From Pricia mediterranea (GTDB lineage: Bacteria; Bacteroidota; Bacteroidia; Flavobacteriales; Flavobacteriaceae), in the NCBI RefSeq assembly GCF_032248455.1, contig NZ_JAVTTP010000001.1, positions 2,416,501 to 2,480,500 of the forward strand: a DNA stretch of 64,000 nt, read 5' to 3'. Under the pieces are notes generated by a model, which saw only the letters and a program-made list of their open reading frames with translations, ran no database searches and was not told the DNA's origin. Numbering within the stretch: position 1 is the stretch's first letter; every line of letters begins with the position of its first letter. This document shows, piece by piece, positions 1 to 64,000 of this stretch. The position numbers and the translations under genes are program-made.

Positions 1-367
1 AGAAAAAGGCGTGGGCCAAGTTAAAAAAGGAGACTACCGTCTTGCCCAAGGAGTAACGGACAATCTGGACTTTTTTAATGGGAAGGTAGAGCAAAGGTTT
101 TATGTTGGTGATGGGCATTTTTTGAAGGGCATACCGAAATCCGAGGTCCCCCGCCAAATAATAGATTAGAAACTGGTTGACTATCAGGAGGGGATCGCCC
201 CATCCCGACTTTTCGATAAGATAGAACGCCCCGACCCCCATTGAGAGAAACACCACCATAAAATACAGGGCCATAAAGCCCATAAAAATCTTGAGGATCA
301 AGTTGGTTTTGAAAGAGGCGGCCCTAAAGAACGATTTCCATTGCAGGTTCAGGAAGTGTTTCAGCAT
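1..367 (-). CDS. DUF5687 family membrane protein, N-terminal part
   Basis: The frame is open from an ATG at 367 to the window edge (about 122 codons), so only the N-terminus is seen. It begins MLKHFLNLQWKSFFRAA, which I recognise as the start of the Bacteroidetes DUF5687 family, multi-pass inner-membrane proteins that often accompany an ABC ATPase. A hydrophobic segment (LKIFMGFMALYFMVVFLSM) lies at about residues 27-45 and a second around 63-75. The family resembles ABC exporter permeases, but its substrate is unknown. It is transcribed divergently from the reductase gene at 556. The family call rests on the N-terminal motif alone. Confidence 0.75.
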   Translation of the reverse strand, partial: MLKHFLNLQWKSFFRAASFKTNLILKIFMGFMALYFMVVFLSMGVGAFYLIEKSGWGDPLLIVNQFLIYYLAGDLGFRYALQKMPITNIKPLLYLPIKKVQIVRYSLGKTVVSFFNLAHAFF

Positions 368-471
368 CGGATTTGTAAAATTATGGGATAGACCCGTTTA
401 AAAGTAGCGTTTTGTTCTGAAATCAGGGACATGTTTTTCGCTTTTACGTTTTAAATCGATTTCCCAATCCG

Positions 472-479
472 TATTTTTG
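472..479 (+). promoter_or_regulatory. Putative -7 box for the PaaE-type reductase
   Basis: TATTTTTG matches the Bacteroidetes -7 consensus TAnnTTTG exactly. I see no clear TTTG/TTG -33 box at the right distance. The implied leader is about 70 nt. Confidence 0.4.
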
Positions 480-555
480 CAGTCCTCGGTGAGAGGTGGG
501 CCGTCGCAGTTGCGGATGACGGGCTAGATGCTTTTAAATTTTCAGCTGATATACT

Positions 556-1605
556 ATGGCAGATTTCCATCCCTTAACGGTCAAACACATTAAATCGCTT
601 ACTCCGAATTCGCTGGCGATTACCTTTAGTATTCCCAAAGAATTGATTCAGACCTTCGATTTTGTTCCGGGGCAGTACATTACCGTAAAAAAAGAGATAA
701 AGGGCAAAGAGCTGCGAAGATCGTACTCCATCTGCTCCTCGCCTAGAAGCGATTGCTTTACCATCGGGGTTAAAAAAGTGGACAAGGGTGTGTTTACCCA
801 TTTTGCACATACTCAATTAAAGGTGGGCGACACTTTGGAAGTTATGCCGCCAGAGGGCCGGTTTACGTTCCATGCTACCGATCGTCCCAAGACGATTGCC
901 GCTTTTGCGGCCGGCAGTGGAATTACCCCGATAATGAGTATCGCCAAGGCCGTATTGGATAGTCATCCCGAGAGTAGGTTTGTGCTGGTCTATGGCAATA
1001 AATCATTTGAACAGACGATGTTCTACACGGAATTGGTCAAGCTGGAACTGGAGCACTCAGACCGCTTCTTTACGTATTTTGTGACCAGTCAGACCCAGGA
1101 AGACGATTCGCGATTCGGCCGCATCGACACCGCTATGGTCAATTTCGTGCTCAAGAACAAGCACGCAGACACGGAGTTCGATGCCTATTACCTTTGCGGG
1201 CCCGAACCTATGATCAATCTGGTGTCCGACACCTTGAAGGAAAATGAGGTTCCCAAAGACAAAATACACTTCGAACTTTTTACCAGCAGTGGGATCCTGG
1301 ACGAACTTCCTGTCACGCCAGAAGGCATGACTCAACTTCATGTTACGGTCGACGACGAGGTTTTCGACCTGACCATGGACAAAAAAGAGAGGGTTCTCGA
1401 TGCCGTACTCAAAGAAAATATCGACGCCCCCTACTCCTGCCAAGGCGGAGTGTGCAGCACCTGTATCGCACGGGTCACGGAGGGCAAGGCCGAAATGGCC
1501 AAAAACCAGATTTTAACGGACGGCGAAATCGAGGAAGGATTTATCTTGACCTGCCAGGCGCACCCCTTGACCTCGGTTTTAAAAGTGGACTACGACGATG
1601 TGTAG
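556..1605 (+). CDS. PaaE-type NAD(P)H:ferredoxin oxidoreductase
   Basis: A 349-aa soluble electron-transfer protein moving electrons from NAD(P)H through FAD to a plant-type 2Fe-2S cluster. The order is FAD-binding beta-barrel (about 1-105, with RRSYSICSSP for flavin binding), NAD-binding lobe (about 110-235, AAGSGITPIMS and YLCGPEPMI), then a C-terminal ferredoxin domain with ligands C295, C300, C303 and C333. This architecture is that of PaaE, the reductase of phenylacetyl-CoA epoxidase, and of related HmpX-like reductases. No paaABCD genes are in the window, so its partner is unknown; flavobacterial homologues are often annotated simply as ferredoxin-NADP reductases. The start ATG gives a full-length family N-terminus. 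It appears to be monocistronic. Confidence 0.85.
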   Translation: MADFHPLTVKHIKSLTPNSLAITFSIPKELIQTFDFVPGQYITVKKEIKGKELRRSYSICSSPRSDCFTIGVKKVDKGVFTHFAHTQLKVGDTLEVMPPEGRFTFHATDRPKTIAAFAAGSGITPIMSIAKAVLDSHPESRFVLVYGNKSFEQTMFYTELVKLELEHSDRFFTYFVTSQTQEDDSRFGRIDTAMVNFVLKNKHADTEFDAYYLCGPEPMINLVSDTLKENEVPKDKIHFELFTSSGILDELPVTPEGMTQLHVTVDDEVFDLTMDKKERVLDAVLKENIDAPYSCQGGVCSTCIARVTEGKAEMAKNQILTDGEIEEGFILTCQAHPLTSVLKVDYDDV

Positions 1606-1759
1606 GCGTCCTCTGGAACGACTTGAGCGATGGAAAGTACGGTAGACTGTATTTTATAAGAACGACAACCTTCCCGTACCGCCTTTTATTTGGCCGCCTT
1701 TTCAAACCTATTGCATCAAGAATAATAGCTGTTGGATTCAATCCGTAGGGGAGGTTTCC

Positions 1760-1767
1760 TAATTTTG
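1760..1767 (+). promoter_or_regulatory. Putative -7 box for the exported protein at 1892
   Basis: TAATTTTG is an exact TAnnTTTG match, about 125 nt before the chosen start. A TTG at 1732-1734 is 25 nt upstream, further than the usual 19-21. The rest of the 286-nt gap (1606-1891) shows nothing else convincing. Confidence 0.35.
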
Positions 1768-1891
1768 AACGAATAAACTGCCTTGAAGAACAAATTATGT
1801 CAAATTTAGGATGAGATTATGCCGTCCTCCAGAATGCATTGATATATTGGCAAATAAAAATTCTTCGTTCTCGCCGTTATCTTCAGAAACT

Positions 1892-2731
1892 ATGTTTTTT
1901 AAACCTTTTATATCCAACGCATCCGATCCGCTCCTATGGCTGTTTGCCGCAATATTCTTTTTAGGTGCCGAATCGACTCCCTTACGTGCACAGGCATCTC
2001 TTTCCAACGCAGGGGACGGGTTAAGTCAGGCAACGAATTCCCAGGATAGCCGGTTCTTGGAGAAAGTCCCGATTAACCTAGTTGTCGCTCGGGTGAAGGA
2101 AATTCCTACCGATGCAACAAATTTCGCCATTCCCCGAAAGCCCCTTCACCTCAAGCCGGAATATCCAGTCGCCCGACAAATCGTTGAAAATTACTATAAC
2201 AGTATAAATAAAAATCCTGGAGGAGATTGCTTGGTCGTCAGTAAAAGCCGTTTTGCAAAGGCCTACGAAGATGTTTACGGCCGGCCGTTTTACAAAGACT
2301 TGCCAGATGCCATCGCTACGAAGCAGTTGACGCCTCATCAGGTGTTCAACAACCTGTTCATTACCGCAACGAAATCAGATGCGGAATGGCGTGACCTGCC
2401 CTTCGAGTACAGGGCCAAAGGCAACGCCGGTGCAGTTGCGATCGCAGGTCTTGGGGAATTGGTCGATACCGAAGGAATATGGAGCGGAAAACTTCGTCCC
2501 GGGGCGCTGGTACAGGTATGGCGGTTGCGGGAAGATTACGAAAAAGTGCGTCATGGAGCCGAGGTGCTCGATTTTGACCCTTACGGGCACTCCTTTATTT
2601 TCCTTGGCTACGAACTCGATAAGAAGGGAGCCATAAAGGGACTGAGAATTGCCGATCAGGGCTACCAAAGCTATCGGCCCTTAGTGCCCCGCGATTATGA
2701 AGTGTGGTGGGGGGTCAATCTCAAGATATAG
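1892..2731 (+). CDS. Exported protein of unknown function, possible papain-like fold
   Basis: I do not recognise a named family. An in-frame start exists at 1811, but the ATG at 1892 begins a good signal peptide (MFFKPF, hydrophobic WLFAAIFFLG, cleavage near LRAQA), so I start there (279 aa). The mature part has a Gly-Gly-Asp-Cys segment (GGDCLVVSKSRF), a stretch reading LRPGALVQVW, and near the C-terminus GHSFIFLGYE followed by RIADQGYQSY. A Cys early, then a His in a hydrophobic strand, then a polar residue is the order used by NlpC/P60 and CHAP amidases, so an exported Cys hydrolase is possible. This is inference from motif order only. The next gene has a similar arrangement. Confidence 0.55.
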   Translation: MFFKPFISNASDPLLWLFAAIFFLGAESTPLRAQASLSNAGDGLSQATNSQDSRFLEKVPINLVVARVKEIPTDATNFAIPRKPLHLKPEYPVARQIVENYYNSINKNPGGDCLVVSKSRFAKAYEDVYGRPFYKDLPDAIATKQLTPHQVFNNLFITATKSDAEWRDLPFEYRAKGNAGAVAIAGLGELVDTEGIWSGKLRPGALVQVWRLREDYEKVRHGAEVLDFDPYGHSFIFLGYELDKKGAIKGLRIADQGYQSYRPLVPRDYEVWWGVNLKI

Positions 2732-2921
2732 AACAACTTATACGTTAAATCTTTACGATTTTTACCGTTTCTATTCAATCTATCTCCAAGTTTTACGTTA
2801 CTATTGCATAACCATGTCGCTCAAGTACTTCAGACGGTCTTGTTAAAGTACAAGCGATTCCAAATTTATTTTGTTTCAGGAAATTCTGAGTAGAATCATG
2901 GGATATTCTTAAGGGTAGTAT

Positions 2922-3695
2922 ATGCGATTTATACTTAGCATTCTTTTTTTGTGCAGCGGAATTCAAGGCTTCGCTGTGACATTGAACGATGCTAATTCCC
3001 ATGAAAGTGATGTCCGGATTTCAGCCTTTGCGGCTGCCGTTATCACAATGAAGCTGGAAGACCCCAAAGCCTACAATAATCCCGATTCCCTCACATATGT
3101 GGCCACCAAGGCACAGGCGGATTTTATCAGGATACGCCTGCGCAACGCCTTCAAGGAAAACCGCATCAGCATCGACAGTGTAAAGAGGAGCTTCGGCCGG
3201 CACCTGACCGACCGGATCATTCCTTTTTGGTATGGAACCGGATGGAGTTTCGGGGGGCACACATCCATTCCCAAAAAGGGGAAGATTGCCTGCGGCTATT
3301 TCATCGCTACGACGCTGAAAGACATGGGCCTAAACCTGAACCGGTTCAGGTTGGCACAAAAATCACCCCTTGACGAGGCACGGGCGTTGAGCTGCGGCTC
3401 TGAGATTACGACCATCGCACACGAAGACTCCGAAAAAGCTTTGTCAGAAATAAAAGGGCATGTACGGCCAGGTGTGTATTTTATAGGTTTCGATACGGGC
3501 CACGTGGGTTTTTTGGTCAAGAAAAAAGAGAAGATTTTCTTGGTACATTCCAATTATCTTTCCCCCGTCTCGGTATGTATCGAACCTTTGGAGACCGCCA
3601 AAATCCTTAAAACCTTCAAGAAGTTTCACCTGGTCGACATTTCGCATAACGATAGGCTGATCGAGAAATGGTTGAACAACGAGGTCGTGTTATGA
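2922..3695 (+). CDS. Exported NlpC/P60-like protein
   Basis: A 257-aa protein with an N-terminal signal peptide (MRFILSILFLCSG, cleavage near residue 18-20). The central part reads GTGWSFGGHT, then C124 in ACGYFIATTL, then H194 in DTGHVGFLV, then HSN at 209-211. A Trp-Gly-Gly element before a helix-starting Cys, followed by a His on a strand, is the NlpC/P60 pattern (peptidoglycan or amide hydrolases of the papain fold). I infer a periplasmic or secreted Cys amidase/peptidase; substrate unknown. The gene lies 190 nt after a similar exported protein on the same strand and converges with dprA with only 6 nt between stop codons. Confidence 0.6.
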   Translation: MRFILSILFLCSGIQGFAVTLNDANSHESDVRISAFAAAVITMKLEDPKAYNNPDSLTYVATKAQADFIRIRLRNAFKENRISIDSVKRSFGRHLTDRIIPFWYGTGWSFGGHTSIPKKGKIACGYFIATTLKDMGLNLNRFRLAQKSPLDEARALSCGSEITTIAHEDSEKALSEIKGHVRPGVYFIGFDTGHVGFLVKKKEKIFLVHSNYLSPVSVCIEPLETAKILKTFKKFHLVDISHNDRLIEKWLNNEVVL

Positions 3696-3701
3696 CCCGT
3701 C

Positions 3702-4814
3702 CTAGACGGCCTCGAACATTTTTCCAGGCAAGGGCCGCACGACCCCTTTTATTTCCATGTTCAATAAGGTAGATGATACCTTGAACACCGGTAATCGACA
3801 TTCCAGCGCAATGGTATCCAGCAATTGTTTGCCGTCCCTAAGCAGATAATCGTGGATCGCTCGCTCGGTATCGTCCAATCCCACGAAAAGCTGCTGTTGC
3901 GCATTTTGGTTCTTTTTTTCTTCGACGTCCCAATTCAACAGATAGACCAGGTCGGCCGCCGAAGTCATCATATGGGCCCGATGTCGTTTGATGAGGTTGT
4001 TGCATCCCACGCTGTATTTATCATGGGTACGCCCCGGTACGGCGAAGACATCGCGATCATAGCTGTTGGCAATATCCGCTGTGACCAAACTGCCCCCTCT
4101 TTCCGCGGATTCTACTACTACCGTAGCCTCGCTCATACCCGCAATGATGCGGTTCCGCTTTAGAAAATGCTCCCTTTCCGGCTGGCTCGTACTCCAGAAC
4201 TCGGTGTAAAATCCCCCATTTTTCTCGACATCCCTAATGTATTTGGCATGTGCTTTCGGATAGATTTGGTTGAGGCCGTGCGCCAGACATCCGATGGTTT
4301 GCAGGCCGTGTTTTACCGCCGCTCTCTGAACCGTAATATCGACTCCATAGGCAAATCCGCTCACGATAATCGGGTTCAGGGGAGCGATGTCTTCAATGAA
4401 TTTCTCGCAGAAAGCCCTGCCGTAGCTTGTTATTTGACGGGTACCGACAACACTGATAATTTTTCGCCCTGTCAATTCGATATTCCCGCGTTGGAACAAC
4501 AGCACGGGACTATCGGAGCAGTGTTTCAGGTATTCGGGATGTCGGGCATCCAAGAAATACGTGTATTCGATTTGATTTTTTTCGATGTATTCATACTCCG
4601 CTTCGGCAGCCTCCCGATGTTGCGCATCGTAGAGTCCGCTTAGGGTGTAAGAGCCGATGCCGTCTATTTTCAATAGCCGTTGCCGCTTATCGGCGAAGAC
4701 CGCAGCGGGGCTCCCGCAATAGGATATCAGTTTTTTTGCGGTCACATCGCCTATATTCGGAACATGCTGCAGCCGTAAGACCGATATAAGCTCATTTTCG
4801 TCCATTTCGTTCAT
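3702..4814 (-). CDS. dprA: DNA-processing protein DprA (Smf)
   Basis: DprA binds incoming single-stranded DNA and loads RecA during natural transformation. The N-terminal part has HhH-like elements (VPNIGDVTAKKL, IDGIGSYTLSG). The Rossmann-like core carries SVVGTRQITSYG, SGFAYGVD and the signature ERGGSLVTADIA, followed by AVPGR. A winged-helix tail (DML1-like) closes the protein, about 370 aa in all, normal for the family. The longest frame begins at a TTG at 4829 that lies inside an exact -7 box (4827-4834), so I use the ATG at 4814; another ATG at 4805 is possible. It is transcribed divergently from the HU-like/SPOR gene. Confidence 0.93.
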   Translation of the reverse strand: MNEMDENELISVLRLQHVPNIGDVTAKKLISYCGSPAAVFADKRQRLLKIDGIGSYTLSGLYDAQHREAAEAEYEYIEKNQIEYTYFLDARHPEYLKHCSDSPVLLFQRGNIELTGRKIISVVGTRQITSYGRAFCEKFIEDIAPLNPIIVSGFAYGVDITVQRAAVKHGLQTIGCLAHGLNQIYPKAHAKYIRDVEKNGGFYTEFWSTSQPEREHFLKRNRIIAGMSEATVVVESAERGGSLVTADIANSYDRDVFAVPGRTHDKYSVGCNNLIKRHRAHMMTSAADLVYLLNWDVEEKKNQNAQQQLFVGLDDTERAIHDYLLRDGKQLLDTIALECRLPVFKVSSTLLNMEIKGVVRPLPGKMFEAV

Positions 4815-4826
4815 AAAGAGCGAATT

Positions 4827-4852
4827 CAAAGTTATTCACAAAGCGCATCAAA
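4827..4852 (-). promoter_or_regulatory. Putative dprA promoter
   Basis: On the minus strand TAACTTTG (4834-4827) matches the -7 consensus exactly. A TTTG at 4852-4849 lies 14 nt upstream, closer than the usual 19-21, so the -33 assignment is weak. The start codon at 4814 would follow the box by 12 nt. Confidence 0.45.
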
Positions 4853-4919
4853 TATAATGTTAATAAATAGTAAGCGGGCGGCTGGTATCCCCATTTAAAT
4901 TTTATAATCTTTGTACCAG

Positions 4920-5879
4920 ATGGCACTAGAACACTATATATCTGAACTGCTTTACCGCTACAACTGCGTTGTGGTGCCGGGTTTCGGCGCGTTTTTGACC
5001 CAACCGAGGTCCGCCGTCATCCATGAAGAAACCCAGACCTTTTATCCTCCGATGAAAAGGGTATCCTTCAACCAGCAGCTGGTGGCCAATGACGGGCTGT
5101 TGGTGTCCCATATGGCAGAAGTCCAAAAAACCACTTTCGAAGACATGCTAAAGCAGGTCGAGGAAGAGGTGGCAGATTGGATCTCAAGACTGCAAAACGG
5201 GGAGCGGCTCGAGTTGGCCCAAATCGGTGAAGTCTGGTCCGGTGCCGAGGGGAGGATACAGTTTCAGCCTTCCGGAAAAACCAATTATCTGATGGCTTCC
5301 TACGGGATGTCCTCTTTTGCCGCCGTTCCGGTAGCTCGGGAAACCATGAAAGAAGAGGTGGCCGCTTTGGAAGAAAAGACTCCTTTTGCCTTCACGCCCG
5401 AAACTCGCAAAAGTGTAGCGGCCCGACCCTATTTAAAATATGCGGCGGTCGTCTTGTTGGCGCTTACTGCCGGGGTGGCAGGCTTCCAGTTCTACCAGGC
5501 CGACCGGAACAATCATCAGTTGGTGCGCGAAGAGGCGCAGCAACAGGTTTCCAAACGTATTCAGGAGGCCACTTTTTTCGACACCGACCCGTTAGAGCTG
5601 CCTACGATTACCCTGAAAACCACAAAGAAGTCGGTAACGGACAAAGCGGGACAAAAAATACACCACATAATTGCTGGCGCATTCCGCTATAAAACCAATG
5701 CCGATAAAAGAATAGCACAGTTGCAAAAGCTGGGTTTCAACCCCTCCTATATCGGAACCAATCCTTTCGGACTGCATATGGTAGCGTACGACAGCTTTAA
5801 TGATGCGCAAAAAGCCTTGAGTGAACTTCATCGGGTCAAACGCTCCCAAAAAGATGCTTGGTTAAAGTCCGTCAGGTGA
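4920..5879 (+). CDS. HU-CCDC81-like and SPOR domain membrane protein
   Basis: A 319-aa Bacteroidetes-type protein. The N-terminus (LEHYISELLYRYNCVVVPGFGAF) is typical of the bacterial HU-CCDC81 domain pair (about 1-135), relatives of HU-type DNA-binding folds. A single membrane segment follows (about 178-194, AAVVLLALTAGVAGFQF), then a C-terminal SPOR domain (about 250-319, HHIIAGAFRYKTNADKRI) that binds peptidoglycan with denuded glycan strands at division sites. The topology puts the HU-like domains in the cytoplasm and SPOR in the periplasm. The ATG at 4920 is preferred over a TTG at 4911, because TTTG at 4910-4913 looks like the end of a -7 box. The precise function is unknown. Confidence 0.85.
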   Translation: MALEHYISELLYRYNCVVVPGFGAFLTQPRSAVIHEETQTFYPPMKRVSFNQQLVANDGLLVSHMAEVQKTTFEDMLKQVEEEVADWISRLQNGERLELAQIGEVWSGAEGRIQFQPSGKTNYLMASYGMSSFAAVPVARETMKEEVAALEEKTPFAFTPETRKSVAARPYLKYAAVVLLALTAGVAGFQFYQADRNNHQLVREEAQQQVSKRIQEATFFDTDPLELPTITLKTTKKSVTDKAGQKIHHIIAGAFRYKTNADKRIAQLQKLGFNPSYIGTNPFGLHMVAYDSFNDAQKALSELHRVKRSQKDAWLKSVR

Positions 5880-5995
5880 CCTCTTCTTGAATTAATCGAA
5901 ATCCATAGCAAATATAGTAGTCATACCATTGCGTCCTTTTGGCACCATTTTCCTTTTTAAAATGGCTCTAAATACGTAACTAAAATCCCGATAAG

Positions 5996-6027
5996 TTTGT
6001 TAAACAGTCCGCTTTAAAGTAAATTTG
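5996..6027 (+). promoter_or_regulatory. sdhCAB promoter
   Basis: TTTG at 5996-5999, 20 nt, then TAAATTTG at 6020-6027: an exact fit to the Bacteroidetes -33/-7 promoter in both boxes and spacing. It predicts a transcription start near 6031 and a leader of roughly 115 nt before sdhC. Confidence 0.8.
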
Positions 6028-6071
6028 TGAAGATTCCAAACTCGTAGCGCATCTTAAATCGTACGTTATGC

Positions 6072-6093
6072 CCAGCCGGTATCTGTCGGCTGG
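6072..6093 (+). promoter_or_regulatory. Hairpin in the sdh leader
   Basis: CCAGCCG (6072-6078) and CGGCTGG (6087-6093) form a perfect 7-bp GC-rich stem with an 8-nt loop, about 40-60 nt into the predicted sdh transcript. There is no U tract, so it is not an obvious terminator. It could be a leader structure controlling stability or translation, or a binding site. Confidence 0.45.
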
Positions 6094-6114
6094 ATCGCAT
6101 TAAAAACTGACATT

Positions 6115-6126
6115 GGAAGCGCTTCC
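6115..6126 (+). promoter_or_regulatory. 12-bp palindrome before sdhC, LacI-operator-like
   Basis: GGAAGCGCTTCC is a perfect 12-bp palindrome ending 18 nt before the sdhC start codon. With flanking bases it reads TGGAAGCGCTTCCT, close to the general LacI-family operator pattern TGnAAnCGnTTnCA. In RNA it could also fold back and block ribosome entry. No LacI-family regulator is encoded in the window. Confidence 0.4.
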
Positions 6127-6144
6127 TAATTCCAACTTTAAACA

Positions 6145-6813
6145 ATGAGCGGATTGGTTAAATCTTCGATAGCCCGAAAAGTGGTTATGGCCCTTTCGGG
6201 TCTTTTCTTGGTCTTCTTTTTGGCACAACATTTCACGATCAACGTCACCTCGGTACTTGCTCCCGATACCTTTAATGAGTGGTCACATTTTATGGGCTAC
6301 AACGGGCTGGTGCAATTTATATTGCAACCTGTTCTTATTGCGGGCGTTATCGTCCACTTTGTAATGGGTATTGTGCTCGAAATCCAAAACAACAAGGCAA
6401 GGGCGATAAAGTATAAAAAATACACTGGGAGTGCCAATGCCAGCTGGATGTCGCGCAACATGATCATCACCGGACTGGTCGTACTCGCGTTTCTAGGACT
6501 GCATATGTACGATTTTTGGGTGCATGAGATGGACTATAAGTACCTTTCGGCGAATCCGGAAGATCCGACCCGGTACTTTGAGGAGACCGCGTACAAGTTC
6601 GAATCGGTTTGGAGAACCGCGATCTACGTTGTTTCATTCGTATTCTTGGCCTTGCACCTATGGCACGGCTTCGGCTCTTCTTTTCAAAGTATGGGCGTAA
6701 ACAACAAATACACCCCTGCCATTGTAGGTTTCACCAAAATATATGCGATAGCAATCCCCGCAGGTTTTATTTTTATCGCGCTTTACCATCATTTTAATCC
6801 GATAACACAGTAG
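6145..6813 (+). CDS. sdhC: Succinate dehydrogenase cytochrome b subunit (B558 type)
   Basis: Membrane anchor of succinate:quinone oxidoreductase (complex II), 222 aa with five predicted membrane helices, binding haem b and passing electrons to menaquinone. Candidate haem-ligand histidines lie in AQHFTINV, IVHFVMGIV, LGLHMYDFW and LHLWHGFGSS. One long polypeptide in place of separate SdhC and SdhD is the di-haem B558 form known from Bacteroidetes, Bacillus and Wolinella. It is the first gene of sdhCAB; sdhA begins 3 nt after its stop, so translation is probably coupled. The well-defined promoter is at 5996-6027. Confidence 0.93.
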   Translation: MSGLVKSSIARKVVMALSGLFLVFFLAQHFTINVTSVLAPDTFNEWSHFMGYNGLVQFILQPVLIAGVIVHFVMGIVLEIQNNKARAIKYKKYTGSANASWMSRNMIITGLVVLAFLGLHMYDFWVHEMDYKYLSANPEDPTRYFEETAYKFESVWRTAIYVVSFVFLALHLWHGFGSSFQSMGVNNKYTPAIVGFTKIYAIAIPAGFIFIALYHHFNPITQ

Positions 6814-6816
6814 ATA

Positions 6817-8820
6817 ATGGGCAAATTGGATTCTAAAGTCCCTTCAGGGCCGTTGGCCGATAAGTGGACGAAACATAAGAACGAAATCAACCTGGTCAAT
6901 CCGGCAAATAAACGGAATATTGATGTTATCGTGGTCGGCACAGGGCTTGCCGGGGGATCTGCTGCGGCGACCTTGGCCGAACTTGGTTATAACGTAAAGA
7001 CCTTTTGCTATCAAGATTCCCCCAGGCGCGCGCATTCCATCGCTGCACAGGGAGGGATCAATGCCGCGAAAAATTATCAGGGCGATGGGGATAGCGCGTA
7101 TCGATTGTTCTACGACACCGTAAAAGGGGGAGACTACCGTTCCCGTGAGGCGAACGTATATCGTCTGGCGGAAGAATCGGCAAATATAATCGATCAATGC
7201 GTGGCCCAAGGCGTGCCTTTTGCGCGGGAGTACGGCGGATTATTGGACAACCGCTCCTTCGGGGGCGTTTTGGTATCCCGGACCTTTTACGCCAAAGGCC
7301 AGACGGGCCAGCAGTTGTTATTGGGATGTTACGCTGCCATGAACCGGCAGATCAACCGGGGGAAAATCAAGCCTTACAACCGTCATGAAATGATGGATCT
7401 GGTCTTGGTAGACGGTAAGGCGCGGGGCATTATCGCCCGCGACCTGGTATCCGGGGAAATAGAACGCCACTCTGCCCACGCGGTGGTCTTGGCCACCGGA
7501 GGCTATGGAAACGTGTTTTTTCTTTCCACAAATGCCATGGGAAGCAACGTAATGGCCGCTTGGCGTGCGCATCGAAGGGGAGCCTATTTCGCGAATCCCT
7601 GCTTTACCCAGATACACCCCACCTGTATCCCCGTTTCGGGCGACCACCAGTCCAAATTGACCCTAATGTCCGAGTCCCTTCGGAACGACGGCCGCATCTG
7701 GGTGCCCAAACGCAAGGAAGATGCCGAGAATATTCGTCAGGGAAAATTAAAGCCGACCCAGTTAAAGGAGGAAGACCGGGATTATTATTTGGAACGTCGC
7801 TACCCCGCTTTCGGTAACCTGGTGCCGAGGGATGTAGCTTCAAGGGCCGCCAAAGAGCGCTGCGACGCCGGTTTTGGGGTCAACAAAACAGGCGAAGCCG
7901 TGTATTTGGATTTTGCATCCGCCATTGAGCGCTACGGAAAAGAGGAGGCTTTGACCCATGGAATGAAGGATGCCGATAACAAGACCATCACAAAATTGGG
8001 TAGGCAGGTGGTCGAGAACAAGTACGGCAACCTTTTTCAGATGTACGAGAAAATTGTTGATGAGAATCCGTATGAGACCCCTATGATGATCTATCCTGCC
8101 GTACATTATACCATGGGCGGACTGTGGGTCGATTATAATCTGCAGACTACCGTCGATGGTTGCTACTGTATCGGGGAAGCCAATTTCAGCGATCACGGGG
8201 CCAATCGATTGGGAGCTTCGGCTCTGATGCAAGGTTTGGCCGATGGTTATTTTGTTTTGCCCTATACGATCGGGGATTACTTATCCAACGATATCCGAAC
8301 CGGTGAAATATCTATCGATTCCCCGGAATTCGATCAGGCAGAGGAAGCGGTTAGGGAGCGTATCGAAAAATTGATGTCCGGCAGCGGCAAGCATTCAGTG
8401 GACCATTACCACAAGCTATTGGGCAAGATTATGTGGAACAAATGTGGGATGGCCCGGAATGCGGAAGATCTAACATCGGCCATAGATGACATTGCTGCGT
8501 TGCGGGAAGACTTTTGGGCCAATGTTAAAGTTACCGGAGTTGCGGACAGCTTGAACGCCGAATTGGAAAAGGCCGGCAGGGTTGCCGATTTTCTAGAATT
8601 GGGCGAACTTTTTGCCAAGGATGCGCTGCACCGTGATGAATCTTGCGGCGGACATTTCCGGGAAGAGTACCAAACGCCGGAAGGCGAGGCCTTACGGGAT
8701 GATGAAAATTTCAAGTATGTCGCAGCTTGGGAGTTCAAAGGCGAGCCTAAAAACGCGGTTTTGCATAAAGAAAACCTGAAGTACGAGAATATTGAACTGA
8801 AAACGCGCTCGTATAAATAA
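6817..8820 (+). CDS. sdhA: Succinate dehydrogenase flavoprotein subunit
   Basis: The 667-aa catalytic subunit of complex II, oxidising succinate to fumarate with covalently bound FAD in the cytoplasm. The dinucleotide motif [15 protein letters not shown] lies at about 40-55. The [10 protein letters not shown] motif at about 83-92 contains the His that carries the flavin. [11 protein letters not shown] and the [16 protein letters not shown] segment belong to the substrate and FAD region. The length and the insertion-rich C-terminus fit the Bacteroidetes SdhA group that pairs with a B558 anchor. It is followed, after 75 nt containing a short inverted repeat, by sdhB. Confidence 0.96.
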
Positions 8821-8839
8821 TGCATCGATTGAATTAATG

Positions 8840-8859
8840 TAACAATAGGTCTATTGTTA
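8840..8859 (+). repeat. Inverted repeat between sdhA and sdhB
   Basis: TAACAATAG (8840-8848), loop GT, CTATTGTTA (8851-8859): a perfect 9-bp AT-rich stem in the 75-nt gap. There is no U tract. A processing or stabilising element within the operon mRNA is one possibility. Confidence 0.5.
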
Positions 8860-8895
8860 TATTTTCAAATTGTTTACTTTTCAAATGGATAATTC

Positions 8896-9642
8896 ATGAA
8901 ATTAAACTTGAAAATATGGCGTCAGAAAGATGCCAAGTCCAAAGGAGAAATGAAAGACTACCCTATCAATGGGATTGAGGGAGACATGTCGTTTTTGGAA
9001 ATGTTGGACGTCTTGAACGAAGAGCTTATCAATAAGGGCGAAGAGCCCGTACAATTCGATCACGACTGTCGAGAAGGCATTTGTGGGTCTTGTTCATTGC
9101 AGATCAACGGGGAACCGCATGGTCCCGATCGATTGGTTACGACCTGCCAATTGCACATGCGAAAGTTCAATGACGGAGACACCATCGTTATCGAACCGTT
9201 CCGTGCAACGGCCTTTCCTGTAATCAAAGATTTGGTAATAGATCGCAGTGCTTTCGATAGGATACAGCAGGTAGGGGGTTATGTTTCTGTCAACACCTCT
9301 GGTAACACGGTCGATGCGAACGCTACCCCTATTGAAAAAGAAAATGCGGACGATTCGTTTTATGCGGCCACCTGTATCGGGTGCGGCGCTTGTGTCGCCG
9401 CTTGCAAGAATGCCAGTGCGATGCTATTCACTTCCGCCAAGGTATCGCAATTTGCACTGCTGCCCCAAGGTAAGGTCGAGGCTACCGAGCGCGTGCAGAA
9501 CATGGTGCGCCAAATGGATCTCGAAGGTTTTGGGAACTGTACCAATACCGGGGCCTGTGAAGTGGAATGCCCTAAAGGTATTTCCTTGGAGAACATCGCA
9601 AGAATGAACCGCGAGTATTTATCGGCCAACGTAAAGGGGTAA
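8896..9642 (+). CDS. sdhB: Succinate dehydrogenase iron-sulfur subunit
   Basis: The 248-aa electron-transfer subunit of complex II, linking SdhA flavin to the membrane quinone site. The N-terminal plant-type 2Fe-2S domain has CREGICGSC and a later Cys in LVTTC. The C-terminal domain has [11 protein letters not shown] (4Fe-4S ligands) and the further clusters of Cys in [17 protein letters not shown]. The order and spacing are those of fumarate reductase/succinate dehydrogenase iron-sulfur proteins. It is the last gene of sdhCAB, and a rho-independent terminator begins 28 nt after its stop codon. Confidence 0.96.
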
Positions 9643-9669
9643 CACGGACCCGAACTCAATAGTAAAACC

Positions 9670-9705
9670 AATCCCAAATTCCGACGTATGGAGTTTGGGA
9701 TTTTT
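9670..9705 (+). terminator. Rho-independent terminator of sdhCAB
   Basis: AATCCCAAATTCC (9670-9682) pairs with GGAGTTTGGGATT (9690-9702) with one mismatch, followed by a run of T. It sits directly after sdhB. Confidence 0.85.
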
Positions 9706-9755
9706 CTTGACATTTGCTTAACAAGGTTTCTGAAGGGCTTTCCTTATTTTTAAAA

Positions 9756-10232
9756 ATGCCCAAAGATTATTCCGAAAAGCGCATCAAGGTTCCCCGTTTT
9801 AACGAAGAATCGGGTTTTTATACTACCCCGAAGCGCTCCAAGATAATGAGCAAAATAAGGGGCAGGAACACCAAGCCCGAACTCGCTTTTCGAAAAGCCC
9901 TGTACGCATCGGGATACCGATATCGTATCGACTACAAAAAGTTGATCGGCAAGCCCGACATCCTCTTAAAAAAGTATAAAACTGCCATTTTTATCGATGG
10001 GGAATACTGGCACGGCCATAACTGGTCGGAACGAAAACCCAAGGTCAAAACCAATCGGGAATTCTGGATCGCCAAGATAGAACGCAACATGCAGCGCGAT
10101 CGAGAGGTAAACGAAGAACTGCGGCGTTTAGGATATACCGTTTTTCGATTTTGGGAATCCGAAATCAAAAAGGAACTCGAAACTTGCCTACGCGAGGTCA
10201 TTGACCACCTAAAGTCGGTGCAAACGCGTTAA
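9756..10232 (+). CDS. vsr: Very short patch repair endonuclease (Vsr-like)
   Basis: A 158-aa endonuclease of the Vsr family, which nicks DNA 5' of T:G mismatches that arise by deamination of 5-methylcytosine. Family features seen are the N-terminal MSKIRGRNTKPELAFRKAL, the catalytic region GKPDILLKKYKTAIFIDG with the metal-binding Asp, and EYWHGHNW, which normally contributes His residues. The C-terminus VFRFWESEIK is also typical. The longest frame begins at 9714, but the ATG at 9756 (MPKDYSEKR) fits the family better. No cytosine methyltransferase is encoded nearby, so the usual partner must be elsewhere or absent. Confidence 0.88.
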   Translation: MPKDYSEKRIKVPRFNEESGFYTTPKRSKIMSKIRGRNTKPELAFRKALYASGYRYRIDYKKLIGKPDILLKKYKTAIFIDGEYWHGHNWSERKPKVKTNREFWIAKIERNMQRDREVNEELRRLGYTVFRFWESEIKKELETCLREVIDHLKSVQTR

Positions 10233-10372
10233 AATAGGATGGAATACCGCACACTTGGGAGGGCTTTAACCTTTGAAACCCCTTATTTAATAGGGTTTTA
10301 ACGGAGATTGTCGATGATGTAGCTTAGATTGGGGATGAAATTAATCGATAACATTTAAAGATAATAGGATAT

Positions 10373-10918
10373 ATGAAAAGGATAGCAATATTAGCGACAA
10401 ACGGATTTGAGGAGAGTGAATTGAAATCTCCAAAGGAAGCCATGGAAAAGGAAGGTTTTCAGGTAGACATCGTTAGTCCGCAAGCTGGAAAAATCAAAGG
10501 ATGGTCAGACGGGAATTGGTCTAATTCTTACGATGTGGACGAAACCCTGGACAATGTGAAAGCCGACGATTACAATGCTTTAATGTTGCCAGGTGGGGTA
10601 ATAAATCCCGATACCTTGCGACATAATGATAAAGCCTTGACTTTCGTACGCGATTTCTTTAAACAAGAGAAGCCGGTAGCGGCCATCTGTCACGCTCCGT
10701 GGACGCTCATTAGCGCCGATGTGGTAAAAGGTCGAAAGATGACGAGTTATGTGTCGATCAAAGATGACTTAATTAACGCTGGAGCGAATTGGGTGGACGA
10801 AGAAGTAGTAGTAGACCAAGGGTTTGTGACAAGCAGAAATCCAAATGATCTACCGGCCTTTAACGCCAAGCTGATTGAGGAAATTAAGGAAGGTAAGCAC
10901 GAAGAACAGCACGCTTAA
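10373..10918 (+). CDS. DJ-1/PfpI family protein
   Basis: A 181-aa cytoplasmic protein of the DJ-1/PfpI superfamily (type 1 glutamine amidotransferase-like fold), close to general stress protein 18/YfkM-like members. The nucleophile elbow is AAICHAPW with C106 followed by H107; an acidic residue in FEESELKSP supplies the partner Glu. Members act as deglycase-like, chaperone-like or peptidase proteins; the exact activity cannot be read from sequence. It stands alone, followed by a strong terminator. Confidence 0.88.
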   Translation: MKRIAILATNGFEESELKSPKEAMEKEGFQVDIVSPQAGKIKGWSDGNWSNSYDVDETLDNVKADDYNALMLPGGVINPDTLRHNDKALTFVRDFFKQEKPVAAICHAPWTLISADVVKGRKMTSYVSIKDDLINAGANWVDEEVVVDQGFVTSRNPNDLPAFNAKLIEEIKEGKHEEQHA

Positions 10919-10947
10919 TTTAAATAAATCGATAGCACCAAATCTAG

Positions 10948-10981
10948 AAAAGCCATTCCGCCCCCGCGGAGTTGGCTTTTT
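10948..10981 (+). terminator. Rho-independent terminator after the DJ-1/PfpI gene
   Basis: AAAAGCCA-T-TCCGC pairs with GCGGA-GT-TGGCTTTT around a CCCC loop, ending in a T run. The A-rich 5' arm means it may also work on the other strand. Confidence 0.85.
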
Positions 10982-11009
10982 GCTTTCTAAACCTCTAAGG
11001 ATAAATGCT

Positions 11010-11017
11010 TATTTTTG
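11010..11017 (+). promoter_or_regulatory. Putative -7 box for pepP
   Basis: TATTTTTG is an exact -7 match ending 17 nt before the ATG at 11035. It overlaps the longer reading frame, which argues for the downstream start. No good -33 box is seen. Confidence 0.5.
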
Positions 11018-11034
11018 AACAAAGCCCAAAGCCA

Positions 11035-12327
11035 ATGAAATACGAGCAAATTCCCAATTCCCTTTTTACCAAAAACCGCAAGAAATTTAAGGCCCGTATG
11101 AAGCCGAAAAGCATTGCGATTTTTAATTCCAATGATATTTACCCCATCGGTGCCGATAGCGTGCTACCTTTTGAACAGCATCGCGATATTTTCTACTTGA
11201 GCGGGGCCGATCAGGAAGAGTCCATCCTATTGCTTTTTCCGGATGCCTCGGATAAAACTCGTAAGGAAATCCTCTTTGTACGCGAAACCAATGAGCACAT
11301 CGCCATTTGGGAAGGGGAAAAATTGACCAAGGACAAAGCGACCGAGGTTTCGGGTATCGAAACCATCTATTGGCTCAAAGAATTCGATTCGGTTTTTTTT
11401 GACCTGATGACTGAAGCCGAGACCATCTATTTTAATACCAACGAGCATTACCGCCAAGCGGTCGAGACCCAAACCCGGGAAGCCCGTTTTATTCAAAATT
11501 GTAAGCTGAAATTTCCGGCACACCAGGTCGCCAAAAGCAATCCCATTCTACAGGAAATCAGGGGTATAAAAGAACCGGAAGAGCTCGATTTGATGCAAAA
11601 GGCCTGTGATATCACTGAAAAAGGGTTCCGTCGTGTTCTGGAGTTTGTGAAACCGGGAGTATGGGAATACGAGATCGAAGCCGAACTCTTGCACCAGTTC
11701 GTACGAAACCGTTCCAAGGGCTTTGCCTATCCGCCCATCATCGCGTCGGGGAACAATGCCAACGTATTGCATTATCTGGAGAACAATAAACAGTGTCAAG
11801 ACGGCGATATGATTCTAATGGATACCGCGGCGGAATACGCCAATTACTCCAGTGACCTGACCCGTACCATCCCCGTTAACGGCAAGTTCACCAAACGCCA
11901 AAGGCAGGTTTATGAAGCCGTACTCCGAGTGAAAGACGATGCCACGAAAATGCTGGTTCCCGGTACATTATGGGCAGCGTATCATAAAGAAGTCGGTAAG
12001 CTTATCACCTCTGAACTCTTGGGACTCGGGCTGCTCGACAAGGCCGACCTTCAAAACGAGACCGAAGAACATCCCGCCTACAAAAAATACTTTATGCACG
12101 GCACCAGCCATCATATCGGCCTTAATACACATGATTACGGCGCGTTAAAGACGCCTATGAAAGCGAATATGGTGTTTACGGTAGAGCCGGGCATCTATAT
12201 TCCCGATGAGAAGATTGGCGTACGTTTAGAAGATGACGTGGTAATTCAGCACACAGGCGAACCATTTAACTTGATGGCAAATATCCCCATTGAGGTGGAA
12301 GAGATCGAGGAGCTGATGAATGCTTGA
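11035..12327 (+). CDS. pepP: Xaa-Pro aminopeptidase (aminopeptidase P)
   Basis: A 430-aa cytoplasmic metallopeptidase removing the N-terminal residue before proline. The N-terminal creatinase-like domain (about 1-165) precedes the pita-bread catalytic domain. Dinuclear metal ligands are visible: Asp in MDTAAEY and in SSDLTRT, His in HGTSHHIGL, Glu in TVEPGIYIP and Glu in VRLEDDVV. The length fits the PepP group. I moved the start from an in-frame codon at 11005 to the ATG at 11035 because a -7 box lies between them and the protein then begins MKYEQIPNSLF, as expected. It appears monocistronic. Confidence 0.93.
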   Translation: MKYEQIPNSLFTKNRKKFKARMKPKSIAIFNSNDIYPIGADSVLPFEQHRDIFYLSGADQEESILLLFPDASDKTRKEILFVRETNEHIAIWEGEKLTKDKATEVSGIETIYWLKEFDSVFFDLMTEAETIYFNTNEHYRQAVETQTREARFIQNCKLKFPAHQVAKSNPILQEIRGIKEPEELDLMQKACDITEKGFRRVLEFVKPGVWEYEIEAELLHQFVRNRSKGFAYPPIIASGNNANVLHYLENNKQCQDGDMILMDTAAEYANYSSDLTRTIPVNGKFTKRQRQVYEAVLRVKDDATKMLVPGTLWAAYHKEVGKLITSELLGLGLLDKADLQNETEEHPAYKKYFMHGTSHHIGLNTHDYGALKTPMKANMVFTVEPGIYIPDEKIGVRLEDDVVIQHTGEPFNLMANIPIEVEEIEELMNA

Positions 12328-12544
12328 GGCATTGCGCTGTAATCTTGACGATGGAAGCATGCGGCTTATCGATAAAATTGCAGTTCATCGAAAATATGCT
12401 TCTTGCGGAAGGAATTATCCAATAAAAAAGGACATGGTGACGTTAGTTATTTTATAATATGTCCTGATGCGACATTTAATGACCCAAATCTCTTATCTAA
12501 CATCAACGGTTCCCAAGGCCGGAGATGTGCTTAAACCTACCACC

Positions 12545-12763
12545 ATGAAAAAAATATTCTGCAATCTGTTCGGCCATCATTACGCCGTTTCAAAAAAAGT
12601 AACCCTGCACATCAAGGAGTACAAATGCATTCACTGCGGCAAAGAGGTCACTACCGATGTTAGCGGTAACCTATCGACCCTGACTCCGGAACTGGAGGAT
12701 ATCAATAAAACCTTGGAGGATATTTTCCAAAAAAGACACCGGGCCGCCCAACAGGCCGCCTAA
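12545..12763 (+). CDS. Small zinc-ribbon-like protein
   Basis: A 72-aa protein starting MKKIFCNLFGHHYAV, with Cys and His near the N-terminus and CIHCGKEV further on, so a C-H-CxxC zinc site is likely. This resembles DUF1660-type small proteins. The C-terminal half is a charged helix (LEDINKTLEDIFQKRH). A longer frame reaches back to 12467, but the ATG at 12545 gives the compact family form. The function is unknown. The 217-nt gap before it has a weak GGACAT/ATGTCC inverted repeat (12430-12464). Confidence 0.6.
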   Translation: MKKIFCNLFGHHYAVSKKVTLHIKEYKCIHCGKEVTTDVSGNLSTLTPELEDINKTLEDIFQKRHRAAQQAA

Positions 12764-13024
12764 AAAATTATTGCGGTGCCGGAACTTTAAAGTATTCCCG
12801 AAAATTAAACAAGCAGTCTTAATTCCTTACGGTCGTTTGCCCCACGACAGTTTGGTAGAGCCTGCCCTTTTTTCGGGATTTTTTGTTTCTATATTTCTAT
12901 TCAGAATAACGCCACTTTAATCCTATTAAGCTACGCCTTTCCAACCTTTGAACTTTCGTTTTCCGATTCTTACTCCAGCTACCGTCTACATTTCATATCT
13001 TGGCGAAAGAAAAAAACATCGGAT

Positions 13025-13771
13025 ATGAAAAAGCTGATAATCTTTTTAATCGTGATGGGAAACGGCTTGATGGCGCAAAATGTCACCCAGGCCGGCGTAC
13101 ACTCGCATAATGATTACCTACAAAATGTTCCTTTTTGGAAAGCTTATTCCGCTGGGGCCAATTCCATCGAGGCCGATGTGTTTTTGATCGAGAACGACCT
13201 GTACGTGGCGCATACCCGGAAAGAAATAGATACCCTCCGCACTTTGGAGGCACTGTATCTCGAGCCTTTGAAAAAAGCCCTTACCCTGGGTTTCGATGGG
13301 GCAGAAGAACTCGTGTTACTAATCGATATTAAATCAGAACCCTATACTACCCTTCAAACCCTGAACGGTATACTCGAAAATTATCCTTCGATTACCGGCA
13401 GTGATAGGGTAACCATTGCCATTTCCGGCAACCGACCAAAACCTCCGGAATACCTAAACTATCCCAAATATATTTTCTTCGACCATCAGAATTTGCAGCC
13501 TCTCGAGAATCCTGCTATCCTTCAAAAGATAGCTCTTGTCAGCTTGAGCTTCCGGAATTTTTCCGAATGGAGCGGAGAAGGCGCAATGACATCGGAAGAC
13601 CGTAAAAGGATTATTGCTGTCATTGAAAAAGCCCACGACTTTAACAAACCCTTCCGTTTCTGGGCTACACCGGACTCCAAATCCGCTTGGAAGGCTTTTG
13701 TTGATTTGGGAGTGGATTTTATTAATACGGATAAGCCGATGGAATGCATTAAATTTTTAGATACGCTTTAA
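13025..13771 (+). CDS. Exported PI-PLC/GDPD-like phosphodiesterase
   Basis: A 248-aa exported protein with a signal peptide (MKKLIIFLIVMGNGLMAQ) and a TIM-barrel of the phosphatidylinositol-phospholipase C/glycerophosphodiester phosphodiesterase superfamily. Visible catalytic elements are HSHNDY near residue 27, IEADVFL (Glu-x-Asp metal site), VAHTRKE and LLIDIKSE. The C-terminus FINTDKP is the usual last strand. Bacteroidetes have many such proteins, and the substrate (phosphodiester of a lipid headgroup or other) is unknown. A near-consensus -7 box TATCTTGG is at 12996-13003. The gene stands alone before the susCD pair. Confidence 0.82.
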   Translation: MKKLIIFLIVMGNGLMAQNVTQAGVHSHNDYLQNVPFWKAYSAGANSIEADVFLIENDLYVAHTRKEIDTLRTLEALYLEPLKKALTLGFDGAEELVLLIDIKSEPYTTLQTLNGILENYPSITGSDRVTIAISGNRPKPPEYLNYPKYIFFDHQNLQPLENPAILQKIALVSLSFRNFSEWSGEGAMTSEDRKRIIAVIEKAHDFNKPFRFWATPDSKSAWKAFVDLGVDFINTDKPMECIKFLDTL

Positions 13772-13860
13772 TATAGATAATATCTCGGTTCTATATTTTA
13801 GGTGTCCATGAAAATTTAGTACATTCACGGAGTAAATGACAATCAATCAAGCCTTACTAT

Positions 13861-16830
13861 ATGAAAAATGCAAAATTGACCTTGCTTATCGCAGGGCTGC
13901 TATTGGTTGGTACCGCTTGGGCGCAGACCACGGTAACCGGCACCGTTACCGATCCGGAAAATGTGCCCTTGCCGGGAGCCACAGTAGTTGAAAAAGGGAC
14001 GACCAACGGAACAACCACGGATTTTGATGGAAATTTTGCAATCGATGTCGGGGACGGGGCCGTTTTAGAAGTCTCCTATTTGGGCTATTCAAGTACGGAA
14101 GAGCCAGTTGCAGGACAAACCACCTTGAGGATACAGTTGCAGGAAGACGCCACCCAACTCGAAGACGTAGTGGTCGTAGGCTATGGTACGCAAAAGAAAT
14201 CAGACGTGACCGGTTCCATCGGTTCCATTAAAAGCGAGGACTTTAATAAGGGAGTGGTCGCCAACCCTGGGCAATTGGTCCAAGGTAAAATATCGGGCGT
14301 CAATGTTACCGCGGTCAGTGGCGAGCCGGGTGCCGCGCAAAATATTGTTATCCGAGGACTCGGGAGTTTCCGTTCGGGCACGACCCCGCTTTTTGTGGTC
14401 GATGGTTTTGTTATAGATAATACATCCACGGGGGTGGCCTCGAACCCATTGAATTTTATCAATCCGCAGGATATTGAATCGATCGATGTACTGAAGGATG
14501 CCTCCGCTGCCGCAATTTACGGGGCCCGGGCCGCTAATGGGGTGATTGCGATTACCACTAAAAAAGGAATGGCCGGCAAGACCGAAATGAACCTCTCCGT
14601 ATCGACCGCCTTTTCAACTTTTGCCAATAAGGTCGATGTGTTCGGGGCCGATGAGTTCAGGGAGCAGGTGACGGCCATCGGAGGCAACTTGCAGGATGGC
14701 GGCGCGGATACCGACTGGCAGGATGCCCTGACACGGACCGGCATTTCCAAAAATGTCAACTTCTCCATGGGCGGGGGAGCCCCCGATAAGTTTTCCTATT
14801 ATGTATCCACTGGCGTCGACGACCAAGAGGGGGTATTGGAAAACAGTTCGCTGACTCGCTATTCCGGGCGGGTCAACCTGAACCAAAAGGCCTTGGACGG
14901 CCGTTTGAACGTAGATATTAATCTGACCGCTTCAAGAACTGAAAACGATAGGCCCGATATCGGGGCTATAGTATCCGATATGCTCCAGTTGAATCCGACC
15001 ATACCAGCCTTTACCAATGGACAACCGACCTTGTTCGATGATCGGCTGAACCCGGTGGTCCGTAACCGCATCTATAAAGATTTTACCAATAGCAACCGTA
15101 TTCTGGCCAACATTTCACCTTCTTTGGAAATTGTGGAGGGATTGACCTATAAATTGAATCTCGGTGTTGACTACTCCTCTACAGATCGAGATGTACAGCA
15201 GACACCCTATGCATTGCTGGAAGGTCTGGACGAGGGCACTTTACAGACGACGTTTACCCGCAATAGAAATACCTTGATCGAAAACACCCTGACCTACAAT
15301 GTTTCCAAAGGCGTGCACAACATTACCTTTTTAATCGGACATTCGTACCAAGACATCTATTTTCAACAGAAACGGTTCGAGCTGGAGGGGTTCGCGGATA
15401 ATGACATCGAACCCCGGTTTCAAGATCAGCTGAGCAGTCAAGAGAATCCTACCAGTCTGAACTCCGTCGCCGAGAAAAACGAATTGCAGTCCTACTTCGG
15501 TAGATTGAACTACGGGTACAATGAGAAGTATTTGATAACGGCGACCATGAGGGCGGACGGTTCCTCGAAATTCGGAGCGAATAACGAATACGGTTATTTT
15601 CCATCGGTAGCCTTGGCTTGGAATATTAATAAGGAAGATTTTATGGCCGACAACACTGTTTTCAACACCTTGAAGTTACGGGCCAGTTGGGGCCAGACCG
15701 GTAATCAAGAGGGCATCGATAACAAGGTCACCTTGGCCAGTTACGTTGACAGCAAGGCGGATAACGATACGTACCCCCTAAGTCCGAGTGCCACCACTTC
15801 CGATGGTTATCCCTTTGGAACCGTGCCCGTGCGTACCGCGAACCCCAACCTACAGTGGGAAGTCGCTACACAGATGAATGTCGGGCTGGATTTCGGACTG
15901 ATGAACAATAGGTTAACGGGTACCTTGAACTATTTTGACAAGGTTACGAGCAAGGTGGTATTGCTATCGAATCGGATAGATCCCATACAGCCCACTGAAA
16001 AAATATGGACGAACATTCCCGAATTGGAAATACATAATTCCGGAGTAGAATTCTCTTTGGACTATAATACGCAGATCGGGGAGGACTTCTTTATGAATCT
16101 TGGCGGCAACATCACATTTATCGATAACGAGGTGGCCAACTCCCCTTTTCAAATTATAACCACGGGCCAGGCCCAGGGTGCGGGGCAGACCGGGGCTACG
16201 ATAAATGGGTATCTCAACGGGGAGCCTGCCGGTACGTTCTATATGAAGGAGTTTATCGGAATAGGTGCCGATGGGCTGAACCAATTTCGCGATGTCAACG
16301 GCGATGGCGAGTCTTTAGACGATGATCGAATTCCCGTGGGAACGGCACAGCCCGAACTTATTTATGCCATCAACCTGGGTTTCAACTATAAAAATTTTGA
16401 CCTAGGTTTGAATTTCAACGGAATAGCGGGCACCAAAGTGTACAATCATACGGCCATGAGCCTATTCAGCAAGAGTCAGCTCAACCAAAGCCTGAACACC
16501 ACAGATTTTGCCATACAGTTTCCCGATGAGGATATCAGCAATTCCAACGAGGTATCCACCCGCTATTTGGAAGATGGCAGTTTTCTGCGATTGAACAATG
16601 CCACTTTGGGATATAACCTAGATACCCAGAACATGGGTCTCAGCGACTTGGTCAAACAAATACGGTTTACCCTTACCGGTCAAAACCTTTTTGTGATCAC
16701 GGATTATACCGGATTCGATCCCGAAGTCAATACCGGTAACGAAATAGACGGTATTCAAACCTTTGGTATCGACCGGTTTACCTATCCGTCTCCCCGCACA
16801 CTGGTGGTAAGCTTAAACGTAACTTTTTAA
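13861..16830 (+). CDS. SusC/RagA TonB-linked outer membrane receptor
   Basis: A 989-aa TonB-dependent outer-membrane transporter for oligosaccharides or other nutrients. In order: signal peptide ending near AWAQ (about 21), carboxypeptidase-D-like regulatory domain (about 23-100, VTGTVTDPENVPLPGATV), SusC signature at its end (LEDVVVVGYGTQKK), plug (about 110-230, with VLKDASAAAIYGARAANGV) and a 22-strand barrel to a C-terminal VVSLNVTF. It is followed after 16 nt by the SusD partner. The neighbouring uronate isomerase and TRAP operon suggest a uronic-acid-containing substrate, but the two units face each other and common control is not shown. Confidence 0.95.
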   Translation: MKNAKLTLLIAGLLLVGTAWAQTTVTGTVTDPENVPLPGATVVEKGTTNGTTTDFDGNFAIDVGDGAVLEVSYLGYSSTEEPVAGQTTLRIQLQEDATQLEDVVVVGYGTQKKSDVTGSIGSIKSEDFNKGVVANPGQLVQGKISGVNVTAVSGEPGAAQNIVIRGLGSFRSGTTPLFVVDGFVIDNTSTGVASNPLNFINPQDIESIDVLKDASAAAIYGARAANGVIAITTKKGMAGKTEMNLSVSTAFSTFANKVDVFGADEFREQVTAIGGNLQDGGADTDWQDALTRTGISKNVNFSMGGGAPDKFSYYVSTGVDDQEGVLENSSLTRYSGRVNLNQKALDGRLNVDINLTASRTENDRPDIGAIVSDMLQLNPTIPAFTNGQPTLFDDRLNPVVRNRIYKDFTNSNRILANISPSLEIVEGLTYKLNLGVDYSSTDRDVQQTPYALLEGLDEGTLQTTFTRNRNTLIENTLTYNVSKGVHNITFLIGHSYQDIYFQQKRFELEGFADNDIEPRFQDQLSSQENPTSLNSVAEKNELQSYFGRLNYGYNEKYLITATMRADGSSKFGANNEYGYFPSVALAWNINKEDFMADNTVFNTLKLRASWGQTGNQEGIDNKVTLASYVDSKADNDTYPLSPSATTSDGYPFGTVPVRTANPNLQWEVATQMNVGLDFGLMNNRLTGTLNYFDKVTSKVVLLSNRIDPIQPTEKIWTNIPELEIHNSGVEFSLDYNTQIGEDFFMNLGGNITFIDNEVANSPFQIITTGQAQGAGQTGATINGYLNGEPAGTFYMKEFIGIGADGLNQFRDVNGDGESLDDDRIPVGTAQPELIYAINLGFNYKNFDLGLNFNGIAGTKVYNHTAMSLFSKSQLNQSLNTTDFAIQFPDEDISNSNEVSTRYLEDGSFLRLNNATLGYNLDTQNMGLSDLVKQIRFTLTGQNLFVITDYTGFDPEVNTGNEIDGIQTFGIDRFTYPSPRTLVVSLNVTF

Positions 16831-16846
16831 ATAAAATTGATTCGCA

Positions 16847-18604
16847 ATGAAGAATAAATTGATAATTTCAATTTTGATGCTGGCCACTTTTCTGAATTGG
16901 AACTGTACCGACCTAGACGAGGAATTAATCGATGAATCCCTGACCGGATCTCAGGCGGAGGTCGTCAGTGGAGCCATTGCGCCCGCTTATGGCTATGTGT
17001 CCTGGACCTGGCGACACACGAATTTTTACGGCTTGCAACTGATTCCCTCCGATGAGGCCATACTGCCCTATCGGGGCGGAACCGATTGGTTCGACGGGGG
17101 TAAATACCTAGCGGCCCATGCCCATAATTTTACACCCACCAACGATTTAGTGGCCAGTGGGTGGAACCAATTGACGACCAATATTTCCCGAACTCTGGCG
17201 GCCATCGAAACTTTGCGGCCCTTGGCAGACGAGGGAGATGCCGAAGCGGAAGGGGCCTTGTATGAAATGATCGCTCTTAGAGCCTATTTGAATTTGTTGC
17301 TTTTAGACAGCTGGGGCCTCGTTCTCGAAAAAGAATCCGCAGGCCAAGAACTATCAACGGTGCTCAAGACCCAGGAAGCCATCGACTATATACGAAACGA
17401 ACTGTTGTCGGTAGTCGATGTCATCAATACCGATCGAGGGCCGGGCCGAATGACCCAATCGGCCGTTTGGGGCCTGTTGGCGCGGTTGCACCTGAACGCG
17501 GCCGTATATCGCGCCCCTTACGGTACCCCCGACTTTACCCAAGAAGATATGGACAAGGTCATTGAGTATACCGATAACATCATCAATTCGGGGAGTTTTT
17601 CGCTCTCCCCCGAATATTTTGATTTGTTCAACGATGATAACAACGGCAATCCGGAACTCATATTTGCCTTGGATCAGCGCGGAGTGTTGGAAAGGGAGCA
17701 CAGCCGGTGGGCGTACTGGTCCATTGCTGGATCTATGTTCCCCAGACCGGAATACCCCAGCGCCGACGGTACCGACGGCCCGGCAATTACGCCCGATTTT
17801 TATCGGACTTGGGTAGATGCCTATGGAGATGTCGATCCCGCCGATGCCGATGCCCGGTTTTATAAAAGGAATACTCTAGTGCCCGAAGAACAGCTGCAAG
17901 ACCTTGCCAATCGCCAGCCTCTCGTCGCCACTGAGACCGAGGACAGTTATTACTGTGTTGAACCGGTTTCCTTTGAAATGGATAGGGGCATTCTACGGGG
18001 CATCCAATGGGGTCCCCGAAAAGATGAAAGTGGCGAATTCATAACCTGTGACGACGGGGTCAGAATTTATCCCATAGTGCAGCGTAAGGGAAACGGACCT
18101 GACCGTGACGTGGGTTACGTCGACCATACCTTGGAGGTCAACTTCAGCAATGAAGGATCCTTGCATAACACGGGCTATAGGTGCTCTAAATATCAGTTTA
18201 GCCGTACATCCGATGATGGAAATAATTTTAGCAGTGTCGACCTCGTATTGATGCGGCTGGCCGAAATTTATTTGATGCGTGCCGAGGCTCAGATGAGAAA
18301 TGGCGATGTTGCGGGTGCCCTGGCGGATGTAAATGTGGTACGGACCTCAAGGAATGCCCGTCCGGACCAAACTCCCGCCGCCCTAGAGACCATGAACTTG
18401 GATATTCTGTACCGCGAACGGGGTTTCGAGCTGTACTGGGAAGGCTTCCGCAGGGGTGACCAAATCCGTTTCGGCACCTATGAAGATACCTGGACGAACA
18501 AGACCGACTCCGATGTCAACAAAAGGCTCTTTCCGATTCCACAGAGCGTAGTGGACGCCGCTTCTGGTACAGCGGGCTTCCTGGAGCAGAACCCGGGATA
18601 TTAA
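16847..18604 (+). CDS. SusD/RagB surface glycan-binding lipoprotein
   Basis: A 585-aa lipoprotein that caps the preceding SusC barrel at the cell surface and delivers ligand. A lipoprotein signal peptide ends at FLNWNC (C20). The SusD fold is recognisable from the TPR-like helices and the C-terminal element IYLMRAEAQMRNGDVAGALADV followed by ILYRERGFELYWEGFRRGDQIRF, split here across a gap. Its stop codon overlaps the stop of the convergent dctM gene by 3 nt, so no independent terminator fits between them. Confidence 0.95.
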   Translation: MKNKLIISILMLATFLNWNCTDLDEELIDESLTGSQAEVVSGAIAPAYGYVSWTWRHTNFYGLQLIPSDEAILPYRGGTDWFDGGKYLAAHAHNFTPTNDLVASGWNQLTTNISRTLAAIETLRPLADEGDAEAEGALYEMIALRAYLNLLLLDSWGLVLEKESAGQELSTVLKTQEAIDYIRNELLSVVDVINTDRGPGRMTQSAVWGLLARLHLNAAVYRAPYGTPDFTQEDMDKVIEYTDNIINSGSFSLSPEYFDLFNDDNNGNPELIFALDQRGVLEREHSRWAYWSIAGSMFPRPEYPSADGTDGPAITPDFYRTWVDAYGDVDPADADARFYKRNTLVPEEQLQDLANRQPLVATETEDSYYCVEPVSFEMDRGILRGIQWGPRKDESGEFITCDDGVRIYPIVQRKGNGPDRDVGYVDHTLEVNFSNEGSLHNTGYRCSKYQFSRTSDDGNNFSSVDLVLMRLAEIYLMRAEAQMRNGDVAGALADVNVVRTSRNARPDQTPAALETMNLDILYRERGFELYWEGFRRGDQIRFGTYEDTWTNKTDSDVNKRLFPIPQSVVDAASGTAGFLEQNPGY

Positions 18605-19896
18605 AGTCCGAACAAACTAGGTAGCCAAAGACTTAGGGCCGGAATATAGGTTACCAGTATCAAGGCGATAATCATGGCCACAAAAAGGGGCAACAGCGGT
18701 TTTACGACCTTTTCTATGGTAGTTTTGGCTATACCGACGCCTACAAAGAGCACCGAGCCCACGGGCGGGGTGCAAAGACCGATACATAGGTTGAGTACCA
18801 TGATGATGCCGAAATGTACGGGGTCTAGGCCCAATGCGGTTACCACGGGCAAGAATATCGGGGTAAAGATGAGAACGGCGGGCGTCATATCCATAAAGAT
18901 GCCAACAAATAGTAACAACAAATTGATTATCAATAAAATGACGATTGGGTTGTCACTTAGCGCCAAAAGTCCAGTACTGATGTCCTGGGGGATATTTTCG
19001 TAAGACAAGGCCCATGACATACTGATCGATGTGCCTATAAGTAGCATTACTATAGCCGTGGTCGCCGATGAATCCAATAAAATCTGTGGAAGTTTCGGAA
19101 ACGTAATTTCCCTGTAGACAAAGCCAAGAATCAAGCTGTAGAGGACTGCGATAGCAGAAGCTTCCGTCGCGGTAAAGATACCGGCTACGATACCGCCGAT
19201 GACCACCACCAACATGAGCAGACTGGGAAATGCGTCAATGAAGGTCCTAAAAATTTCCCTTAGCGAACTTCGCTTTCCCAGCTTAAAACCTTTTTTCTTG
19301 GCCCATAAAGAGGCAACGATCATAAGGAATAGACCGGTAAGTATCCCAGGGATGTATCCGGCAAGAAACAAGGCGGCTATCGAAGCACCGCCACTGGCCA
19401 AGGAGTAGACAATCAATACGTTACTTGGAGGAATGACTAGACCTGTCGTGGCCGCGGTGATATTGACGGCCGCCCCAAATTCCTTGGAATAACCTTCTTT
19501 TTCCATCTCCGGACCGATGATACTTCCCATGGCAGATGCCGCCGCCATAGCCGATCCCGCAATTGCACCCATTAACATTGCGGAAATGATATTGATTAAA
19601 GCCAGTCCGCCCGGAAGGGCCCCTACCAAGGTTTTGGCAAAAGCGATCAACCGATGGGCGATACCGCCTTTGTTCATCAGCTCTCCCGAAAGTATAAAGA
19701 GGGGAATGGCCAAGAGAGCAAAACTGTCGAGTCCAGTGCCGATGCGTTGCGATACTGTCGTGAAGGCGGGTGTAAAGGGAATACTCGTCAGCATGGTCAA
19801 TACCGATGAAATGGCGATGCTCCAGGCTACGGGTGTGCCGATGGCCAATAAGACGACAAAACTGATGACCAGCACCAAGACGGGAATATACTCCAT
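18601..19896 (-). CDS. dctM: TRAP transporter large permease DctM
   Basis: A 431-aa inner-membrane protein with about 11-12 hydrophobic helices, the ion-coupled transport subunit of a TRAP carrier that imports organic acids with sodium. Family motifs include PLFILSGELMNKGGIAHRL and STAIAGSA-like MGAIAGSAMAAAS and GLVIPPSN. It is the last gene of the operon uxaC-dctP-dctQ-dctM; dctQ ends 5 nt upstream. With uxaC in the same operon, hexuronates (glucuronate or galacturonate) are the likely substrates. It converges on susD with overlapping stop codons. Confidence 0.94.
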   Translation of the reverse strand: MEYIPVLVLVISFVVLLAIGTPVAWSIAISSVLTMLTSIPFTPAFTTVSQRIGTGLDSFALLAIPLFILSGELMNKGGIAHRLIAFAKTLVGALPGGLALINIISAMLMGAIAGSAMAAASAMGSIIGPEMEKEGYSKEFGAAVNITAATTGLVIPPSNVLIVYSLASGGASIAALFLAGYIPGILTGLFLMIVASLWAKKKGFKLGKRSSLREIFRTFIDAFPSLLMLVVVIGGIVAGIFTATEASAIAVLYSLILGFVYREITFPKLPQILLDSSATTAIVMLLIGTSISMSWALSYENIPQDISTGLLALSDNPIVILLIINLLLLFVGIFMDMTPAVLIFTPIFLPVVTALGLDPVHFGIIMVLNLCIGLCTPPVGSVLFVGVGIAKTTIEKVVKPLLPLFVAMIIALILVTYIPALSLWLPSLFGL

Positions 19897-19901
19897 GGAA
19901 A

Positions 19902-20360
19902 CTATTTTTTAAATAGGTCGAAAATTTTATAATAGATGATCAGTACTCCGCTAACGGGAATAACCAAATAGACCAAGGCTAACGGAACCTGAAGGGCAGG
20001 CGAATGCTGTTCGAGGACATATACGATATAGACTAGCCGAGATCCTCCGATGACAAAGGCGCAGAAAGCAAACAAGATAACGAGCCAATCAACGATGGCA
20101 CGGAGGCGTCTCTGGGTCTTTTCGCTGAATTTTTTGGGCAGCACATCGATGGCGACATGCAGGTTTTGACCGGAAACATAAGCTGCTCCCAAGATGCCGA
20201 TCCATATTAATAGATAGCGGGCCAGCTCGTCGGTAAAGGAACTGGGTGCGCCCAAAAGGAACCGGCTGAAAACCTGCCACAGTACGTTCAGGGTCATCAC
20301 CGCCATAAGAATGACCAAGGCATTGGCCAGGATTTTATCGATTGTTGCCCGTAATCGCAT
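19902..20360 (-). CDS. dctQ: TRAP transporter small permease DctQ
   Basis: A 152-aa inner-membrane protein with four predicted helices, the accessory permease subunit of the TRAP carrier. Typical features are NVLWQVFSRFLLGAPSSFTDELARYLLIW, of which the segment around DELARY is the family hallmark, and a helix near the C-terminus (LVYLVIPVSGVLIIYY). It lies between the binding protein gene (84 nt upstream) and dctM (5 nt downstream) and should form a complex with DctM. Confidence 0.92.
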   Translation of the reverse strand: MRLRATIDKILANALVILMAVMTLNVLWQVFSRFLLGAPSSFTDELARYLLIWIGILGAAYVSGQNLHVAIDVLPKKFSEKTQRRLRAIVDWLVILFAFCAFVIGGSRLVYIVYVLEQHSPALQVPLALVYLVIPVSGVLIIYYKIFDLFKK

Positions 20361-20444
20361 TTTTGATCGGTTTATTGGTTAGTCTTACTTCCTACGTCAA
20401 TCCTCCTATGCAGATTTTATAAGTTACGTGACGGTTAGGTTATT

Positions 20445-21425
20445 TTATTTAGTTGCCCTGATATCTTGTATCAATTGGGATAGCTCAGTATCTTCTTTGT
20501 ACTTATCATAGATGTCCTCGACCTCTTCGGAAAACAATTCCTTATTGGGTCTGATTATCTCCACCCCGGCCTTCTCTACTTCGGCCAAGGCCTCTTTTTC
20601 CGACTCCATCCATAGTTCCCTTTGATATCCGATGGAGTTGTCAACGGCTTGTTTTAACCAGCCGCGCTCTTCCTCGGAAAGTTTGTCCCAGAGATGCGTA
20701 CCCGCCAAAAGCACGTCCGGTAGTACCGTATGCTCGTCCAACGTATAAAATTTACAGACCTCGTAGTGTCTCGAAAGATAAAAACTGGGCGGATTGTTTT
20801 CGGCTCCATCTACTACGCCCTGTTGTAGGGCGGTATAGAGCTCGCCCCAAGAAATGGGAGTGGGTGACCCTCCAAGGGCCTTGACCATATTGACGGCAGT
20901 AACACTTTCCATCACCCTTATTTTAAGGCCGACTAGGTCTTCTGGACTGTGAACGGGGCGGTCTTTGGTATAAAAACTTCGGCTACCGGCATCATAATAT
21001 CCAAGTCCCTTGAGCCAATATTGTTCTCCTTCGTTCAGAAGGCTTTGTCCGATGGGGCCGTCCAATACGTTAAAGGAATGTTGTCTGTCGCGAAACAAAA
21101 AGGGAAGGCCCAAGACCCTCATTTTGGGGGCAAAGTTCTCCAAGGTGCCTACGGAGACCTTGGTCATATCCAGACTTCCGATTTGCAGTAGTTCAAGACA
21201 CTGCCTTTCGGTACCCAGTTGCTGACTGGGATAAATCTTTAGGGTCATTTTTCCGTCGGATAGCTCCTCAAGATGCTCTCCCATTTTGACCATCGCCTTG
21301 TGCACGGAATGGCTCGTGTCGAGCCCATGCCCCAGACGTACGGTACGCGTTTTTATCAATTCTTCGCAGGAGCTCGTGCCCAATGCGATTATAAGACAAA
21401 CGATAAGGTTGAGATACGATTTCAT
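20445..21425 (-). CDS. dctP: TRAP transporter substrate-binding protein DctP, lipoprotein
   Basis: A 326-aa periplasmic receptor of the TRAP carrier. The signal peptide ends in a lipobox (IALGTSSC, C20), so it is probably membrane-anchored, whereas most Gram-negative DctP proteins are soluble. The DctP fold is evident: TVRLGHGLDTSHSVHKAM, the ligand-carboxylate Arg in VGLKIRVMES, and QQGVVDGAENNPPSFY. Its ATG overlaps the stop of uxaC by one base (TAATG), indicating translational coupling. Context points to a hexuronate ligand; sequence alone does not settle glucuronate versus galacturonate. Confidence 0.92.
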   Translation of the reverse strand: MKSYLNLIVCLIIALGTSSCEELIKTRTVRLGHGLDTSHSVHKAMVKMGEHLEELSDGKMTLKIYPSQQLGTERQCLELLQIGSLDMTKVSVGTLENFAPKMRVLGLPFLFRDRQHSFNVLDGPIGQSLLNEGEQYWLKGLGYYDAGSRSFYTKDRPVHSPEDLVGLKIRVMESVTAVNMVKALGGSPTPISWGELYTALQQGVVDGAENNPPSFYLSRHYEVCKFYTLDEHTVLPDVLLAGTHLWDKLSEEERGWLKQAVDNSIGYQRELWMESEKEALAEVEKAGVEIIRPNKELFSEEVEDIYDKYKEDTELSQLIQDIRATK

Positions 21426-22831
21426 TAAAAATCAAAGTATTCTTTAGCGTTAGTATAACAAATATCCTGCACCAGTTTGCCGATCCACTCCATATCGTTG
21501 GGCAATTCCCCGTTTTTGATATCCTCCCCGAAAAGATTGCACAATATACGTCGAAAATATTCGTGCCGCGGAAAGGACAGAAAACTTCTAGAATCCGTCA
21601 ACATTCCGATGAAACAACTGATGAGCCCCATATTCGACAGGGTATTCATCTGATCTTCCATCCCATCTTTTTGGTCCAAGAACCACCAGCCCGATCCCCA
21701 CTGAACCTTGCCTTTGATGCTTCCGTCATTAAAATTACCGATCATGGTCGCCAAGACGGCGTTATCGGTAGGGTTGAGGTTGTAGAGAATGGTCTTGGTC
21801 AGCTTATTTCTTCCGTCCAGGGTATCCAAAAACCTCGACAGGCTTTCGGCTTGCTGGTAATCGCCGATGGAATCCCAGCCCGTATCGGGACCCAATTTTT
21901 CGAGCATTCTGCTATTATTGTTCCGCAACGCGCCCAGATGGAATTGTTGTACCCATCCAAAATCATGATAGGTTTCCGCGAGGAACAAGAGCAGGGCACT
22001 TCGAAATTTATTCGCTTCCCCTTCCGATAGCTCATTGCCTTCCCGGCGTTTTTTGAAGATGGATTTCACCTCTGCATCGGTAAAGGTTTCAGCATAAAGA
22101 TGACTCAGACCATGATCGCAGAGTCTGCAACCATTATCGTGAAAGAACGAAATGCGCTTTTTCAAGGTATCGCACAGGGCATCGTAGGTGTCGATGGAAA
22201 CGCCTGAGACATCCGAAAGCGTGTCTAGATAACCGTTATAGTCATCGCTGTCTATAAGCAGAGCCTTGTCGGGTCGGAATGCGGTACTTACCTTGGTATC
22301 AAAATCGCTTTTGGCGAGTCTTTGGTGATGTTCTAAGGTGTCCGTTGGGTCCTCGGTTGTGCACAATACCTTGACGTTCATTTTTGAAATCAGGTTTCGA
22401 CAACTGAAATCAGGAGTGTTCAATGTCTCCGACACTGATTGATAGATCGACGAAGCATTTTTCTCTGAAAGTAGGTCTTTACGATCAAAATACCGCGATA
22501 GTTCCATGTGCGTCCAATGGTAGAGCGGATTTCGCATGGTATAGGGCACGGTGTAGGCCCATTTGTTGAATTTCTCTTTATCGGAAGCGTTACCGGTAAT
22601 GAATTTTTCCTCGATACCCAGGTTTCTCATCGCGCGCCACTTGTAATGGTCACCATTGATCCAGGCCTGCGTGATGTTCTCAAAGTTCTTGTCATCGGCC
22701 AAGGCCTTAGGGGGTAGGTGGTTGTGATAGTCGATTATGGGCATTTTGGCCGCAAAATCGTGGTATAGGGTTTCCGCTTGTTTGCTTCCTAATAAAAAAT
22801 TGCCTTGCAGAAAGGGATTTTCATACTTCAT
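21425..22831 (-). CDS. uxaC: Uronate isomerase
   Basis: A 468-aa cytoplasmic isomerase converting D-glucuronate to D-fructuronate and D-galacturonate to D-tagaturonate, a member of the amidohydrolase superfamily. The metal-binding DYHNHLPPKAL is near residue 33, WINGDHYKWRAM and the C-terminal ISCFIGMLTDSRSFLSF segment are characteristic. First gene of an operon with the TRAP carrier, so import and first catabolic step are co-expressed. The later steps (uxaB/uxuB, uxaA/uxuA, kdgK, kdgA) are not in the window. Twelve-base direct repeats upstream may be operator sites. Confidence 0.95.
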   Translation of the reverse strand: MKYENPFLQGNFLLGSKQAETLYHDFAAKMPIIDYHNHLPPKALADDKNFENITQAWINGDHYKWRAMRNLGIEEKFITGNASDKEKFNKWAYTVPYTMRNPLYHWTHMELSRYFDRKDLLSEKNASSIYQSVSETLNTPDFSCRNLISKMNVKVLCTTEDPTDTLEHHQRLAKSDFDTKVSTAFRPDKALLIDSDDYNGYLDTLSDVSGVSIDTYDALCDTLKKRISFFHDNGCRLCDHGLSHLYAETFTDAEVKSIFKKRREGNELSEGEANKFRSALLLFLAETYHDFGWVQQFHLGALRNNNSRMLEKLGPDTGWDSIGDYQQAESLSRFLDTLDGRNKLTKTILYNLNPTDNAVLATMIGNFNDGSIKGKVQWGSGWWFLDQKDGMEDQMNTLSNMGLISCFIGMLTDSRSFLSFPRHEYFRRILCNLFGEDIKNGELPNDMEWIGKLVQDICYTNAKEYFDF

Positions 22832-23210
22832 AGTAGACCTTAGAGATTGAGACTGAGCTTCGGTATGCTCGGACTAAAGTTGACAAACGAAACTTTGCAA
22901 ATCTTAAAAATAGTTCACTCATCCCGTTTAAGCAAGAAATCTGTCTAAAGATACAGTGGGCTTGTACATAAAGTTTGCGTATGAGACAAGAGAATTTTGG
23001 ATACCACAACGTTATTTGTACATAAAGAATACCTTAGCGACTTAGGATTAAGAAATATTGGGAAAGGCCTTCAGCCGTTCCGTCAATCTTATTCAAACGA
23101 CAAACCCACCCTGTCCGGATTTTTTTTTCACTGATCAGGCAACGGTAGGTGGCCAGCAAAAATAAATTGACATCAATAAATCAGCTTAAACAACAAAAAC
23201 AGAGATACAG
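22832..23210. other. Divergent intergenic region between uxaC and the SDR gene
   Basis: A 379-bp gap upstream of both divergent genes. It contains a pair of identical 12-bp direct repeats (listed separately). I find no exact TAnnTTTG box for either gene and no credible ORF. Confidence 0.6.
22962..23027. repeat. Two identical 12-bp direct repeats upstream of uxaC
   Basis: TTGTACATAAAG occurs at 22962-22973 and again at 23016-23027, 54 bp apart centre to centre. Each contains the palindrome TGTACA. They lie 130-195 bp upstream of uxaC and 185-250 bp upstream of the SDR gene, suitable for a regulator of either. Confidence 0.5.
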
Positions 23211-23924
23211 ATGAAAGATTTGAAGAATAAAGTGGCCTACATTACGGGAGGCTCTAAAGGAATTGGATATGGAGTTGCGCAAAAGCTGCTCGAAGCGGGT
23301 ATGAGAGTCGCCGTGAGTGGCCGTACCTTGAAATCGGTCAAGGCAGCGGCCGCACACTTAGCAAAAGATGATCAAGTATTGGCCATTGAGTCAGATGTGG
23401 CCGATCACGATGACGAGAAAAAGGCTGTCCAGGAAATTTTGGACAAATGGGGGCAGTTAGATGTGGTCTTGGCCAATGCGGGGGTCGGAAACTTTGCCCC
23501 GATAGATGAAATGTCGGACAAGGACTGGCATCAAATGATCGACACGAATCTCAGCGGGGCCTTTCACACCCTTCAGGCTTCCGTTGAAGCCCTGAAAAAA
23601 TCCAAGGGATATTACATGACTTTGGCCAGTCTGGCGGGCTGCAATTTTTTTGCGAACGGAGCCGGCTATAATGCCTCGAAATTCGGGGTCGTCGGTTTTA
23701 CCCAAGCGGCGATGCTTGATTTGCGAAAGTATGATATCAAGGTGTCAACGATTATGCCCGGCTCGGTCAAAACTCATTTTGCGGGAAATGAGCCTGACAG
23801 CTCCGACGATTGGAAAATTCATCCCGAGGATATTGGAGAGCTGGTGATCGACCTGCTAAAGATGCATCCACGGACCTTGCCTAGTAAAATAGAGGTTCGC
23901 CCAAGTAGGCCCGATAAGAAGTAG
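23211..23924 (+). CDS. Short-chain dehydrogenase/reductase
   Basis: A 237-aa classical SDR using NAD(P)H. The cofactor motif is TGGSKGIG (about 12-19), NAGVG is present, the catalytic Ser is in TLASLAG and the active Tyr/Lys in YNASKFG. The annotated relatives are usually 3-oxoacyl-ACP reductase-like, but the substrate cannot be told. Being divergent from uxaC, it could reduce a keto-uronate or DEH-type intermediate; this is a context guess only. It converges with the AddB-like gene with no spacer between their stops. Confidence 0.85.
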   Translation: MKDLKNKVAYITGGSKGIGYGVAQKLLEAGMRVAVSGRTLKSVKAAAAHLAKDDQVLAIESDVADHDDEKKAVQEILDKWGQLDVVLANAGVGNFAPIDEMSDKDWHQMIDTNLSGAFHTLQASVEALKKSKGYYMTLASLAGCNFFANGAGYNASKFGVVGFTQAAMLDLRKYDIKVSTIMPGSVKTHFAGNEPDSSDDWKIHPEDIGELVIDLLKMHPRTLPSKIEVRPSRPDKK

Positions 23925-26684
23925 CTACACCTCTTTCTCGCTAAATGGTATATCGGGATTGCAGATTTCCAGTACTAAATTACTCAGCTCTTGACCAAAC
24001 TGATCTAGGGTCGCCTGCGTAATATTCGTGTCTTTCGCGCGACTTCTTTTTGAGGGCTTGGTGGCAAAACGCATCAGACCGGCACCGAGGTTTTTAAACG
24101 AAACAATTCCTGCCTCGATAGATGATATCGGGTCTTGTTTGTGGTACATCAAAGCGTAACATAGTATTTGAAAGGCTTTACTGTAATCGTAATTTGAGGC
24201 GATGTCTTCCCAAGCTACAATTTCTACTTGGGCAGGGGTTACTTTTCCCGTTTTATAGTCGATAATCCGTACGTTACCGTCCATTTCGTCGATACGGTCC
24301 AGCTTTCCCTTTAAATTAACTGTGAAATCGATTCCAGGAATATCCAGCGATACCTGTAATTTTTCTTCAAGACCCAACAGTTTGATGCGATGGTGCTTGA
24401 CATTCTCCATTTCCTGATCAATAAAATTTTCGATATAGCGGTGGATGACATGAAAAGCAATAAGGTTCTTACCTCTTGAGATATCCCCGTCTCCGTAGCT
24501 CTTTTTGAAATGATGTTCGATTATTCCCTTGCTATCGGCTTTAGCCGTTTTCAGCCCTTCTACGGTGAGATACTCGCCCAAAAATGGACGGTACAGATCT
24601 TCAAGGGTGTCGTGCACGATAGTGCCAAAGGTATTGGCCGCTAACGTTTCTTCAACTTCAAGAACATCGTCGATGCCCAATACGTAACGCCGATAAAATT
24701 CTAAGGGATTGCGAATGTAGTTGCTGAGCGAAGTCGGGGAAAATCCCTTGGCAGCATGTGATTTTATAAGATCGAGCAACGACGCGTCCTTCTTTATTTG
24801 TTTCAGATGTTTTGAGCTAGGGGATATGCTGGGCGAGGCTTGGGTCTCGACAATATGCTGAGGCCTGTTCCCGTCGGTCAGTAGTTGATCGATCAACCTG
24901 CTCCGTTCCCCGCCCCCCAATCCGTCATCCGGTTCGGTACTATATAGAATGTAAACTTGCTTGGCACGTTGTAACAGGCGATAAAAATGATAGGTGTAGA
25001 CTGCATCCTTTTCCTTATAGGTGGGCAGATTGGAATGTAATTTTAAATCGAAGGGAATAAAGGAATTATTTGATTTTCCCGATGGCAAAATTCCCTCATT
25101 GACCGAAGTTATAATTACCGTATCAAAGTCCAAATTGCGGCTTTCGAGCATCCCCATGATTTGAAGACCTTGTAAGGGTTCTCCTTGAAAATCGAGGGTC
25201 TCGGAGGATAAAAGCTCTCGATATAAGCTCTGTAAGGATTTTAGATCGTCTATAAAATTATAAGTCCCAAGAAGTGTGTCTAGCTGGTTGAATAGTTCGT
25301 AGAACCGGTATAGGTATTCCATGCCTAGCCGGCTTGCCCTATTTTGAGGCCTTGTTCTAAGTTCGGCAATGATGTTTAGTCCTATCTGAACAATTTCCTG
25401 AGGATTGGGGTTATTTTCATGAAAGACCAGCTTGAGCGTTTTGTCGTTCCGATGCGTGCAAGCCCACAGTCGTGAAGCTTTGATGTAAATCCAATTTTTG
25501 CTCTTTATACGGGTTTGAATGGTTTCCTTGATCGGGTCATCTTTTGCATTCAACAATGCGTTGGTACTGGGATGCGCCAAAAAATCAAGTATATCACGGT
25601 AGAACCATCCTTGATTACTACGGTTAATGTAAAGGGCGATGAACATTTCGAAAAAAGTTGCCAAGGGCGTCTTGTGCAGTGGATATCCCATGGTAATATT
25701 TACTCCCTCGATTTCGGGAGGGATTGCATTCAATAAAGAGTTTAGCAGACTTTCTTCCCCTAGTACTACAGCTGTGCTTTTCAAGCCTCCGGGATGCCCT
25801 TGGTGTATATCATGCAACAATTGGCCGGTGTATTTCGATTGGGAAACATTCTTGGGCACCCCAATAATCTTTATTTTTTTTTCGGAGAGGTAATGTTCGC
25901 TTACTCCCTTTATGCCACGGGCAGCCAGATAGGGCCATGTTTTACCATGATGACGGATGAAGTAGCTGGCGTCATGAACCGCGTCGTTTAGGAAATGCTT
26001 ATCAATATCCCAAAAAATTTCAGCGGGACAGGTATCCAGAATTTGCTGAATGATTTGACTTTCCGCCGTATTGAGTGCGTTAAAGCCTAGAAAAATAAAG
26101 ACCTTAGCGGGCATATGGGTGAGATATTCCTCCAGTTTGTCACAGGCCGTTCGATAGACCAAGCCTTGGTGACCTAACCCATCGCTCAACAGAGCATGGT
26201 TAAAATTGCGATATATGGGTTCTAGGTTGTTCCAAAAGCTGAGGTAATCTTCCATCATTTGCGTCTTTCCCGGTCGTAACGACCAATGTTCCATCTCTTG
26301 GATATCGGAAAGACTGTCGAAGAGCTTTTCGGCGTCGATGAGGTAACGATCTATCTCATTGATATCCTGTAACAATGTCTGGCCCCATTTTGAAAAACTG
26401 TAGAAGTTGTCTTGCGGGTCAGGCTTGCGCGATACGTAGGTTTTATACAGGTAGAACAGCTGCTGGGTTTGGGTTGCATAGGCCAATCCCGAAATTTTTT
26501 CGATAAACTCTTCGATGCTGTAAATATCAGGTGCGAAAAAGGTTTTGTCCGCTTTTTCGGCGAGGGCCTTTCTCAGAAATGTGCCAGCGCGCTTACTCGG
26601 CAGCACGAATATGAGGTCTTCGAATGTCTCATATTTCATTTCGACCTCGGCTACAACATCCTCCAAAAAACTAGTCATACCCAT
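23925..26684 (-). CDS. AddB-like PD-(D/E)XK nuclease family protein
   Basis: A 919-aa protein with the layout of AddB: an N-terminal inactivated superfamily-1 helicase half (VLPSKRAGTFLRKAL at about 26) and a C-terminal RecB-family nuclease. The nuclease active site is visible as GKLDRID and IIDYKTGKV (about 810-830). The four-Cys iron-sulfur cluster of Bacillus AddB is not apparent around YIRNPLEFYRRYVLGI. The expected role is in double-strand-break resection with an AddA-type UvrD helicase-nuclease, but no such partner is encoded in the window. The start may be M1 or the nearby M3. Confidence 0.85.
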   Translation of the reverse strand: MGMTSFLEDVVAEVEMKYETFEDLIFVLPSKRAGTFLRKALAEKADKTFFAPDIYSIEEFIEKISGLAYATQTQQLFYLYKTYVSRKPDPQDNFYSFSKWGQTLLQDINEIDRYLIDAEKLFDSLSDIQEMEHWSLRPGKTQMMEDYLSFWNNLEPIYRNFNHALLSDGLGHQGLVYRTACDKLEEYLTHMPAKVFIFLGFNALNTAESQIIQQILDTCPAEIFWDIDKHFLNDAVHDASYFIRHHGKTWPYLAARGIKGVSEHYLSEKKIKIIGVPKNVSQSKYTGQLLHDIHQGHPGGLKSTAVVLGEESLLNSLLNAIPPEIEGVNITMGYPLHKTPLATFFEMFIALYINRSNQGWFYRDILDFLAHPSTNALLNAKDDPIKETIQTRIKSKNWIYIKASRLWACTHRNDKTLKLVFHENNPNPQEIVQIGLNIIAELRTRPQNRASRLGMEYLYRFYELFNQLDTLLGTYNFIDDLKSLQSLYRELLSSETLDFQGEPLQGLQIMGMLESRNLDFDTVIITSVNEGILPSGKSNNSFIPFDLKLHSNLPTYKEKDAVYTYHFYRLLQRAKQVYILYSTEPDDGLGGGERSRLIDQLLTDGNRPQHIVETQASPSISPSSKHLKQIKKDASLLDLIKSHAAKGFSPTSLSNYIRNPLEFYRRYVLGIDDVLEVEETLAANTFGTIVHDTLEDLYRPFLGEYLTVEGLKTAKADSKGIIEHHFKKSYGDGDISRGKNLIAFHVIHRYIENFIDQEMENVKHHRIKLLGLEEKLQVSLDIPGIDFTVNLKGKLDRIDEMDGNVRIIDYKTGKVTPAQVEIVAWEDIASNYDYSKAFQILCYALMYHKQDPISSIEAGIVSFKNLGAGLMRFATKPSKRSRAKDTNITQATLDQFGQELSNLVLEICNPDIPFSEKEV

Positions 26685-26994
26685 TCTTATTAAACCTTAA
26701 AATGCTTGTCCGTCTATTTACCCAATCGTCCAATAATGACATGAGACTATATGACCTAAGACGCAAGACTACCGATATTTCTCATGAACGAACCACCTTT
26801 TAAAATATTTCGTCCTAAGTCCGAAGTCGGGATTAGGCGTCTAAGTAGGTAAACGTCAAATTCAAATGCTAATGACAGCCCGCAAACGACTTCAAAAATA
26901 GGGATTAGATTGTTGCCATGATAATGTGCTGTGAATTCGGCATAAAAAAAGCCCTGGCATTTGCCAGGGCTTTTCTAATGATATGGAGTGAAAC
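26685..26994. other. Intergenic region between the AddB-like gene and ompA
   Basis: About 310 bp. The only clear element is the terminator hairpin at 26947-26974 that ends the OmpA transcript. I see no exact promoter box for the AddB-like gene. Confidence 0.6.
26947..26974 (-). terminator. Terminator of the OmpA/TSP3 gene
   Basis: AAAAGCCCTGGC and GCCAGGGCTTTT form a perfect 12-bp stem with an ATTT loop. On the minus strand it runs into seven T, directly after the stop codon of the OmpA-like gene. Confidence 0.92.
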
Positions 26995-28356
26995 TTACTC
27001 TTTAACCAAGTTGATTTCAACCCTTCTGTTCTCTGCTCTACCGGCTCTAGTGTTGTTAGTGGCGATAGGCTTATCCTCACCGTAACCGATGGCGGACAAT
27101 CTGAACTCTTGGATACCTTTGTCAACTAAGAACTCTTTTACGGAAAGTGCTCTAGACTCAGATAGACTCTTGTTCAATTTTTCGCTACCCACGCTATCCG
27201 TATGACCTTCGACGGTGAACTTAGCATTAGGATACTCGTTCAGGATTTGGATAATGTCGACCATTACTGAAGTTGATTCAGCTTTAATCGATGATTTACC
27301 AGTGTCGAAGTTGATGGTACGAGCATACTCGTTCAATTGCTTCTGAACTTCTTCGGTAACTTCTGGGCAACCGTCGTTCGCTACGGTACCGGGAGTGTCA
27401 ACACACTTGTCATCTTTATCCAAGACGCCGTCACCATCTGTATCGGGCCATGGGCATCCGTTGTTCTCGGCAGGACCTGCTTCGTTCGGGCACTCATCGT
27501 CTCCATCGGCAACTCCGTCACCGTCAGCATCAGGACATCCATCAAGCGCAGCTATACCAGCTTCGTTCGGACACTTATCGTCTTTATCGGCAATGCCGTC
27601 GCCATCAGAGTCTGGGCAACCGTTCATTTCTTTAGAACCGGCTTCATTCGGACATTCATCGTCTTTGTCCGGAATACCGTCGCCGTCAGAATCTGGGCAA
27701 CCTTGGAATTCCTCTAAGCCAGCAACTTCTGGACAAGCATCGTCCTTATCGTAGATGCCGTCACCGTCCGTATCGGTGCCGCCGAATTTAACCGCGATTC
27801 CAGCCATATGCTGAAAATGCTTGCGTCCGTAATCCTCGAACGCGTGCTTGTAGCTAGTTTGTACGGTAAGACCGATATTGTCGGTAAACCAAAAATTGAT
27901 ACCAAGACCACCATTTACGGTACCGGCACCAATTTCGTCAACCCAAGTATAACCACCACCGATCTCAACGAATGGATCGAGGATAAATTCGGGTGCAAAA
28001 GCATATTTTATTGTTCCATCTAAAGCATAGTGGGAAAGATCGTCCACGCCAACATCGCCCAATTTGTCGATCTTATTCAACGAACCTCTAACACCAACGG
28101 ACAAATTGTTGCCTACGGAGCGGGATACACCAATGTAAGAAATGGAAGGAAGAATGTTCCAGTGGTCGCTCGCGTTGAAGAACTCATTACCAAAAGAGCT
28201 GGTCTGAGTAGGGAAGTTGTCGTCGCTCGTCGGATAGACGTCAATGGCGTTCACCCCAAAACTAACCTGCCACGGGTTATTTTCGTCTTGCGCTTGCATG
28301 CTGCCAACGCCTACGAATAGCAGGGCGACAACCAATAATTTGCTAAGATGTTTCAT
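26995..28356 (-). CDS. OmpA family protein with thrombospondin type-3 repeats
   Basis: A 453-aa major outer-membrane protein. In order: signal peptide (MKHLSKLL to SMQAQ), N-terminal eight-strand-like barrel (about 24-190), five calcium-binding TSP3 repeats of about 27 aa (DxDGDGIxDKDDxCP) and a C-terminal OmpA peptidoglycan-binding domain ([29 protein letters not shown] split by function, RRVEINLV). It anchors the outer membrane to the cell wall; calcium probably stiffens the linker. The longest frame begins with a TTG at 28362; the ATG at 28356 is the better start. It has its own consensus promoter and a perfect terminator. Confidence 0.93.
27364..27774 (-). repeat. Five tandem TSP3 repeats within the OmpA-like gene
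   Basis: Units of 27 codons (one has 29) each with an Asp-rich calcium loop DxDGDGxxDxDD and two Cys-Pro turns. The DNA is imperfectly repeated every 81 bp. It is coding, so it should not be read as a CRISPR or satellite. Confidence 0.85.
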
Positions 28357-28390
28357 GTTCAAATTTTTAAGTTTAAGTGTTTATTAGCTG

Positions 28391-28421
28391 CAAATGTAAG
28401 TTGTTAAACATTATTAACAAA
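28391..28421 (-). promoter_or_regulatory. Promoter of the OmpA/TSP3 gene
   Basis: On the minus strand TTTG (28421-28418), 19 nt, TACATTTG (28398-28391): exact match to the Bacteroidetes -33/-7 consensus. The leader is about 32 nt. Confidence 0.85.
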
Positions 28422-28469
28422 ATCAATCAATAAATTTTTTTAACGCCTTTTATGGAAAAAATGATGCAT

Positions 28470-29663
28470 TTAAACGATTTTCATTGCTTTTCCCACTTCA
28501 ATAAACGCCTCAATGGCTTTGTCTAGATGGGTCACTTCATGGGCGGCGGAGAGTTGTACGCGTATGCGCGCCATATCTTTCGGTACCACGGGATAGAAGA
28601 AACCGATTACATAGATTCCTTTCTCGAGCAGTCTGCTCGCCATTTCTTGGGCCAATTTGGCGTCGTAAAGCATTACGGGTACAATTGCGGATTCGCCATC
28701 TATGATATCGAAGCCGGCATCTTTAAGTCCTTTTTTAAAGTAGTCCGTGTTATCGTGAAGCTTATCGCGCAATGAGCTGTCCTTTTCCACCAATTCAAAC
28801 GCCTTGAGGGAGCCGCCCACAATAGCGGGAGCAAGGGAATTCGAAAAAAGATACGGGCGTGAGCGCTGGCGCAATATTTCAATAATCTCTCTCTTGCCGG
28901 TAGTATAACCTCCCATGGCCCCTCCCATGGCCTTTCCTAGGGTGCCAGTAATAATGTCGACCCGGTCCATTACCCCTTTCTCTTCATGGGTGCCACGTCC
29001 GCGAGCTCCGATAAAGCCCGTGGCATGACAATCGTCTATCATGACCAGGGCATCGTATTTCTCGGCAAGGTCGCAGATTTCGTCCAAGGGAGCCACCAGG
29101 CCGTCCATGGAGAAAACCCCGTCCGTCACGATAATCTTGAACCGCGCATTGTCCGCATTGGCCTGTTTGAGTTGTTTTTCGAGATCTGCCATGTCACTGT
29201 TGGCGTACCGAAACCGCATGGCCTTGCACAGACGAACCCCATCAATAATGGAGGCATGGTTCAGCGAATCGGAGATAATGGCGTCTTCTTTGGTCAGAAT
29301 AGGCTCGAACAATCCGCCGTTGGCGTCGAATGCCGCTGCGTACAATATGGTATCGTCCGTGCCATAAAATTCAGCGATTTTCTTTTCCAGTTCCTTATGA
29401 ATGTCCTGCGTACCACAAATAAACCGTACCGATGACATGCCAAAACCGTGGGAGTCCAACGTATCCTTTGCCGCTTGAATGACTTCGGGATGAGACGATA
29501 GGCCCAAATAATTGTTAGCACAAAAATTGATGACTTCCTCGCCGGTCGAGATTTGAATGACGGCGTCTTGGGCAGACGTAATAATACGTTCTTTTTTGTA
29601 GAGACCGTCTTCTTTGATCTGGTCCAATTCGTTTTGTAGATGTTCTTTGATTTTTCCGTACAT
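28470..29663 (-). CDS. kbl: Glycine C-acetyltransferase (2-amino-3-ketobutyrate CoA ligase)
   Basis: A 397-aa PLP enzyme joining CoA and 2-amino-3-ketobutyrate to give glycine and acetyl-CoA in threonine breakdown. Alpha-oxoamine synthase features are [14 protein letters not shown] near 48, the PLP Asp/His region [10 protein letters not shown], and the Schiff-base Lys in [10 protein letters not shown] use the ATG at 29663 (MYGKIKEHL), not the upstream TTG at 29672; TATTTTG, one base short of a -7 consensus, ends 6 nt before it. Threonine dehydrogenase is not adjacent. Confidence 0.93.
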
Positions 29664-29813
29664 AACTTGCAAAATAGTTAATCCTAGTTGATTAATAGGT
29701 TGTTTAGAAATCGAATTTTGATGCTAAAAGAAAATACTTTAAAATAGGATATGACTTTTAGGGCGGTCTTATGACATCCCGATTTCGCGATGCTGCCTTG
29801 CTTCGTCAAAAGC

Positions 29814-31325
<1,512 letters not shown>

Positions 31326-31499
31326 TTATTGAGAGTTAAGAGTCAAGCTCACTTTCCGGCCCGTTGGCTTGGATCGTGGACAATGAATCAAGACTCAAGG
31401 CGTGCTAGAATCAACAGCATTGTTTAAAAAGCATGTCTTTGGGCCCTCTGATCGTACTGAACGGTCGTTAAATATAGGGTTTAATTCCCCGCATTCAAA

Positions 31500-33836
31500 C
31501 TACTCTACGGTAATCATGATTGAAATCTCGTGACCTAGGGCGTCGACGGCGGTAACCTTATGCTCTCCTTGGGATGGAATTACCCCAATTTCATGAAAAT
31601 TCCGGGTCTTTTGCAAATAAATCTTGTCGAGATACCAATAGACCTCCGTGTCGGGACGGTTATGGGCTAGTTTGAGCACCAATTCATTAATCTTGCCCTC
31701 AAAATTCCTGGGCAGGGATATACGGCTTCCATTTTGGGGATAGATGAACTCCATCACCGGCCTACCCGTGCTTCGGCAATCTTCACGAACAGGGGGAAGG
31801 GTTTTATAGGTAGGATGCACGCGTTTGTAATAATACTCCATCAAGGGCGGCAGTGTAAACCAAGATTGGGATACGGTCTCGGACAAATCGGCACAGAATG
31901 AGTTGACCCGGAATTGTCTGTTGGCATCCAACTGAACCCTATGATGGTACGGACAGGATTTCACGTAATTCTTTTTGTTCGGGATGGAAATGGTCTTAGG
32001 GGGACAGGCATCCGTCATCAGATAACCGCTTCCGGAACAGACTGTGATATCGACAAACGCGTCCAAGGGTTTTTGAAACCATCGAGACCTTGGAAGCAAA
32101 CCAAAAACATCGAAAAGGATGGGGGCCGCACTGGCCACCCCAGTCATATTGGGCCGGCCCTCGCCATCGGCGTTGCCGACCCAAATACCGACTACATAGT
32201 CGGTCGTAACCCCGATGGCCCAAGCGTCCTTATTGCCGAAACTGGTACCGGTCTTCCAGGCAATAGGCCTGCTGCTATCGAAGAACCGCCACGATTCGTC
32301 GGCCTGAGGTCGATTTACCTCTTTCATGGCCTCGAAGGTCAGATAAATACTGCCGGCATCGAAAAGGGTTTTTTCGATGGATTTTTCCCCGAATTCGACC
32401 CTTTGGTCGGTTTGCAGCACGGGATCGGCAAACTCTTTTTCGAAATATTCGCTTGATGTGCGGTTAAAGTGGTTCACGGTGGATGCCAGGTTCGCGTAAG
32501 TTTTGCACAGGTCCCAAAGATTGCTTTCGGCGCCCCCAAGGATCAGTGTCAGGCCGTAATGGTCGGCGGGTCTATCGAGTCCCCGTAACCCGAAGGCGTC
32601 CAACTGATCGCGGAACTTTTCGAGGCCATATTTCTGCAGCAAACGCACAGCGGGAATGTTGAGCGAACGCGCCAGGGCATCCTTTGCGGGTACGGCACCG
32701 CTGTACTCCTCACTGTAGTTTTCAGGAGTATAGCCCGCAATCTGGGTAGGTACGTCGGGTACGAGCATGTCGGGCAACAGTTCGCCGGCATCCAACAGGG
32801 CCGCATAAAGCAGCGGTTTTAGGGTACTGCCCGTGCTTCGCGCCGATTGAATCAAATCGACATCCCTTTGATGCTCGGCAGTGGTCTGGGTGTTGCCCAC
32901 GTACGACAATACCTCCCTGGACCTTACATCCAATACCAAAACGGCGGCATTGTGCACCTGATTCTGCCGAAGGTTTTGATGGTGCTTTTGTACGAGGCCG
33001 TTGATGTTGCGCTGCAGGTTTTCGTCCACCGTGCTGGTGATTCGATTTCCGCGGTGTTTCTTGGCCATAAACTGCACCAAGTGCGAGGCTGTTTTCGGAA
33101 GGGGATGGGGTTTCTGCGGAAGTTCTTCGAGCAGGGCCAGTTCATAGGTGATGATGTCGATACGATTTTGCTGCAGCAATTTTTTCAGAAGACGGTCGCG
33201 TTTGACCCGAAGTGCTGATGGGTTCTTGCCGGGATAGATCAGGCCCGGGGCGTTGGGTAACACAGCTAGTGTCGCCGCTTGCGCCCAGGAAAGCTGGTGC
33301 GGCCGGAGTCCGAAATAGCGCCAGGCGGCGACATCGAGGCCGACCACGTTTCCCCCGAACGGGGCGTGGCTGGCATAGAGCTTTAGGATGGCTTCCTTGG
33401 GTTCCCGAAGCTCCAATCGAGTGGCCAGGACCAGTTCGATCGCTTTTTCAAGATAGGTCCGTTTCTTGCCATCCCGTGAGAGCCGGATCACCTGTTGCGT
33501 GATCGTACTGCCGCCACGTAGGGTTCTGCCTGCGGCAATATTGGCGCCCATCGCTTTGACCATCGAAACGGGGTTAAAACCCGGATGTCGGTAAAAGTAC
33601 GCATCCTCGAACTGCAACAGACAGCTTTTGAATTTGTACGGGACACTGTCCACTATCGGAAAACGCCACTGTTCGTCGTCGGCGATCACTGCCCCGAGCA
33701 AGCTGCCGTGCCGGCTTTCGACCACGGTCGCGGTAGGGGCGTTGAAAAGAGTGGTGGGAAGGCAGAGGTAGTAGGCGATTAGGAGGGTCGCCACTATACT
33801 TAGTGTAAAGAAATATTTTTTCGGGAAGGCCGGCAT
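31500..33836 (-). CDS. pbpC: Penicillin-binding protein 1C
   Basis: A 778-aa bifunctional peptidoglycan synthase. In order: N-terminal membrane anchor (about 9-28), GT51 glycosyltransferase (EDAYFYRHPGF with the catalytic Glu, GGSTITQQVIRL), transpeptidase (active Ser in STGSTLKPLLYAAL, SLN motif in ARSLNIPAVR, KTG in WKTGTSFGNKDAW) and a C-terminal BiPBP domain (about 690-778). In many bacteria pbpC is next to an alpha-2-macroglobulin gene; here that gene starts about 10 kb away at 43442. pbpC follows the ABM gene by 16 nt, so they are probably co-transcribed. Confidence 0.94.
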   Translation of the reverse strand: MPAFPKKYFFTLSIVATLLIAYYLCLPTTLFNAPTATVVESRHGSLLGAVIADDEQWRFPIVDSVPYKFKSCLLQFEDAYFYRHPGFNPVSMVKAMGANIAAGRTLRGGSTITQQVIRLSRDGKKRTYLEKAIELVLATRLELREPKEAILKLYASHAPFGGNVVGLDVAAWRYFGLRPHQLSWAQAATLAVLPNAPGLIYPGKNPSALRVKRDRLLKKLLQQNRIDIITYELALLEELPQKPHPLPKTASHLVQFMAKKHRGNRITSTVDENLQRNINGLVQKHHQNLRQNQVHNAAVLVLDVRSREVLSYVGNTQTTAEHQRDVDLIQSARSTGSTLKPLLYAALLDAGELLPDMLVPDVPTQIAGYTPENYSEEYSGAVPAKDALARSLNIPAVRLLQKYGLEKFRDQLDAFGLRGLDRPADHYGLTLILGGAESNLWDLCKTYANLASTVNHFNRTSSEYFEKEFADPVLQTDQRVEFGEKSIEKTLFDAGSIYLTFEAMKEVNRPQADESWRFFDSSRPIAWKTGTSFGNKDAWAIGVTTDYVVGIWVGNADGEGRPNMTGVASAAPILFDVFGLLPRSRWFQKPLDAFVDITVCSGSGYLMTDACPPKTISIPNKKNYVKSCPYHHRVQLDANRQFRVNSFCADLSETVSQSWFTLPPLMEYYYKRVHPTYKTLPPVREDCRSTGRPVMEFIYPQNGSRISLPRNFEGKINELVLKLAHNRPDTEVYWYLDKIYLQKTRNFHEIGVIPSQGEHKVTAVDALGHEISIMITVE

Positions 33837-33852
33837 AGCTCAAATGACTGCT

Positions 33853-34155
33853 TTACGTGTGGAAATCATACCCCCGCTCTACCAAACATATCCGCACATT
33901 ACACCATTTATACCGATCGGTCTTACCTTTGAATTGTGCAAATAGATGGTCCGTGTTGGCTTTCCAATGGGCGATGGCTTCCAGACTTTTCCAATAGCTG
34001 ACGGTGATGCCGGTGTCTTCGCGTGCACTTTCTATGCCCAAATAGCCCGGTTCCTGTTGGGCCAATGTTTCCATGTGACGGACCATCTCGGCGTATCCGT
34101 GGTCGCCCTCTGCGCGGGACGAGGTAAATATTGCGGCATAATACGGTCTTTCCAT
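33853..34155 (-). CDS. Antibiotic biosynthesis monooxygenase (ABM) domain protein
   Basis: A 100-aa single-domain protein of the dimeric ferredoxin-like ABM fold, related to YqjZ. Characteristic features are the N-terminal strand YYAAIFTSSR, the helix YAEMVRHMETLAQQEPGYLGIES and the ISYWKSLEAI-like VSYWKSLEAIAHWK segment. Such proteins are small oxygenases, haem-degrading-like enzymes or stress proteins; the activity here is unknown. It lies between the conserved 118-aa protein gene (34 nt upstream) and pbpC (16 nt downstream), likely one operon. Confidence 0.82.
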   Translation of the reverse strand: MERPYYAAIFTSSRAEGDHGYAEMVRHMETLAQQEPGYLGIESAREDTGITVSYWKSLEAIAHWKANTDHLFAQFKGKTDRYKWCNVRICLVERGYDFHT

Positions 34156-34189
34156 TTCTATTGGAATTTGGAATTTGACGCTTGAAGTT

Positions 34190-34546
34190 TTATCCTATAT
34201 ATTCCAGTTCCAAAAAATACCCGACGATCGCTTCCTTCATAAGCACTGACTGCTCTCCTGCCTTCAAGGGTGGCAGTTCTTCCTTTATCGTATAATGCGG
34301 CCATCCTTCTTCATCGAAAAACTCGAATTCGTAGTAGCCGTAAGGCTCCAGCAAACGGCAGATGGCGATATGCATCAGATCCAGCTTGTGGTCCTTTTTA
34401 AACTTTCTATCGAACTGACCGAGCTCTTGGATTCCGACCAGATAGATGATCGCGTCCAGATCCAAAGGGTCGCCATCGGCGAATTGTTGGGAGAGCTTTT
34501 TAACCAGCGTATCCCAATTCTGTTTTAGTTGCTCGTCTCTTGACAT
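34190..34546 (-). CDS. Conserved flavobacterial protein of unknown function
   Basis: A 118-aa acidic soluble protein without signal peptide or membrane segment. It is mostly helical at first (LKQNWDTLVKKLSQQF), then DLDAIIYLVGIQELG and a Gly/Tyr/Glu-rich strand region GYYEFEFFDEEGWPHY. I recognise it as a protein widespread in Flavobacteriia but know no function. The ATG lies 4 nt after an exact -7 box, so the mRNA may be leaderless. It is the first gene of a probable operon with the ABM protein and pbpC. Confidence 0.75.
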   Translation of the reverse strand: MSRDEQLKQNWDTLVKKLSQQFADGDPLDLDAIIYLVGIQELGQFDRKFKKDHKLDLMHIAICRLLEPYGYYEFEFFDEEGWPHYTIKEELPPLKAGEQSVLMKEAIVGYFLELEYIG

Positions 34547-34550
34547 GGCT

Positions 34551-34558
34551 CAAAGGTA
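34551..34558 (-). promoter_or_regulatory. -7 box abutting the start of the 118-aa gene
   Basis: TACCTTTG on the minus strand (34558-34551), an exact consensus match, followed by AGCC and then the ATG at 34546. No clear -33 TTTG is visible. It faces the cvpA box at 34572 within 48 bp. Confidence 0.55.
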
Positions 34559-34571
34559 CAAATCAAATCAC

Positions 34572-34579
34572 TATTTTTG
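34572..34579 (+). promoter_or_regulatory. -7 box of cvpA
   Basis: TATTTTTG is an exact consensus match ending 15 nt before the GTG start of cvpA. A good -33 box is not evident. Confidence 0.5.
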
Positions 34580-34594
34580 TAAAAACTGCCGCTC

Positions 34595-35107
34595 GTGTCT
34601 TTTTTGGATATTATTCTAGGAATATTGCTCTTATGGGGCCTGTGGAGGGGGCTTAGAAACGGACTCTTTATCGAACTGGCCTCGATTGCCGCCCTCATCG
34701 CCGGTATCTACGGTGCCATTCATTTTTCATATTACATTGGGGACTACCTCTCCCAAAACATGGATTGGAACGAACGTTACGTTAACCTCACCGCGTTTGT
34801 AGTTACATTTATCTTAATTGTATTGGTGGTCAGTTTATTGGGTAGGCTCTTGACCAAGGTGGCCGCCTTCGCCCTGCTCGGATGGCTCAACAGGTTGGCC
34901 GGCGGTGTTTTCGGCGTAGTGAAGGTAGCGGTCATCCTCGGGGCGCTGCTCGTGTTTTTCGACAGGGTCAATACTTCGGCCGGCCTAATCCAGGACGAAA
35001 GTATGGAGCAGTCCGTGCTCTATGAACCCATCAAGCAAATCGGGGCCCTTGTGTTCGATCGCGTCTTAAAGGAGCCGCTGGTGGAGAAGGAGACGTTTAT
35101 TCTTTAG
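34595..35107 (+). CDS. cvpA: CvpA family membrane protein
   Basis: A 170-aa inner-membrane protein with four predicted helices (about 4-22, 27-48, 64-86, 101-122). The start FLDIILGILLLWGLWRGLRNG is typical of the CvpA/colicin V production family, as is LNRLAGGVFGVVKVAVILG. E. coli CvpA is needed for colicin V export and envelope homeostasis; the biochemical role is unsettled. The start codon is GTG, chosen because it directly precedes the family N-terminus and follows the -7 box by 15 nt. Divergent from the 118-aa gene. Confidence 0.85.
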   Translation: MSFLDIILGILLLWGLWRGLRNGLFIELASIAALIAGIYGAIHFSYYIGDYLSQNMDWNERYVNLTAFVVTFILIVLVVSLLGRLLTKVAAFALLGWLNRLAGGVFGVVKVAVILGALLVFFDRVNTSAGLIQDESMEQSVLYEPIKQIGALVFDRVLKEPLVEKETFIL

Positions 35108-35293
35108 GTGATCGTCCAACCTAGAAACCGTGACTATTGCGATTCGTGAAGTCCCGTTATGTCAACACGGCATTTGCCCACTCCCTTCGTGAAAATTTGT
35201 CGGGAAGCCGTTGATTGATGCTGTCTTATCCTCAAACGGTTTTTTTCGGATGTTTTATTATCTTTAATTGTATATACACTAAACGCCATCAAT

Positions 35294-35770
35294 ATGAAAA
35301 TGTATCGAACACTACTAAACGCCTTACCGGTAATTGCCATTATTTGCTCAGTCAGCTGTAAGGATGCAAAACAGCAGGACCGGAACGAGCACCAGGAAGT
35401 ATCCAGTGAAAATTCAAATATGGAACTAAAAAAAGACAACGAACGGCAGGCTATGCCCGAAGATGCCGCCGGAGTGGGGCCCGCCGCGCAGACCGGGGGT
35501 ACTACTGGGGCATCCAACAATTTGAAGATGTCGACCGAACCGGCCCAAACCGGCTCCGGTCTCAATTTGGATGCGTTGTACGAACGTCTGGAAATGACGG
35601 AGAAGCAAATTGATAATTTTAAAAATGCGATGGGAGACGACCTCAACAGGGTACAAAATGCCAACGGTGAAATACCCGGTAATATCTATCAGGATATGGA
35701 AAGCAAGTTGCAGTCCGTTCTAGACGGGGGGCAGCTCGAAAAATATCGGGAGTGGAAGAAGGAGTGGTGA
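35294..35770 (+). CDS. Small lipoprotein of unknown function
   Basis: A 158-aa protein with a lipoprotein signal peptide (MKMYRTLLN, hydrophobic stretch, lipobox ICSVSC, C22). The mature part is low-complexity and charged to about residue 95 (Gly/Ala/Thr-rich GPAAQTGGTTGAS), followed by a helical C-terminal part (LYERLEMTEKQIDNF, DMESKLQSVL). It may be a periplasmic tether or sensor; I do not recognise a family. A near-match -7 box TATCTTTA precedes it. It converges with the hydroxyproline gene, 26 nt between stops. Confidence 0.65.
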   Translation: MKMYRTLLNALPVIAIICSVSCKDAKQQDRNEHQEVSSENSNMELKKDNERQAMPEDAAGVGPAAQTGGTTGASNNLKMSTEPAQTGSGLNLDALYERLEMTEKQIDNFKNAMGDDLNRVQNANGEIPGNIYQDMESKLQSVLDGGQLEKYREWKKEW

Positions 35771-35796
35771 GGGGAAATGACCGGTCTTGTTGGGCT

Positions 35797-36897
35797 TCAT
35801 TGCAGGATAAACCCGTCCTTCATCGGGTCGTTCGGGTCGATAATAAAAATGTGCGTTCCCGTGATATGCGCCGTACCCTCTATTCGGGGAATGACCGCTT
35901 TGAATGGCCCATAATCTTGCTCGGATACTACGGACCCCTTGAATACCGATCCGGTAATGCTTTCGATGGCGATGGTCTCTCCAACTTCGATTTCCTCTCT
36001 AGCCCAGTGGATGGCCATCCTTCCGGATACGCCAGACCCGGTGGGACAGCGGTCTACTTCCCCTTCGGCGAAAATACAGATGTTTCTACTATGAACGTCC
36101 GGTTCGGTGGCATCCTCGATGCGATCGGTTCCCCTGATTCGGGAGGGGTCCCCGATAAAAATCGTTCCGTATAGGAAACTGAGATCTTCCTCGAACGGAT
36201 GCACAACGCCGGCATCCTGCTGCACTACGGCACGTTTGATATCCATCCCGGCAGAAATTAGGTTGCGATACGAATTTGGGGTCAAATCGAAATCAAAATG
36301 GTTCTTCCCCATATCGACATAGGCATAAAACGCTCCACCGTAGGCCAGGTCATACCTTACTTTGCCCAAACCCTCGACCTCGACCGTTCTATCGAGACCC
36401 ACTGCAAAACTGGGTACACCATGAAAACGGACGCCCGTGACCTTGCCCTGGCACATATGGGCAAAAGCGGTGATCCGCCCGCAGGGGGCATTGATCTTGA
36501 GGGTGTTATCTCCTTCCCGTACATCGACCCACCCCATTTCAACGGCCAAGGTCGAAAGGGCAATAATGGCATGTCCGCACATGGTGCTATAGCCTTCGTT
36601 ATGCAGAAAAATAACTCCGAAATCGCCATTTTCATCGTTGGGAGGCGTTAAGATGCAGCCGTACATATCGGCATGGCCCCGGGGCTCGAACATCAGGGCC
36701 GTACGCAAATGGTCAAAATGTTCCCGACAAAACCGACGGTATTCCAGAACGGAACCGCCCTTTAGCTCGGGAAAGCCCTCCACGATGACCCGCAGGGGCT
36801 CCCCGCCCGTATGCATATCAATGCTCTTGATCTGCAGCCAATCTTCGGGGGGATAAAGATCAATTTTTTGTCGGATACGCGCGAACACCTTAGCCAT
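35797..36897 (-). CDS. Proline racemase family, probable trans-3-hydroxy-L-proline dehydratase
   Basis: A 366-aa cytoplasmic enzyme of the proline racemase family. The first catalytic position is Cys in STMCGHAI. At the second site racemases and 4-hydroxyproline epimerases have SPCGTG; here the sequence is DRCPTGSG, placing Thr where the second Cys should be. That Cys/Thr pair is the mark of trans-3-hydroxy-L-proline dehydratases such as human L3HYPDH, which yield pyrroline-2-carboxylate. The next gene upstream encodes the matching reductase. Of several in-frame starts, the ATG at 36897 overlaps the upstream stop by 8 nt (ATGGCTAA), giving a coupled operon, and is preferred over 36942. Confidence 0.82.
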   Translation of the reverse strand: MAKVFARIRQKIDLYPPEDWLQIKSIDMHTGGEPLRVIVEGFPELKGGSVLEYRRFCREHFDHLRTALMFEPRGHADMYGCILTPPNDENGDFGVIFLHNEGYSTMCGHAIIALSTLAVEMGWVDVREGDNTLKINAPCGRITAFAHMCQGKVTGVRFHGVPSFAVGLDRTVEVEGLGKVRYDLAYGGAFYAYVDMGKNHFDFDLTPNSYRNLISAGMDIKRAVVQQDAGVVHPFEEDLSFLYGTIFIGDPSRIRGTDRIEDATEPDVHSRNICIFAEGEVDRCPTGSGVSGRMAIHWAREEIEVGETIAIESITGSVFKGSVVSEQDYGPFKAVIPRIEGTAHITGTHIFIIDPNDPMKDGFILQ

Positions 36898-37849
36898 CGA
36901 TGAATTTTTGGTAGTAATAAGATGCGGCCGTGAGGTCCTCAAGAGCGTGGCCGACAGATTTAAAACAGGTGATTTCCTCGGGATGTCTTCTTCCCTTGAC
37001 CTTATCGGAGCAAAGCCCGAAGAGGTCTCCCTTGATATCCTCTTTCTTTAGGGCACCGGTCTTCAGTGGGATGGCAATATCGCCGCTTTCCTTAAGTCCG
37101 CCTTGAAAGGTATCGATATAGACGGATGCCTTTTGGAGCGTTTCGTCATCCGCCTCGCGCATATCCTTTTTATAGGCCCCGACCAGATCGATATGTTGTC
37201 CGATTTTGAGATGCTTCCCAAAAATCAGCGGATCGGGGGACAGGGTTGCCGACGATACGATATCGACCTCCGTGATTTTTTCCTCGATGGCCGTCACGGG
37301 CCGGCAATCGAAATCCTCTGCCTTTAGGGCATCACATACCAACTGCGCCTTTTCAAAATCACGTCCCCAAACGTATACGTTTTTAATGGGCCTGACGCTG
37401 GCGTGGGCAAGGATCAGATTGGTTGAAAGTGCGCCGGTACCGATCATCAACAGCGAAGAAGCATCCGCTCGAGACAGAAACGAAGAGGCCAGGGCCGAGG
37501 CAGCGGCTGTACGCTTTGCGGTCAGGCTTTTGGCCTGCAACATCGCCATTACCGTACCCTTTAAAGCATCCAACAAAACATAGACGGCTTGAATGGAAGG
37601 CAGGTCAAACCGACCATTTTCGGGACTTACCGTAGCGATCTTGACCCCGGCCACCTTTCCCGAGTGCCATGCCGGCATCAGCAAAAGGGTGGAATCGGCC
37701 CCCACCTCTGGGTTCGGAAAATCGTGGTGGTGCCGCATGGGTACCAAGATATCTTCCGAGGCGAATCCCTTTTTCAGGGCAGCGATCAGCTCCGGAAAGT
37801 CCGTGTTTTTATTGATAAAATCGTCGGGTATTTGAACCATATCTTCCAT
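36890..37849 (-). CDS. Ornithine cyclodeaminase/mu-crystallin family, probable pyrroline-2-carboxylate reductase
   Basis: A 319-aa NAD(P)-dependent enzyme of the ornithine cyclodeaminase/mu-crystallin family. Seen are the Arg-Met-Arg-like region VPMRHHHDF, LLMPAWHSGKVAGVKIATV, and the Rossmann motif IGTGALSTNLILAH followed by VYVWGRD. Family members reduce cyclic imines; together with the downstream trans-3-hydroxyproline dehydratase-like protein, reduction of delta-1-pyrroline-2-carboxylate to L-proline is the best reading. The longest frame starts with a TTG inside an exact -7 box, so the ATG at 37849 is used. It overlaps the next gene by 8 nt. Confidence 0.82.
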   Translation of the reverse strand: MEDMVQIPDDFINKNTDFPELIAALKKGFASEDILVPMRHHHDFPNPEVGADSTLLLMPAWHSGKVAGVKIATVSPENGRFDLPSIQAVYVLLDALKGTVMAMLQAKSLTAKRTAAASALASSFLSRADASSLLMIGTGALSTNLILAHASVRPIKNVYVWGRDFEKAQLVCDALKAEDFDCRPVTAIEEKITEVDIVSSATLSPDPLIFGKHLKIGQHIDLVGAYKKDMREADDETLQKASVYIDTFQGGLKESGDIAIPLKTGALKKEDIKGDLFGLCSDKVKGRRHPEEITCFKSVGHALEDLTAASYYYQKFIDG

Positions 37850-37855
37850 AACGCT

Positions 37856-37887
37856 CAAAAATAGGGAATTAATGAGGACGGCTGCAA
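37856..37887 (-). promoter_or_regulatory. Promoter of the hydroxyproline operon
   Basis: On the minus strand TTG (37887-37885), 21 nt, TATTTTTG (37863-37856), then only six bases before the ATG at 37849. Good -33/-7 match; implies an almost leaderless mRNA. Confidence 0.7.
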
Positions 37888-37922
37888 CCCTGATAATTGA
37901 CCCTGATTTTTTGATTTACACC

Positions 37923-40900
37923 TTACTCCTGCACCACCTCGACCCACTGTCCATTGGTCCGCACCAAGTAATCATGGTCGTACATGGCCTCGGCCTGGAT
38001 GCCGGGCAGATAATAGCTGCCCAGATAGGAAGCGTTCAACAGAATCCTAAACGTTTTGGTCTCGTTCTTTTTCATATCAAAATAAAAATAGGCCCTGTCG
38101 TCGCGGAGGTCGGTATGCGTAAGCTCATTTTGGGCGAAATCCCCGAAATCGGTGAAGCGGGTATTGACTATTTCCCAACCGCTGGGGAAGATTTCGGTGA
38201 GCGCCATATTTTCTAGGGTCTTCTCCGTGGTATTGGTCAAGGTTACCTCGGCCACGAAGTCCGTGCCCTGATTGAGCTGGGCAACGTCTAATCGAGTGCC
38301 GTCACGACCCTTGAAATCCACTTGGGCGGAAAGATTTTTTTTGAGGACCTTTTCCTCGCCTACCGGTAAGACGCCGCTGTTAACGATGTTGACGAAAAGG
38401 GTGTTGCTTTCCTGATTTTGGATTTCGATGGTATTACTTCCTTCGTTGAAGGTCAGTCCACGGTTGGCCAAGGTTTTATCGGTACGTACTTGCTCCGATT
38501 TGCCGTTCAGTGTTATCGTGGCCTTGATACCTTTCCCGCCGATCATTTTGGCGAATTTAGCCATGGCCAATAGGCTGTAGGCGGTGCTTTGGGTACTCAT
38601 CCAGCGGTTGTCGGACAAGCCGTCGGCGATCGTCTCGGCAAGACTCCGCGCTTTGGACCTGTCGTTCAAAAGGATATAGGTTTCCAAGGCCATGGCCCGG
38701 TTTCTTGCGGGCGATCCGTAGGTGTACCCATTGTATTTGTAGCCGTCAAAGTTCAAGCGGGCCGTAGTTAGAATATCTTTCGCTACACTTGCTTGTCCGA
38801 TCAGCGCATAGGTAGCCGCCAAGCGAAATTTCGCTTCGTCGGAGAGTCCGACTGTTTCTCGCAAACGATTCATACTCGCGATGTCGGCATTGCCTGAAAG
38901 GGCGAGGGTAAAGAGGCGATAGGCTTGGGCGAGGTCCGAGCGCGTACTTGCGGTACGCCATTGCTTGGCGGCGTTGCGTTGGTAAGCAATCCAGCTCGAC
39001 CTAAACCCGACGGGCAGTACGTAGCCCTTCTTTTCCGCTTCCAACAAAAAGTGTCCCGCGTAGCTGGTGCCCCAGTCATCGGCGTTGTTTTGTCCAGGCC
39101 AGTAAGAGAAGCCGCCGGAAGCGTTCTGGTAACTGCCCAAACTTTTTACGGCACGGACGATGTTTTGTTGGATTTTCTTTTTTCGGTTACCGTCGAGGTC
39201 AAAAATGTCTTGCAGGTATAGCTGCGGGAAGGCGGCGGAGGTAATCTGCTCTACACCACCGTGCGGATAGCTGATCAGGGATTGCATCCGGCCGGTAAAA
39301 TCCATCGGGGGAAGTGTCGAAAATTCAATACTGGCGGAACTGCTTCCCGCGATGCCAAAAGTTTCCAAGGCAATGGTTTGCGAGGCCTTTGGCTCTAATA
39401 CCACCTCCGTAGTTTCGGAGGTTACGGGGTTCGGATTGACCACAACGATGGGGATTTCGAAGGAGGCGGTCTCGCCGTTTCCGTCGGCTTCCACCGTCAC
39501 TTTTCCGTTCCCGGTGAAATCGGCTACTTCCAATTCGAAATAGGCCATTTTTTCATCGGGGCGGTCAAAAGCGACCGATTGGGAAGACTGGCCCAAAATC
39601 CGGAAAGAGGCATCTTTTTTCAACTGTAAGGTTACGTTCTTGATCTTGTTTTCCATCGCAAAGACCGTAACGGGCAGCATCACTTTCTCGCCCGGAGTCA
39701 TCTTGCGCGGTAAGGAAGCCAATACCATCAGTGGCTTGCGAACCGGTGTGGTTTTTTCGGCCGACCCGTAAGCCTCCTTCTGAAGGTTGCCGGCGACGAC
39801 CATGGTACGTACGGAGCCAACGTATTTCGGAATCTCAATTTGATGTGACCTGATCTCGCCTGCTTTTAGATGAAACGGTCCGATGTGCACGACCATGGGT
39901 TCGAAGCGGTTCGCCTTTTTGTTTTCGGCGCCCGCGAGTACCCCGTCGCCCCCGATGGCGAAAACCTGGTCGATTTTCCCGCCGTAGGCACCGATGACAT
40001 CATCGTAAACGTCCCAAGTCTTGACGCCTAGGGCTTCATGGGCGTAGAAAGTATTCCAGGGATCGGGGGTTTTAAAGCGGGTAAGGTCCAACAAGCCTTC
40101 ATCGACGATTGCCAGGCTATAGGTCATGGCTTTGTTGTTCCGCTCGCCCACTTTTACGGTAATCTTTTCCTCGGGCCGTAGGACTTCGGGCATGGCAAGA
40201 GTCGGTTGGATCCTGGTTGCGGGATCTTCCACCGCCACCGGCACCACGCCATATAATCGTATAGGATTGTCGTTTAGGGTACTGGCATGTGGCTGTAGCA
40301 ACGAAATATGGATAAAAACATTAGGCGTATAGATGGCCTTCATCGGCAGCTCGAACTTCGTTTCTCCTTTTGCGGTCTCGACCCAAAGATTTTCCAACAC
40401 CTCGCTCCCGTTCTCGACAGTGACCAAAGCGAGACCGCCCTCCGAACTCGGAAAAGTGACCGTGGCCGTTTCCTCTGGGGTGTAGGTTTCTTTGTCCGTT
40501 GAGAATACCAACATGGTGGCGGCCGATGGGTCACCTTCTTGCGACCGGTCCGCCCAGCCCGGCCAATCGATGTACACCGTCTGTCCGGTCGCATGGCCGC
40601 CATCAGTGTCCTCGACCCGTACCAAATACCGGCCCCACGCGGGATATTCCAGTTCGAATTGAAAGCTTCCTTTGCCATCGGCTCCGGTACCGATCGTTGT
40701 CTCAAACACCTTTTCATGGAACTGGCTATTGCTAAAGTTGGAAAGGTTGTCCGCCGAAGTATCCCACCACCAGCGCCATTTTACTTGATGAACGCTAACT
40801 TTTAGATTCTTGGCTGCTTTGGTCCGGCCTTTTCCGCCAACGGCGACTACCTCGAAAGTGTGCGGGGTATCTGTTAGGAGCATCCCCCGGGTCTCATCGC

Positions 40901-43442
40901 CCTTTGGCGTTTTCAGTCCGACGTAGGTGCTGTAGGGCGAATAGGGTTTGGTAAACACATCGGTACTAAAGTCGCCGCCGTTTTCATACACCTTGGTGAT
41001 GAAAGCCGCTTGCAGCATGCCTGGGGCCCGACTTTTCAACTGTGGGTCAATGCTGAAATCTGCCTGGCCCCCTGCATCGATTTGCCCGTCGAAAACGACA
41101 TGGTCCTCCACCGAAAAACTACGGGTCGGGTCGTCAAATTCAAAATTTGGATAGGCTTCGAATTGTGTATCCGTCGTATTGAACCGGGCTGTAATATCGG
41201 CTTTCAAGTTTTTCGCTACCGCACCATGCAGCCATTTTACTTCCATAGCGCCATTAATGGGTTTGGCCCCGTCCAAAAAATCGGCATTGAATTCTGTCTT
41301 GATCTTGAGCCGGTTGGGTTTAATGGTCTCTATTTTCAGGGTCTTGGTAAAGGATGCCCCACCCACGGATACCTTGGCCAACCAATTTCCCGTCGGGGCG
41401 TTGTCATCGGTCTTGACCTCGAATTGATAGAAATTGTCAAGCTCCACGGTCTTTATTTCCCGATGCATTACCTTGTTATAGGGGTCCATCAGCTCTAACT
41501 TGACCGGATGGTTGTCGGGAAGGGGATTGGCGGCATCGTTCAGCATAAAGGACAGAAATATGCGGTCGCCCGGTCGCCAGACGCCACGTTCGGCGAAAAT
41601 ATAGCCTTTCAATCCTTTTTGTAGTTGTGCCCCATCTACCCTGAACTTGCTGAGTGAAAGAGCGTTGCCATCATTGAGCTTTACATAGGTCTTTTGTCGT
41701 TTGTATTCCGCGATGGCAAAATAGGCCAATTTTTCAGCATCGTAAATTGCTGTACCGTTGGCCTCGGTAACCACCTGGCCCATCGGCTGTTGCTGATAAT
41801 TGTAGAATGTGACCTTGGTGCCCGGGACCGGATTGGTTTTCAAGATATCGTTGACCGCCACAAAGTAGCTGTTGTTGAGTCCCTTTTTGACCGTAGCCCC
41901 AAGGTTGGAAGCCAGCAGGTTCGTACCGACCGTTTTGTTATAATAGTAAGAACGGGCACACGGATTCTCGCGTTCGTTCCAATTATAGTCCCCATAATAT
42001 GTATCGGCATATCCGATACCGTCCCAATAGCCGTTTTCCTCGGTCTCGATATTGGTTTCTTCGGATGCGGGTTCCGCCGAGAAATTGCTGCTCTCACATG
42101 GATAGTAACTGTCGTGCGGCCCGAAATCGAACTCCACCCGATAGATCGCTCCTGGCTCGGGCGATATAAGGGACTCTAGATCAAGCGCATGGGCGGACCA
42201 TTTGCCCTCGGGGTTGGAGAGATTGTTTAGAAGAGAGAGTTTTTTACGGGCTATCGGACGCGCCACTGCACGCAGGTTGCCTTGGTCGTTCAGATTGTTG
42301 TTTTGTAGGAATTGTAGGATGTTGTTCTCAAAGATTTTAAAGACCGCAACCCGGACGGACTTCAAATTAGCCGTTTCGAAATTGACCTTTAAATTGGTGG
42401 AGGACGGAAGGATGGCGCCGTTCGAAAGGAGCCGCACCTGTGGTCGTAACGCCTCGAATGCGATACGCTCGCTGAATTTTTGTTTTAGTTTATATCCATC
42501 GGTACTTTCGATGCCTTCAAAGACCTCGAGGTCGACCGTACCTTCGATATCCCTTGACGGATAGACTATCAAACTGTTGCCATCGACCGAATATTTGGGG
42601 GCATCGTCGTCTTCCAAATCCACCAAGCCTTTAAAATTCTGTTCCTTTTTGATAGGGTCTGAAAAGTTGATCCGAACGAGAGCGTTTTCCCCGGCTTCGA
42701 CCCTTGCATCCAGTATGGTAAAATGGCTCTTTCCAGGAATCATGATGGTGTTTTGGCCCTTGTTGTCTAGGTCTAAGGCACCGCCGTCCCAAGCAATTTT
42801 AAGCTCGGTATCCTGTTCGTAGCGTTGGATGCTATCGATCTTGAACGAAAATTGTGTGCCTTGTTTTACCGCGGAATCAAATTTTATACCGATTGTTTTC
42901 CCATTGTGAGTGGCCGATATCAGTTGTTTGGCCTTCTTCAGGGAAAATTCGTCCGCAAACCGCAATTGTCCGGTGAGGTATTGTTTTTCCTTGGAATAGG
43001 ATTGCAGGGCATCGGTGTAGATATTGAACTGCTGTTCGAGGGTCTTGACGTTGAATACGAGGGTTCTCAAATCCTTTGGAAGCTCCTCAATAAGTGCACC
43101 TAGGTTAAGGGAGATCCGGTATTCCGTATCCTGTGCAAAGCCATTTTTGGGGATAAAGGCAAGGCTGCGTCCGTCTAAAGCGATAAGTTTTCCCGCTACG
43201 TTCGGGGATACATCCAGCAGGTCGGAATCGAGTTCATCACCCTTGTTCCATCCCGTTACGGGCTCGATCAAAACAATACGCACCTCGTCTTGTGCGGAAA
43301 TCATGCCATGGGTTACCTGAGTAACGTGATTTTGAAATCGGTTGAGGTTGTCGCGATGATCGGCGGGACTTTCATCCTTCGAAGTACATCCCAATAAAAG
43401 AAAGGACAGAAGCAGTAAACGAAATAGCGGTTTGGCCATCAT
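37923..43442 (-). CDS. Alpha-2-macroglobulin family lipoprotein, thioester Cys lost
   Basis: A 1839-aa envelope protein of the bacterial alpha-2-macroglobulin family (YfhM/MagD group), thought to trap proteases reaching the periplasm and usually paired with PBP1C. The signal peptide has a lipobox (LLLLGC, about C19). MG-type beta domains occupy the first half, with a bait-like stretch and the A2M signature region around LRSHQIEIPKYVGSVRTMVV, split in two. The thioester site, normally CxEQ, reads GGVEQ here (Gly at residue 1396, codon GGT), so no thioester can form. Terpenoid-cyclase-like helices follow (about 1390-1690). The start could be M1 or M2. Confidence 0.9.
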   Translation of the reverse strand: MMAKPLFRLLLLSFLLLGCTSKDESPADHRDNLNRFQNHVTQVTHGMISAQDEVRIVLIEPVTGWNKGDELDSDLLDVSPNVAGKLIALDGRSLAFIPKNGFAQDTEYRISLNLGALIEELPKDLRTLVFNVKTLEQQFNIYTDALQSYSKEKQYLTGQLRFADEFSLKKAKQLISATHNGKTIGIKFDSAVKQGTQFSFKIDSIQRYEQDTELKIAWDGGALDLDNKGQNTIMIPGKSHFTILDARVEAGENALVRINFSDPIKKEQNFKGLVDLEDDDAPKYSVDGNSLIVYPSRDIEGTVDLEVFEGIESTDGYKLKQKFSERIAFEALRPQVRLLSNGAILPSSTNLKVNFETANLKSVRVAVFKIFENNILQFLQNNNLNDQGNLRAVARPIARKKLSLLNNLSNPEGKWSAHALDLESLISPEPGAIYRVEFDFGPHDSYYPCESSNFSAEPASEETNIETEENGYWDGIGYADTYYGDYNWNERENPCARSYYYNKTVGTNLLASNLGATVKKGLNNSYFVAVNDILKTNPVPGTKVTFYNYQQQPMGQVVTEANGTAIYDAEKLAYFAIAEYKRQKTYVKLNDGNALSLSKFRVDGAQLQKGLKGYIFAERGVWRPGDRIFLSFMLNDAANPLPDNHPVKLELMDPYNKVMHREIKTVELDNFYQFEVKTDDNAPTGNWLAKVSVGGASFTKTLKIETIKPNRLKIKTEFNADFLDGAKPINGAMEVKWLHGAVAKNLKADITARFNTTDTQFEAYPNFEFDDPTRSFSVEDHVVFDGQIDAGGQADFSIDPQLKSRAPGMLQAAFITKVYENGGDFSTDVFTKPYSPYSTYVGLKTPKGDETRGMLLTDTPHTFEVVAVGGKGRTKAAKNLKVSVHQVKWRWWWDTSADNLSNFSNSQFHEKVFETTIGTGADGKGSFQFELEYPAWGRYLVRVEDTDGGHATGQTVYIDWPGWADRSQEGDPSAATMLVFSTDKETYTPEETATVTFPSSEGGLALVTVENGSEVLENLWVETAKGETKFELPMKAIYTPNVFIHISLLQPHASTLNDNPIRLYGVVPVAVEDPATRIQPTLAMPEVLRPEEKITVKVGERNNKAMTYSLAIVDEGLLDLTRFKTPDPWNTFYAHEALGVKTWDVYDDVIGAYGGKIDQVFAIGGDGVLAGAENKKANRFEPMVVHIGPFHLKAGEIRSHQIEIPKYVGSVRTMVVAGNLQKEAYGSAEKTTPVRKPLMVLASLPRKMTPGEKVMLPVTVFAMENKIKNVTLQLKKDASFRILGQSSQSVAFDRPDEKMAYFELEVADFTGNGKVTVEADGNGETASFEIPIVVVNPNPVTSETTEVVLEPKASQTIALETFGIAGSSSASIEFSTLPPMDFTGRMQSLISYPHGGVEQITSAAFPQLYLQDIFDLDGNRKKKIQQNIVRAVKSLGSYQNASGGFSYWPGQNNADDWGTSYAGHFLLEAEKKGYVLPVGFRSSWIAYQRNAAKQWRTASTRSDLAQAYRLFTLALSGNADIASMNRLRETVGLSDEAKFRLAATYALIGQASVAKDILTTARLNFDGYKYNGYTYGSPARNRAMALETYILLNDRSKARSLAETIADGLSDNRWMSTQSTAYSLLAMAKFAKMIGGKGIKATITLNGKSEQVRTDKTLANRGLTFNEGSNTIEIQNQESNTLFVNIVNSGVLPVGEEKVLKKNLSAQVDFKGRDGTRLDVAQLNQGTDFVAEVTLTNTTEKTLENMALTEIFPSGWEIVNTRFTDFGDFAQNELTHTDLRDDRAYFYFDMKKNETKTFRILLNASYLGSYYLPGIQAEAMYDHDYLVRTNGQWVEVVQE

Positions 43443-44007
43443 GCGGAAATCTGTTTGTAGAGGTCAGTTGATAGTTACTCAATAATTATGTTTCACTGTC
43501 GCCAATATGTCAGGTCGAGCGCAGTCGAGACCTAATTTGAACGGACATCTCGAATTGTAGTTAAAATCTATCGATCAGGTATTTAAACCAGGCTCATAGT
43601 GTCTCAACCTATCCGTACTAATTTTTTCAAAAATACCGCTGTTTTCTGCGATAAGTCCACCGTAAAGCCCAAAAAGTTATCCAAATCGAGTCAAATCTTT
43701 AAAGTTCCCTTGATTCTACTCCCGTTTCACGCCGAAATAGTTTCCCAGGTGGGTGTTCAGCCGCAGGTTCCGTTCGGTCGACATGCATGCCTGACCAGGT
43801 TGGAATAAATCCTTCGGGCTGGCCCGCTAATCCAAAAAACCGGCATTTTATCGAAAAGAAACAATAAAAGAAGTTAGTTTACGGAATATTTTTCAATATT
43901 GCTCCTGTTGATGTTTCCCCTCATCGACTTTAAAGGCACGAGAATTTCATTTGTTGCCGCCTACTGCCGTGAACAGGCCCCGCTTTAGCTGCAAAATAGA
44001 ACTTTGT
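43443..44007. other. Intergenic region between alpha-2-macroglobulin and CAP genes
   Basis: 565 bp upstream of two divergent genes. It holds a REP-like palindrome (listed separately) and an AATATT-TTTC-AATATT hairpin at 43885-43900. A 69-codon frame at 43599 looks spurious. No exact -7/-33 pair was found. Confidence 0.55.
43512..43533. repeat. REP-like imperfect palindrome
   Basis: AGG-TCGA-GCGCAG-TCGA-GA-CCT: nested arms (AGG/CCT and TCGA/TCGA). The core GAGCGCAGTCGA is, as I recall, recurrent in flavobacterial intergenic DNA. Only one copy is in this window. Confidence 0.4.
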
Positions 44008-44484
44008 ATGAAAATGAGGATACATTTAATGGTCCTCGCCGTTTTTACATGTGCCCTGGTCTCTTGCTCAAAAGAGTCAGGGGAGACATTGAACAGCGTC
44101 GAGCGCCAAAACGTAAGGGAAGTAGAAAAAGAATTACTGAGCCTCGTCAACGACCACCGGGTTTCGTTAGGAAAGAATGCGCTGCAATTCAATGCGACCG
44201 CCTATGACCAGGCCAATGTCCATACCGATTATATGATAGGCAAAGGCGCGATCAATCACGATAATTTCACGATAAGGGCCTCCGCCATTTCCAAGGAGGT
44301 CGATGCGCAATTCGTCGCCGAGAATGTGGCAAAGGACTACTCGACCGCCTCGGGGGCGTTCGTCGGTTGGTTGAGCAGTGCCAACCACAAACACACCATG
44401 GAAGACGACTTTACCCATACCGCCATCAGCGTGAAAAAAGATGAGAACGGTACGGCCTACTTTACGCAGATTTTTTACCGGTAA
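44008..44484 (+). CDS. CAP (SCP/PR1) domain lipoprotein
   Basis: A 158-aa protein with a lipoprotein signal peptide (MKMRIHLMVLAVFTCALVSC) and one CAP domain. Helix 1 reads LLSLVNDHRVSLGKNALQFN, then VHTDYMIGKGAINHDNF, FVAENVA and the C-terminal FTHTAISVKKDENGTAYFTQIF. The two His and two Glu/Asp positions of CAP proteins are largely kept (HTDYM, NHDNF, AENVA). Bacterial CAP lipoproteins are surface or periplasmic; the activity is unsettled. The frame extends back to 43951, but the ATG at 44008 starts the signal peptide. Confidence 0.85.
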   Translation: MKMRIHLMVLAVFTCALVSCSKESGETLNSVERQNVREVEKELLSLVNDHRVSLGKNALQFNATAYDQANVHTDYMIGKGAINHDNFTIRASAISKEVDAQFVAENVAKDYSTASGAFVGWLSSANHKHTMEDDFTHTAISVKKDENGTAYFTQIFYR

Positions 44485-44733
44485 ATTATACTTGGGCCTG
44501 CTTAAGCCCGAAAGCGGTTTGGTTTGATGTTAGGAGGCCCCAATCCATCTCGTGGTCATGATCTAACCGGACGGCTATTGGAGTACTGCTTCTCTTTATT
44601 ATTTCCTAAGCCATTTTCTTTTCTTATTTTTGGAAGGAACAGTTTTTAGTTTAGGATTCTCTTTGTTGTATGCCTTTTTAACCAACAAATTCCTAAATTT
44701 ATGAAATCATAACTTTCTAAGCTCTTTTCCGTC

Positions 44734-45273
44734 ATGGCCATTACCCCCCCCTTTAACCTATCGCAATGGATTGCCGAAAACCGCGACACCCTGAAACCGC
44801 CCGTGGGCAATAAAAACCTCTACAAAGATGCCGGAGATTATATTGTAATGGTCGTCGCCGGCCCCAATGCCCGAAAAGACTACCACTACAACGAGACCGA
44901 AGAGCTTTTTTATCAACTAGAGGGCCATATCGAAGTGCATATCCAAGAAGGTGGCCGTAAGAAAACCTTCGAGCTCGGGCCGGGAGATATGTACCTGCAT
45001 CCAGCCAAGACCCCTCATTGTCCGGTCCGGCATGAAGGCAGCATCGGCCTTGTCATCGAACGTAAACGCGCCGATATGAACGTTGATGACGGTCTGCTTT
45101 GGTTCTGCGATAATTGCAACCATAAGCTTTACGAGACCTATTTTACCCTGAACGATATAGAAAAAGATTTTTTAGGACACTTTAAACACTTTTATGGTTC
45201 TAAAGAGTTGCGTACCTGTGACAATTGTGGGACCGTAATGCCCGTAGACGCACGTTTTGTTGCTGCTCCCTAA
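44734..45273 (+). CDS. nbaC: 3-hydroxyanthranilate 3,4-dioxygenase
   Basis: A 179-aa iron dioxygenase of the kynurenine pathway, opening 3-hydroxyanthranilate to 2-amino-3-carboxymuconate semialdehyde. The cupin core has the iron ligands His and Glu in DYHYNETEELFYQLEG and the later His in PAKTPHCPVR. The bacterial-type C-terminal rubredoxin-like iron site is present (CDNCNHK and CDNCGTVM). Other kynurenine genes are not in the window. A sensor kinase gene starts 11 nt after its stop and an ALDH7 gene follows, so an operon with the kinase is likely. Confidence 0.93.
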   Translation: MAITPPFNLSQWIAENRDTLKPPVGNKNLYKDAGDYIVMVVAGPNARKDYHYNETEELFYQLEGHIEVHIQEGGRKKTFELGPGDMYLHPAKTPHCPVRHEGSIGLVIERKRADMNVDDGLLWFCDNCNHKLYETYFTLNDIEKDFLGHFKHFYGSKELRTCDNCGTVMPVDARFVAAP

Positions 45274-45284
45274 TTTGAGATGTG

Positions 45285-46892
45285 ATGACAAAGGGGCAAT
45301 TGGCAAAATATGCGGCAGTCAAGGTATTGGGTACCGCTCTTTCCATATTTATTTTCTACTCCATCAATAAAACCTATCAAGACAGAAACAAAGCTACTGT
45401 AGAAAATGCCGTCGCCAAGGCGGAGCTGAAATTAGGGGAAGAGCTGAACAAAATAAACCTTGTCATTGAGTCGATGGCTTTTTATTACGAAAACACCTCG
45501 GAGGTTTCACAGACGCTTTTTGAACGCTTTACCAACCCATTTTTGAGGGAATTAAATGGTATCAGAGCACTGGAATGGGCTCCAAGAATTGAAGACTCCA
45601 CTGAGGATGATTTCGAAAGATTGACCGTCATCACCAAAACCAATACGCTCGATAGCTTGGTCGTTTCGACTGCGCGAGGGGTACATTATCCCATTCAAGT
45701 ATTGAACCCGTTAACATATTCACAAAAGGCGATCGGGTACGATCTCTACTCCGATGATACGCGAAGAAAGGCTATCGATCGCGCCATCAGAACCGAGAAA
45801 GTTGCACTCACGGGACCTATAACCCTTATATTGAACGATAATGATGTGCCCGGAGTATTGGCTTTGAAATCGGTATCCGATACCATCTCTAACCAAACAA
45901 AAGGGGTCGTGGCGGCGGTGTACCGTATGGATGACCTTATCGGAAACACCCTCGCTTCAGAGTTGAACGTTCTCGATATCTGCATTCACGACGAAACTTC
46001 CGATGTCGAACTCTTATATTCCAGTTTCGGCGACACCACTCCCGAAGCTCTTGCTAACCGCTCAATAAACGGACGGATTAATGCGGTCGACCGTTTGTGG
46101 GATATCCACTATATACCAAAGTCCGAATATTTAGCCTTTCCCCATGTTTTTGAATCTTATGTAGTCTTGATTTTGGGCTTGATATCGACAATATTACTGA
46201 CTTACACCGTCAAGAGAAGAGACGAATACAACGACCGGCTGGAAGCTAGGGTACGCTTGCGAACATCGGAGCTTGAGGCTTCGAACGAACTAAAGGAAAA
46301 TCTGCTGCGCGAGATACACCACCGGGTCAAGAACAATCTGCAGATTACCTCGAGCCTTATGAACATGCAAAAGAGAAAACTGTTCAGCGCAGAGGCCGTA
46401 ACGGCGCTTTCCGACAGTCAGGCACGAATTTCGGCCATAGCCTTGACCCATCAAAAAATCTATCAGGACAAAGACTCAAAGGCCGTCAACCTCTCCGACT
46501 ACCTGAACGATTTGATGGAGCACCAGAAGAAAATGTCGTATTCGTTCAGTTACAAAATCGAATGTCCCGAAATCTCCATCGACCTTGATAACGCCGTACC
46601 TTTGGCACTCATCATTTCAGAACTGGTTACCAATGCTTTAAAACATGCCTACCCCGATACCACCCAATACAACGAGCTTTTGATTCACGTTGAACGCTTA
46701 AACCCCGAAAAGGTGTCGTTATCCATACTCGATAACGGCAAGGGGCTGCCTAAGGATTTCAATATCGAAAAGGCCGAGGGCATCGGATTCGAAATCATTC
46801 GCGCGCTATGCAGGCAGATTTCGGCCAAGCTCTCTTACGAATCCAATGGGGGAGGAACACAGTTCAATCTTGTTTTTCCGAACAAGACGTAG
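45285..46892 (+). CDS. CHASE-type sensor histidine kinase (HisKA_2)
   Basis: A 535-aa membrane sensor kinase. In order: helix near the N-terminus (about 10-27), periplasmic CHASE-like sensor (about 70-250, RALEWAPRI and YPIQVLNPL), second helix (about 290-308, YVVLILGLISTILLTYTV), short coiled coil, then HisKA_2 with the phospho-acceptor in LLREIHHRVKNNLQITSSL, and an HATPase_c domain (ELVTNALKHAYP, LDNGKGLP, GIGFEII, GGGTQFNL). No response regulator is adjacent. The ATG at 45285 is taken over the GTG at 45282. Location 11 nt after the 3-hydroxyanthranilate dioxygenase gene suggests co-transcription. Confidence 0.9.
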   Translation: MTKGQLAKYAAVKVLGTALSIFIFYSINKTYQDRNKATVENAVAKAELKLGEELNKINLVIESMAFYYENTSEVSQTLFERFTNPFLRELNGIRALEWAPRIEDSTEDDFERLTVITKTNTLDSLVVSTARGVHYPIQVLNPLTYSQKAIGYDLYSDDTRRKAIDRAIRTEKVALTGPITLILNDNDVPGVLALKSVSDTISNQTKGVVAAVYRMDDLIGNTLASELNVLDICIHDETSDVELLYSSFGDTTPEALANRSINGRINAVDRLWDIHYIPKSEYLAFPHVFESYVVLILGLISTILLTYTVKRRDEYNDRLEARVRLRTSELEASNELKENLLREIHHRVKNNLQITSSLMNMQKRKLFSAEAVTALSDSQARISAIALTHQKIYQDKDSKAVNLSDYLNDLMEHQKKMSYSFSYKIECPEISIDLDNAVPLALIISELVTNALKHAYPDTTQYNELLIHVERLNPEKVSLSILDNGKGLPKDFNIEKAEGIGFEIIRALCRQISAKLSYESNGGGTQFNLVFPNKT

Positions 46893-47000
46893 AAGTGATG
46901 AATCTTTGAATAACCCGACATCCGTTGTTGAGGAAAGGGATTTTGTGTCCTCGTTCGCTATTTAAGAACGACATTGCCCACCGGTGCTCCTCCAAGTTAG

Positions 47001-47030
47001 TTGAATTCTGGTATCGAACCGGTATATTTG
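47001..47030 (+). promoter_or_regulatory. Promoter of the ALDH7 gene
   Basis: TTG (47001-47003), 19 nt, TATATTTG (47023-47030): strong -33/-7 match. The TTG that could be read as an earlier start codon is the -33 box itself, supporting the ATG at 47070 with a leader of about 35 nt. Confidence 0.8.
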
Positions 47031-47069
47031 CAAGGAATCTTTCATCATCAATGCTCAAAAATTTTCACC

Positions 47070-48623
47070 ATGTCAAAAATTGCTAAGGAATTCGGTATCG
47101 ACGCGGCTTTAAAAGCACTCGGAATAAAAAAAATCAATGCGGGGACTTCCACAGGTTCGGAAAACTTCGGTTCAGGTGAAATTATCGAGTCCCGTTCTCC
47201 CGTCGACGGGGAGCTGATTGCCAAAGTGAAGTCCACCTCAAAAGAAGATTATGAACGAGTGATGTCCGCGGCCACGGATGCTTTCGTGGACTGGCGTAAG
47301 AAGCCGGCTCCGCAACGCGGTGAAATCGTCAGACAGTTCGGTGAAAAATTACGCGAATTGAAGGAGCCCTTGGGAAAACTGGTATCCTATGAAATGGGTA
47401 AAAGTTATCAGGAAGGGCTGGGGGAGGTCCAAGAAATGATCGATATCTGCGATTTCGCGGTGGGCCTGTCCCGGCAGTTGCACGGCCTGACCATGCACTC
47501 CGAGCGACCGGGCCATCGGATGTACGAACAATATCATCCGCTCGGACCGGTCGGTATAATCTCTGCTTTTAACTTTCCGGTGGCCGTTTGGGCCTGGAAT
47601 ACCGCCTTGGCCTGGGTCTGTGGCGATGTATGCGTTTGGAAACCATCCGAGAAAACGCCGTTGTGTGGTATAGCCTGTCAGAATATCGCTGCCGTAATCT
47701 TTAAGGCCAACAATCTTCCCGAAGGGATATCCTGTTTGATCAATGGGGACTATAAAGTTGGGGAAATGATGACCGGAGACTCCCGGATTCCCTTGGTTTC
47801 GGCCACGGGATCTATCCGGATGGGCAAAATTGTTGCGCAGGCCGTTGCCGCACGTCTGGGAAAATCCCTATTGGAACTCGGGGGAAACAATGCCATCATT
47901 GTCACCCCTGATGCCGATATAAAGATGACGGTCATTGGGGCCGTATTCGGGGCGGTCGGTACCGCAGGGCAACGCTGTACCTCGACCCGTAGATTAATTG
48001 TTCACGATTCTATTTACGACAAGGTGAAGAATGCCGTGGTCGATGCCTATAAACAACTGCGTATTGGCAACCCGCTGGACGAAAACAACCACGTGGGGCC
48101 CTTGATCGATACCGATGCCGTTGTGATGTATCAAGAAGCACTTCAAAAAGTAGTCGATGAGGGCGGTAAAGTAATCGTTGATGGCGGCGTAATGGAAGGC
48201 GAGGGCTATGAAAGCGGTTGTTACGTCAAACCGGCCATTGCCGAGGCCGAACCAGATTTTAATATCGTTCAACACGAGACCTTTGCTCCCGTGCTCTATC
48301 TTTTAAAATATTCCGGCGATGTCGAAAATGCCATTGAGATTCATAACGGGGTGGTGCAGGGCCTGTCCTCCGCCATTATGACCAACAACCTTCGGGAAGC
48401 CGAACGTTTTCTTTCGGTAGCTGGAAGCGATTGCGGTATCGCTAATGTGAATATTGGGACGTCCGGGGCTGAAATCGGAGGAGCGTTCGGTGGGGAGAAA
48501 GAGACAGGCGGGGGTCGAGAAAGCGGTTCCGATGCCTGGAAAATCTATATGCGGCGACAGACGAATACGATTAACTATACCACTGAATTACCGCTAGCCC
48601 AAGGTATAAGCTTCGAGCTGTAA
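47070..48623 (+). CDS. ALDH7-family aldehyde dehydrogenase (aminoadipate semialdehyde dehydrogenase-like)
   Basis: A 517-aa NAD(P)-dependent aldehyde dehydrogenase resembling ALDH7/antiquitin, which oxidises 2-aminoadipate 6-semialdehyde in lysine breakdown. Seen are ISAFNFPVAVWAWN, VSATGSIRMGK, the catalytic Glu in LELGGNNAII and the nucleophile in GQRCTSTRR; the C-terminus is GISFEL. It has its own promoter behind the histidine kinase gene, so the link to 3-hydroxyanthranilate use is only by position. The last codons and stop are imperfectly repeated about 85 bp downstream. Confidence 0.92.
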   Translation: MSKIAKEFGIDAALKALGIKKINAGTSTGSENFGSGEIIESRSPVDGELIAKVKSTSKEDYERVMSAATDAFVDWRKKPAPQRGEIVRQFGEKLRELKEPLGKLVSYEMGKSYQEGLGEVQEMIDICDFAVGLSRQLHGLTMHSERPGHRMYEQYHPLGPVGIISAFNFPVAVWAWNTALAWVCGDVCVWKPSEKTPLCGIACQNIAAVIFKANNLPEGISCLINGDYKVGEMMTGDSRIPLVSATGSIRMGKIVAQAVAARLGKSLLELGGNNAIIVTPDADIKMTVIGAVFGAVGTAGQRCTSTRRLIVHDSIYDKVKNAVVDAYKQLRIGNPLDENNHVGPLIDTDAVVMYQEALQKVVDEGGKVIVDGGVMEGEGYESGCYVKPAIAEAEPDFNIVQHETFAPVLYLLKYSGDVENAIEIHNGVVQGLSSAIMTNNLREAERFLSVAGSDCGIANVNIGTSGAEIGGAFGGEKETGGGRESGSDAWKIYMRRQTNTINYTTELPLAQGISFEL

Positions 48624-48724
48624 AGGGGCAATCCTCTTGGTCGTTTCTCCCTCGTCGATTGTGGGCCTCATCGGTTGCAGGTGCGCAGGGGTAACCTTTG
48701 AGCTGTAAAGGTGCAGTCTTTTGG
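48615..48724 (+). repeat. Imperfect direct repeat of the ALDH gene tail
   Basis: GAGCTGTAAAGGGGCA plus following bases (48615-48640) recurs as GAGCTGTAAAGGTGCA plus similar bases (48700-48724), 85 bp apart. Both copies contain the Glu-Leu-stop codons of the dehydrogenase. Similarity also reaches about 10 bases upstream. A relic of a local tail duplication is the simplest explanation. Confidence 0.6.
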
Positions 48725-48733
48725 AATAAAAAA

Positions 48734-48796
48734 ACCCGCTGTCTTTCTTTTTTACTTGACTTTCCCCCGAATAGGCAAGCGAAAAATACAGCGGGT
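48734..48796 (-). terminator. Long hairpin with minus-strand T tract
   Basis: Outer arms ACCCGCTGT (48734-48742) and ACAGCGGGT (48788-48796) pair perfectly over 9 bp; inner CTTG/CAAG and T-rich/A-rich segments extend the stem. On the minus strand the second arm runs into seven T, the form of a terminator. No minus-strand gene is known upstream of it for over 1.4 kb, other than convergent ones beyond 50.2 kb. Confidence 0.6.
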
Positions 48797-48939
48797 CTGA
48801 ACACTAAACTAACTGACTTCCCTGCCGCATGGCAGGCTCAAACAACTATTTAAATATTCGACGCTTAAAATGGCGTTCTATGGTCTTATATCGTACTCCC
48901 CTTTCTGGGGTTCGGTCGGTTTACCCGCTCCGGTCTGTG

Positions 48940-48963
48940 GCTGGTTGCGCATGTGCAACCAGC
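48940..48963. repeat. 9-bp inverted repeat
   Basis: GCTGGTTGC (48940-48948) and GCAACCAGC (48955-48963) with a six-base GCATGT loop. Perfect arms, in non-coding DNA. Confidence 0.6.
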
Positions 48964-49208
48964 GCGATGGCCCAATACGTTTGGATGAATAAGTTAAAGG
49001 TTCCCGTTTCCATGACATCTTTATGCTATCTTTCGGTTAAATATAAGGTGCTTGGTAGAGGTAATCCAGTCTAATTGTACGACTGGTCGTTTTTAGTGTA
49101 TGATTGGAGAACAAATCTTCATACTTGCGCTGTCTATTCCTGTTAATTCCACTTAGAGCTAATAAGGTCGATATCTTGTAGGGGAGATCAACACTGTAAA
49201 GCGCTTAA

Positions 49209-49286
49209 GGTAAGTCGTCCGCTGACCGCTTAGCTCCTTCATCACGCCACAGGCGCGACTGGCTCAAACGGTCAGCAGGGCTTACC
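49209..49286. repeat. 78-nt composite stem-loop
   Basis: GGTAAG and GCTGACCG on the left (49209-49228) pair with CGGTCAGC and CTTACC on the right (49269-49286), separated by short internal loops. Between them GCC-ACA-GGC can form a small inner hairpin. An AAGCGCTT palindrome lies just before (49199-49206). The design suggests a folded RNA or a palindromic mobile-element end. Confidence 0.55.
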
Positions 49287-49608
49287 GCCAATTGATTCCG
49301 ATGGTTTTCCGGTTCCGGATGCCAAAATCCCACGGTTGACCATTACTCCATCCAATGTCTGAAAAATTAGTTCTTTGAACAAGCTTCTTTTTACGAATGG
49401 CAGCTGAAATTGTATAAATTGCAGAAAGCCGGCCATTTACAGGTCCACTGGCTTAGTTCAACGGATTTTATCTCAAGCTCTGACGTACCTTCTAATTTTT
49501 TCAATACATTTATCTTAGAGTCAAGCAGCGGAAGCCCCATGACATCAATGTGTTACTGGCCTGATTTAATGATTGTGCTCCTTTTTGTTAACAATTAACT
49601 CAAAAAAT

Positions 49609-50190
49609 ATGGATGTTGAAAACGTAGCTGTTGGGTACTGGCTAATTCTCTTATTCGCAGGTATTATTTGCGGGATATTGGGTTATTATATGGGGAAAGG
49701 TATAGTGGCGCCTAAAGATATATCCTCTGAATCGAGCCTATTGCGTGATGAAAATTCTAAGCTACGGTCAGAATTGGAGACTTGCAAGCAAAAGTTGCTC
49801 TCCCGACCCGGCATCGATGCGAGGTCCTCATCCGAAGGGAGAGAAGCCTTAATGGAAACGGGTCTTACCCCAACTGCTCCTACTTTAGTTGCTTTTGACG
49901 CTAAGGCGGCAAGCGACGCCTTGGGAAAAACGATTGAAAAGGACGACTTAACGGTAATAGAAGGCATAGGTCCTAAAATCGCCGGTATGTTTCACCATGC
50001 CGGAATCATGACATGGAAGGCTTTGTCGGAGACATCGGTCGCCAACTGCCAAGAAATTTTGAACACCGGGGCAGAACGTTATAAGGTTCATGACCCGTCA
50101 TCCTGGCCCATGCAGGCGAAGATGTGCCATAAAGGGATGTGGAAGGAACTCTTCCGATGGCAGGAAGAGCATGACCATGGAAAATTGTAA
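49609..50190 (+). CDS. Membrane-anchored helix-hairpin-helix protein
   Basis: A 193-aa protein with one N-terminal membrane helix (about 8-30, YWLILLFAGIICGILGYYMG), a coiled-coil-like stretch (ESSLLRDENSKLRSELETCKQKLL), a linker, and a C-terminal helix-hairpin-helix domain (DLTVIEGIGPKIAGMFHHAGI). Such proteins resemble the COG3743/DUF4332 group annotated as 5' DNA nuclease-like; catalytic residues are not visible, so DNA binding is the most that can be said. The ATG at 49609 is preferred to a longer frame at 49573. It converges with the acyl-ACP desaturase gene. Confidence 0.75.
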   Translation: MDVENVAVGYWLILLFAGIICGILGYYMGKGIVAPKDISSESSLLRDENSKLRSELETCKQKLLSRPGIDARSSSEGREALMETGLTPTAPTLVAFDAKAASDALGKTIEKDDLTVIEGIGPKIAGMFHHAGIMTWKALSETSVANCQEILNTGAERYKVHDPSSWPMQAKMCHKGMWKELFRWQEEHDHGKL

Positions 50191-50223
50191 TTTACAAGTT
50201 CGGATTTCCGAAAACGGGCTAGG

Positions 50224-50243
50224 CAAGTTTGATTTTAAACTTG
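50224..50243. terminator. Hairpin between convergent genes
   Basis: CAAGTTT (50224-50230) and AAACTTG (50237-50243) around GATTTT. A perfect 7-bp stem located between two convergent stop codons; there is no long T tract, so a weak bidirectional terminator at best. Confidence 0.4.
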
Positions 50244-50262
50244 AGACATGAACTTGCGCTTC

Positions 50263-51261
50263 CTAAACCATGCCGTTCGCTTCCACCCACTTAAACCGAT
50301 ATTGGTCCTCCGGAAACTTCATCCGTTCGGCGATACGCTCCAAGCGGTCGGGCAGGTTCACAAGGTAATCCCGTGCTTTTTCAGCCGTTTCGGAAAGGTC
50401 CCTTACCTTTTCCATTTCCCAATAAGTATTAAGTTTTCGTAGGATATCCACATAGTCCTGCGCGGTATAGACACCCAGGCGCTGGGCACAGTTCGAAAAG
50501 TTTTCAAAGGCCTCCCCGATGGTGCCGCCCGATTCCCTTAAAAAATGGGCGGGCATCACAATTTTCTTTTTCATCATCTCGGCAAAAGCCAGTACCATGC
50601 CGGAAGGGTCCTCTCCCATAATAGTCTTAACAAATTCACGGTACGCCAGATGGTGGCGCATTTCGTCACCGGCGATGATGGTGCACATTTTGGCCAAAAG
50701 GGTGTTTCCTTTTTTTTTGGCCATCTGCCCCACGCGTTTGTGCGAGATATTGGTGGCCAGTTCCTGAAATGTGGTGTACACAAAGTTTTTATAAGGGTCG
50801 CGGTCGGTTCCGATATCGAAGCCGTCGTTGATCAGATGCTGGGTGGTGATTTCGACCTCTCGCATATTCACTCGTCCGGATAGGTAAAGATACTTATTGA
50901 GCACATCGCCATGCCGGTTTTCCTCGGCGGTCCAGGCACGTACCCACTTGGCCCATCCGTTCGTTTTATTCTCTCCGTGTTGATCGATACCGACCACGTC
51001 CATCAACCATGATTCGTAAGTGGGCAGGGCCTCTTCGGTGATGGTATCCGCCACCATGGTTACCCAAAAGTCATATCCTAGTTCTTTGGAATCGCCCCGA
51101 AGTTCGCGAACGGATTCCAAAAAGCCTTCTTTTTCTGAATCGGGCAAAAAATCGGAAGGTTGCCAAATCTCCTCGATAGGAATCAAGAACGAATCCATGA
51201 ATCCTTCGACTTGCGGCTCTATGGCCTGCATTACCTCTAATCGTATATTTTTTTCAGCCAT
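50263..51261 (-). CDS. Acyl-[acyl-carrier-protein] desaturase
   Basis: A 332-aa soluble di-iron desaturase of the plant stearoyl-ACP type, which puts a double bond into acyl-ACP for membrane lipid fluidity. The iron-binding motifs are EENRHGD (about 131-137) and DEMRHH (about 217-222), with further Glu ligands in EEIWQPSDF and FQELATNISH. Its length agrees with the bacterial members. It would need a ferredoxin and reductase; the PaaE-type reductase at 556 is one conceivable donor but there is no link in sequence. No exact promoter box was found. Confidence 0.92.
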   Translation of the reverse strand: MAEKNIRLEVMQAIEPQVEGFMDSFLIPIEEIWQPSDFLPDSEKEGFLESVRELRGDSKELGYDFWVTMVADTITEEALPTYESWLMDVVGIDQHGENKTNGWAKWVRAWTAEENRHGDVLNKYLYLSGRVNMREVEITTQHLINDGFDIGTDRDPYKNFVYTTFQELATNISHKRVGQMAKKKGNTLLAKMCTIIAGDEMRHHLAYREFVKTIMGEDPSGMVLAFAEMMKKKIVMPAHFLRESGGTIGEAFENFSNCAQRLGVYTAQDYVDILRKLNTYWEMEKVRDLSETAEKARDYLVNLPDRLERIAERMKFPEDQYRFKWVEANGMV

Positions 51262-51481
51262 TGTTCTGATTTGTTAGATACCTGTTTGATAGTAATCCTT
51301 TTAAATAGAATTTTTTTTGAAAAATAAGAGTCCTATGTAGTTCCACGACAGCATGTAAGGCAGCATAGATTCGAAATCAAACTAGTATTTTGCTTGTTTT
51401 TGTAAAGAACGTTAATAATATAAAGACTATCGATAAAATAAGGAATTTGTTCGAAGTATGGAACGGAAAATACATCTATTT

Positions 51482-52216
51482 TCAGTTCCGTCCCCGTTCA
51501 TCGGGATAAAGGGTATGCACCGGATCGCTCTGCCATACCTGCTTCGTATCGACGTCAAGCATCGAGAGGGGTCCTTTAAAGGCTGCCCCGGTATCGAGAT
51601 TCCATACGTTGGCGGCCTGTTTTGGCTCGGCAACATCGGTTCTCGAAACTGGAGTATGTCCTATAAATATCGTGTTGTAATGGGATAGTCTTTTGGGATA
51701 AAATGGATTCCCTTTCTGCAGGTTCGGATCTAGGGATTGCGCAAGTTCCCAAAGAGTGCGGTCCCAGTAAAAGCTTTCGGGAAAATATTCGTACTCGATG
51801 CCTTTCAGGTTGGTGAAACCAGCGTGTAAAAAAAGGCGGTTCTCCTTATCGATAAACGTGTTTTTCAGACTGTCAAAAAACAGGATGTGCCGCTCTTTTG
51901 TTTTGTCATCCGCTTCGTTGTACGAGGCCAATGTAGCCCCCCCACCATGCTGTAGCCAAGTGGGGTTGTCGTTTGCGCCGCGAAGCCATTCCACACAAAG
52001 CTCATCGTGATTTCCTCGGATAAAAATACAACGGTGAGTTTTTTTCAAGGTTATCAGATAGTCGACCGTTTCTACTGCATCGCTCCACCCATCTACATAA
52101 TCCCCCAAAAATATAAGCTGATCGTTCGTAGAGACCTCCGCGCGCTCCAAAATCTGGTGCAAGGCCTTAAGCCCCGAATGAATGTCCCCGATTACCAATG
52201 TCCTTTTTTCGTTCAT
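51482..52216 (-). CDS. Metallophosphoesterase, PrpA-like protein phosphatase
   Basis: A 244-aa cytoplasmic metallophosphatase of the PPP/ApaH type. The signature blocks GDIHSG, GDYVDGW and RGNHDE come early (about 8-80), and a metal His is in IFIGHTPVS near 190. Bacterial relatives dephosphorylate Ser/Thr/Tyr phosphoproteins or dinucleoside polyphosphates; sequence does not decide. It is divergent from the PfkB kinase gene, 142 nt apart. Confidence 0.88.
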   Translation of the reverse strand: MNEKRTLVIGDIHSGLKALHQILERAEVSTNDQLIFLGDYVDGWSDAVETVDYLITLKKTHRCIFIRGNHDELCVEWLRGANDNPTWLQHGGGATLASYNEADDKTKERHILFFDSLKNTFIDKENRLFLHAGFTNLKGIEYEYFPESFYWDRTLWELAQSLDPNLQKGNPFYPKRLSHYNTIFIGHTPVSRTDVAEPKQAANVWNLDTGAAFKGPLSMLDVDTKQVWQSDPVHTLYPDERGRN

Positions 52217-52358
52217 GCCGTAAAAATAAACAGGATTGCAGGATTACGCGTTGGAAAGCTTGTATTTTCTCTTATGGATTGACCTAAAAAAAGGGTGCCA
52301 GGTTTTGTTAGGTCTGGTATTTTGTGATTAGTTTAGTGGGATATTGAAAACTAGACGT

Positions 52359-53300
52359 ATGCAGACCATCTATTGTATCGGAGAACTGTTGATTGATTTT
52401 GTAGCCGAAAATCAGGGCAGCGACCTATCCAAAGCGGATGTATTCACGAAAAAGCCGGGTGGGGCCCCTGCCAATGTGGCCTGTGCCGTGGCCAAGTTGG
52501 GCGGCAAGAGCAAGTTCGTAGGCTGTGTCGGCGAAGATCCCTTCGGAACGTATTTGCTGGACACACTTGAAAAAAATAGGGTCAATGTTACTTTGGCACA
52601 GCGTTCGAAGCATTTTACGACCTTGGCCTATGTTTCGATTGCTTCGAATGGGGAGCGGGATTTTGTATTCAGTCGGGGCGCCGATAAAAAGCTGGAATAC
52701 GATGCTGTGGTGAAAAATGGTTTTAAGGGGAATGTAGTGCATTTTGGATCGGCTACGGCCTTACTGGGAGGTGGACTCAATGATGCCTACGACCGGTACC
52801 TCGTGGATGCCCTGGCCCAAGAGGCCCTGATCAGCTTTGATCCCAATTTTCGCGGCGACCTCTGGAAAGGCGAAGAAGGGACCTTCATAGAGAAATGCCG
52901 CCATTTTGTTGAGAAGGCGCATCTGTGTAAGTTCAGCTTGGAGGAAGCCCAGTTACTATCAGGTGAGAATGATGTCGAAAAGGCCTGTGCCGTATTGCAT
53001 GGTATAGGCAGCCCGATTATTGCTATCACTTTGGGCAAGAAAGGTACATTGCTTAGCACCCCGGATTTTAAAAGAAGGGTCGCAAGCGTAAAGGTTGAGC
53101 CTATAGACACTACGGGGGCGGGCGATGCGTTTATCGGATGTTTGCTCTATCAAATCGCCCGACTTAAAAATCCGCATCAGATTTTGGATGATACCGACCA
53201 GCTTGTCCCAATGGTGGAAAAAGCGAACTGGGCGGGTGCCATTACGACCACGAATTACGGAGCTATACCTGCTTTACCGGAGTATGACGCTATTTTTTGA
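52359..53300 (+). CDS. PfkB-family carbohydrate kinase (fructokinase-like)
   Basis: A 313-aa cytoplasmic sugar kinase. The N-terminus IYCIGELLIDFV, the first PfkB signature region PGGAPANVACAVAKLGG and the second, DTTGAGDAFIG with the catalytic Asp, are clear. SFDPNFRGDLW and ITLGKKGTLL are also typical of fructokinases. Plant and bacterial fructokinases are the nearest group, but other ketose or deoxyketose substrates are possible. The ATG at 52359 is used in place of a TTG at 52344. It converges on the PUL operon, 106 nt from the amidohydrolase stop. Confidence 0.87.
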   Translation: MQTIYCIGELLIDFVAENQGSDLSKADVFTKKPGGAPANVACAVAKLGGKSKFVGCVGEDPFGTYLLDTLEKNRVNVTLAQRSKHFTTLAYVSIASNGERDFVFSRGADKKLEYDAVVKNGFKGNVVHFGSATALLGGGLNDAYDRYLVDALAQEALISFDPNFRGDLWKGEEGTFIEKCRHFVEKAHLCKFSLEEAQLLSGENDVEKACAVLHGIGSPIIAITLGKKGTLLSTPDFKRRVASVKVEPIDTTGAGDAFIGCLLYQIARLKNPHQILDDTDQLVPMVEKANWAGAITTTNYGAIPALPEYDAIF

Positions 53301-53344
53301 GGACGTTACAATCGTTTTGCATCGCAGCGACTGGGGATACGGGC

Positions 53345-53360
53345 CCGAGAGATTTCTCGG
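53345..53360. terminator. Hairpin between the PfkB and amidohydrolase genes
   Basis: CCGAGA-GATT-TCTCGG, a perfect 6-bp stem with four-base loop, in the 106-nt space between convergent genes; a CTTTCT stretch follows on the plus strand. Possible terminator. Confidence 0.45.
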
Positions 53361-53406
53361 TCGGCTTTCTGCTCTTTGGAACTGCCTTATCAGGCTGAAA
53401 CTGTAG

Positions 53407-54483
53407 TTAAATGGCAAACATTCCGAGCCAGCTTTCGGCATTTTGACGGAAAATTTTATCGACCACCGCTTTTGGCAGCCTTAGGCCTATAAAGTTTCCG
53501 CTAACCCGCTCGCTGGTCATGGGGTCGTCGGTCACGAAAAAGCGCCAGTCCTGCAGCCATCGGTCATGGATTTCTTTTTGAAGGGCATCAGGGTCATCTT
53601 CGCCGGTGTCGGATTTATCGGTGGCGTATAGAATGCGATCTTGGTACTTAATAAAAAAATCACGCACTTTTTCGCGGTCATGTATGGTCTGATAGAACAC
53701 TTGCCCCATTCTGGCCGCGAGGTCCACGCTCATATTGGGAAATCGGTCCAAACGTTTTGCCAATTCGTCAACGTTCCATTCGAGACTGCCCATATGTGCG
53801 CCCATAAATATGAGATCGGGATGTTTTGCGAGCATACGGTCGCGAGCAGCGACCTGTTCTTCATAGGAGGGCAGTTCGGGATGCCTGTACATGTGATATT
53901 CGGGATGTTCGCCGAAATAGTCCCGGTCGTTGTTCACGGTCATTTCTTCCAAGGGGAGCCAGCAGTTTTTGGGTTCGCCCAAATGCCCGATCAAGGGAAT
54001 TCCTTTTTGGGTCAGATGGTCGAATATAGGGTCCAGCCTTGGGTCATCGACCATCACAAGCTCCCCGTTTTTGTCTCGAAATACCATTCCAACGTTCTTC
54101 CAGACCTTTACCGCGATCGCCCCTTGGTCAAAACACCGGTCAAGCCAGGCAATGGTGTTTTCTACAAAGTTGGGATTGTCCCAATCCGCTATTGAAAAAG
54201 CGGTGGCCATTTCAAAAGCTTTAGGGTACCTTCTTTTCTGGTCGCGGCAATATGCAAACTGTTGCTCAACGAATGCCTGTCCTTTCGACAGGTCCACCGC
54301 GATATTGAGCATCCGGAAATTGTCTTTTTTGGCCTGCTCGACAAACGTATCCCGGTCCGTCCATACATGGGTGTGGACATCTATTTTTTCGATTCGGGCA
54401 AAGTCTTCCAAGGTATAGAATTCATTGTCCTCGGCTGCGGAAACGGTCAACAGCAAAAGCCAAACAGTGCCCAAGGTTTTCAT
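53407..54483 (-). CDS. Exported amidohydrolase (Amidohydrolase_2)
   Basis: A 358-aa exported metal-dependent hydrolase or decarboxylase-like TIM barrel. The signal peptide is short (MKTLGTVWLLLLTVSAAE). Metal and active-site elements are DVHTHVW near 36, LIGHLGEPK, FMGAHMGSLEW and YATDKSDTG. The family (PF04909) includes lactonases, aminocarboxymuconate decarboxylase and other enzymes, so the reaction is open; hydrolysis of a sugar lactone formed by the exported oxidoreductase would fit the locus but is inference. It is the last gene of the PUL, 205 nt after the second DUF1080 gene. Confidence 0.83.
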   Translation of the reverse strand: MKTLGTVWLLLLTVSAAEDNEFYTLEDFARIEKIDVHTHVWTDRDTFVEQAKKDNFRMLNIAVDLSKGQAFVEQQFAYCRDQKRRYPKAFEMATAFSIADWDNPNFVENTIAWLDRCFDQGAIAVKVWKNVGMVFRDKNGELVMVDDPRLDPIFDHLTQKGIPLIGHLGEPKNCWLPLEEMTVNNDRDYFGEHPEYHMYRHPELPSYEEQVAARDRMLAKHPDLIFMGAHMGSLEWNVDELAKRLDRFPNMSVDLAARMGQVFYQTIHDREKVRDFFIKYQDRILYATDKSDTGEDDPDALQKEIHDRWLQDWRFFVTDDPMTSERVSGNFIGLRLPKAVVDKIFRQNAESWLGMFAI

Positions 54484-54688
54484 ACTACCAGTTTTAAATT
54501 ATTCGAAAATAATCTAATTAATAGATTAACAATTGCGATAGCTATCGGGTAACCCCTACGCTCTCGCACTAAATTTTTTAAACATCAATTTTTGTGAAGT
54601 AATTTTCAAAATTTGTTGGTGCCCGTTTCACATTCTTGTGATTTTAGACGCGTGACCAACTAGCACTATTTCTTTTGACAAGGAATTT

Positions 54689-55303
54689 CTAATCCAGTTC
54701 TTGAATTTCAATATTTTTCCACCGCACCTTAATTCCACCACCACTGTGGATTTGAAGGGCGATAGAGCCCCTACCTTCCCCTATTTTTTCATCGTTTAGC
54801 TCCACCATCTTTTTCCCATTTAGCCAGCTGACGATTTTATCGCCATTGGCCTCGATCTTCATGTGGTTCCAGTCATCGGGCTTGAGTACTTTTTCATCTT
54901 CGGGCTCGGGTTTTATTATCCATCCCCTTCCTCCTTCCGTAGATTCGTAGATGCCACCAGTGTGCAAATCGGGAGGCGCAACCTCGACCTGCCATCCGCG
55001 AATGGTCGTTCCGTCGTCCCCACCGACGTGAGAGCGTATAAATATTCCGCTGTTGCCGTTGGACTCCAATTTAAAATCGAGGTTCAGTATAAAATTTTTG
55101 TAAGGTTTGTTGGTGGCGAGATAGCCGTATTTTTCCTCAGGACCGCTTTCGCAGACCAGTTCACCATCGTCAACATACCAGTATTCATAGCCGTGCTTCG
55201 TCCACCCTGACAGGTCTTCGCCGTTGAAAAGACTTCGGGTCTCTTGGGCAATGGCATTCGAGGTACAAAGTAAGAAGGAAAGGAAAAAAAGCAACTGTTT
55301 CAT
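54689..55303 (-). CDS. Exported DUF1080 protein (3-keto-glycoside hydrolase/lyase family), copy 2
   Basis: A 204-aa exported protein with signal peptide MKQLLFFLSFLLCTSNAIAQ and one DUF1080 (concanavalin-like beta-sandwich) domain. Typical parts are SLFNGEDLSGW, NFILNLDFKLESNGNSGIFIR, and DWNHMKIEANGDKIVSWLNG. DUF1080 proteins are now described as 3-keto-disaccharide or 3-keto-glycoside cleaving enzymes. The longest frame reaches back to 55366, overlapping the previous gene, but the ATG at 55303 starts the signal peptide. Compared with copy 1 it is shorter and clearly diverged. Confidence 0.88.
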   Translation of the reverse strand: MKQLLFFLSFLLCTSNAIAQETRSLFNGEDLSGWTKHGYEYWYVDDGELVCESGPEEKYGYLATNKPYKNFILNLDFKLESNGNSGIFIRSHVGGDDGTTIRGWQVEVAPPDLHTGGIYESTEGGRGWIIKPEPEDEKVLKPDDWNHMKIEANGDKIVSWLNGKKMVELNDEKIGEGRGSIALQIHSGGGIKVRWKNIEIQELD

Positions 55304-55362
55304 ACGTTTATCATTTACTATGGTCATCAAATTTGCCCGAATTCGTTCAGGAAGGTAATGGG

Positions 55363-56139
55363 TCAATAATCAAGCAAGGGTGCCGTCTGCTCGTGCGAGG
55401 TTACTCCCGGGGGCAGTTCGATGATTTTAAAATTCCTGAAATGGATTTCCGCGCCCTCCGATTCAAGGCACAGATAGCCCTTCTTCTGGGTCGATTTTGA
55501 GATACCATTGACAAATTTACCGTTCACGGCAAGTTTGATGACCCCGTCAACGGCGACTACGTCATAGGTATTCCATTCCCCTTTGCCCTTGGCTCGGTTT
55601 TCAATGGATTTACTCCGTTCTCCCCTGGGGTTGTCAGGGTCGGTCACGACACCGCCCACGCCCCATACCTCGCCGTGCACGTAGGCTATGGGCTGCGGAA
55701 CACCGTCTTTTGCGTTAATGTTCACCCAATCGAGTTCGAGCATTTGAATCTCTACCCCGTCTGGTAGAGGCGAATCGTCCGGCGGGTTGGCTCCGCTCCA
55801 GGCGAAAATACCCGAGTTTCCGCCGGCTTCCATGTGTCGCCATTCCACGTGCAGGATAAAGTTTTCATACTGCTTCTCCGAGCGTACTACCCCAATGGGA
55901 TGGCCCTGGTTCACCAGTACGCCGTCGTCGTTGACCGACCATCCTTCTTTTACGGTGTTGACATTGATCCATTTAAGGGTGGCGCCGTCTTCCGAACTGC
56001 CCGCCAAAACATCTTCCAAGGAGGTCGATGTGCCGAAATCGAACTCGAACTTTTCATGTTGGGCGTAGGTGAGACCGCAGAACATAATAAAAAACAAGGC
56101 GGAAAGGTTCGCGAAGGCAGACTTTTGTAACTTTTTCAT
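55363..56139 (-). CDS. Exported DUF1080 protein (3-keto-glycoside hydrolase/lyase family), copy 1
   Basis: A 258-aa exported protein (signal peptide through LTYAQ, about 27) with a DUF1080 domain: [59 protein letters not shown] and [19 protein letters not shown], each part separated by other residues. The Glu/Gln and Asp residues of the concave face (EIQMLELD) are where the family binds sugar. It is expected to break a glycosidic bond next to a 3-keto group. It lies 52 nt after the sugar isomerase gene and 59 nt before DUF1080 copy 2. Confidence 0.9.
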
Positions 56140-56191
56140 AGTTCAATATGTATTAGAAATGCATGGATATGGACTTTATAGTGAGATGAAC

Positions 56192-57169
56192 TTACACCGC
56201 AAAGGCTTCCCGTAACAATTTGTAGCTCTTGGGTACCGCCGTCTCGGGATCTTCATCGCCTTCCATTTCCAATGAAACGTAGCCTGTAAAGTTGGCATCG
56301 CGCATAATCTTGGCGAAACGGTCGTAATCCATATCCTTATCGTAATACTTTCCTCCGCCATAGTAGGTTTTGGCCTGAATAATATCGGCATGCCCGATCA
56401 GGCGTTCAAAATCATCATAGGGTTCGCCGACAAAATTGCCAGTATCCAGATTAAGGCCCATGGCCGGTGATGAAGACAGGGCGTTATGGATTTCCTCGAG
56501 GTAGTCTATATTCGACGATAGCCCCCAATGGTTTTCGAGACAAAGGATGACCCCGGCCTTTTCAGCTTCTTCGAGACATTCCTTCATGCTTTCTATGACC
56601 CATTTGATGGCATCTTGGTCGGTGTAGCCCTCTGTCGGTTCCTTTCTGCCGTGCTCGTAATAATCGGCCGGTCTTTTGCCTTTCCAGCTACCGGTATTCA
56701 TTCGAATGGCCGGAATGCCCATTTGCACGGCGAGTTTGATGCACCTTAGGGTGTGTTCGATATGCTCCTTTCTTTTGGCCGCATCGGGTTCCACAAAATT
56801 TTGATGGATGGATAAAAATGGAAGCGCTAGGCCCCTTTCAAAGGCCATTCGTTTCAATTTGTTCATATATTCCACCGATTCGTTTTCCATTTGCCGGTGC
56901 AATATCTCCACCCCGTCAAAACCGATTTTGGCAGCATTTTCGATAACCTTTTCGATTGGATATTTTTCGGGTTCAAAATGCCAGTACGAATAGGTGGATA
57001 CAATTAGACGGATGGGCTGATTGTTGTAGAGGCTGCTATGCTTCTTTTCGTGGTTCGACCCGGCCATGACCAATGAGGGGGCCATCGATGCGGCACCTAA
57101 CATTCCTACGTTTTTTAGCCAATTTCTTCTGGATGAAGTTGTTTCTGTATTCTTTGTTGTGTTTGACAT
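56192..57169 (-). CDS. Tat-exported sugar phosphate isomerase/epimerase-like TIM barrel
   Basis: A 325-aa xylose-isomerase-like TIM barrel. The N-terminus has a Tat-like signal ([21 protein letters not shown]), so export of the folded protein is likely. Barrel features are [50 protein letters not shown] and [12 protein letters not shown], with Glu/Asp/His metal ligands. Members act as isomerases, epimerases or 3-keto-sugar lyase-like enzymes. Its place between a Gfo/Idh/MocA oxidoreductase and DUF1080 proteins supports a 3-keto-sugar role. It is preceded by a 253-nt leader with a possible RNA structure. Confidence 0.88.
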
Positions 57170-57292
57170 AATTTGTGTTCTTGATTTATTTGGTAGCCTT
57201 ATATTCGGAAATGGCTCCCTTTTTTTTGTCTTATCGTGTAAGGGATCTTAAAATGTATGTCGCCAAAATGGCGTAGGGGCGAGGCAGGAGGT

Positions 57293-57373
57293 TCCAAGAA
57301 TCCATGCTTACCGCAAAACTAAGCTGTAGTCAGATCAGGTTCGGGATAACCTTGGATTCCTGTCTGGCTTGGA
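57293..57373 (-). ncRNA. Candidate structured RNA in the leader of the isomerase gene
   Basis: Nested complementary segments: TCCAAG (57293-57298)/CTTGGA (57368-57373), GAATCC (57298-57303)/GGATTC (57354-57359), GCTTA (57306-57310)/TAAGC (57320-57324) and AGGTT (57337-57341)/AACCT (57348-57352). CAGATCAGG and CCTGTCTG could add a crossing (pseudoknot) helix. It lies between the oxidoreductase and isomerase genes on the transcribed strand. The rest of 57170-57422 shows only a CGCCA-AAA-TGGCG hairpin. The role is unknown; cis-regulation or an mRNA processing point is possible. Confidence 0.4.
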
Positions 57374-57422
57374 GACGCAAAAACCGGTTTATTTTATTAA
57401 AAGAGAAAACAAATAGAAGCTG

Positions 57423-58724
57423 TTATCCCAAAACCTTGGTAACGCCCGGGATTGCTATATCGGGACCCTTGTATTCCAAATCCCAGTTGTAATCATCCGG
57501 GCCCAATGCCTTGGTCGACTTCATGGCCTCGTCCCAAGTGACGGTTTGGCCACTATAGGCCGCCATTCGGCTCATCACCCCGAACAGGGTGCTGCGAGCC
57601 GCTCTGTCCCCGTCATTGATTCCTTTTCCGTTGCGGATGGAATCGAACAGGGCATCGTGTTCGGCTTGGTACATATCGTTCTCTTCCCCGCGGTAGCGCC
57701 AAGGGTTTTCGCCGGTGATTTCGTGCCGACTACCCTCAAAAAGGGCATTGCCCTCGGTACCCATAATTTCTACTGCGTTTTTGGAGGAGCCCCCGTTCTG
57801 TTGTCGGGTAAAGGCGTACCCTCTGACCCCATTGTCGTAATCGTACTCCAGTGCAAAATGGTCGTATATATTGCCATATTTTTCATCTGTACGCCACTGC
57901 CTTCCTCCGGTTCCTGTGGCTGATACGGGCATTTTCTCGCCCATGGCCCAGGCCATCATATCGAGGCTGTGGACAAACATTTCCACAAGAAAATCGCCCG
58001 AGAGCCAGTTGTAGTAGTACCAATTGCGCATATGATATTCCATATCGTTCCAATCGGGCTGTCTTTCCTTGTACCAGAGTTCTCCCCCGTTACGCGTGGT
58101 AGAAATGGCCTTGATGTCGCCGATGGCCCCATCAAGTACTTTCCCGTAAAGGGCCTGTTTGGGCATATCGTACCGAAAACAGTAGCCCGAAACCATTGAC
58201 AGGTTCTTCTCCTTGGCCTTTTTAGCGGCTTCGATTACCTTCCGAACACCGGGCGCATCGACCGCTACCGGTTTTTCATAGAAGACATGTTTCCCCGCAT
58301 CCACTGCGGCAGAAAGATGCTGTGGGCGGAATCCTGGGGGGCAGGCCAGTACGACCACGTCGACCCCGGAGTCGATTACCTTTTGGTAGGCATCGAAACC
58401 GAGAAACTGACGGTCTTTGTCCACTTGCACCTTACCCGCATGTGTTTTTTTAAGGATATCGAGCGAGCTGTTGAGCCGGTCTTCGAAAATATCCCCCATG
58501 GCGTAGAGCACGGTATCGGAATCAGCCGAAATGGCCTGCGAAGCGGCCCCGGTACCCCGACCGCCACAACCTATCAAGCCTACCTTTAACTGTTCCTTGC
58601 TTCCTGAGAATAGGGGGTTTGCAAAGCCCATATTGAGAGTGGCAGCGCTAAAAATGGTGGCCGCCCCGGTTGTTTTTATAAAGGTTCTACGGTTGGTGCT
58701 GTTTTGTTCTTTACCCGTTTTCAT
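57423..58724 (-). CDS. Tat-exported Gfo/Idh/MocA oxidoreductase
   Basis: A 433-aa NAD(P)-dependent sugar oxidoreductase. A Tat signal (NRRTFIKTTGAATIFSAAT) begins the protein. The Rossmann motif is VGLIGCGGRGTGA (about 48), the catalytic Lys/Pro lie in YEKPVAVDAPG, and a beta-sheet substrate domain follows (GYCFRYD, WNDMEYHMRNWYYYNWLSGD split by function, MVHSLD-like FVHSLDMMAW). Like Zymomonas glucose-fructose oxidoreductase it would be exported folded with tightly held cofactor. It probably makes the 3-keto group used by the DUF1080 proteins. It follows susD by 6 nt. Confidence 0.92.
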   Translation of the reverse strand: MKTGKEQNSTNRRTFIKTTGAATIFSAATLNMGFANPLFSGSKEQLKVGLIGCGGRGTGAASQAISADSDTVLYAMGDIFEDRLNSSLDILKKTHAGKVQVDKDRQFLGFDAYQKVIDSGVDVVVLACPPGFRPQHLSAAVDAGKHVFYEKPVAVDAPGVRKVIEAAKKAKEKNLSMVSGYCFRYDMPKQALYGKVLDGAIGDIKAISTTRNGGELWYKERQPDWNDMEYHMRNWYYYNWLSGDFLVEMFVHSLDMMAWAMGEKMPVSATGTGGRQWRTDEKYGNIYDHFALEYDYDNGVRGYAFTRQQNGGSSKNAVEIMGTEGNALFEGSRHEITGENPWRYRGEENDMYQAEHDALFDSIRNGKGINDGDRAARSTLFGVMSRMAAYSGQTVTWDEAMKSTKALGPDDYNWDLEYKGPDIAIPGVTKVLG

Positions 58725-58730
58725 AATATG

Positions 58731-60308
58731 TTAATTTGCGTAACCAGGATTTTGCGTGATTACATCGTTAATATCCATTTCCCTTTGGGGGATGGGCCAA
58801 CAATAATCCCTGTTAGGATCGAACTTGGCGATCTGCCCGTAGTCCATGATTTCCCACTCCCCGGTGGCCTCATCAATATAGTACATTCCTTCAAGTAGGC
58901 CAGCTTTGATCTCGCCGATCTGCCATCGGTTGATGTCGAACAATCTAAGACCTTCGAAAGCGAATTCCCTAGCCCGTTCGTCCCTGACGGCCTGCCTTAA
59001 GTCCGCCTGGCCCAGTCCAGGGGATATGGGCGGCATTTCAACGGTGGGCCTTTCCCTCACCGCGTTGATAGCGTCGAAAACGGACTGATCGATCTCGTTC
59101 AATTCTATTTTGGACTCTGCATACATCAGAAGTACATCGGCATAGCGCATGATAATCATGTTGATGTCGCCAAGATCGGGATTATCTGAGAACGCATCAT
59201 AATCTACCCATTTTTTCAGGTTATGGCCATAGAGCGTGGAAAATTCCGTACTGGCGACCCTGTCGGGCGTAGGGCTCGTGGGCCACGAATTGTAGATGCT
59301 GTTTCCAATGGGTTGCCCGGTGTAATAGGCGATATAGTCCCATCTCGGGTCTTTGTTCTCGTAAGGGTCATCGGGATTCTCCGGACCCTTGTATTCGTAT
59401 ATGTCGAACAGGCCTTTCATGGGTTCGACCCCGGAACCTCCGCCTATAGTAGCGGCGGAATAACCGAAATTGTTATAAGTATCGCCTCCGGCCGCGTACT
59501 GCCTGTCGAAGATGACCTCTTGGGAATTTTGCCCCTCGACCTGAAACAGTTTTTGATAGTCGGGATAAAGTCCATAGATACCCAGGTCCATTACGGCCTT
59601 CGCCGCGTCTCGGGCCACTTCGAACTGACCGTTCCGGATGGCCGCCCTGGCCTTGAGGGTCAAAGCAGCACCATGGGTGGCTCTACCTGTATTGTCCGGA
59701 CCATAAGTCAAGGGAAGCGCCTCGGCATTGATGATATCGTTCAATTCGGCGATGACAAAGCTGACGATCTCTTCCTTGGAATTGGCGGGACGCTGTTCGT
59801 TGACTTCTAAGGGCTCTAAAATTAGTGGGGCGTTGCACCACAGGCTTGCGAGCTGTGTATAGTAGTAGGCCCGGAGGAATCGGGCCTCTGCTTTTAAACG
59901 TGCCATTACCTCCTGATCCCCTTCGCTTATCTGGTCAATATTGGCCAGCACATCGTTCGCTTTGGTAATCCCTCTATAGTACCGCACCCAAATGGCTGTT
60001 ATGGTACCGTTGGAAGCATCAATTTCCCCCAATCGTACATCGTTGAAGGTAGGAACGTTCGAGGCGGAATGAAATCCGAGGTCCGTTACACCATCCAGGG
60101 CAATTACCGACTGGGTGCCGTCCAGTTCATTATAAATGGCGTTAACCGCCAATCGGGCGTCCCTCTCGGTCGACCAGTAGGCATTTTGTGAGACTTCGCC
60201 GGTCGGTTGTATATCCAGGCCTTCGTCCAGACCATCGCTACAGCCCATTATCAGAATGCCGGCGACCAATAATATATATCTTATGTTGTTATATGTTTTC
60301 ATAGTCAT
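58731..60308 (-). CDS. SusD/RagB surface glycan-binding lipoprotein (PUL)
   Basis: A 525-aa SusD-like lipoprotein with lipobox ILIMGC (about C23). SusD features are TPR helices, RAYYYTQLASLWCNAPLILEP, the segment DINMIIMRYADVLLMYAE, REFAFEGLRLFDINRW and the C-terminal QREMDINDVITQNPGY, each recognisable for the family. It covers the barrel of the SusC encoded 6 nt upstream and binds the incoming glycan at the cell surface. An alternative ATG lies two codons downstream. Confidence 0.95.
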   Translation of the reverse strand: MTMKTYNNIRYILLVAGILIMGCSDGLDEGLDIQPTGEVSQNAYWSTERDARLAVNAIYNELDGTQSVIALDGVTDLGFHSASNVPTFNDVRLGEIDASNGTITAIWVRYYRGITKANDVLANIDQISEGDQEVMARLKAEARFLRAYYYTQLASLWCNAPLILEPLEVNEQRPANSKEEIVSFVIAELNDIINAEALPLTYGPDNTGRATHGAALTLKARAAIRNGQFEVARDAAKAVMDLGIYGLYPDYQKLFQVEGQNSQEVIFDRQYAAGGDTYNNFGYSAATIGGGSGVEPMKGLFDIYEYKGPENPDDPYENKDPRWDYIAYYTGQPIGNSIYNSWPTSPTPDRVASTEFSTLYGHNLKKWVDYDAFSDNPDLGDINMIIMRYADVLLMYAESKIELNEIDQSVFDAINAVRERPTVEMPPISPGLGQADLRQAVRDERAREFAFEGLRLFDINRWQIGEIKAGLLEGMYYIDEATGEWEIMDYGQIAKFDPNRDYCWPIPQREMDINDVITQNPGYAN

Positions 60309-60314
60309 CTAATT

Positions 60315-63300
60315 TTAAAATACAATGTTCATGCCAACACTCATGGTCTTGGTGTGCGGGAAAAACTGGCTTCGTCCCCTTGGGGTTTCTGGATCGAAAA
60401 GCTCCTGGGGGGTAATGGTCAACATATTCTCCCCGGAAACGTAGATTCGAAATTTGGAAAAGATGTCTTGAGGTAGGGTGTATCCCAACTGGAAATTTTT
60501 CAAACGGGCATACTTGTTATCGATCAACCAAAAGTCGGATTTAACGATATTCCACGTATTGCCGGAGGTTACCAATGGCCAAGAGCCGTTGGGATTCCTT
60601 TCGGGATGGTAAGCGTTTTCAACCATTTCTTTATGGATGAAGTTCGAAAAGGCGGGCCCTTCGGGAATCGCGCCATCAAGCAGGTGTTTTTGCTTCAGTA
60701 CGCCCTGCCAGAACATCGAGAAGTCGAAACCTTTGTACGAGGCCTCGAACCGCAGTCCGAACTCATATCGGGGGTCTTCGTTGCCGATAATGATCTGGTC
60801 GCCGCCCGGGGCGATGGATTGTGAGATCTGGCCATCGCCATTGACATCCTCGTAAATGATGTCACCGATACCCACACTCGGGTGGAGCGTAACCGGATAT
60901 TGATCTAAATCTCCTTGGGTGCGATACAGGCCGGGAGAGGTCAGACCGCGCAGGGAGTTCATCGATTCCCCTTCCGTCCACACTGTGAAATTATCGGGGA
61001 TGAAAGGCCCGGCTCCCTGGAGGTCCTCAATTTTATTAATAACGTCGGAGAAATTGACTCCTACGGAGTAGTTGAATCCGTCGTTGTCTTTAAAGGCCCC
61101 GCGATAGTTTAGACTGATCTCATACCCATTATTCGAGACCTTGGCCGCATTCTGAACCGGGGGATCTACCCCGACAATGGTGGAAATGGGCAGTTCGAGT
61201 AAGATATCCTCCGTATTTTTCCAGAAATATTCGGCGACCAGGGCCAAGCGGCCGTCGATAAAATTGGCATCGAGCCCCACGTTGGTCATAGTAGAGGTTT
61301 CCCAGGTGATATCCGGGTTGCCCGCCTCCGTAATAGCCGAACCCGATACGATATTGCCTCCGAATTGGTAGCCTTCATTTAAATCGTACATGTTCCTAAA
61401 CCTGTTGAGGCCAATATCCTGATTTCCAAGTTGTCCCCAAGAAGCCCTTAATTTGATGTTGCTTATTGCGGTATTGTCCACCACGCTTTCCATAAAGGCT
61501 TCGTTGGTCAGGTTCCATCCTGCAGAAACAGAGGGAAACAGTCCCCATCGGTTCCCATCACCAAAGCGCGAAGATCCATCATATCTCAGATTGCCTTGAA
61601 GCAGATAGCGATTGTCGTATGAATAGTCGAGCCTGCCGAAGAAGGATCGCAGTCGCCATTCCTGATTGTATCCCTCTATATCCTGGTTATCGACGCCCCC
61701 GGCGTTTAAATCCCTTAGGTCGTTATTAAAGAAATTCTGCCGGCTTGCCTCCACGAACTTGAGCGTGTTGTGAATTTCCTCATATCCGGCCAAGGCTTCC
61801 ACTTCGTGAGCCCCAAACTGCTGGGAATAGTTCAGGTACAATCTTTGGCTGAATTCTCTTTCCCGCTGGGTGGTTTCGAACAATTCGTTGGTGGCGAACC
61901 ATCCTGCCACGGTCTGCGGCTCCCCCGTTACATAGTTTTTCATTCCGGCCAAGCTGTTCATAAACCGGGAAGTACCGATATTGTCAAATTTATAGGTTAC
62001 GTTTCCTTCGAGTGAGAGGGCATCATTAATAGTGTAATCGAAACCTCCTTGGGCCACGACATCATCCGTTTTTCGTTTCGTTTCCCCTTCTTGGCCCATG
62101 GCCCGGGGGTTCCAATATCCCGCGACCAGGTCGTAGGTGCCGTCGGGGTATTCCATGACCACGTTCCTGTTGATGTGCAATAGGCCTTGGATCAGCCGTT
62201 GACCGGCAACTCCGGAGGCATTAATGGCGTGCCCGGGACCGCTGAAGTTCTCGTTCCGGTACATGAGGCCCGCTTTAAAGGTCAGCTTTTCGCTGGCGAA
62301 CAGGTCCGCATTGATACGCATCGTAGTCCTTTTATTATTGAAGTTCTTAAGGATACCATCGGTGTCGCTGTAGTTGACCGATGCGAAGATTTTACCTAGG
62401 TCCCCTCCACTGGAGATACTAAAGGTATGTTGTTGCATCAGGGCACTTTTATTGAAAATGCCCTCTTCCCAATTCGCCCAGGGAAACTCGAAGGGCTTGG
62501 TTCCCGCGACGGCGTTCCTGATGTATTCTTCGGAAAAAGTAGGCGAGCCCCCGGCATTGACCTGTGCTTCGTTTTCCAGGCGCAACCAAGATTCGGTATC
62601 CGCTTTTTCGGGGAAAAAGCTGGGATTTTGGACCCCGGCAAAGGTGTTATAGGATAAGATGGTGCCCGAGGAGGTGCCTCGTTTTGTAGTCACTAGAATT
62701 ACCCCGTTGGCCGCTCGCGAACCGTAAATCGCGGCAGAGGACGCATCTTTCAATACCGAAATGGATTCGATGTTCTGGGGTTCGACCGAACTAAGCGATT
62801 GCTCGATACCATCGACGAGTACCAACGGGTCGGAATTGTTCAGGGTTCCGACGCCCCTGATCCGGATTCCCGCGTCCTCGACCCCGGGAGCCCCGCCTTT
62901 ATTGATAATGGTGAGCCCAGGAGATTGGCCTTGCAAAGCCGTCGTCGTACTGGTTACGGGACGTTGCGCAAGGGCATCACCATCGACCGAGCTGATTGCT
63001 CCGGTGACCTTCTCCCGGCTTTGGGTTCCGTATCCGACGACCACCACTTCATCGAGCCCCGCGGCATCTTCGTCCATAGTTATCGAGACGGTGGATTGAC
63101 CATCAACATTGACTTCTTTGGTGGCAAATCCGATATAGGAAACAACCAACACGGCATTATCTCCGACCTCGAGCGAAAAATTTCCATCGAAATCGGTCTG
63201 GGTGCCGTTGGTAGTCCCTTTTTCAACGATATTGGCGCCGGCCAGGGGAACGCCTTGTGCATCGGAAACGGTTCCGGAGACCTGCTGTTGTACATTGGTC

Positions 63301-63428
63301 CTTGCCGTATCAGGACGGGCCTGAACCTGAAATAAGGGAGACATCAGCGTGAAAATGGTCAATATCGCGGTCAGGGCGATTTTTGAAATACGCCATGGTG
63401 GCGCTCCTTTGAGATAGTGTTCTTTCAT
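60315..63428 (-). CDS. SusC/RagA TonB-linked outer membrane receptor (PUL)
   Basis: A 1037-aa TonB-dependent importer. In order: signal peptide ending near VQARPD (about 38), carboxypeptidase-D-like domain (about 48-125, VSGTVSDAQGVPLAGANI), LDEVVVVGYGTQ, plug (about 130-260, VLKDASSAAIYGSRAANG) and the barrel ending in TMSVGMNIVF. It and the other SusC in the window share domain order but differ in the barrel, so they should have different ligands. First gene after the sulfatase in the PUL transcript direction, 272 nt downstream of it; no regulator gene is seen. Confidence 0.95.
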   Translation of the reverse strand: MKEHYLKGAPPWRISKIALTAILTIFTLMSPLFQVQARPDTARTNVQQQVSGTVSDAQGVPLAGANIVEKGTTNGTQTDFDGNFSLEVGDNAVLVVSYIGFATKEVNVDGQSTVSITMDEDAAGLDEVVVVGYGTQSREKVTGAISSVDGDALAQRPVTSTTTALQGQSPGLTIINKGGAPGVEDAGIRIRGVGTLNNSDPLVLVDGIEQSLSSVEPQNIESISVLKDASSAAIYGSRAANGVILVTTKRGTSSGTILSYNTFAGVQNPSFFPEKADTESWLRLENEAQVNAGGSPTFSEEYIRNAVAGTKPFEFPWANWEEGIFNKSALMQQHTFSISSGGDLGKIFASVNYSDTDGILKNFNNKRTTMRINADLFASEKLTFKAGLMYRNENFSGPGHAINASGVAGQRLIQGLLHINRNVVMEYPDGTYDLVAGYWNPRAMGQEGETKRKTDDVVAQGGFDYTINDALSLEGNVTYKFDNIGTSRFMNSLAGMKNYVTGEPQTVAGWFATNELFETTQREREFSQRLYLNYSQQFGAHEVEALAGYEEIHNTLKFVEASRQNFFNNDLRDLNAGGVDNQDIEGYNQEWRLRSFFGRLDYSYDNRYLLQGNLRYDGSSRFGDGNRWGLFPSVSAGWNLTNEAFMESVVDNTAISNIKLRASWGQLGNQDIGLNRFRNMYDLNEGYQFGGNIVSGSAITEAGNPDITWETSTMTNVGLDANFIDGRLALVAEYFWKNTEDILLELPISTIVGVDPPVQNAAKVSNNGYEISLNYRGAFKDNDGFNYSVGVNFSDVINKIEDLQGAGPFIPDNFTVWTEGESMNSLRGLTSPGLYRTQGDLDQYPVTLHPSVGIGDIIYEDVNGDGQISQSIAPGGDQIIIGNEDPRYEFGLRFEASYKGFDFSMFWQGVLKQKHLLDGAIPEGPAFSNFIHKEMVENAYHPERNPNGSWPLVTSGNTWNIVKSDFWLIDNKYARLKNFQLGYTLPQDIFSKFRIYVSGENMLTITPQELFDPETPRGRSQFFPHTKTMSVGMNIVF

Positions 63429-63700
63429 AACTCGAGAGAGATTAAATGATTAGGTGATTTTGAATGGGGTGGTGAATTTAAGGTTGTATAGTTAAGGTTA
63501 AAAAGTTGTCGTAAGGCAAGGTCACCATTTTGCCGTTCGGACGAAAATGAAAGTTAAAAGTAATATAAAATTTAAACTATACAAAGGGCTATTCTATCTT
63601 CTTTATATCCCGCTATAAAATCTCTTTGGTCGAACCAGGCTCTACCTACCGTGCAGCAGATCAGGGCGAGCCGCTAGTTCGACTAGGTTCATTTGGTCGG
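63429..63700. other. Intergenic region between susC and the sulfatase gene
   Basis: 272 bp, AT-rich toward 63540-63600. I find no exact -7/-33 pair, hairpin or repeat that stands out. It may hold the susC promoter. Confidence 0.4.
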
Positions 63701-64000
63701 CTATTTCATTTTTTCCTTATAGATATCGATATATTTCTGGTCAAGCTCGGGCGAATCCTTATACTTTATCCGGAGCTTGGTCAGTTCCGCTTTTAGCTTC
63801 TCGACCACGTCGGCATAGGCCGGGTTGTTGTAAACGTTATTCATTTCGTTGGGATCCTTCTTGCGGTCGTAGAGCTCCCATTCGTCCACATCGTAATAAA
63901 AATGCGCCAATTTGTAGTCCTTGGTCACGATACCGTAATGTCGTTTGACCATGTGCACGCTCGGATATTCATAATAATGGTAATAGACCGCATCGCGATC
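63701..64000 (-). CDS. Sulfatase, C-terminal part
   Basis: The frame is open to the window edge and continues beyond it; about 99 codons are seen. The visible end reads YYHYYEYPSVHMVKRHYGIVT split over two strands, then YKLAHFYYDVDEWELYDRKKDP followed by EMNNVY, again with part omitted. This is the C-terminal DUF4976-type domain of type I sulfatases, which cap the active site. The formylglycine Cys motif lies outside the window. It implies that the glycan handled by the adjacent SusCD pair carries sulfate esters. Confidence 0.88.
   Translation of the reverse strand, partial: DRDAVYYHYYEYPSVHMVKRHYGIVTKDYKLAHFYYDVDEWELYDRKKDPNEMNNVYNNPAYADVVEKLKAELTKLRIKYKDSPELDQKYIDIYKEKMK

Follow-up and report, generated by a model that had tools for sequence, protein, structure and literature searches.

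In the Pricia mediterranea DNA analysed here (64,000 nt, referred to as the window), boxes of the TAnnTTTG type stand directly before the ATG of a few genes, and we consider it highly probable that such -7 boxes give leaderless mRNAs where 4 nt separate box and ATG, or near-leaderless ones, the 5' ends and their translation being predicted from the DNA. The boxes would be ordinary -7 elements of the Bacteroidetes primary sigma factor (sigma-ABfr type), from which RNA polymerase would begin 4–5 nt past the final G. Given published 5' ends 4–5 nt after the box, a gap of 4 would make the A of AUG the +1 position and yield a leaderless mRNA, as predicted for the gene starting at 34546, while with the same geometry a gap of 6 (genes 37849, 4920 and 29663) would leave a leader of 0–2 nt, a less secure case. 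Ribosomes of the Bacteroidetes phylum work without Shine-Dalgarno pairing, and according to our model they would initiate on a 5'-terminal AUG. Positions, bimodal spacing, the excess at gap 4 and start-codon conservation were computed in this study, while the box-to-start distance and the existence of leaderless mRNAs were taken from published papers.

It is the position of the boxes, not their number, that is non-random. The window holds 45 exact boxes against 40.8 expected, and 24 of 100 shuffles reach 45, so there is no enrichment by number. Among its 46 ATG genes, however, two exact boxes lie at gaps of 4–6, where three backgrounds predict 0.04 to 0.15 (chance P 0.0009 to 0.011).

Genes with boxes abutting the start codon

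Both exact boxes noted by the first-pass annotation, 4 nt before ATG 34546 and 6 nt before ATG 37849, were verified in the sequence. The former, TACCTTTG (34551..34558, minus strand), is an exact match to the -7 box of the primary sigma factor and is followed by AGCC and the ATG of a gene for a conserved 118-aa protein without Pfam match (34190..34546, minus strand), which occurs in 57 of 60 genomes examined, counting the present one. Of 30 loci compared, likewise counting the present one, 28 have an ATG at the corresponding alignment position, and the N-terminus is conserved from ATG 34546 on. Four other orthologs also carry a gap-4 box, and in G046, a genome of another family, the ortholog match begins directly after TACTTTTG-N4-ATG. 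Within the genus this arrangement is not maintained, since the three other Pricia loci are without a gap-4 box (one has a box at 51 nt, two have none within 75 nt). Judged by the gap statistics and by the relatives, gene 34546 is very probably leaderless. Its divergent neighbour, a cvpA-like gene (Colicin_V, PF02674; 34595..35107, plus strand) starting at GTG 34595 or TTG 34604, has a likely -7 box, TATTTTTG (34572..34579, plus strand), 15 nt before the GTG, which would give an ordinary leader.

The second exact box has the same sequence, TATTTTTG (37856..37863, minus strand), and is followed by AGCGTT and the ATG of an ornithine cyclodeaminase/mu-crystallin family gene (PF02423; 36890..37849, minus strand), with orthologs; after it comes a proline-racemase family gene (35797-36897). 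The gap of 6 is common to four Pricia loci, in which box and gap are retained while the sequence further upstream differs, and a fifth relative, G035, has a gap of 4. This conservation in the genus makes it plausible that 37849 is near-leaderless.

A well-placed -33 box had also been ascribed to 37849, and a TTG is indeed present 21 nt upstream of its -7 box. The three other Pricia loci lack a TTG at spacing 17–23, and G035 carries one at spacing 19; in the genome sample described below TTG at 17–23 nt is little above the control words, occurring in 4 of 22 close-box promoters (CAA 3, GTT 3) and in 17 of 75 leadered ones (CAA 9, GTT 12). The -33 box was therefore dropped as added evidence. In Flavobacterium johnsoniae the -33 motif is described as weak or not evident (PMC6847099).

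The imperfect boxes proposed for 4920 and 29663 are present, each 6 nt before its ATG, but in the genome sample boxes of these types are no more frequent at gap 6 than background, and it is the orthologs, not the box counts, that speak for them. Upstream of the HU-CCDC81/SPOR protein gene (4920..5879, plus strand), which is divergent from dprA (3702-4814, minus strand), the box AATCTTTG (4906..4913, plus strand; alternatively TA-N3-TTTG from 4905) keeps its position in orthologs, and at a fixed distance from it lies the conserved element TGTTAATAA (4858..4866, plus strand). In 106 of 110 loci a TTTG box stands 4–8 nt before the start, at a fixed distance from a TGTTAATAA-type element, and from this conservation in the family 4920 is plausibly near-leaderless. 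We considered TGTTAATAA as a regulon-wide element and rejected this, since base composition predicts 17 sites in the 1.6 Mb sample and it contains 8; none of them but the one at 4858 is accompanied by a TTTG box at the module distance, site 28419 having boxes at other distances. A role as part of the dprA promoter is partly rejected, for the element is kept in L111, where no dprA was found within the flank retrieved, and in L112, where dprA is 204 nt away. Searches of the open-licence literature turned up no title dealing with leaderless initiation at the HU-CCDC81 gene, and one for CCDC81 together with Bacteroidetes likewise gave no match. At 29663, the box CTATTTTG (29670..29677, minus strand), which holds TA-N1-TTTG, precedes a gene with an aminotransferase class I/II match (PF00155; 28470..29663, minus strand), presumably glycine C-acetyltransferase (kbl); conservation in the genus makes a near-leaderless mRNA plausible for it as well.

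Spacing between box and ATG

For the genome-wide view we used a sample of 1.604 Mb of the same genome, collected from 78 sources, in which starts were assigned by coding score and start-codon type, blind to the boxes. Exact boxes before its 1050 ATG genes are distributed bimodally, with 18 at gaps 4–6, only 5 at 7–13 and 75 at 14–30, and in 14 genes the gap is exactly 4. When 29 letter-permuted motifs were counted in the same way, gaps 4–6 held 0.9 on average and 4 at most, as compared to 18 for the true box, and internal ATGs, used as a control, have a gap-4 box in 8 of 20031 cases (Fisher P 1e-13). An earlier histogram from 58 sources had given gap 4 in 11 of 794 genes; the 78-source repeat used retrained gene calls. 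In 20 stretches added later, gap 4 was seen in only 2 of 253 genes and gaps 4–6 in 3. TTTG occurs at gap 4 in 21 genes, of which 18 have A at the second box position. Among relatives, G035 has boxes at gaps 4–6 in 4 of 268 genes, and G024 in 2 of 293, a count equal to that of the best permuted motif (2). The gap-4 class in Pricia is small.

Whole-genome counts in 31 genomes were based on ATG triplets, with gaps 7 and 10, which share the reading phase of gap 4, for comparison. Gap 4 exceeds both in 31 of 31 genomes (in the own genome 93 versus 52 and 48, respectively), although the excess is negligible in G006 (68 versus 62 and 62) and G047 (28 versus 24 and 27). Gap 6, by comparison with gaps 9 and 12, is not in excess in these genomes (sums of 2867 versus 2757 and 2835; above both in only 15 of 31), and the idea that it marks a general class of near-leaderless genes was rejected. 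The leaderless or near-leaderless reading of the first-pass annotation stands well for 34546, on the gap-4 peak and orthologs; for the gap-6 genes it is plausible by conservation but has no genome-wide class behind it.

Imperfect boxes were likewise tried as a genome-wide class at gaps 4–6 and rejected, a mismatch at T-12 giving 5 genes where the controls average 3.4; TA-N3-TTTG and TA-N1-TTTG at gap 6 were found in one gene each in the sample. As a side observation, mismatches at T-6 look enriched at gaps 4–6 (7 versus 2.4 in the control), and those at the final G amount to 20 versus 2.8 at gaps 4–6 and 92 versus 26 at gaps 14–30. Both excesses may reflect T-rich or A+T-rich sequence near starts.

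Alternative readings

The abutting boxes could be chance matches, the true promoters lying upstream and the mRNAs being leadered or read from the upstream gene. TAnnTTTG is common enough in the window for that, and 37849 has a codirectional gene 73 bp upstream which makes read-through possible, but the non-random position of the boxes argues against it, as does the retention of box and gap at 37849 in Pricia despite differing upstream sequence. Moreover, only 48 bp separate the start of 34546 and the start of its divergent cvpA-like neighbour, and no other exact box lies upstream on the strand of 34546 nearer than 37368. We regard this alternative as improbable. Even less credible, to a degree that makes it hardly worth entertaining, is a start at an in-frame TTG inside the box, with TTTG being coding. 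The claim that longest-ORF calls place the start within the box holds for 37849, 4920 and 29663, whose ATGs are in frame with TTG 37858, 4911 and 29672, and fails for 34546, where a TGA in frame overlaps the box, so that a TTG start is impossible and the longest ORF begins at the ATG. Against such starts, protein conservation begins at the ATG, the TTG of orthologs is out of frame at gaps 4, 5, 7 and 8, and a transcript begun after the box would not include it. As a rule for start-site annotation, a TTG that lies in frame within a gap-6 box should probably not be taken as the start.

For 37849 only, translation from the second ATG, at codon 4 and 15 nt after the box, with an ordinary short leader and the first ATG unused, is unlikely yet deserves more weight than either of the above. 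All four Pricia loci carry an ATG as codon 4 (MEDM, MEKM, MEKM, MGNM), a distance of 15 nt from the box borders on the leadered mode, and the gap of 6 is not enriched genome-wide. Orthologs beyond Pricia, however, begin at the position of the first ATG in L093 (MTKL, box gap 4), L094, L095, L097 and L098, one codon further on in L096 and two further on in L099; none begins at codon 4. These orthologs outside the genus thus back the first ATG as the true start, codon 4 being the less likely one.

Predicted leaderless initiation in Pricia and known systems

We tentatively propose, at somewhat less than even chances, that genes with leaderless initiation form a discrete class in Flavobacteriales, in precise register, with AUG placed at +1 by a 4-nt gap, and not the tail of a continuum of leader lengths. 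Some genes would hold this mode for long, and the HU-CCDC81/SPOR module (TGTTAATAA-type element, ~40 bp, TTTG-type box, 4–8 nt to the start) would be fixed across the family, its expression perhaps depending on leaderless initiation and on a putative regulator ~55 bp upstream; in G046, some ninety genes may be initiated in this way. Employing the phylum's own box brings out the gap-4 excess in the 31 genomes counted, in a single-base register, and allows candidates to be listed from DNA alone. The listed genes can serve to study how ribosomes that ignore Shine-Dalgarno sequences begin on a bare AUG, the HU-CCDC81/SPOR module being a good test gene.

Among the systems known, Bacteroides thetaiotaomicron is one which we take to belong to a different order from Pricia. 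It shares the phylum and sigma factor class and has a leaderless minority as well, with 3.7% of 5' UTRs shorter than 10 nt in its dRNA-seq map, the example genes named there being transposases, sensor kinases and transporters (PMC7366714). An in silico survey likewise deduced leaderless genes from a promoter-like box near the start, yet with Pribnow-like boxes in place of TAnnTTTG, and reported them in 1 of 37 Bacteroidetes/Chlorobi genomes; its authors point out this limitation, though they consider it unlikely that a high percentage was missed (PMC3160421). In Flavobacterium johnsoniae, many promoters have 4 or 5 nt from the -7 box to the transcription start; most mRNAs were judged leadered, leaders exceeding 10 nt in 87% of the predicted transcripts with a probable promoter and measuring 10 nt or less in 13% (PMC6847099). 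The profile of box-to-ATG spacing comes from the present analysis of Pricia. Closest is Flavobacterium psychrophilum, of the same family and with the same box, in which 5.5% of mapped mRNAs are reported as leaderless with TAnnTTTG at -12 to -5, a position that predicts the gap of 4 found in Pricia; those mRNAs were measured by 5'-end RNA-seq (PMC9723704), whereas the Pricia cases are predicted from DNA. Leaderless mRNAs or very short leaders at ~4–6% have already been reported in the phylum, and the Pricia genes would be new members of this group.

Position of the -7 box relative to start codons

Exact TAnnTTTG boxes had been claimed 4 nt before the ATG at 34546 (- strand) and 6 nt before the ATG at 37849 (- strand), with imperfect ones ahead of the genes at 4920 (+ strand) and 29663 (- strand), and all of them are present in the sequence. 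The motif is not enriched as such (45 occurrences in the window vs 40.8 in shuffles), therefore only its position may carry meaning. We express this position as the gap, the number of nucleotides between the last G of the box and the start codon. Boxes of F. psychrophilum occupy positions -12 to -5 (PMC9723704) and many F. johnsoniae promoters have 4 or 5 nt from box to start site (PMC6847099), so that gap 4 would make the A of AUG position +1. Among the 46 ATG genes of the window, finding two with an exact box at gap 4-6 corresponds to a P of 0.0009 to 0.011, by the background chosen.

The window was combined with 77 stretches of 20 kb (57, then 20 more) to give a 1.604 Mb sample of the same genome. 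Genes were called by in-frame hexamer score, and starts were picked from coding score and start-codon type with promoters ignored. Of the 1195 called genes, the analysis used the 1050 that begin with ATG and have 160 nt or more of upstream sequence; 145 with GTG/TTG starts or at stretch edges were excluded. Exact boxes were found 4 times at gaps 0-3, 18 times at 4-6, 5 times at 7-13 and 75 times at 14-30, with a single-base peak inside the second class (14 at gap 4, one at gap 5, three at gap 6), while 29 letter permutations of the motif gave a mean of 0.9 and a maximum of 4 at gaps 4-6. With the window removed, 13 boxes remain at gap 4 and 16 at gap 4-6 (n = 1004 genes); the later 20 stretches alone hold 2 and 3, respectively (n = 253). 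Gap 4 accounts for 14 of the 120 exact boxes across gaps 0-40, as a raw count with no background subtracted, and internal ATGs in any frame have a gap-4 box in 8 of 20031 cases. The effect was weak in stretch samples of two relatives, with gap 4-6 in 4/268 genes of G035 and 2/293 of G024, permuted motifs reaching up to 2 in each.

Whole-genome occurrences of TAnnTTTG-Nk-ATG, which are ATG triplets and not called starts, were counted in 31 genomes (the own one, 18 from the genus and family, 12 from other families of the order), using gaps of the same reading phase as controls. Gap 4 exceeded gaps 7 and 10 in 31/31 genomes, by a very small margin in G006 and G047; the sums are 2693, 1639 and 1554, and the own genome has 93, 52 and 48, a gap-4 excess of about 43. 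Gap 6 showed no excess over its phase-matched gaps 9 and 12 across these genomes (2867 vs 2757 and 2835). The gap 5 sum, 2090, is a raw figure with no phase-matched control beside it. The 1.9 Mb genome G046, from another family of the order, pairs box and ATG 137 times at gap 4, 37 times at gap 7 and 48 times at gap 10, and may possess about ninety leaderless genes.

Twenty-two genes of the own-genome sample have a box at gap 3-7, among them uvrA, recR, gltX, lipB, guaA (gap 3) and genes of RlmD-type and MtaB-type methyltransferases. The lipB box is at gap 4 in the own genome and at gap 5 in G035 (loci L180:2272-3009, - strand, and L194:15254-15970, + strand), so that lipB is a further candidate for conserved leaderless expression.

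Genes 34546, 37849 and 29663

Gene 34546 encodes a 118-aa protein with no Pfam match, found in 57 of the 60 genomes searched (own included), and its start codon lies 48 bp from that of a divergent cvpA-like gene (GTG 34595), which has its own box at 34572-34579 with an ordinary 15-nt gap. Among 30 orthologous loci, 28 have an ATG at the aligned position. The exact-box gap is 4 in five (own included), 9 in one, 16 in nine, 19 in one and 28-56 in eight; the remaining six lack an exact box in the 75 nt upstream. Of the three further genomes of the genus, one has its box at gap 51 and two show none over that distance. The sequence GATTTGTACCTTTG (34564-34551, - strand) recurs letter for letter in L004 and L010-L013, where the gap ranges from 16 to 56 nt, which suggests that this promoter is probably old and that the leader was lost in the species of the window; the leaderless state of 34546 would thus be recently derived. 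As far as DNA shows, the leaderless reading of this gene is right.

The ornithine cyclodeaminase family gene at 37849 adjoins a proline-racemase family gene and has matches in 13/60 genomes; two weak ones (28-30% identity) were left out of the ortholog set. A gap-6 box (TATTTTTG or TACTTTTG) is kept in the other three Pricia loci and the G035 ortholog has gap 4, while in the six next relatives after it no exact box was found within 75 nt. Translation could alternatively begin at Met4, a second in-frame ATG located 15 nt past the box and conserved in Pricia, not beyond the genus. We prefer near-leaderless initiation at Met1. The first-pass reading of 37849 as leaderless or near-leaderless is plausible, being supported by the Pricia loci and by gap 4 in G035 and weakened by the lack of a gap-6 class. 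A direct repeat, ATCAGGGT-N5-ATCAGGGT (37907-37887, - strand), was spotted by eye upstream of this gene.

For 29663, a kbl-like gene with an aminotransferase class I/II match, 2/3 other Pricia loci retain TTTG at gap 6, one of them within an exact box. Outside the genus an exact box at gap 4-8 was found in 0/26 loci; in 17 the exact box lies farther out, at 15-66 nt, and nine have none within 75 nt. An OmpA-family gene (26995-28356) has a TACATTTG box with a palindrome, TTGTTAATAATGTTTAACAA (28420-28391, - strand), directly upstream of it, and at least six relatives (L134, L135, L137-L140) carry letters resembling this palindrome next to their kbl-like gene.

Putative promoter module of the HU-CCDC81/SPOR gene

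The HU-CCDC81/SPOR protein gene (start 4920, + strand) is divergent from dprA. Its closest named relatives among the matches listed are three Pricia records (77-81% identity), and we infer that the same-genus genomes G001-G003 are Pricia. Two sets of loci were compared, the best 80 of 105 (L222-L301) and a wider 30 including the own one (L102-L131), 110 together. TTTG ends 5-8 nt ahead of the start, in one case a GTG, in 80/80 closer loci, where the first box position is never T and the box is mostly CATATTTG or AATATTTG; the wider set has exact TAnnTTTG at gap 4-7 in 18/30. In G046, TAGTTTTG-N5-ATG precedes the HU match by two codons. At the level of sequence, the box arrangement of 4920 is deeply conserved.

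Upstream of the box lies a GTT(A/G)ATAA element of TGTTAATAA type (4858-4866, + strand). Element and box occur together in 106/110 loci, as counted in search windows fixed after inspecting the 80 closer loci; the 106 comprise 94 distinct 75-mers, and some genomes are in both sets. The exceptions are L115 and L121 (box without element), L127 (neither) and L128 (element, no box inside the counted window). Element start and box end are 53-56 bp apart, and 54-56 in 105/106 loci, with the gap meanwhile varying from 4 to 8 (correlation of element position with gap, -0.85). The constant spacing of the element is thus to the box and not to the start codon, which would fit a promoter function of the box. 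The TGTTAATAA-type element is possibly an activator or repressor site.

Comparison with known systems

In the literature, as far as its available text goes, we found no prior description of the one-base register over 31 genomes, of the absence of a gap-6 class, or of the HU-CCDC81/SPOR module. Leaderless genes as such are already known in the phylum. Leaderless mRNAs make up 5.5% in F. psychrophilum (PMC9723704), 5′ UTRs under 10 nt 3.7% in B. thetaiotaomicron (PMC7366714), and leaders exceed 10 nt in 87% of predicted F. johnsoniae transcripts (PMC6847099). Shine-Dalgarno sequences are described as ignored by these ribosomes, since the 16S tail is kept in a protein pocket (PMC9976891).
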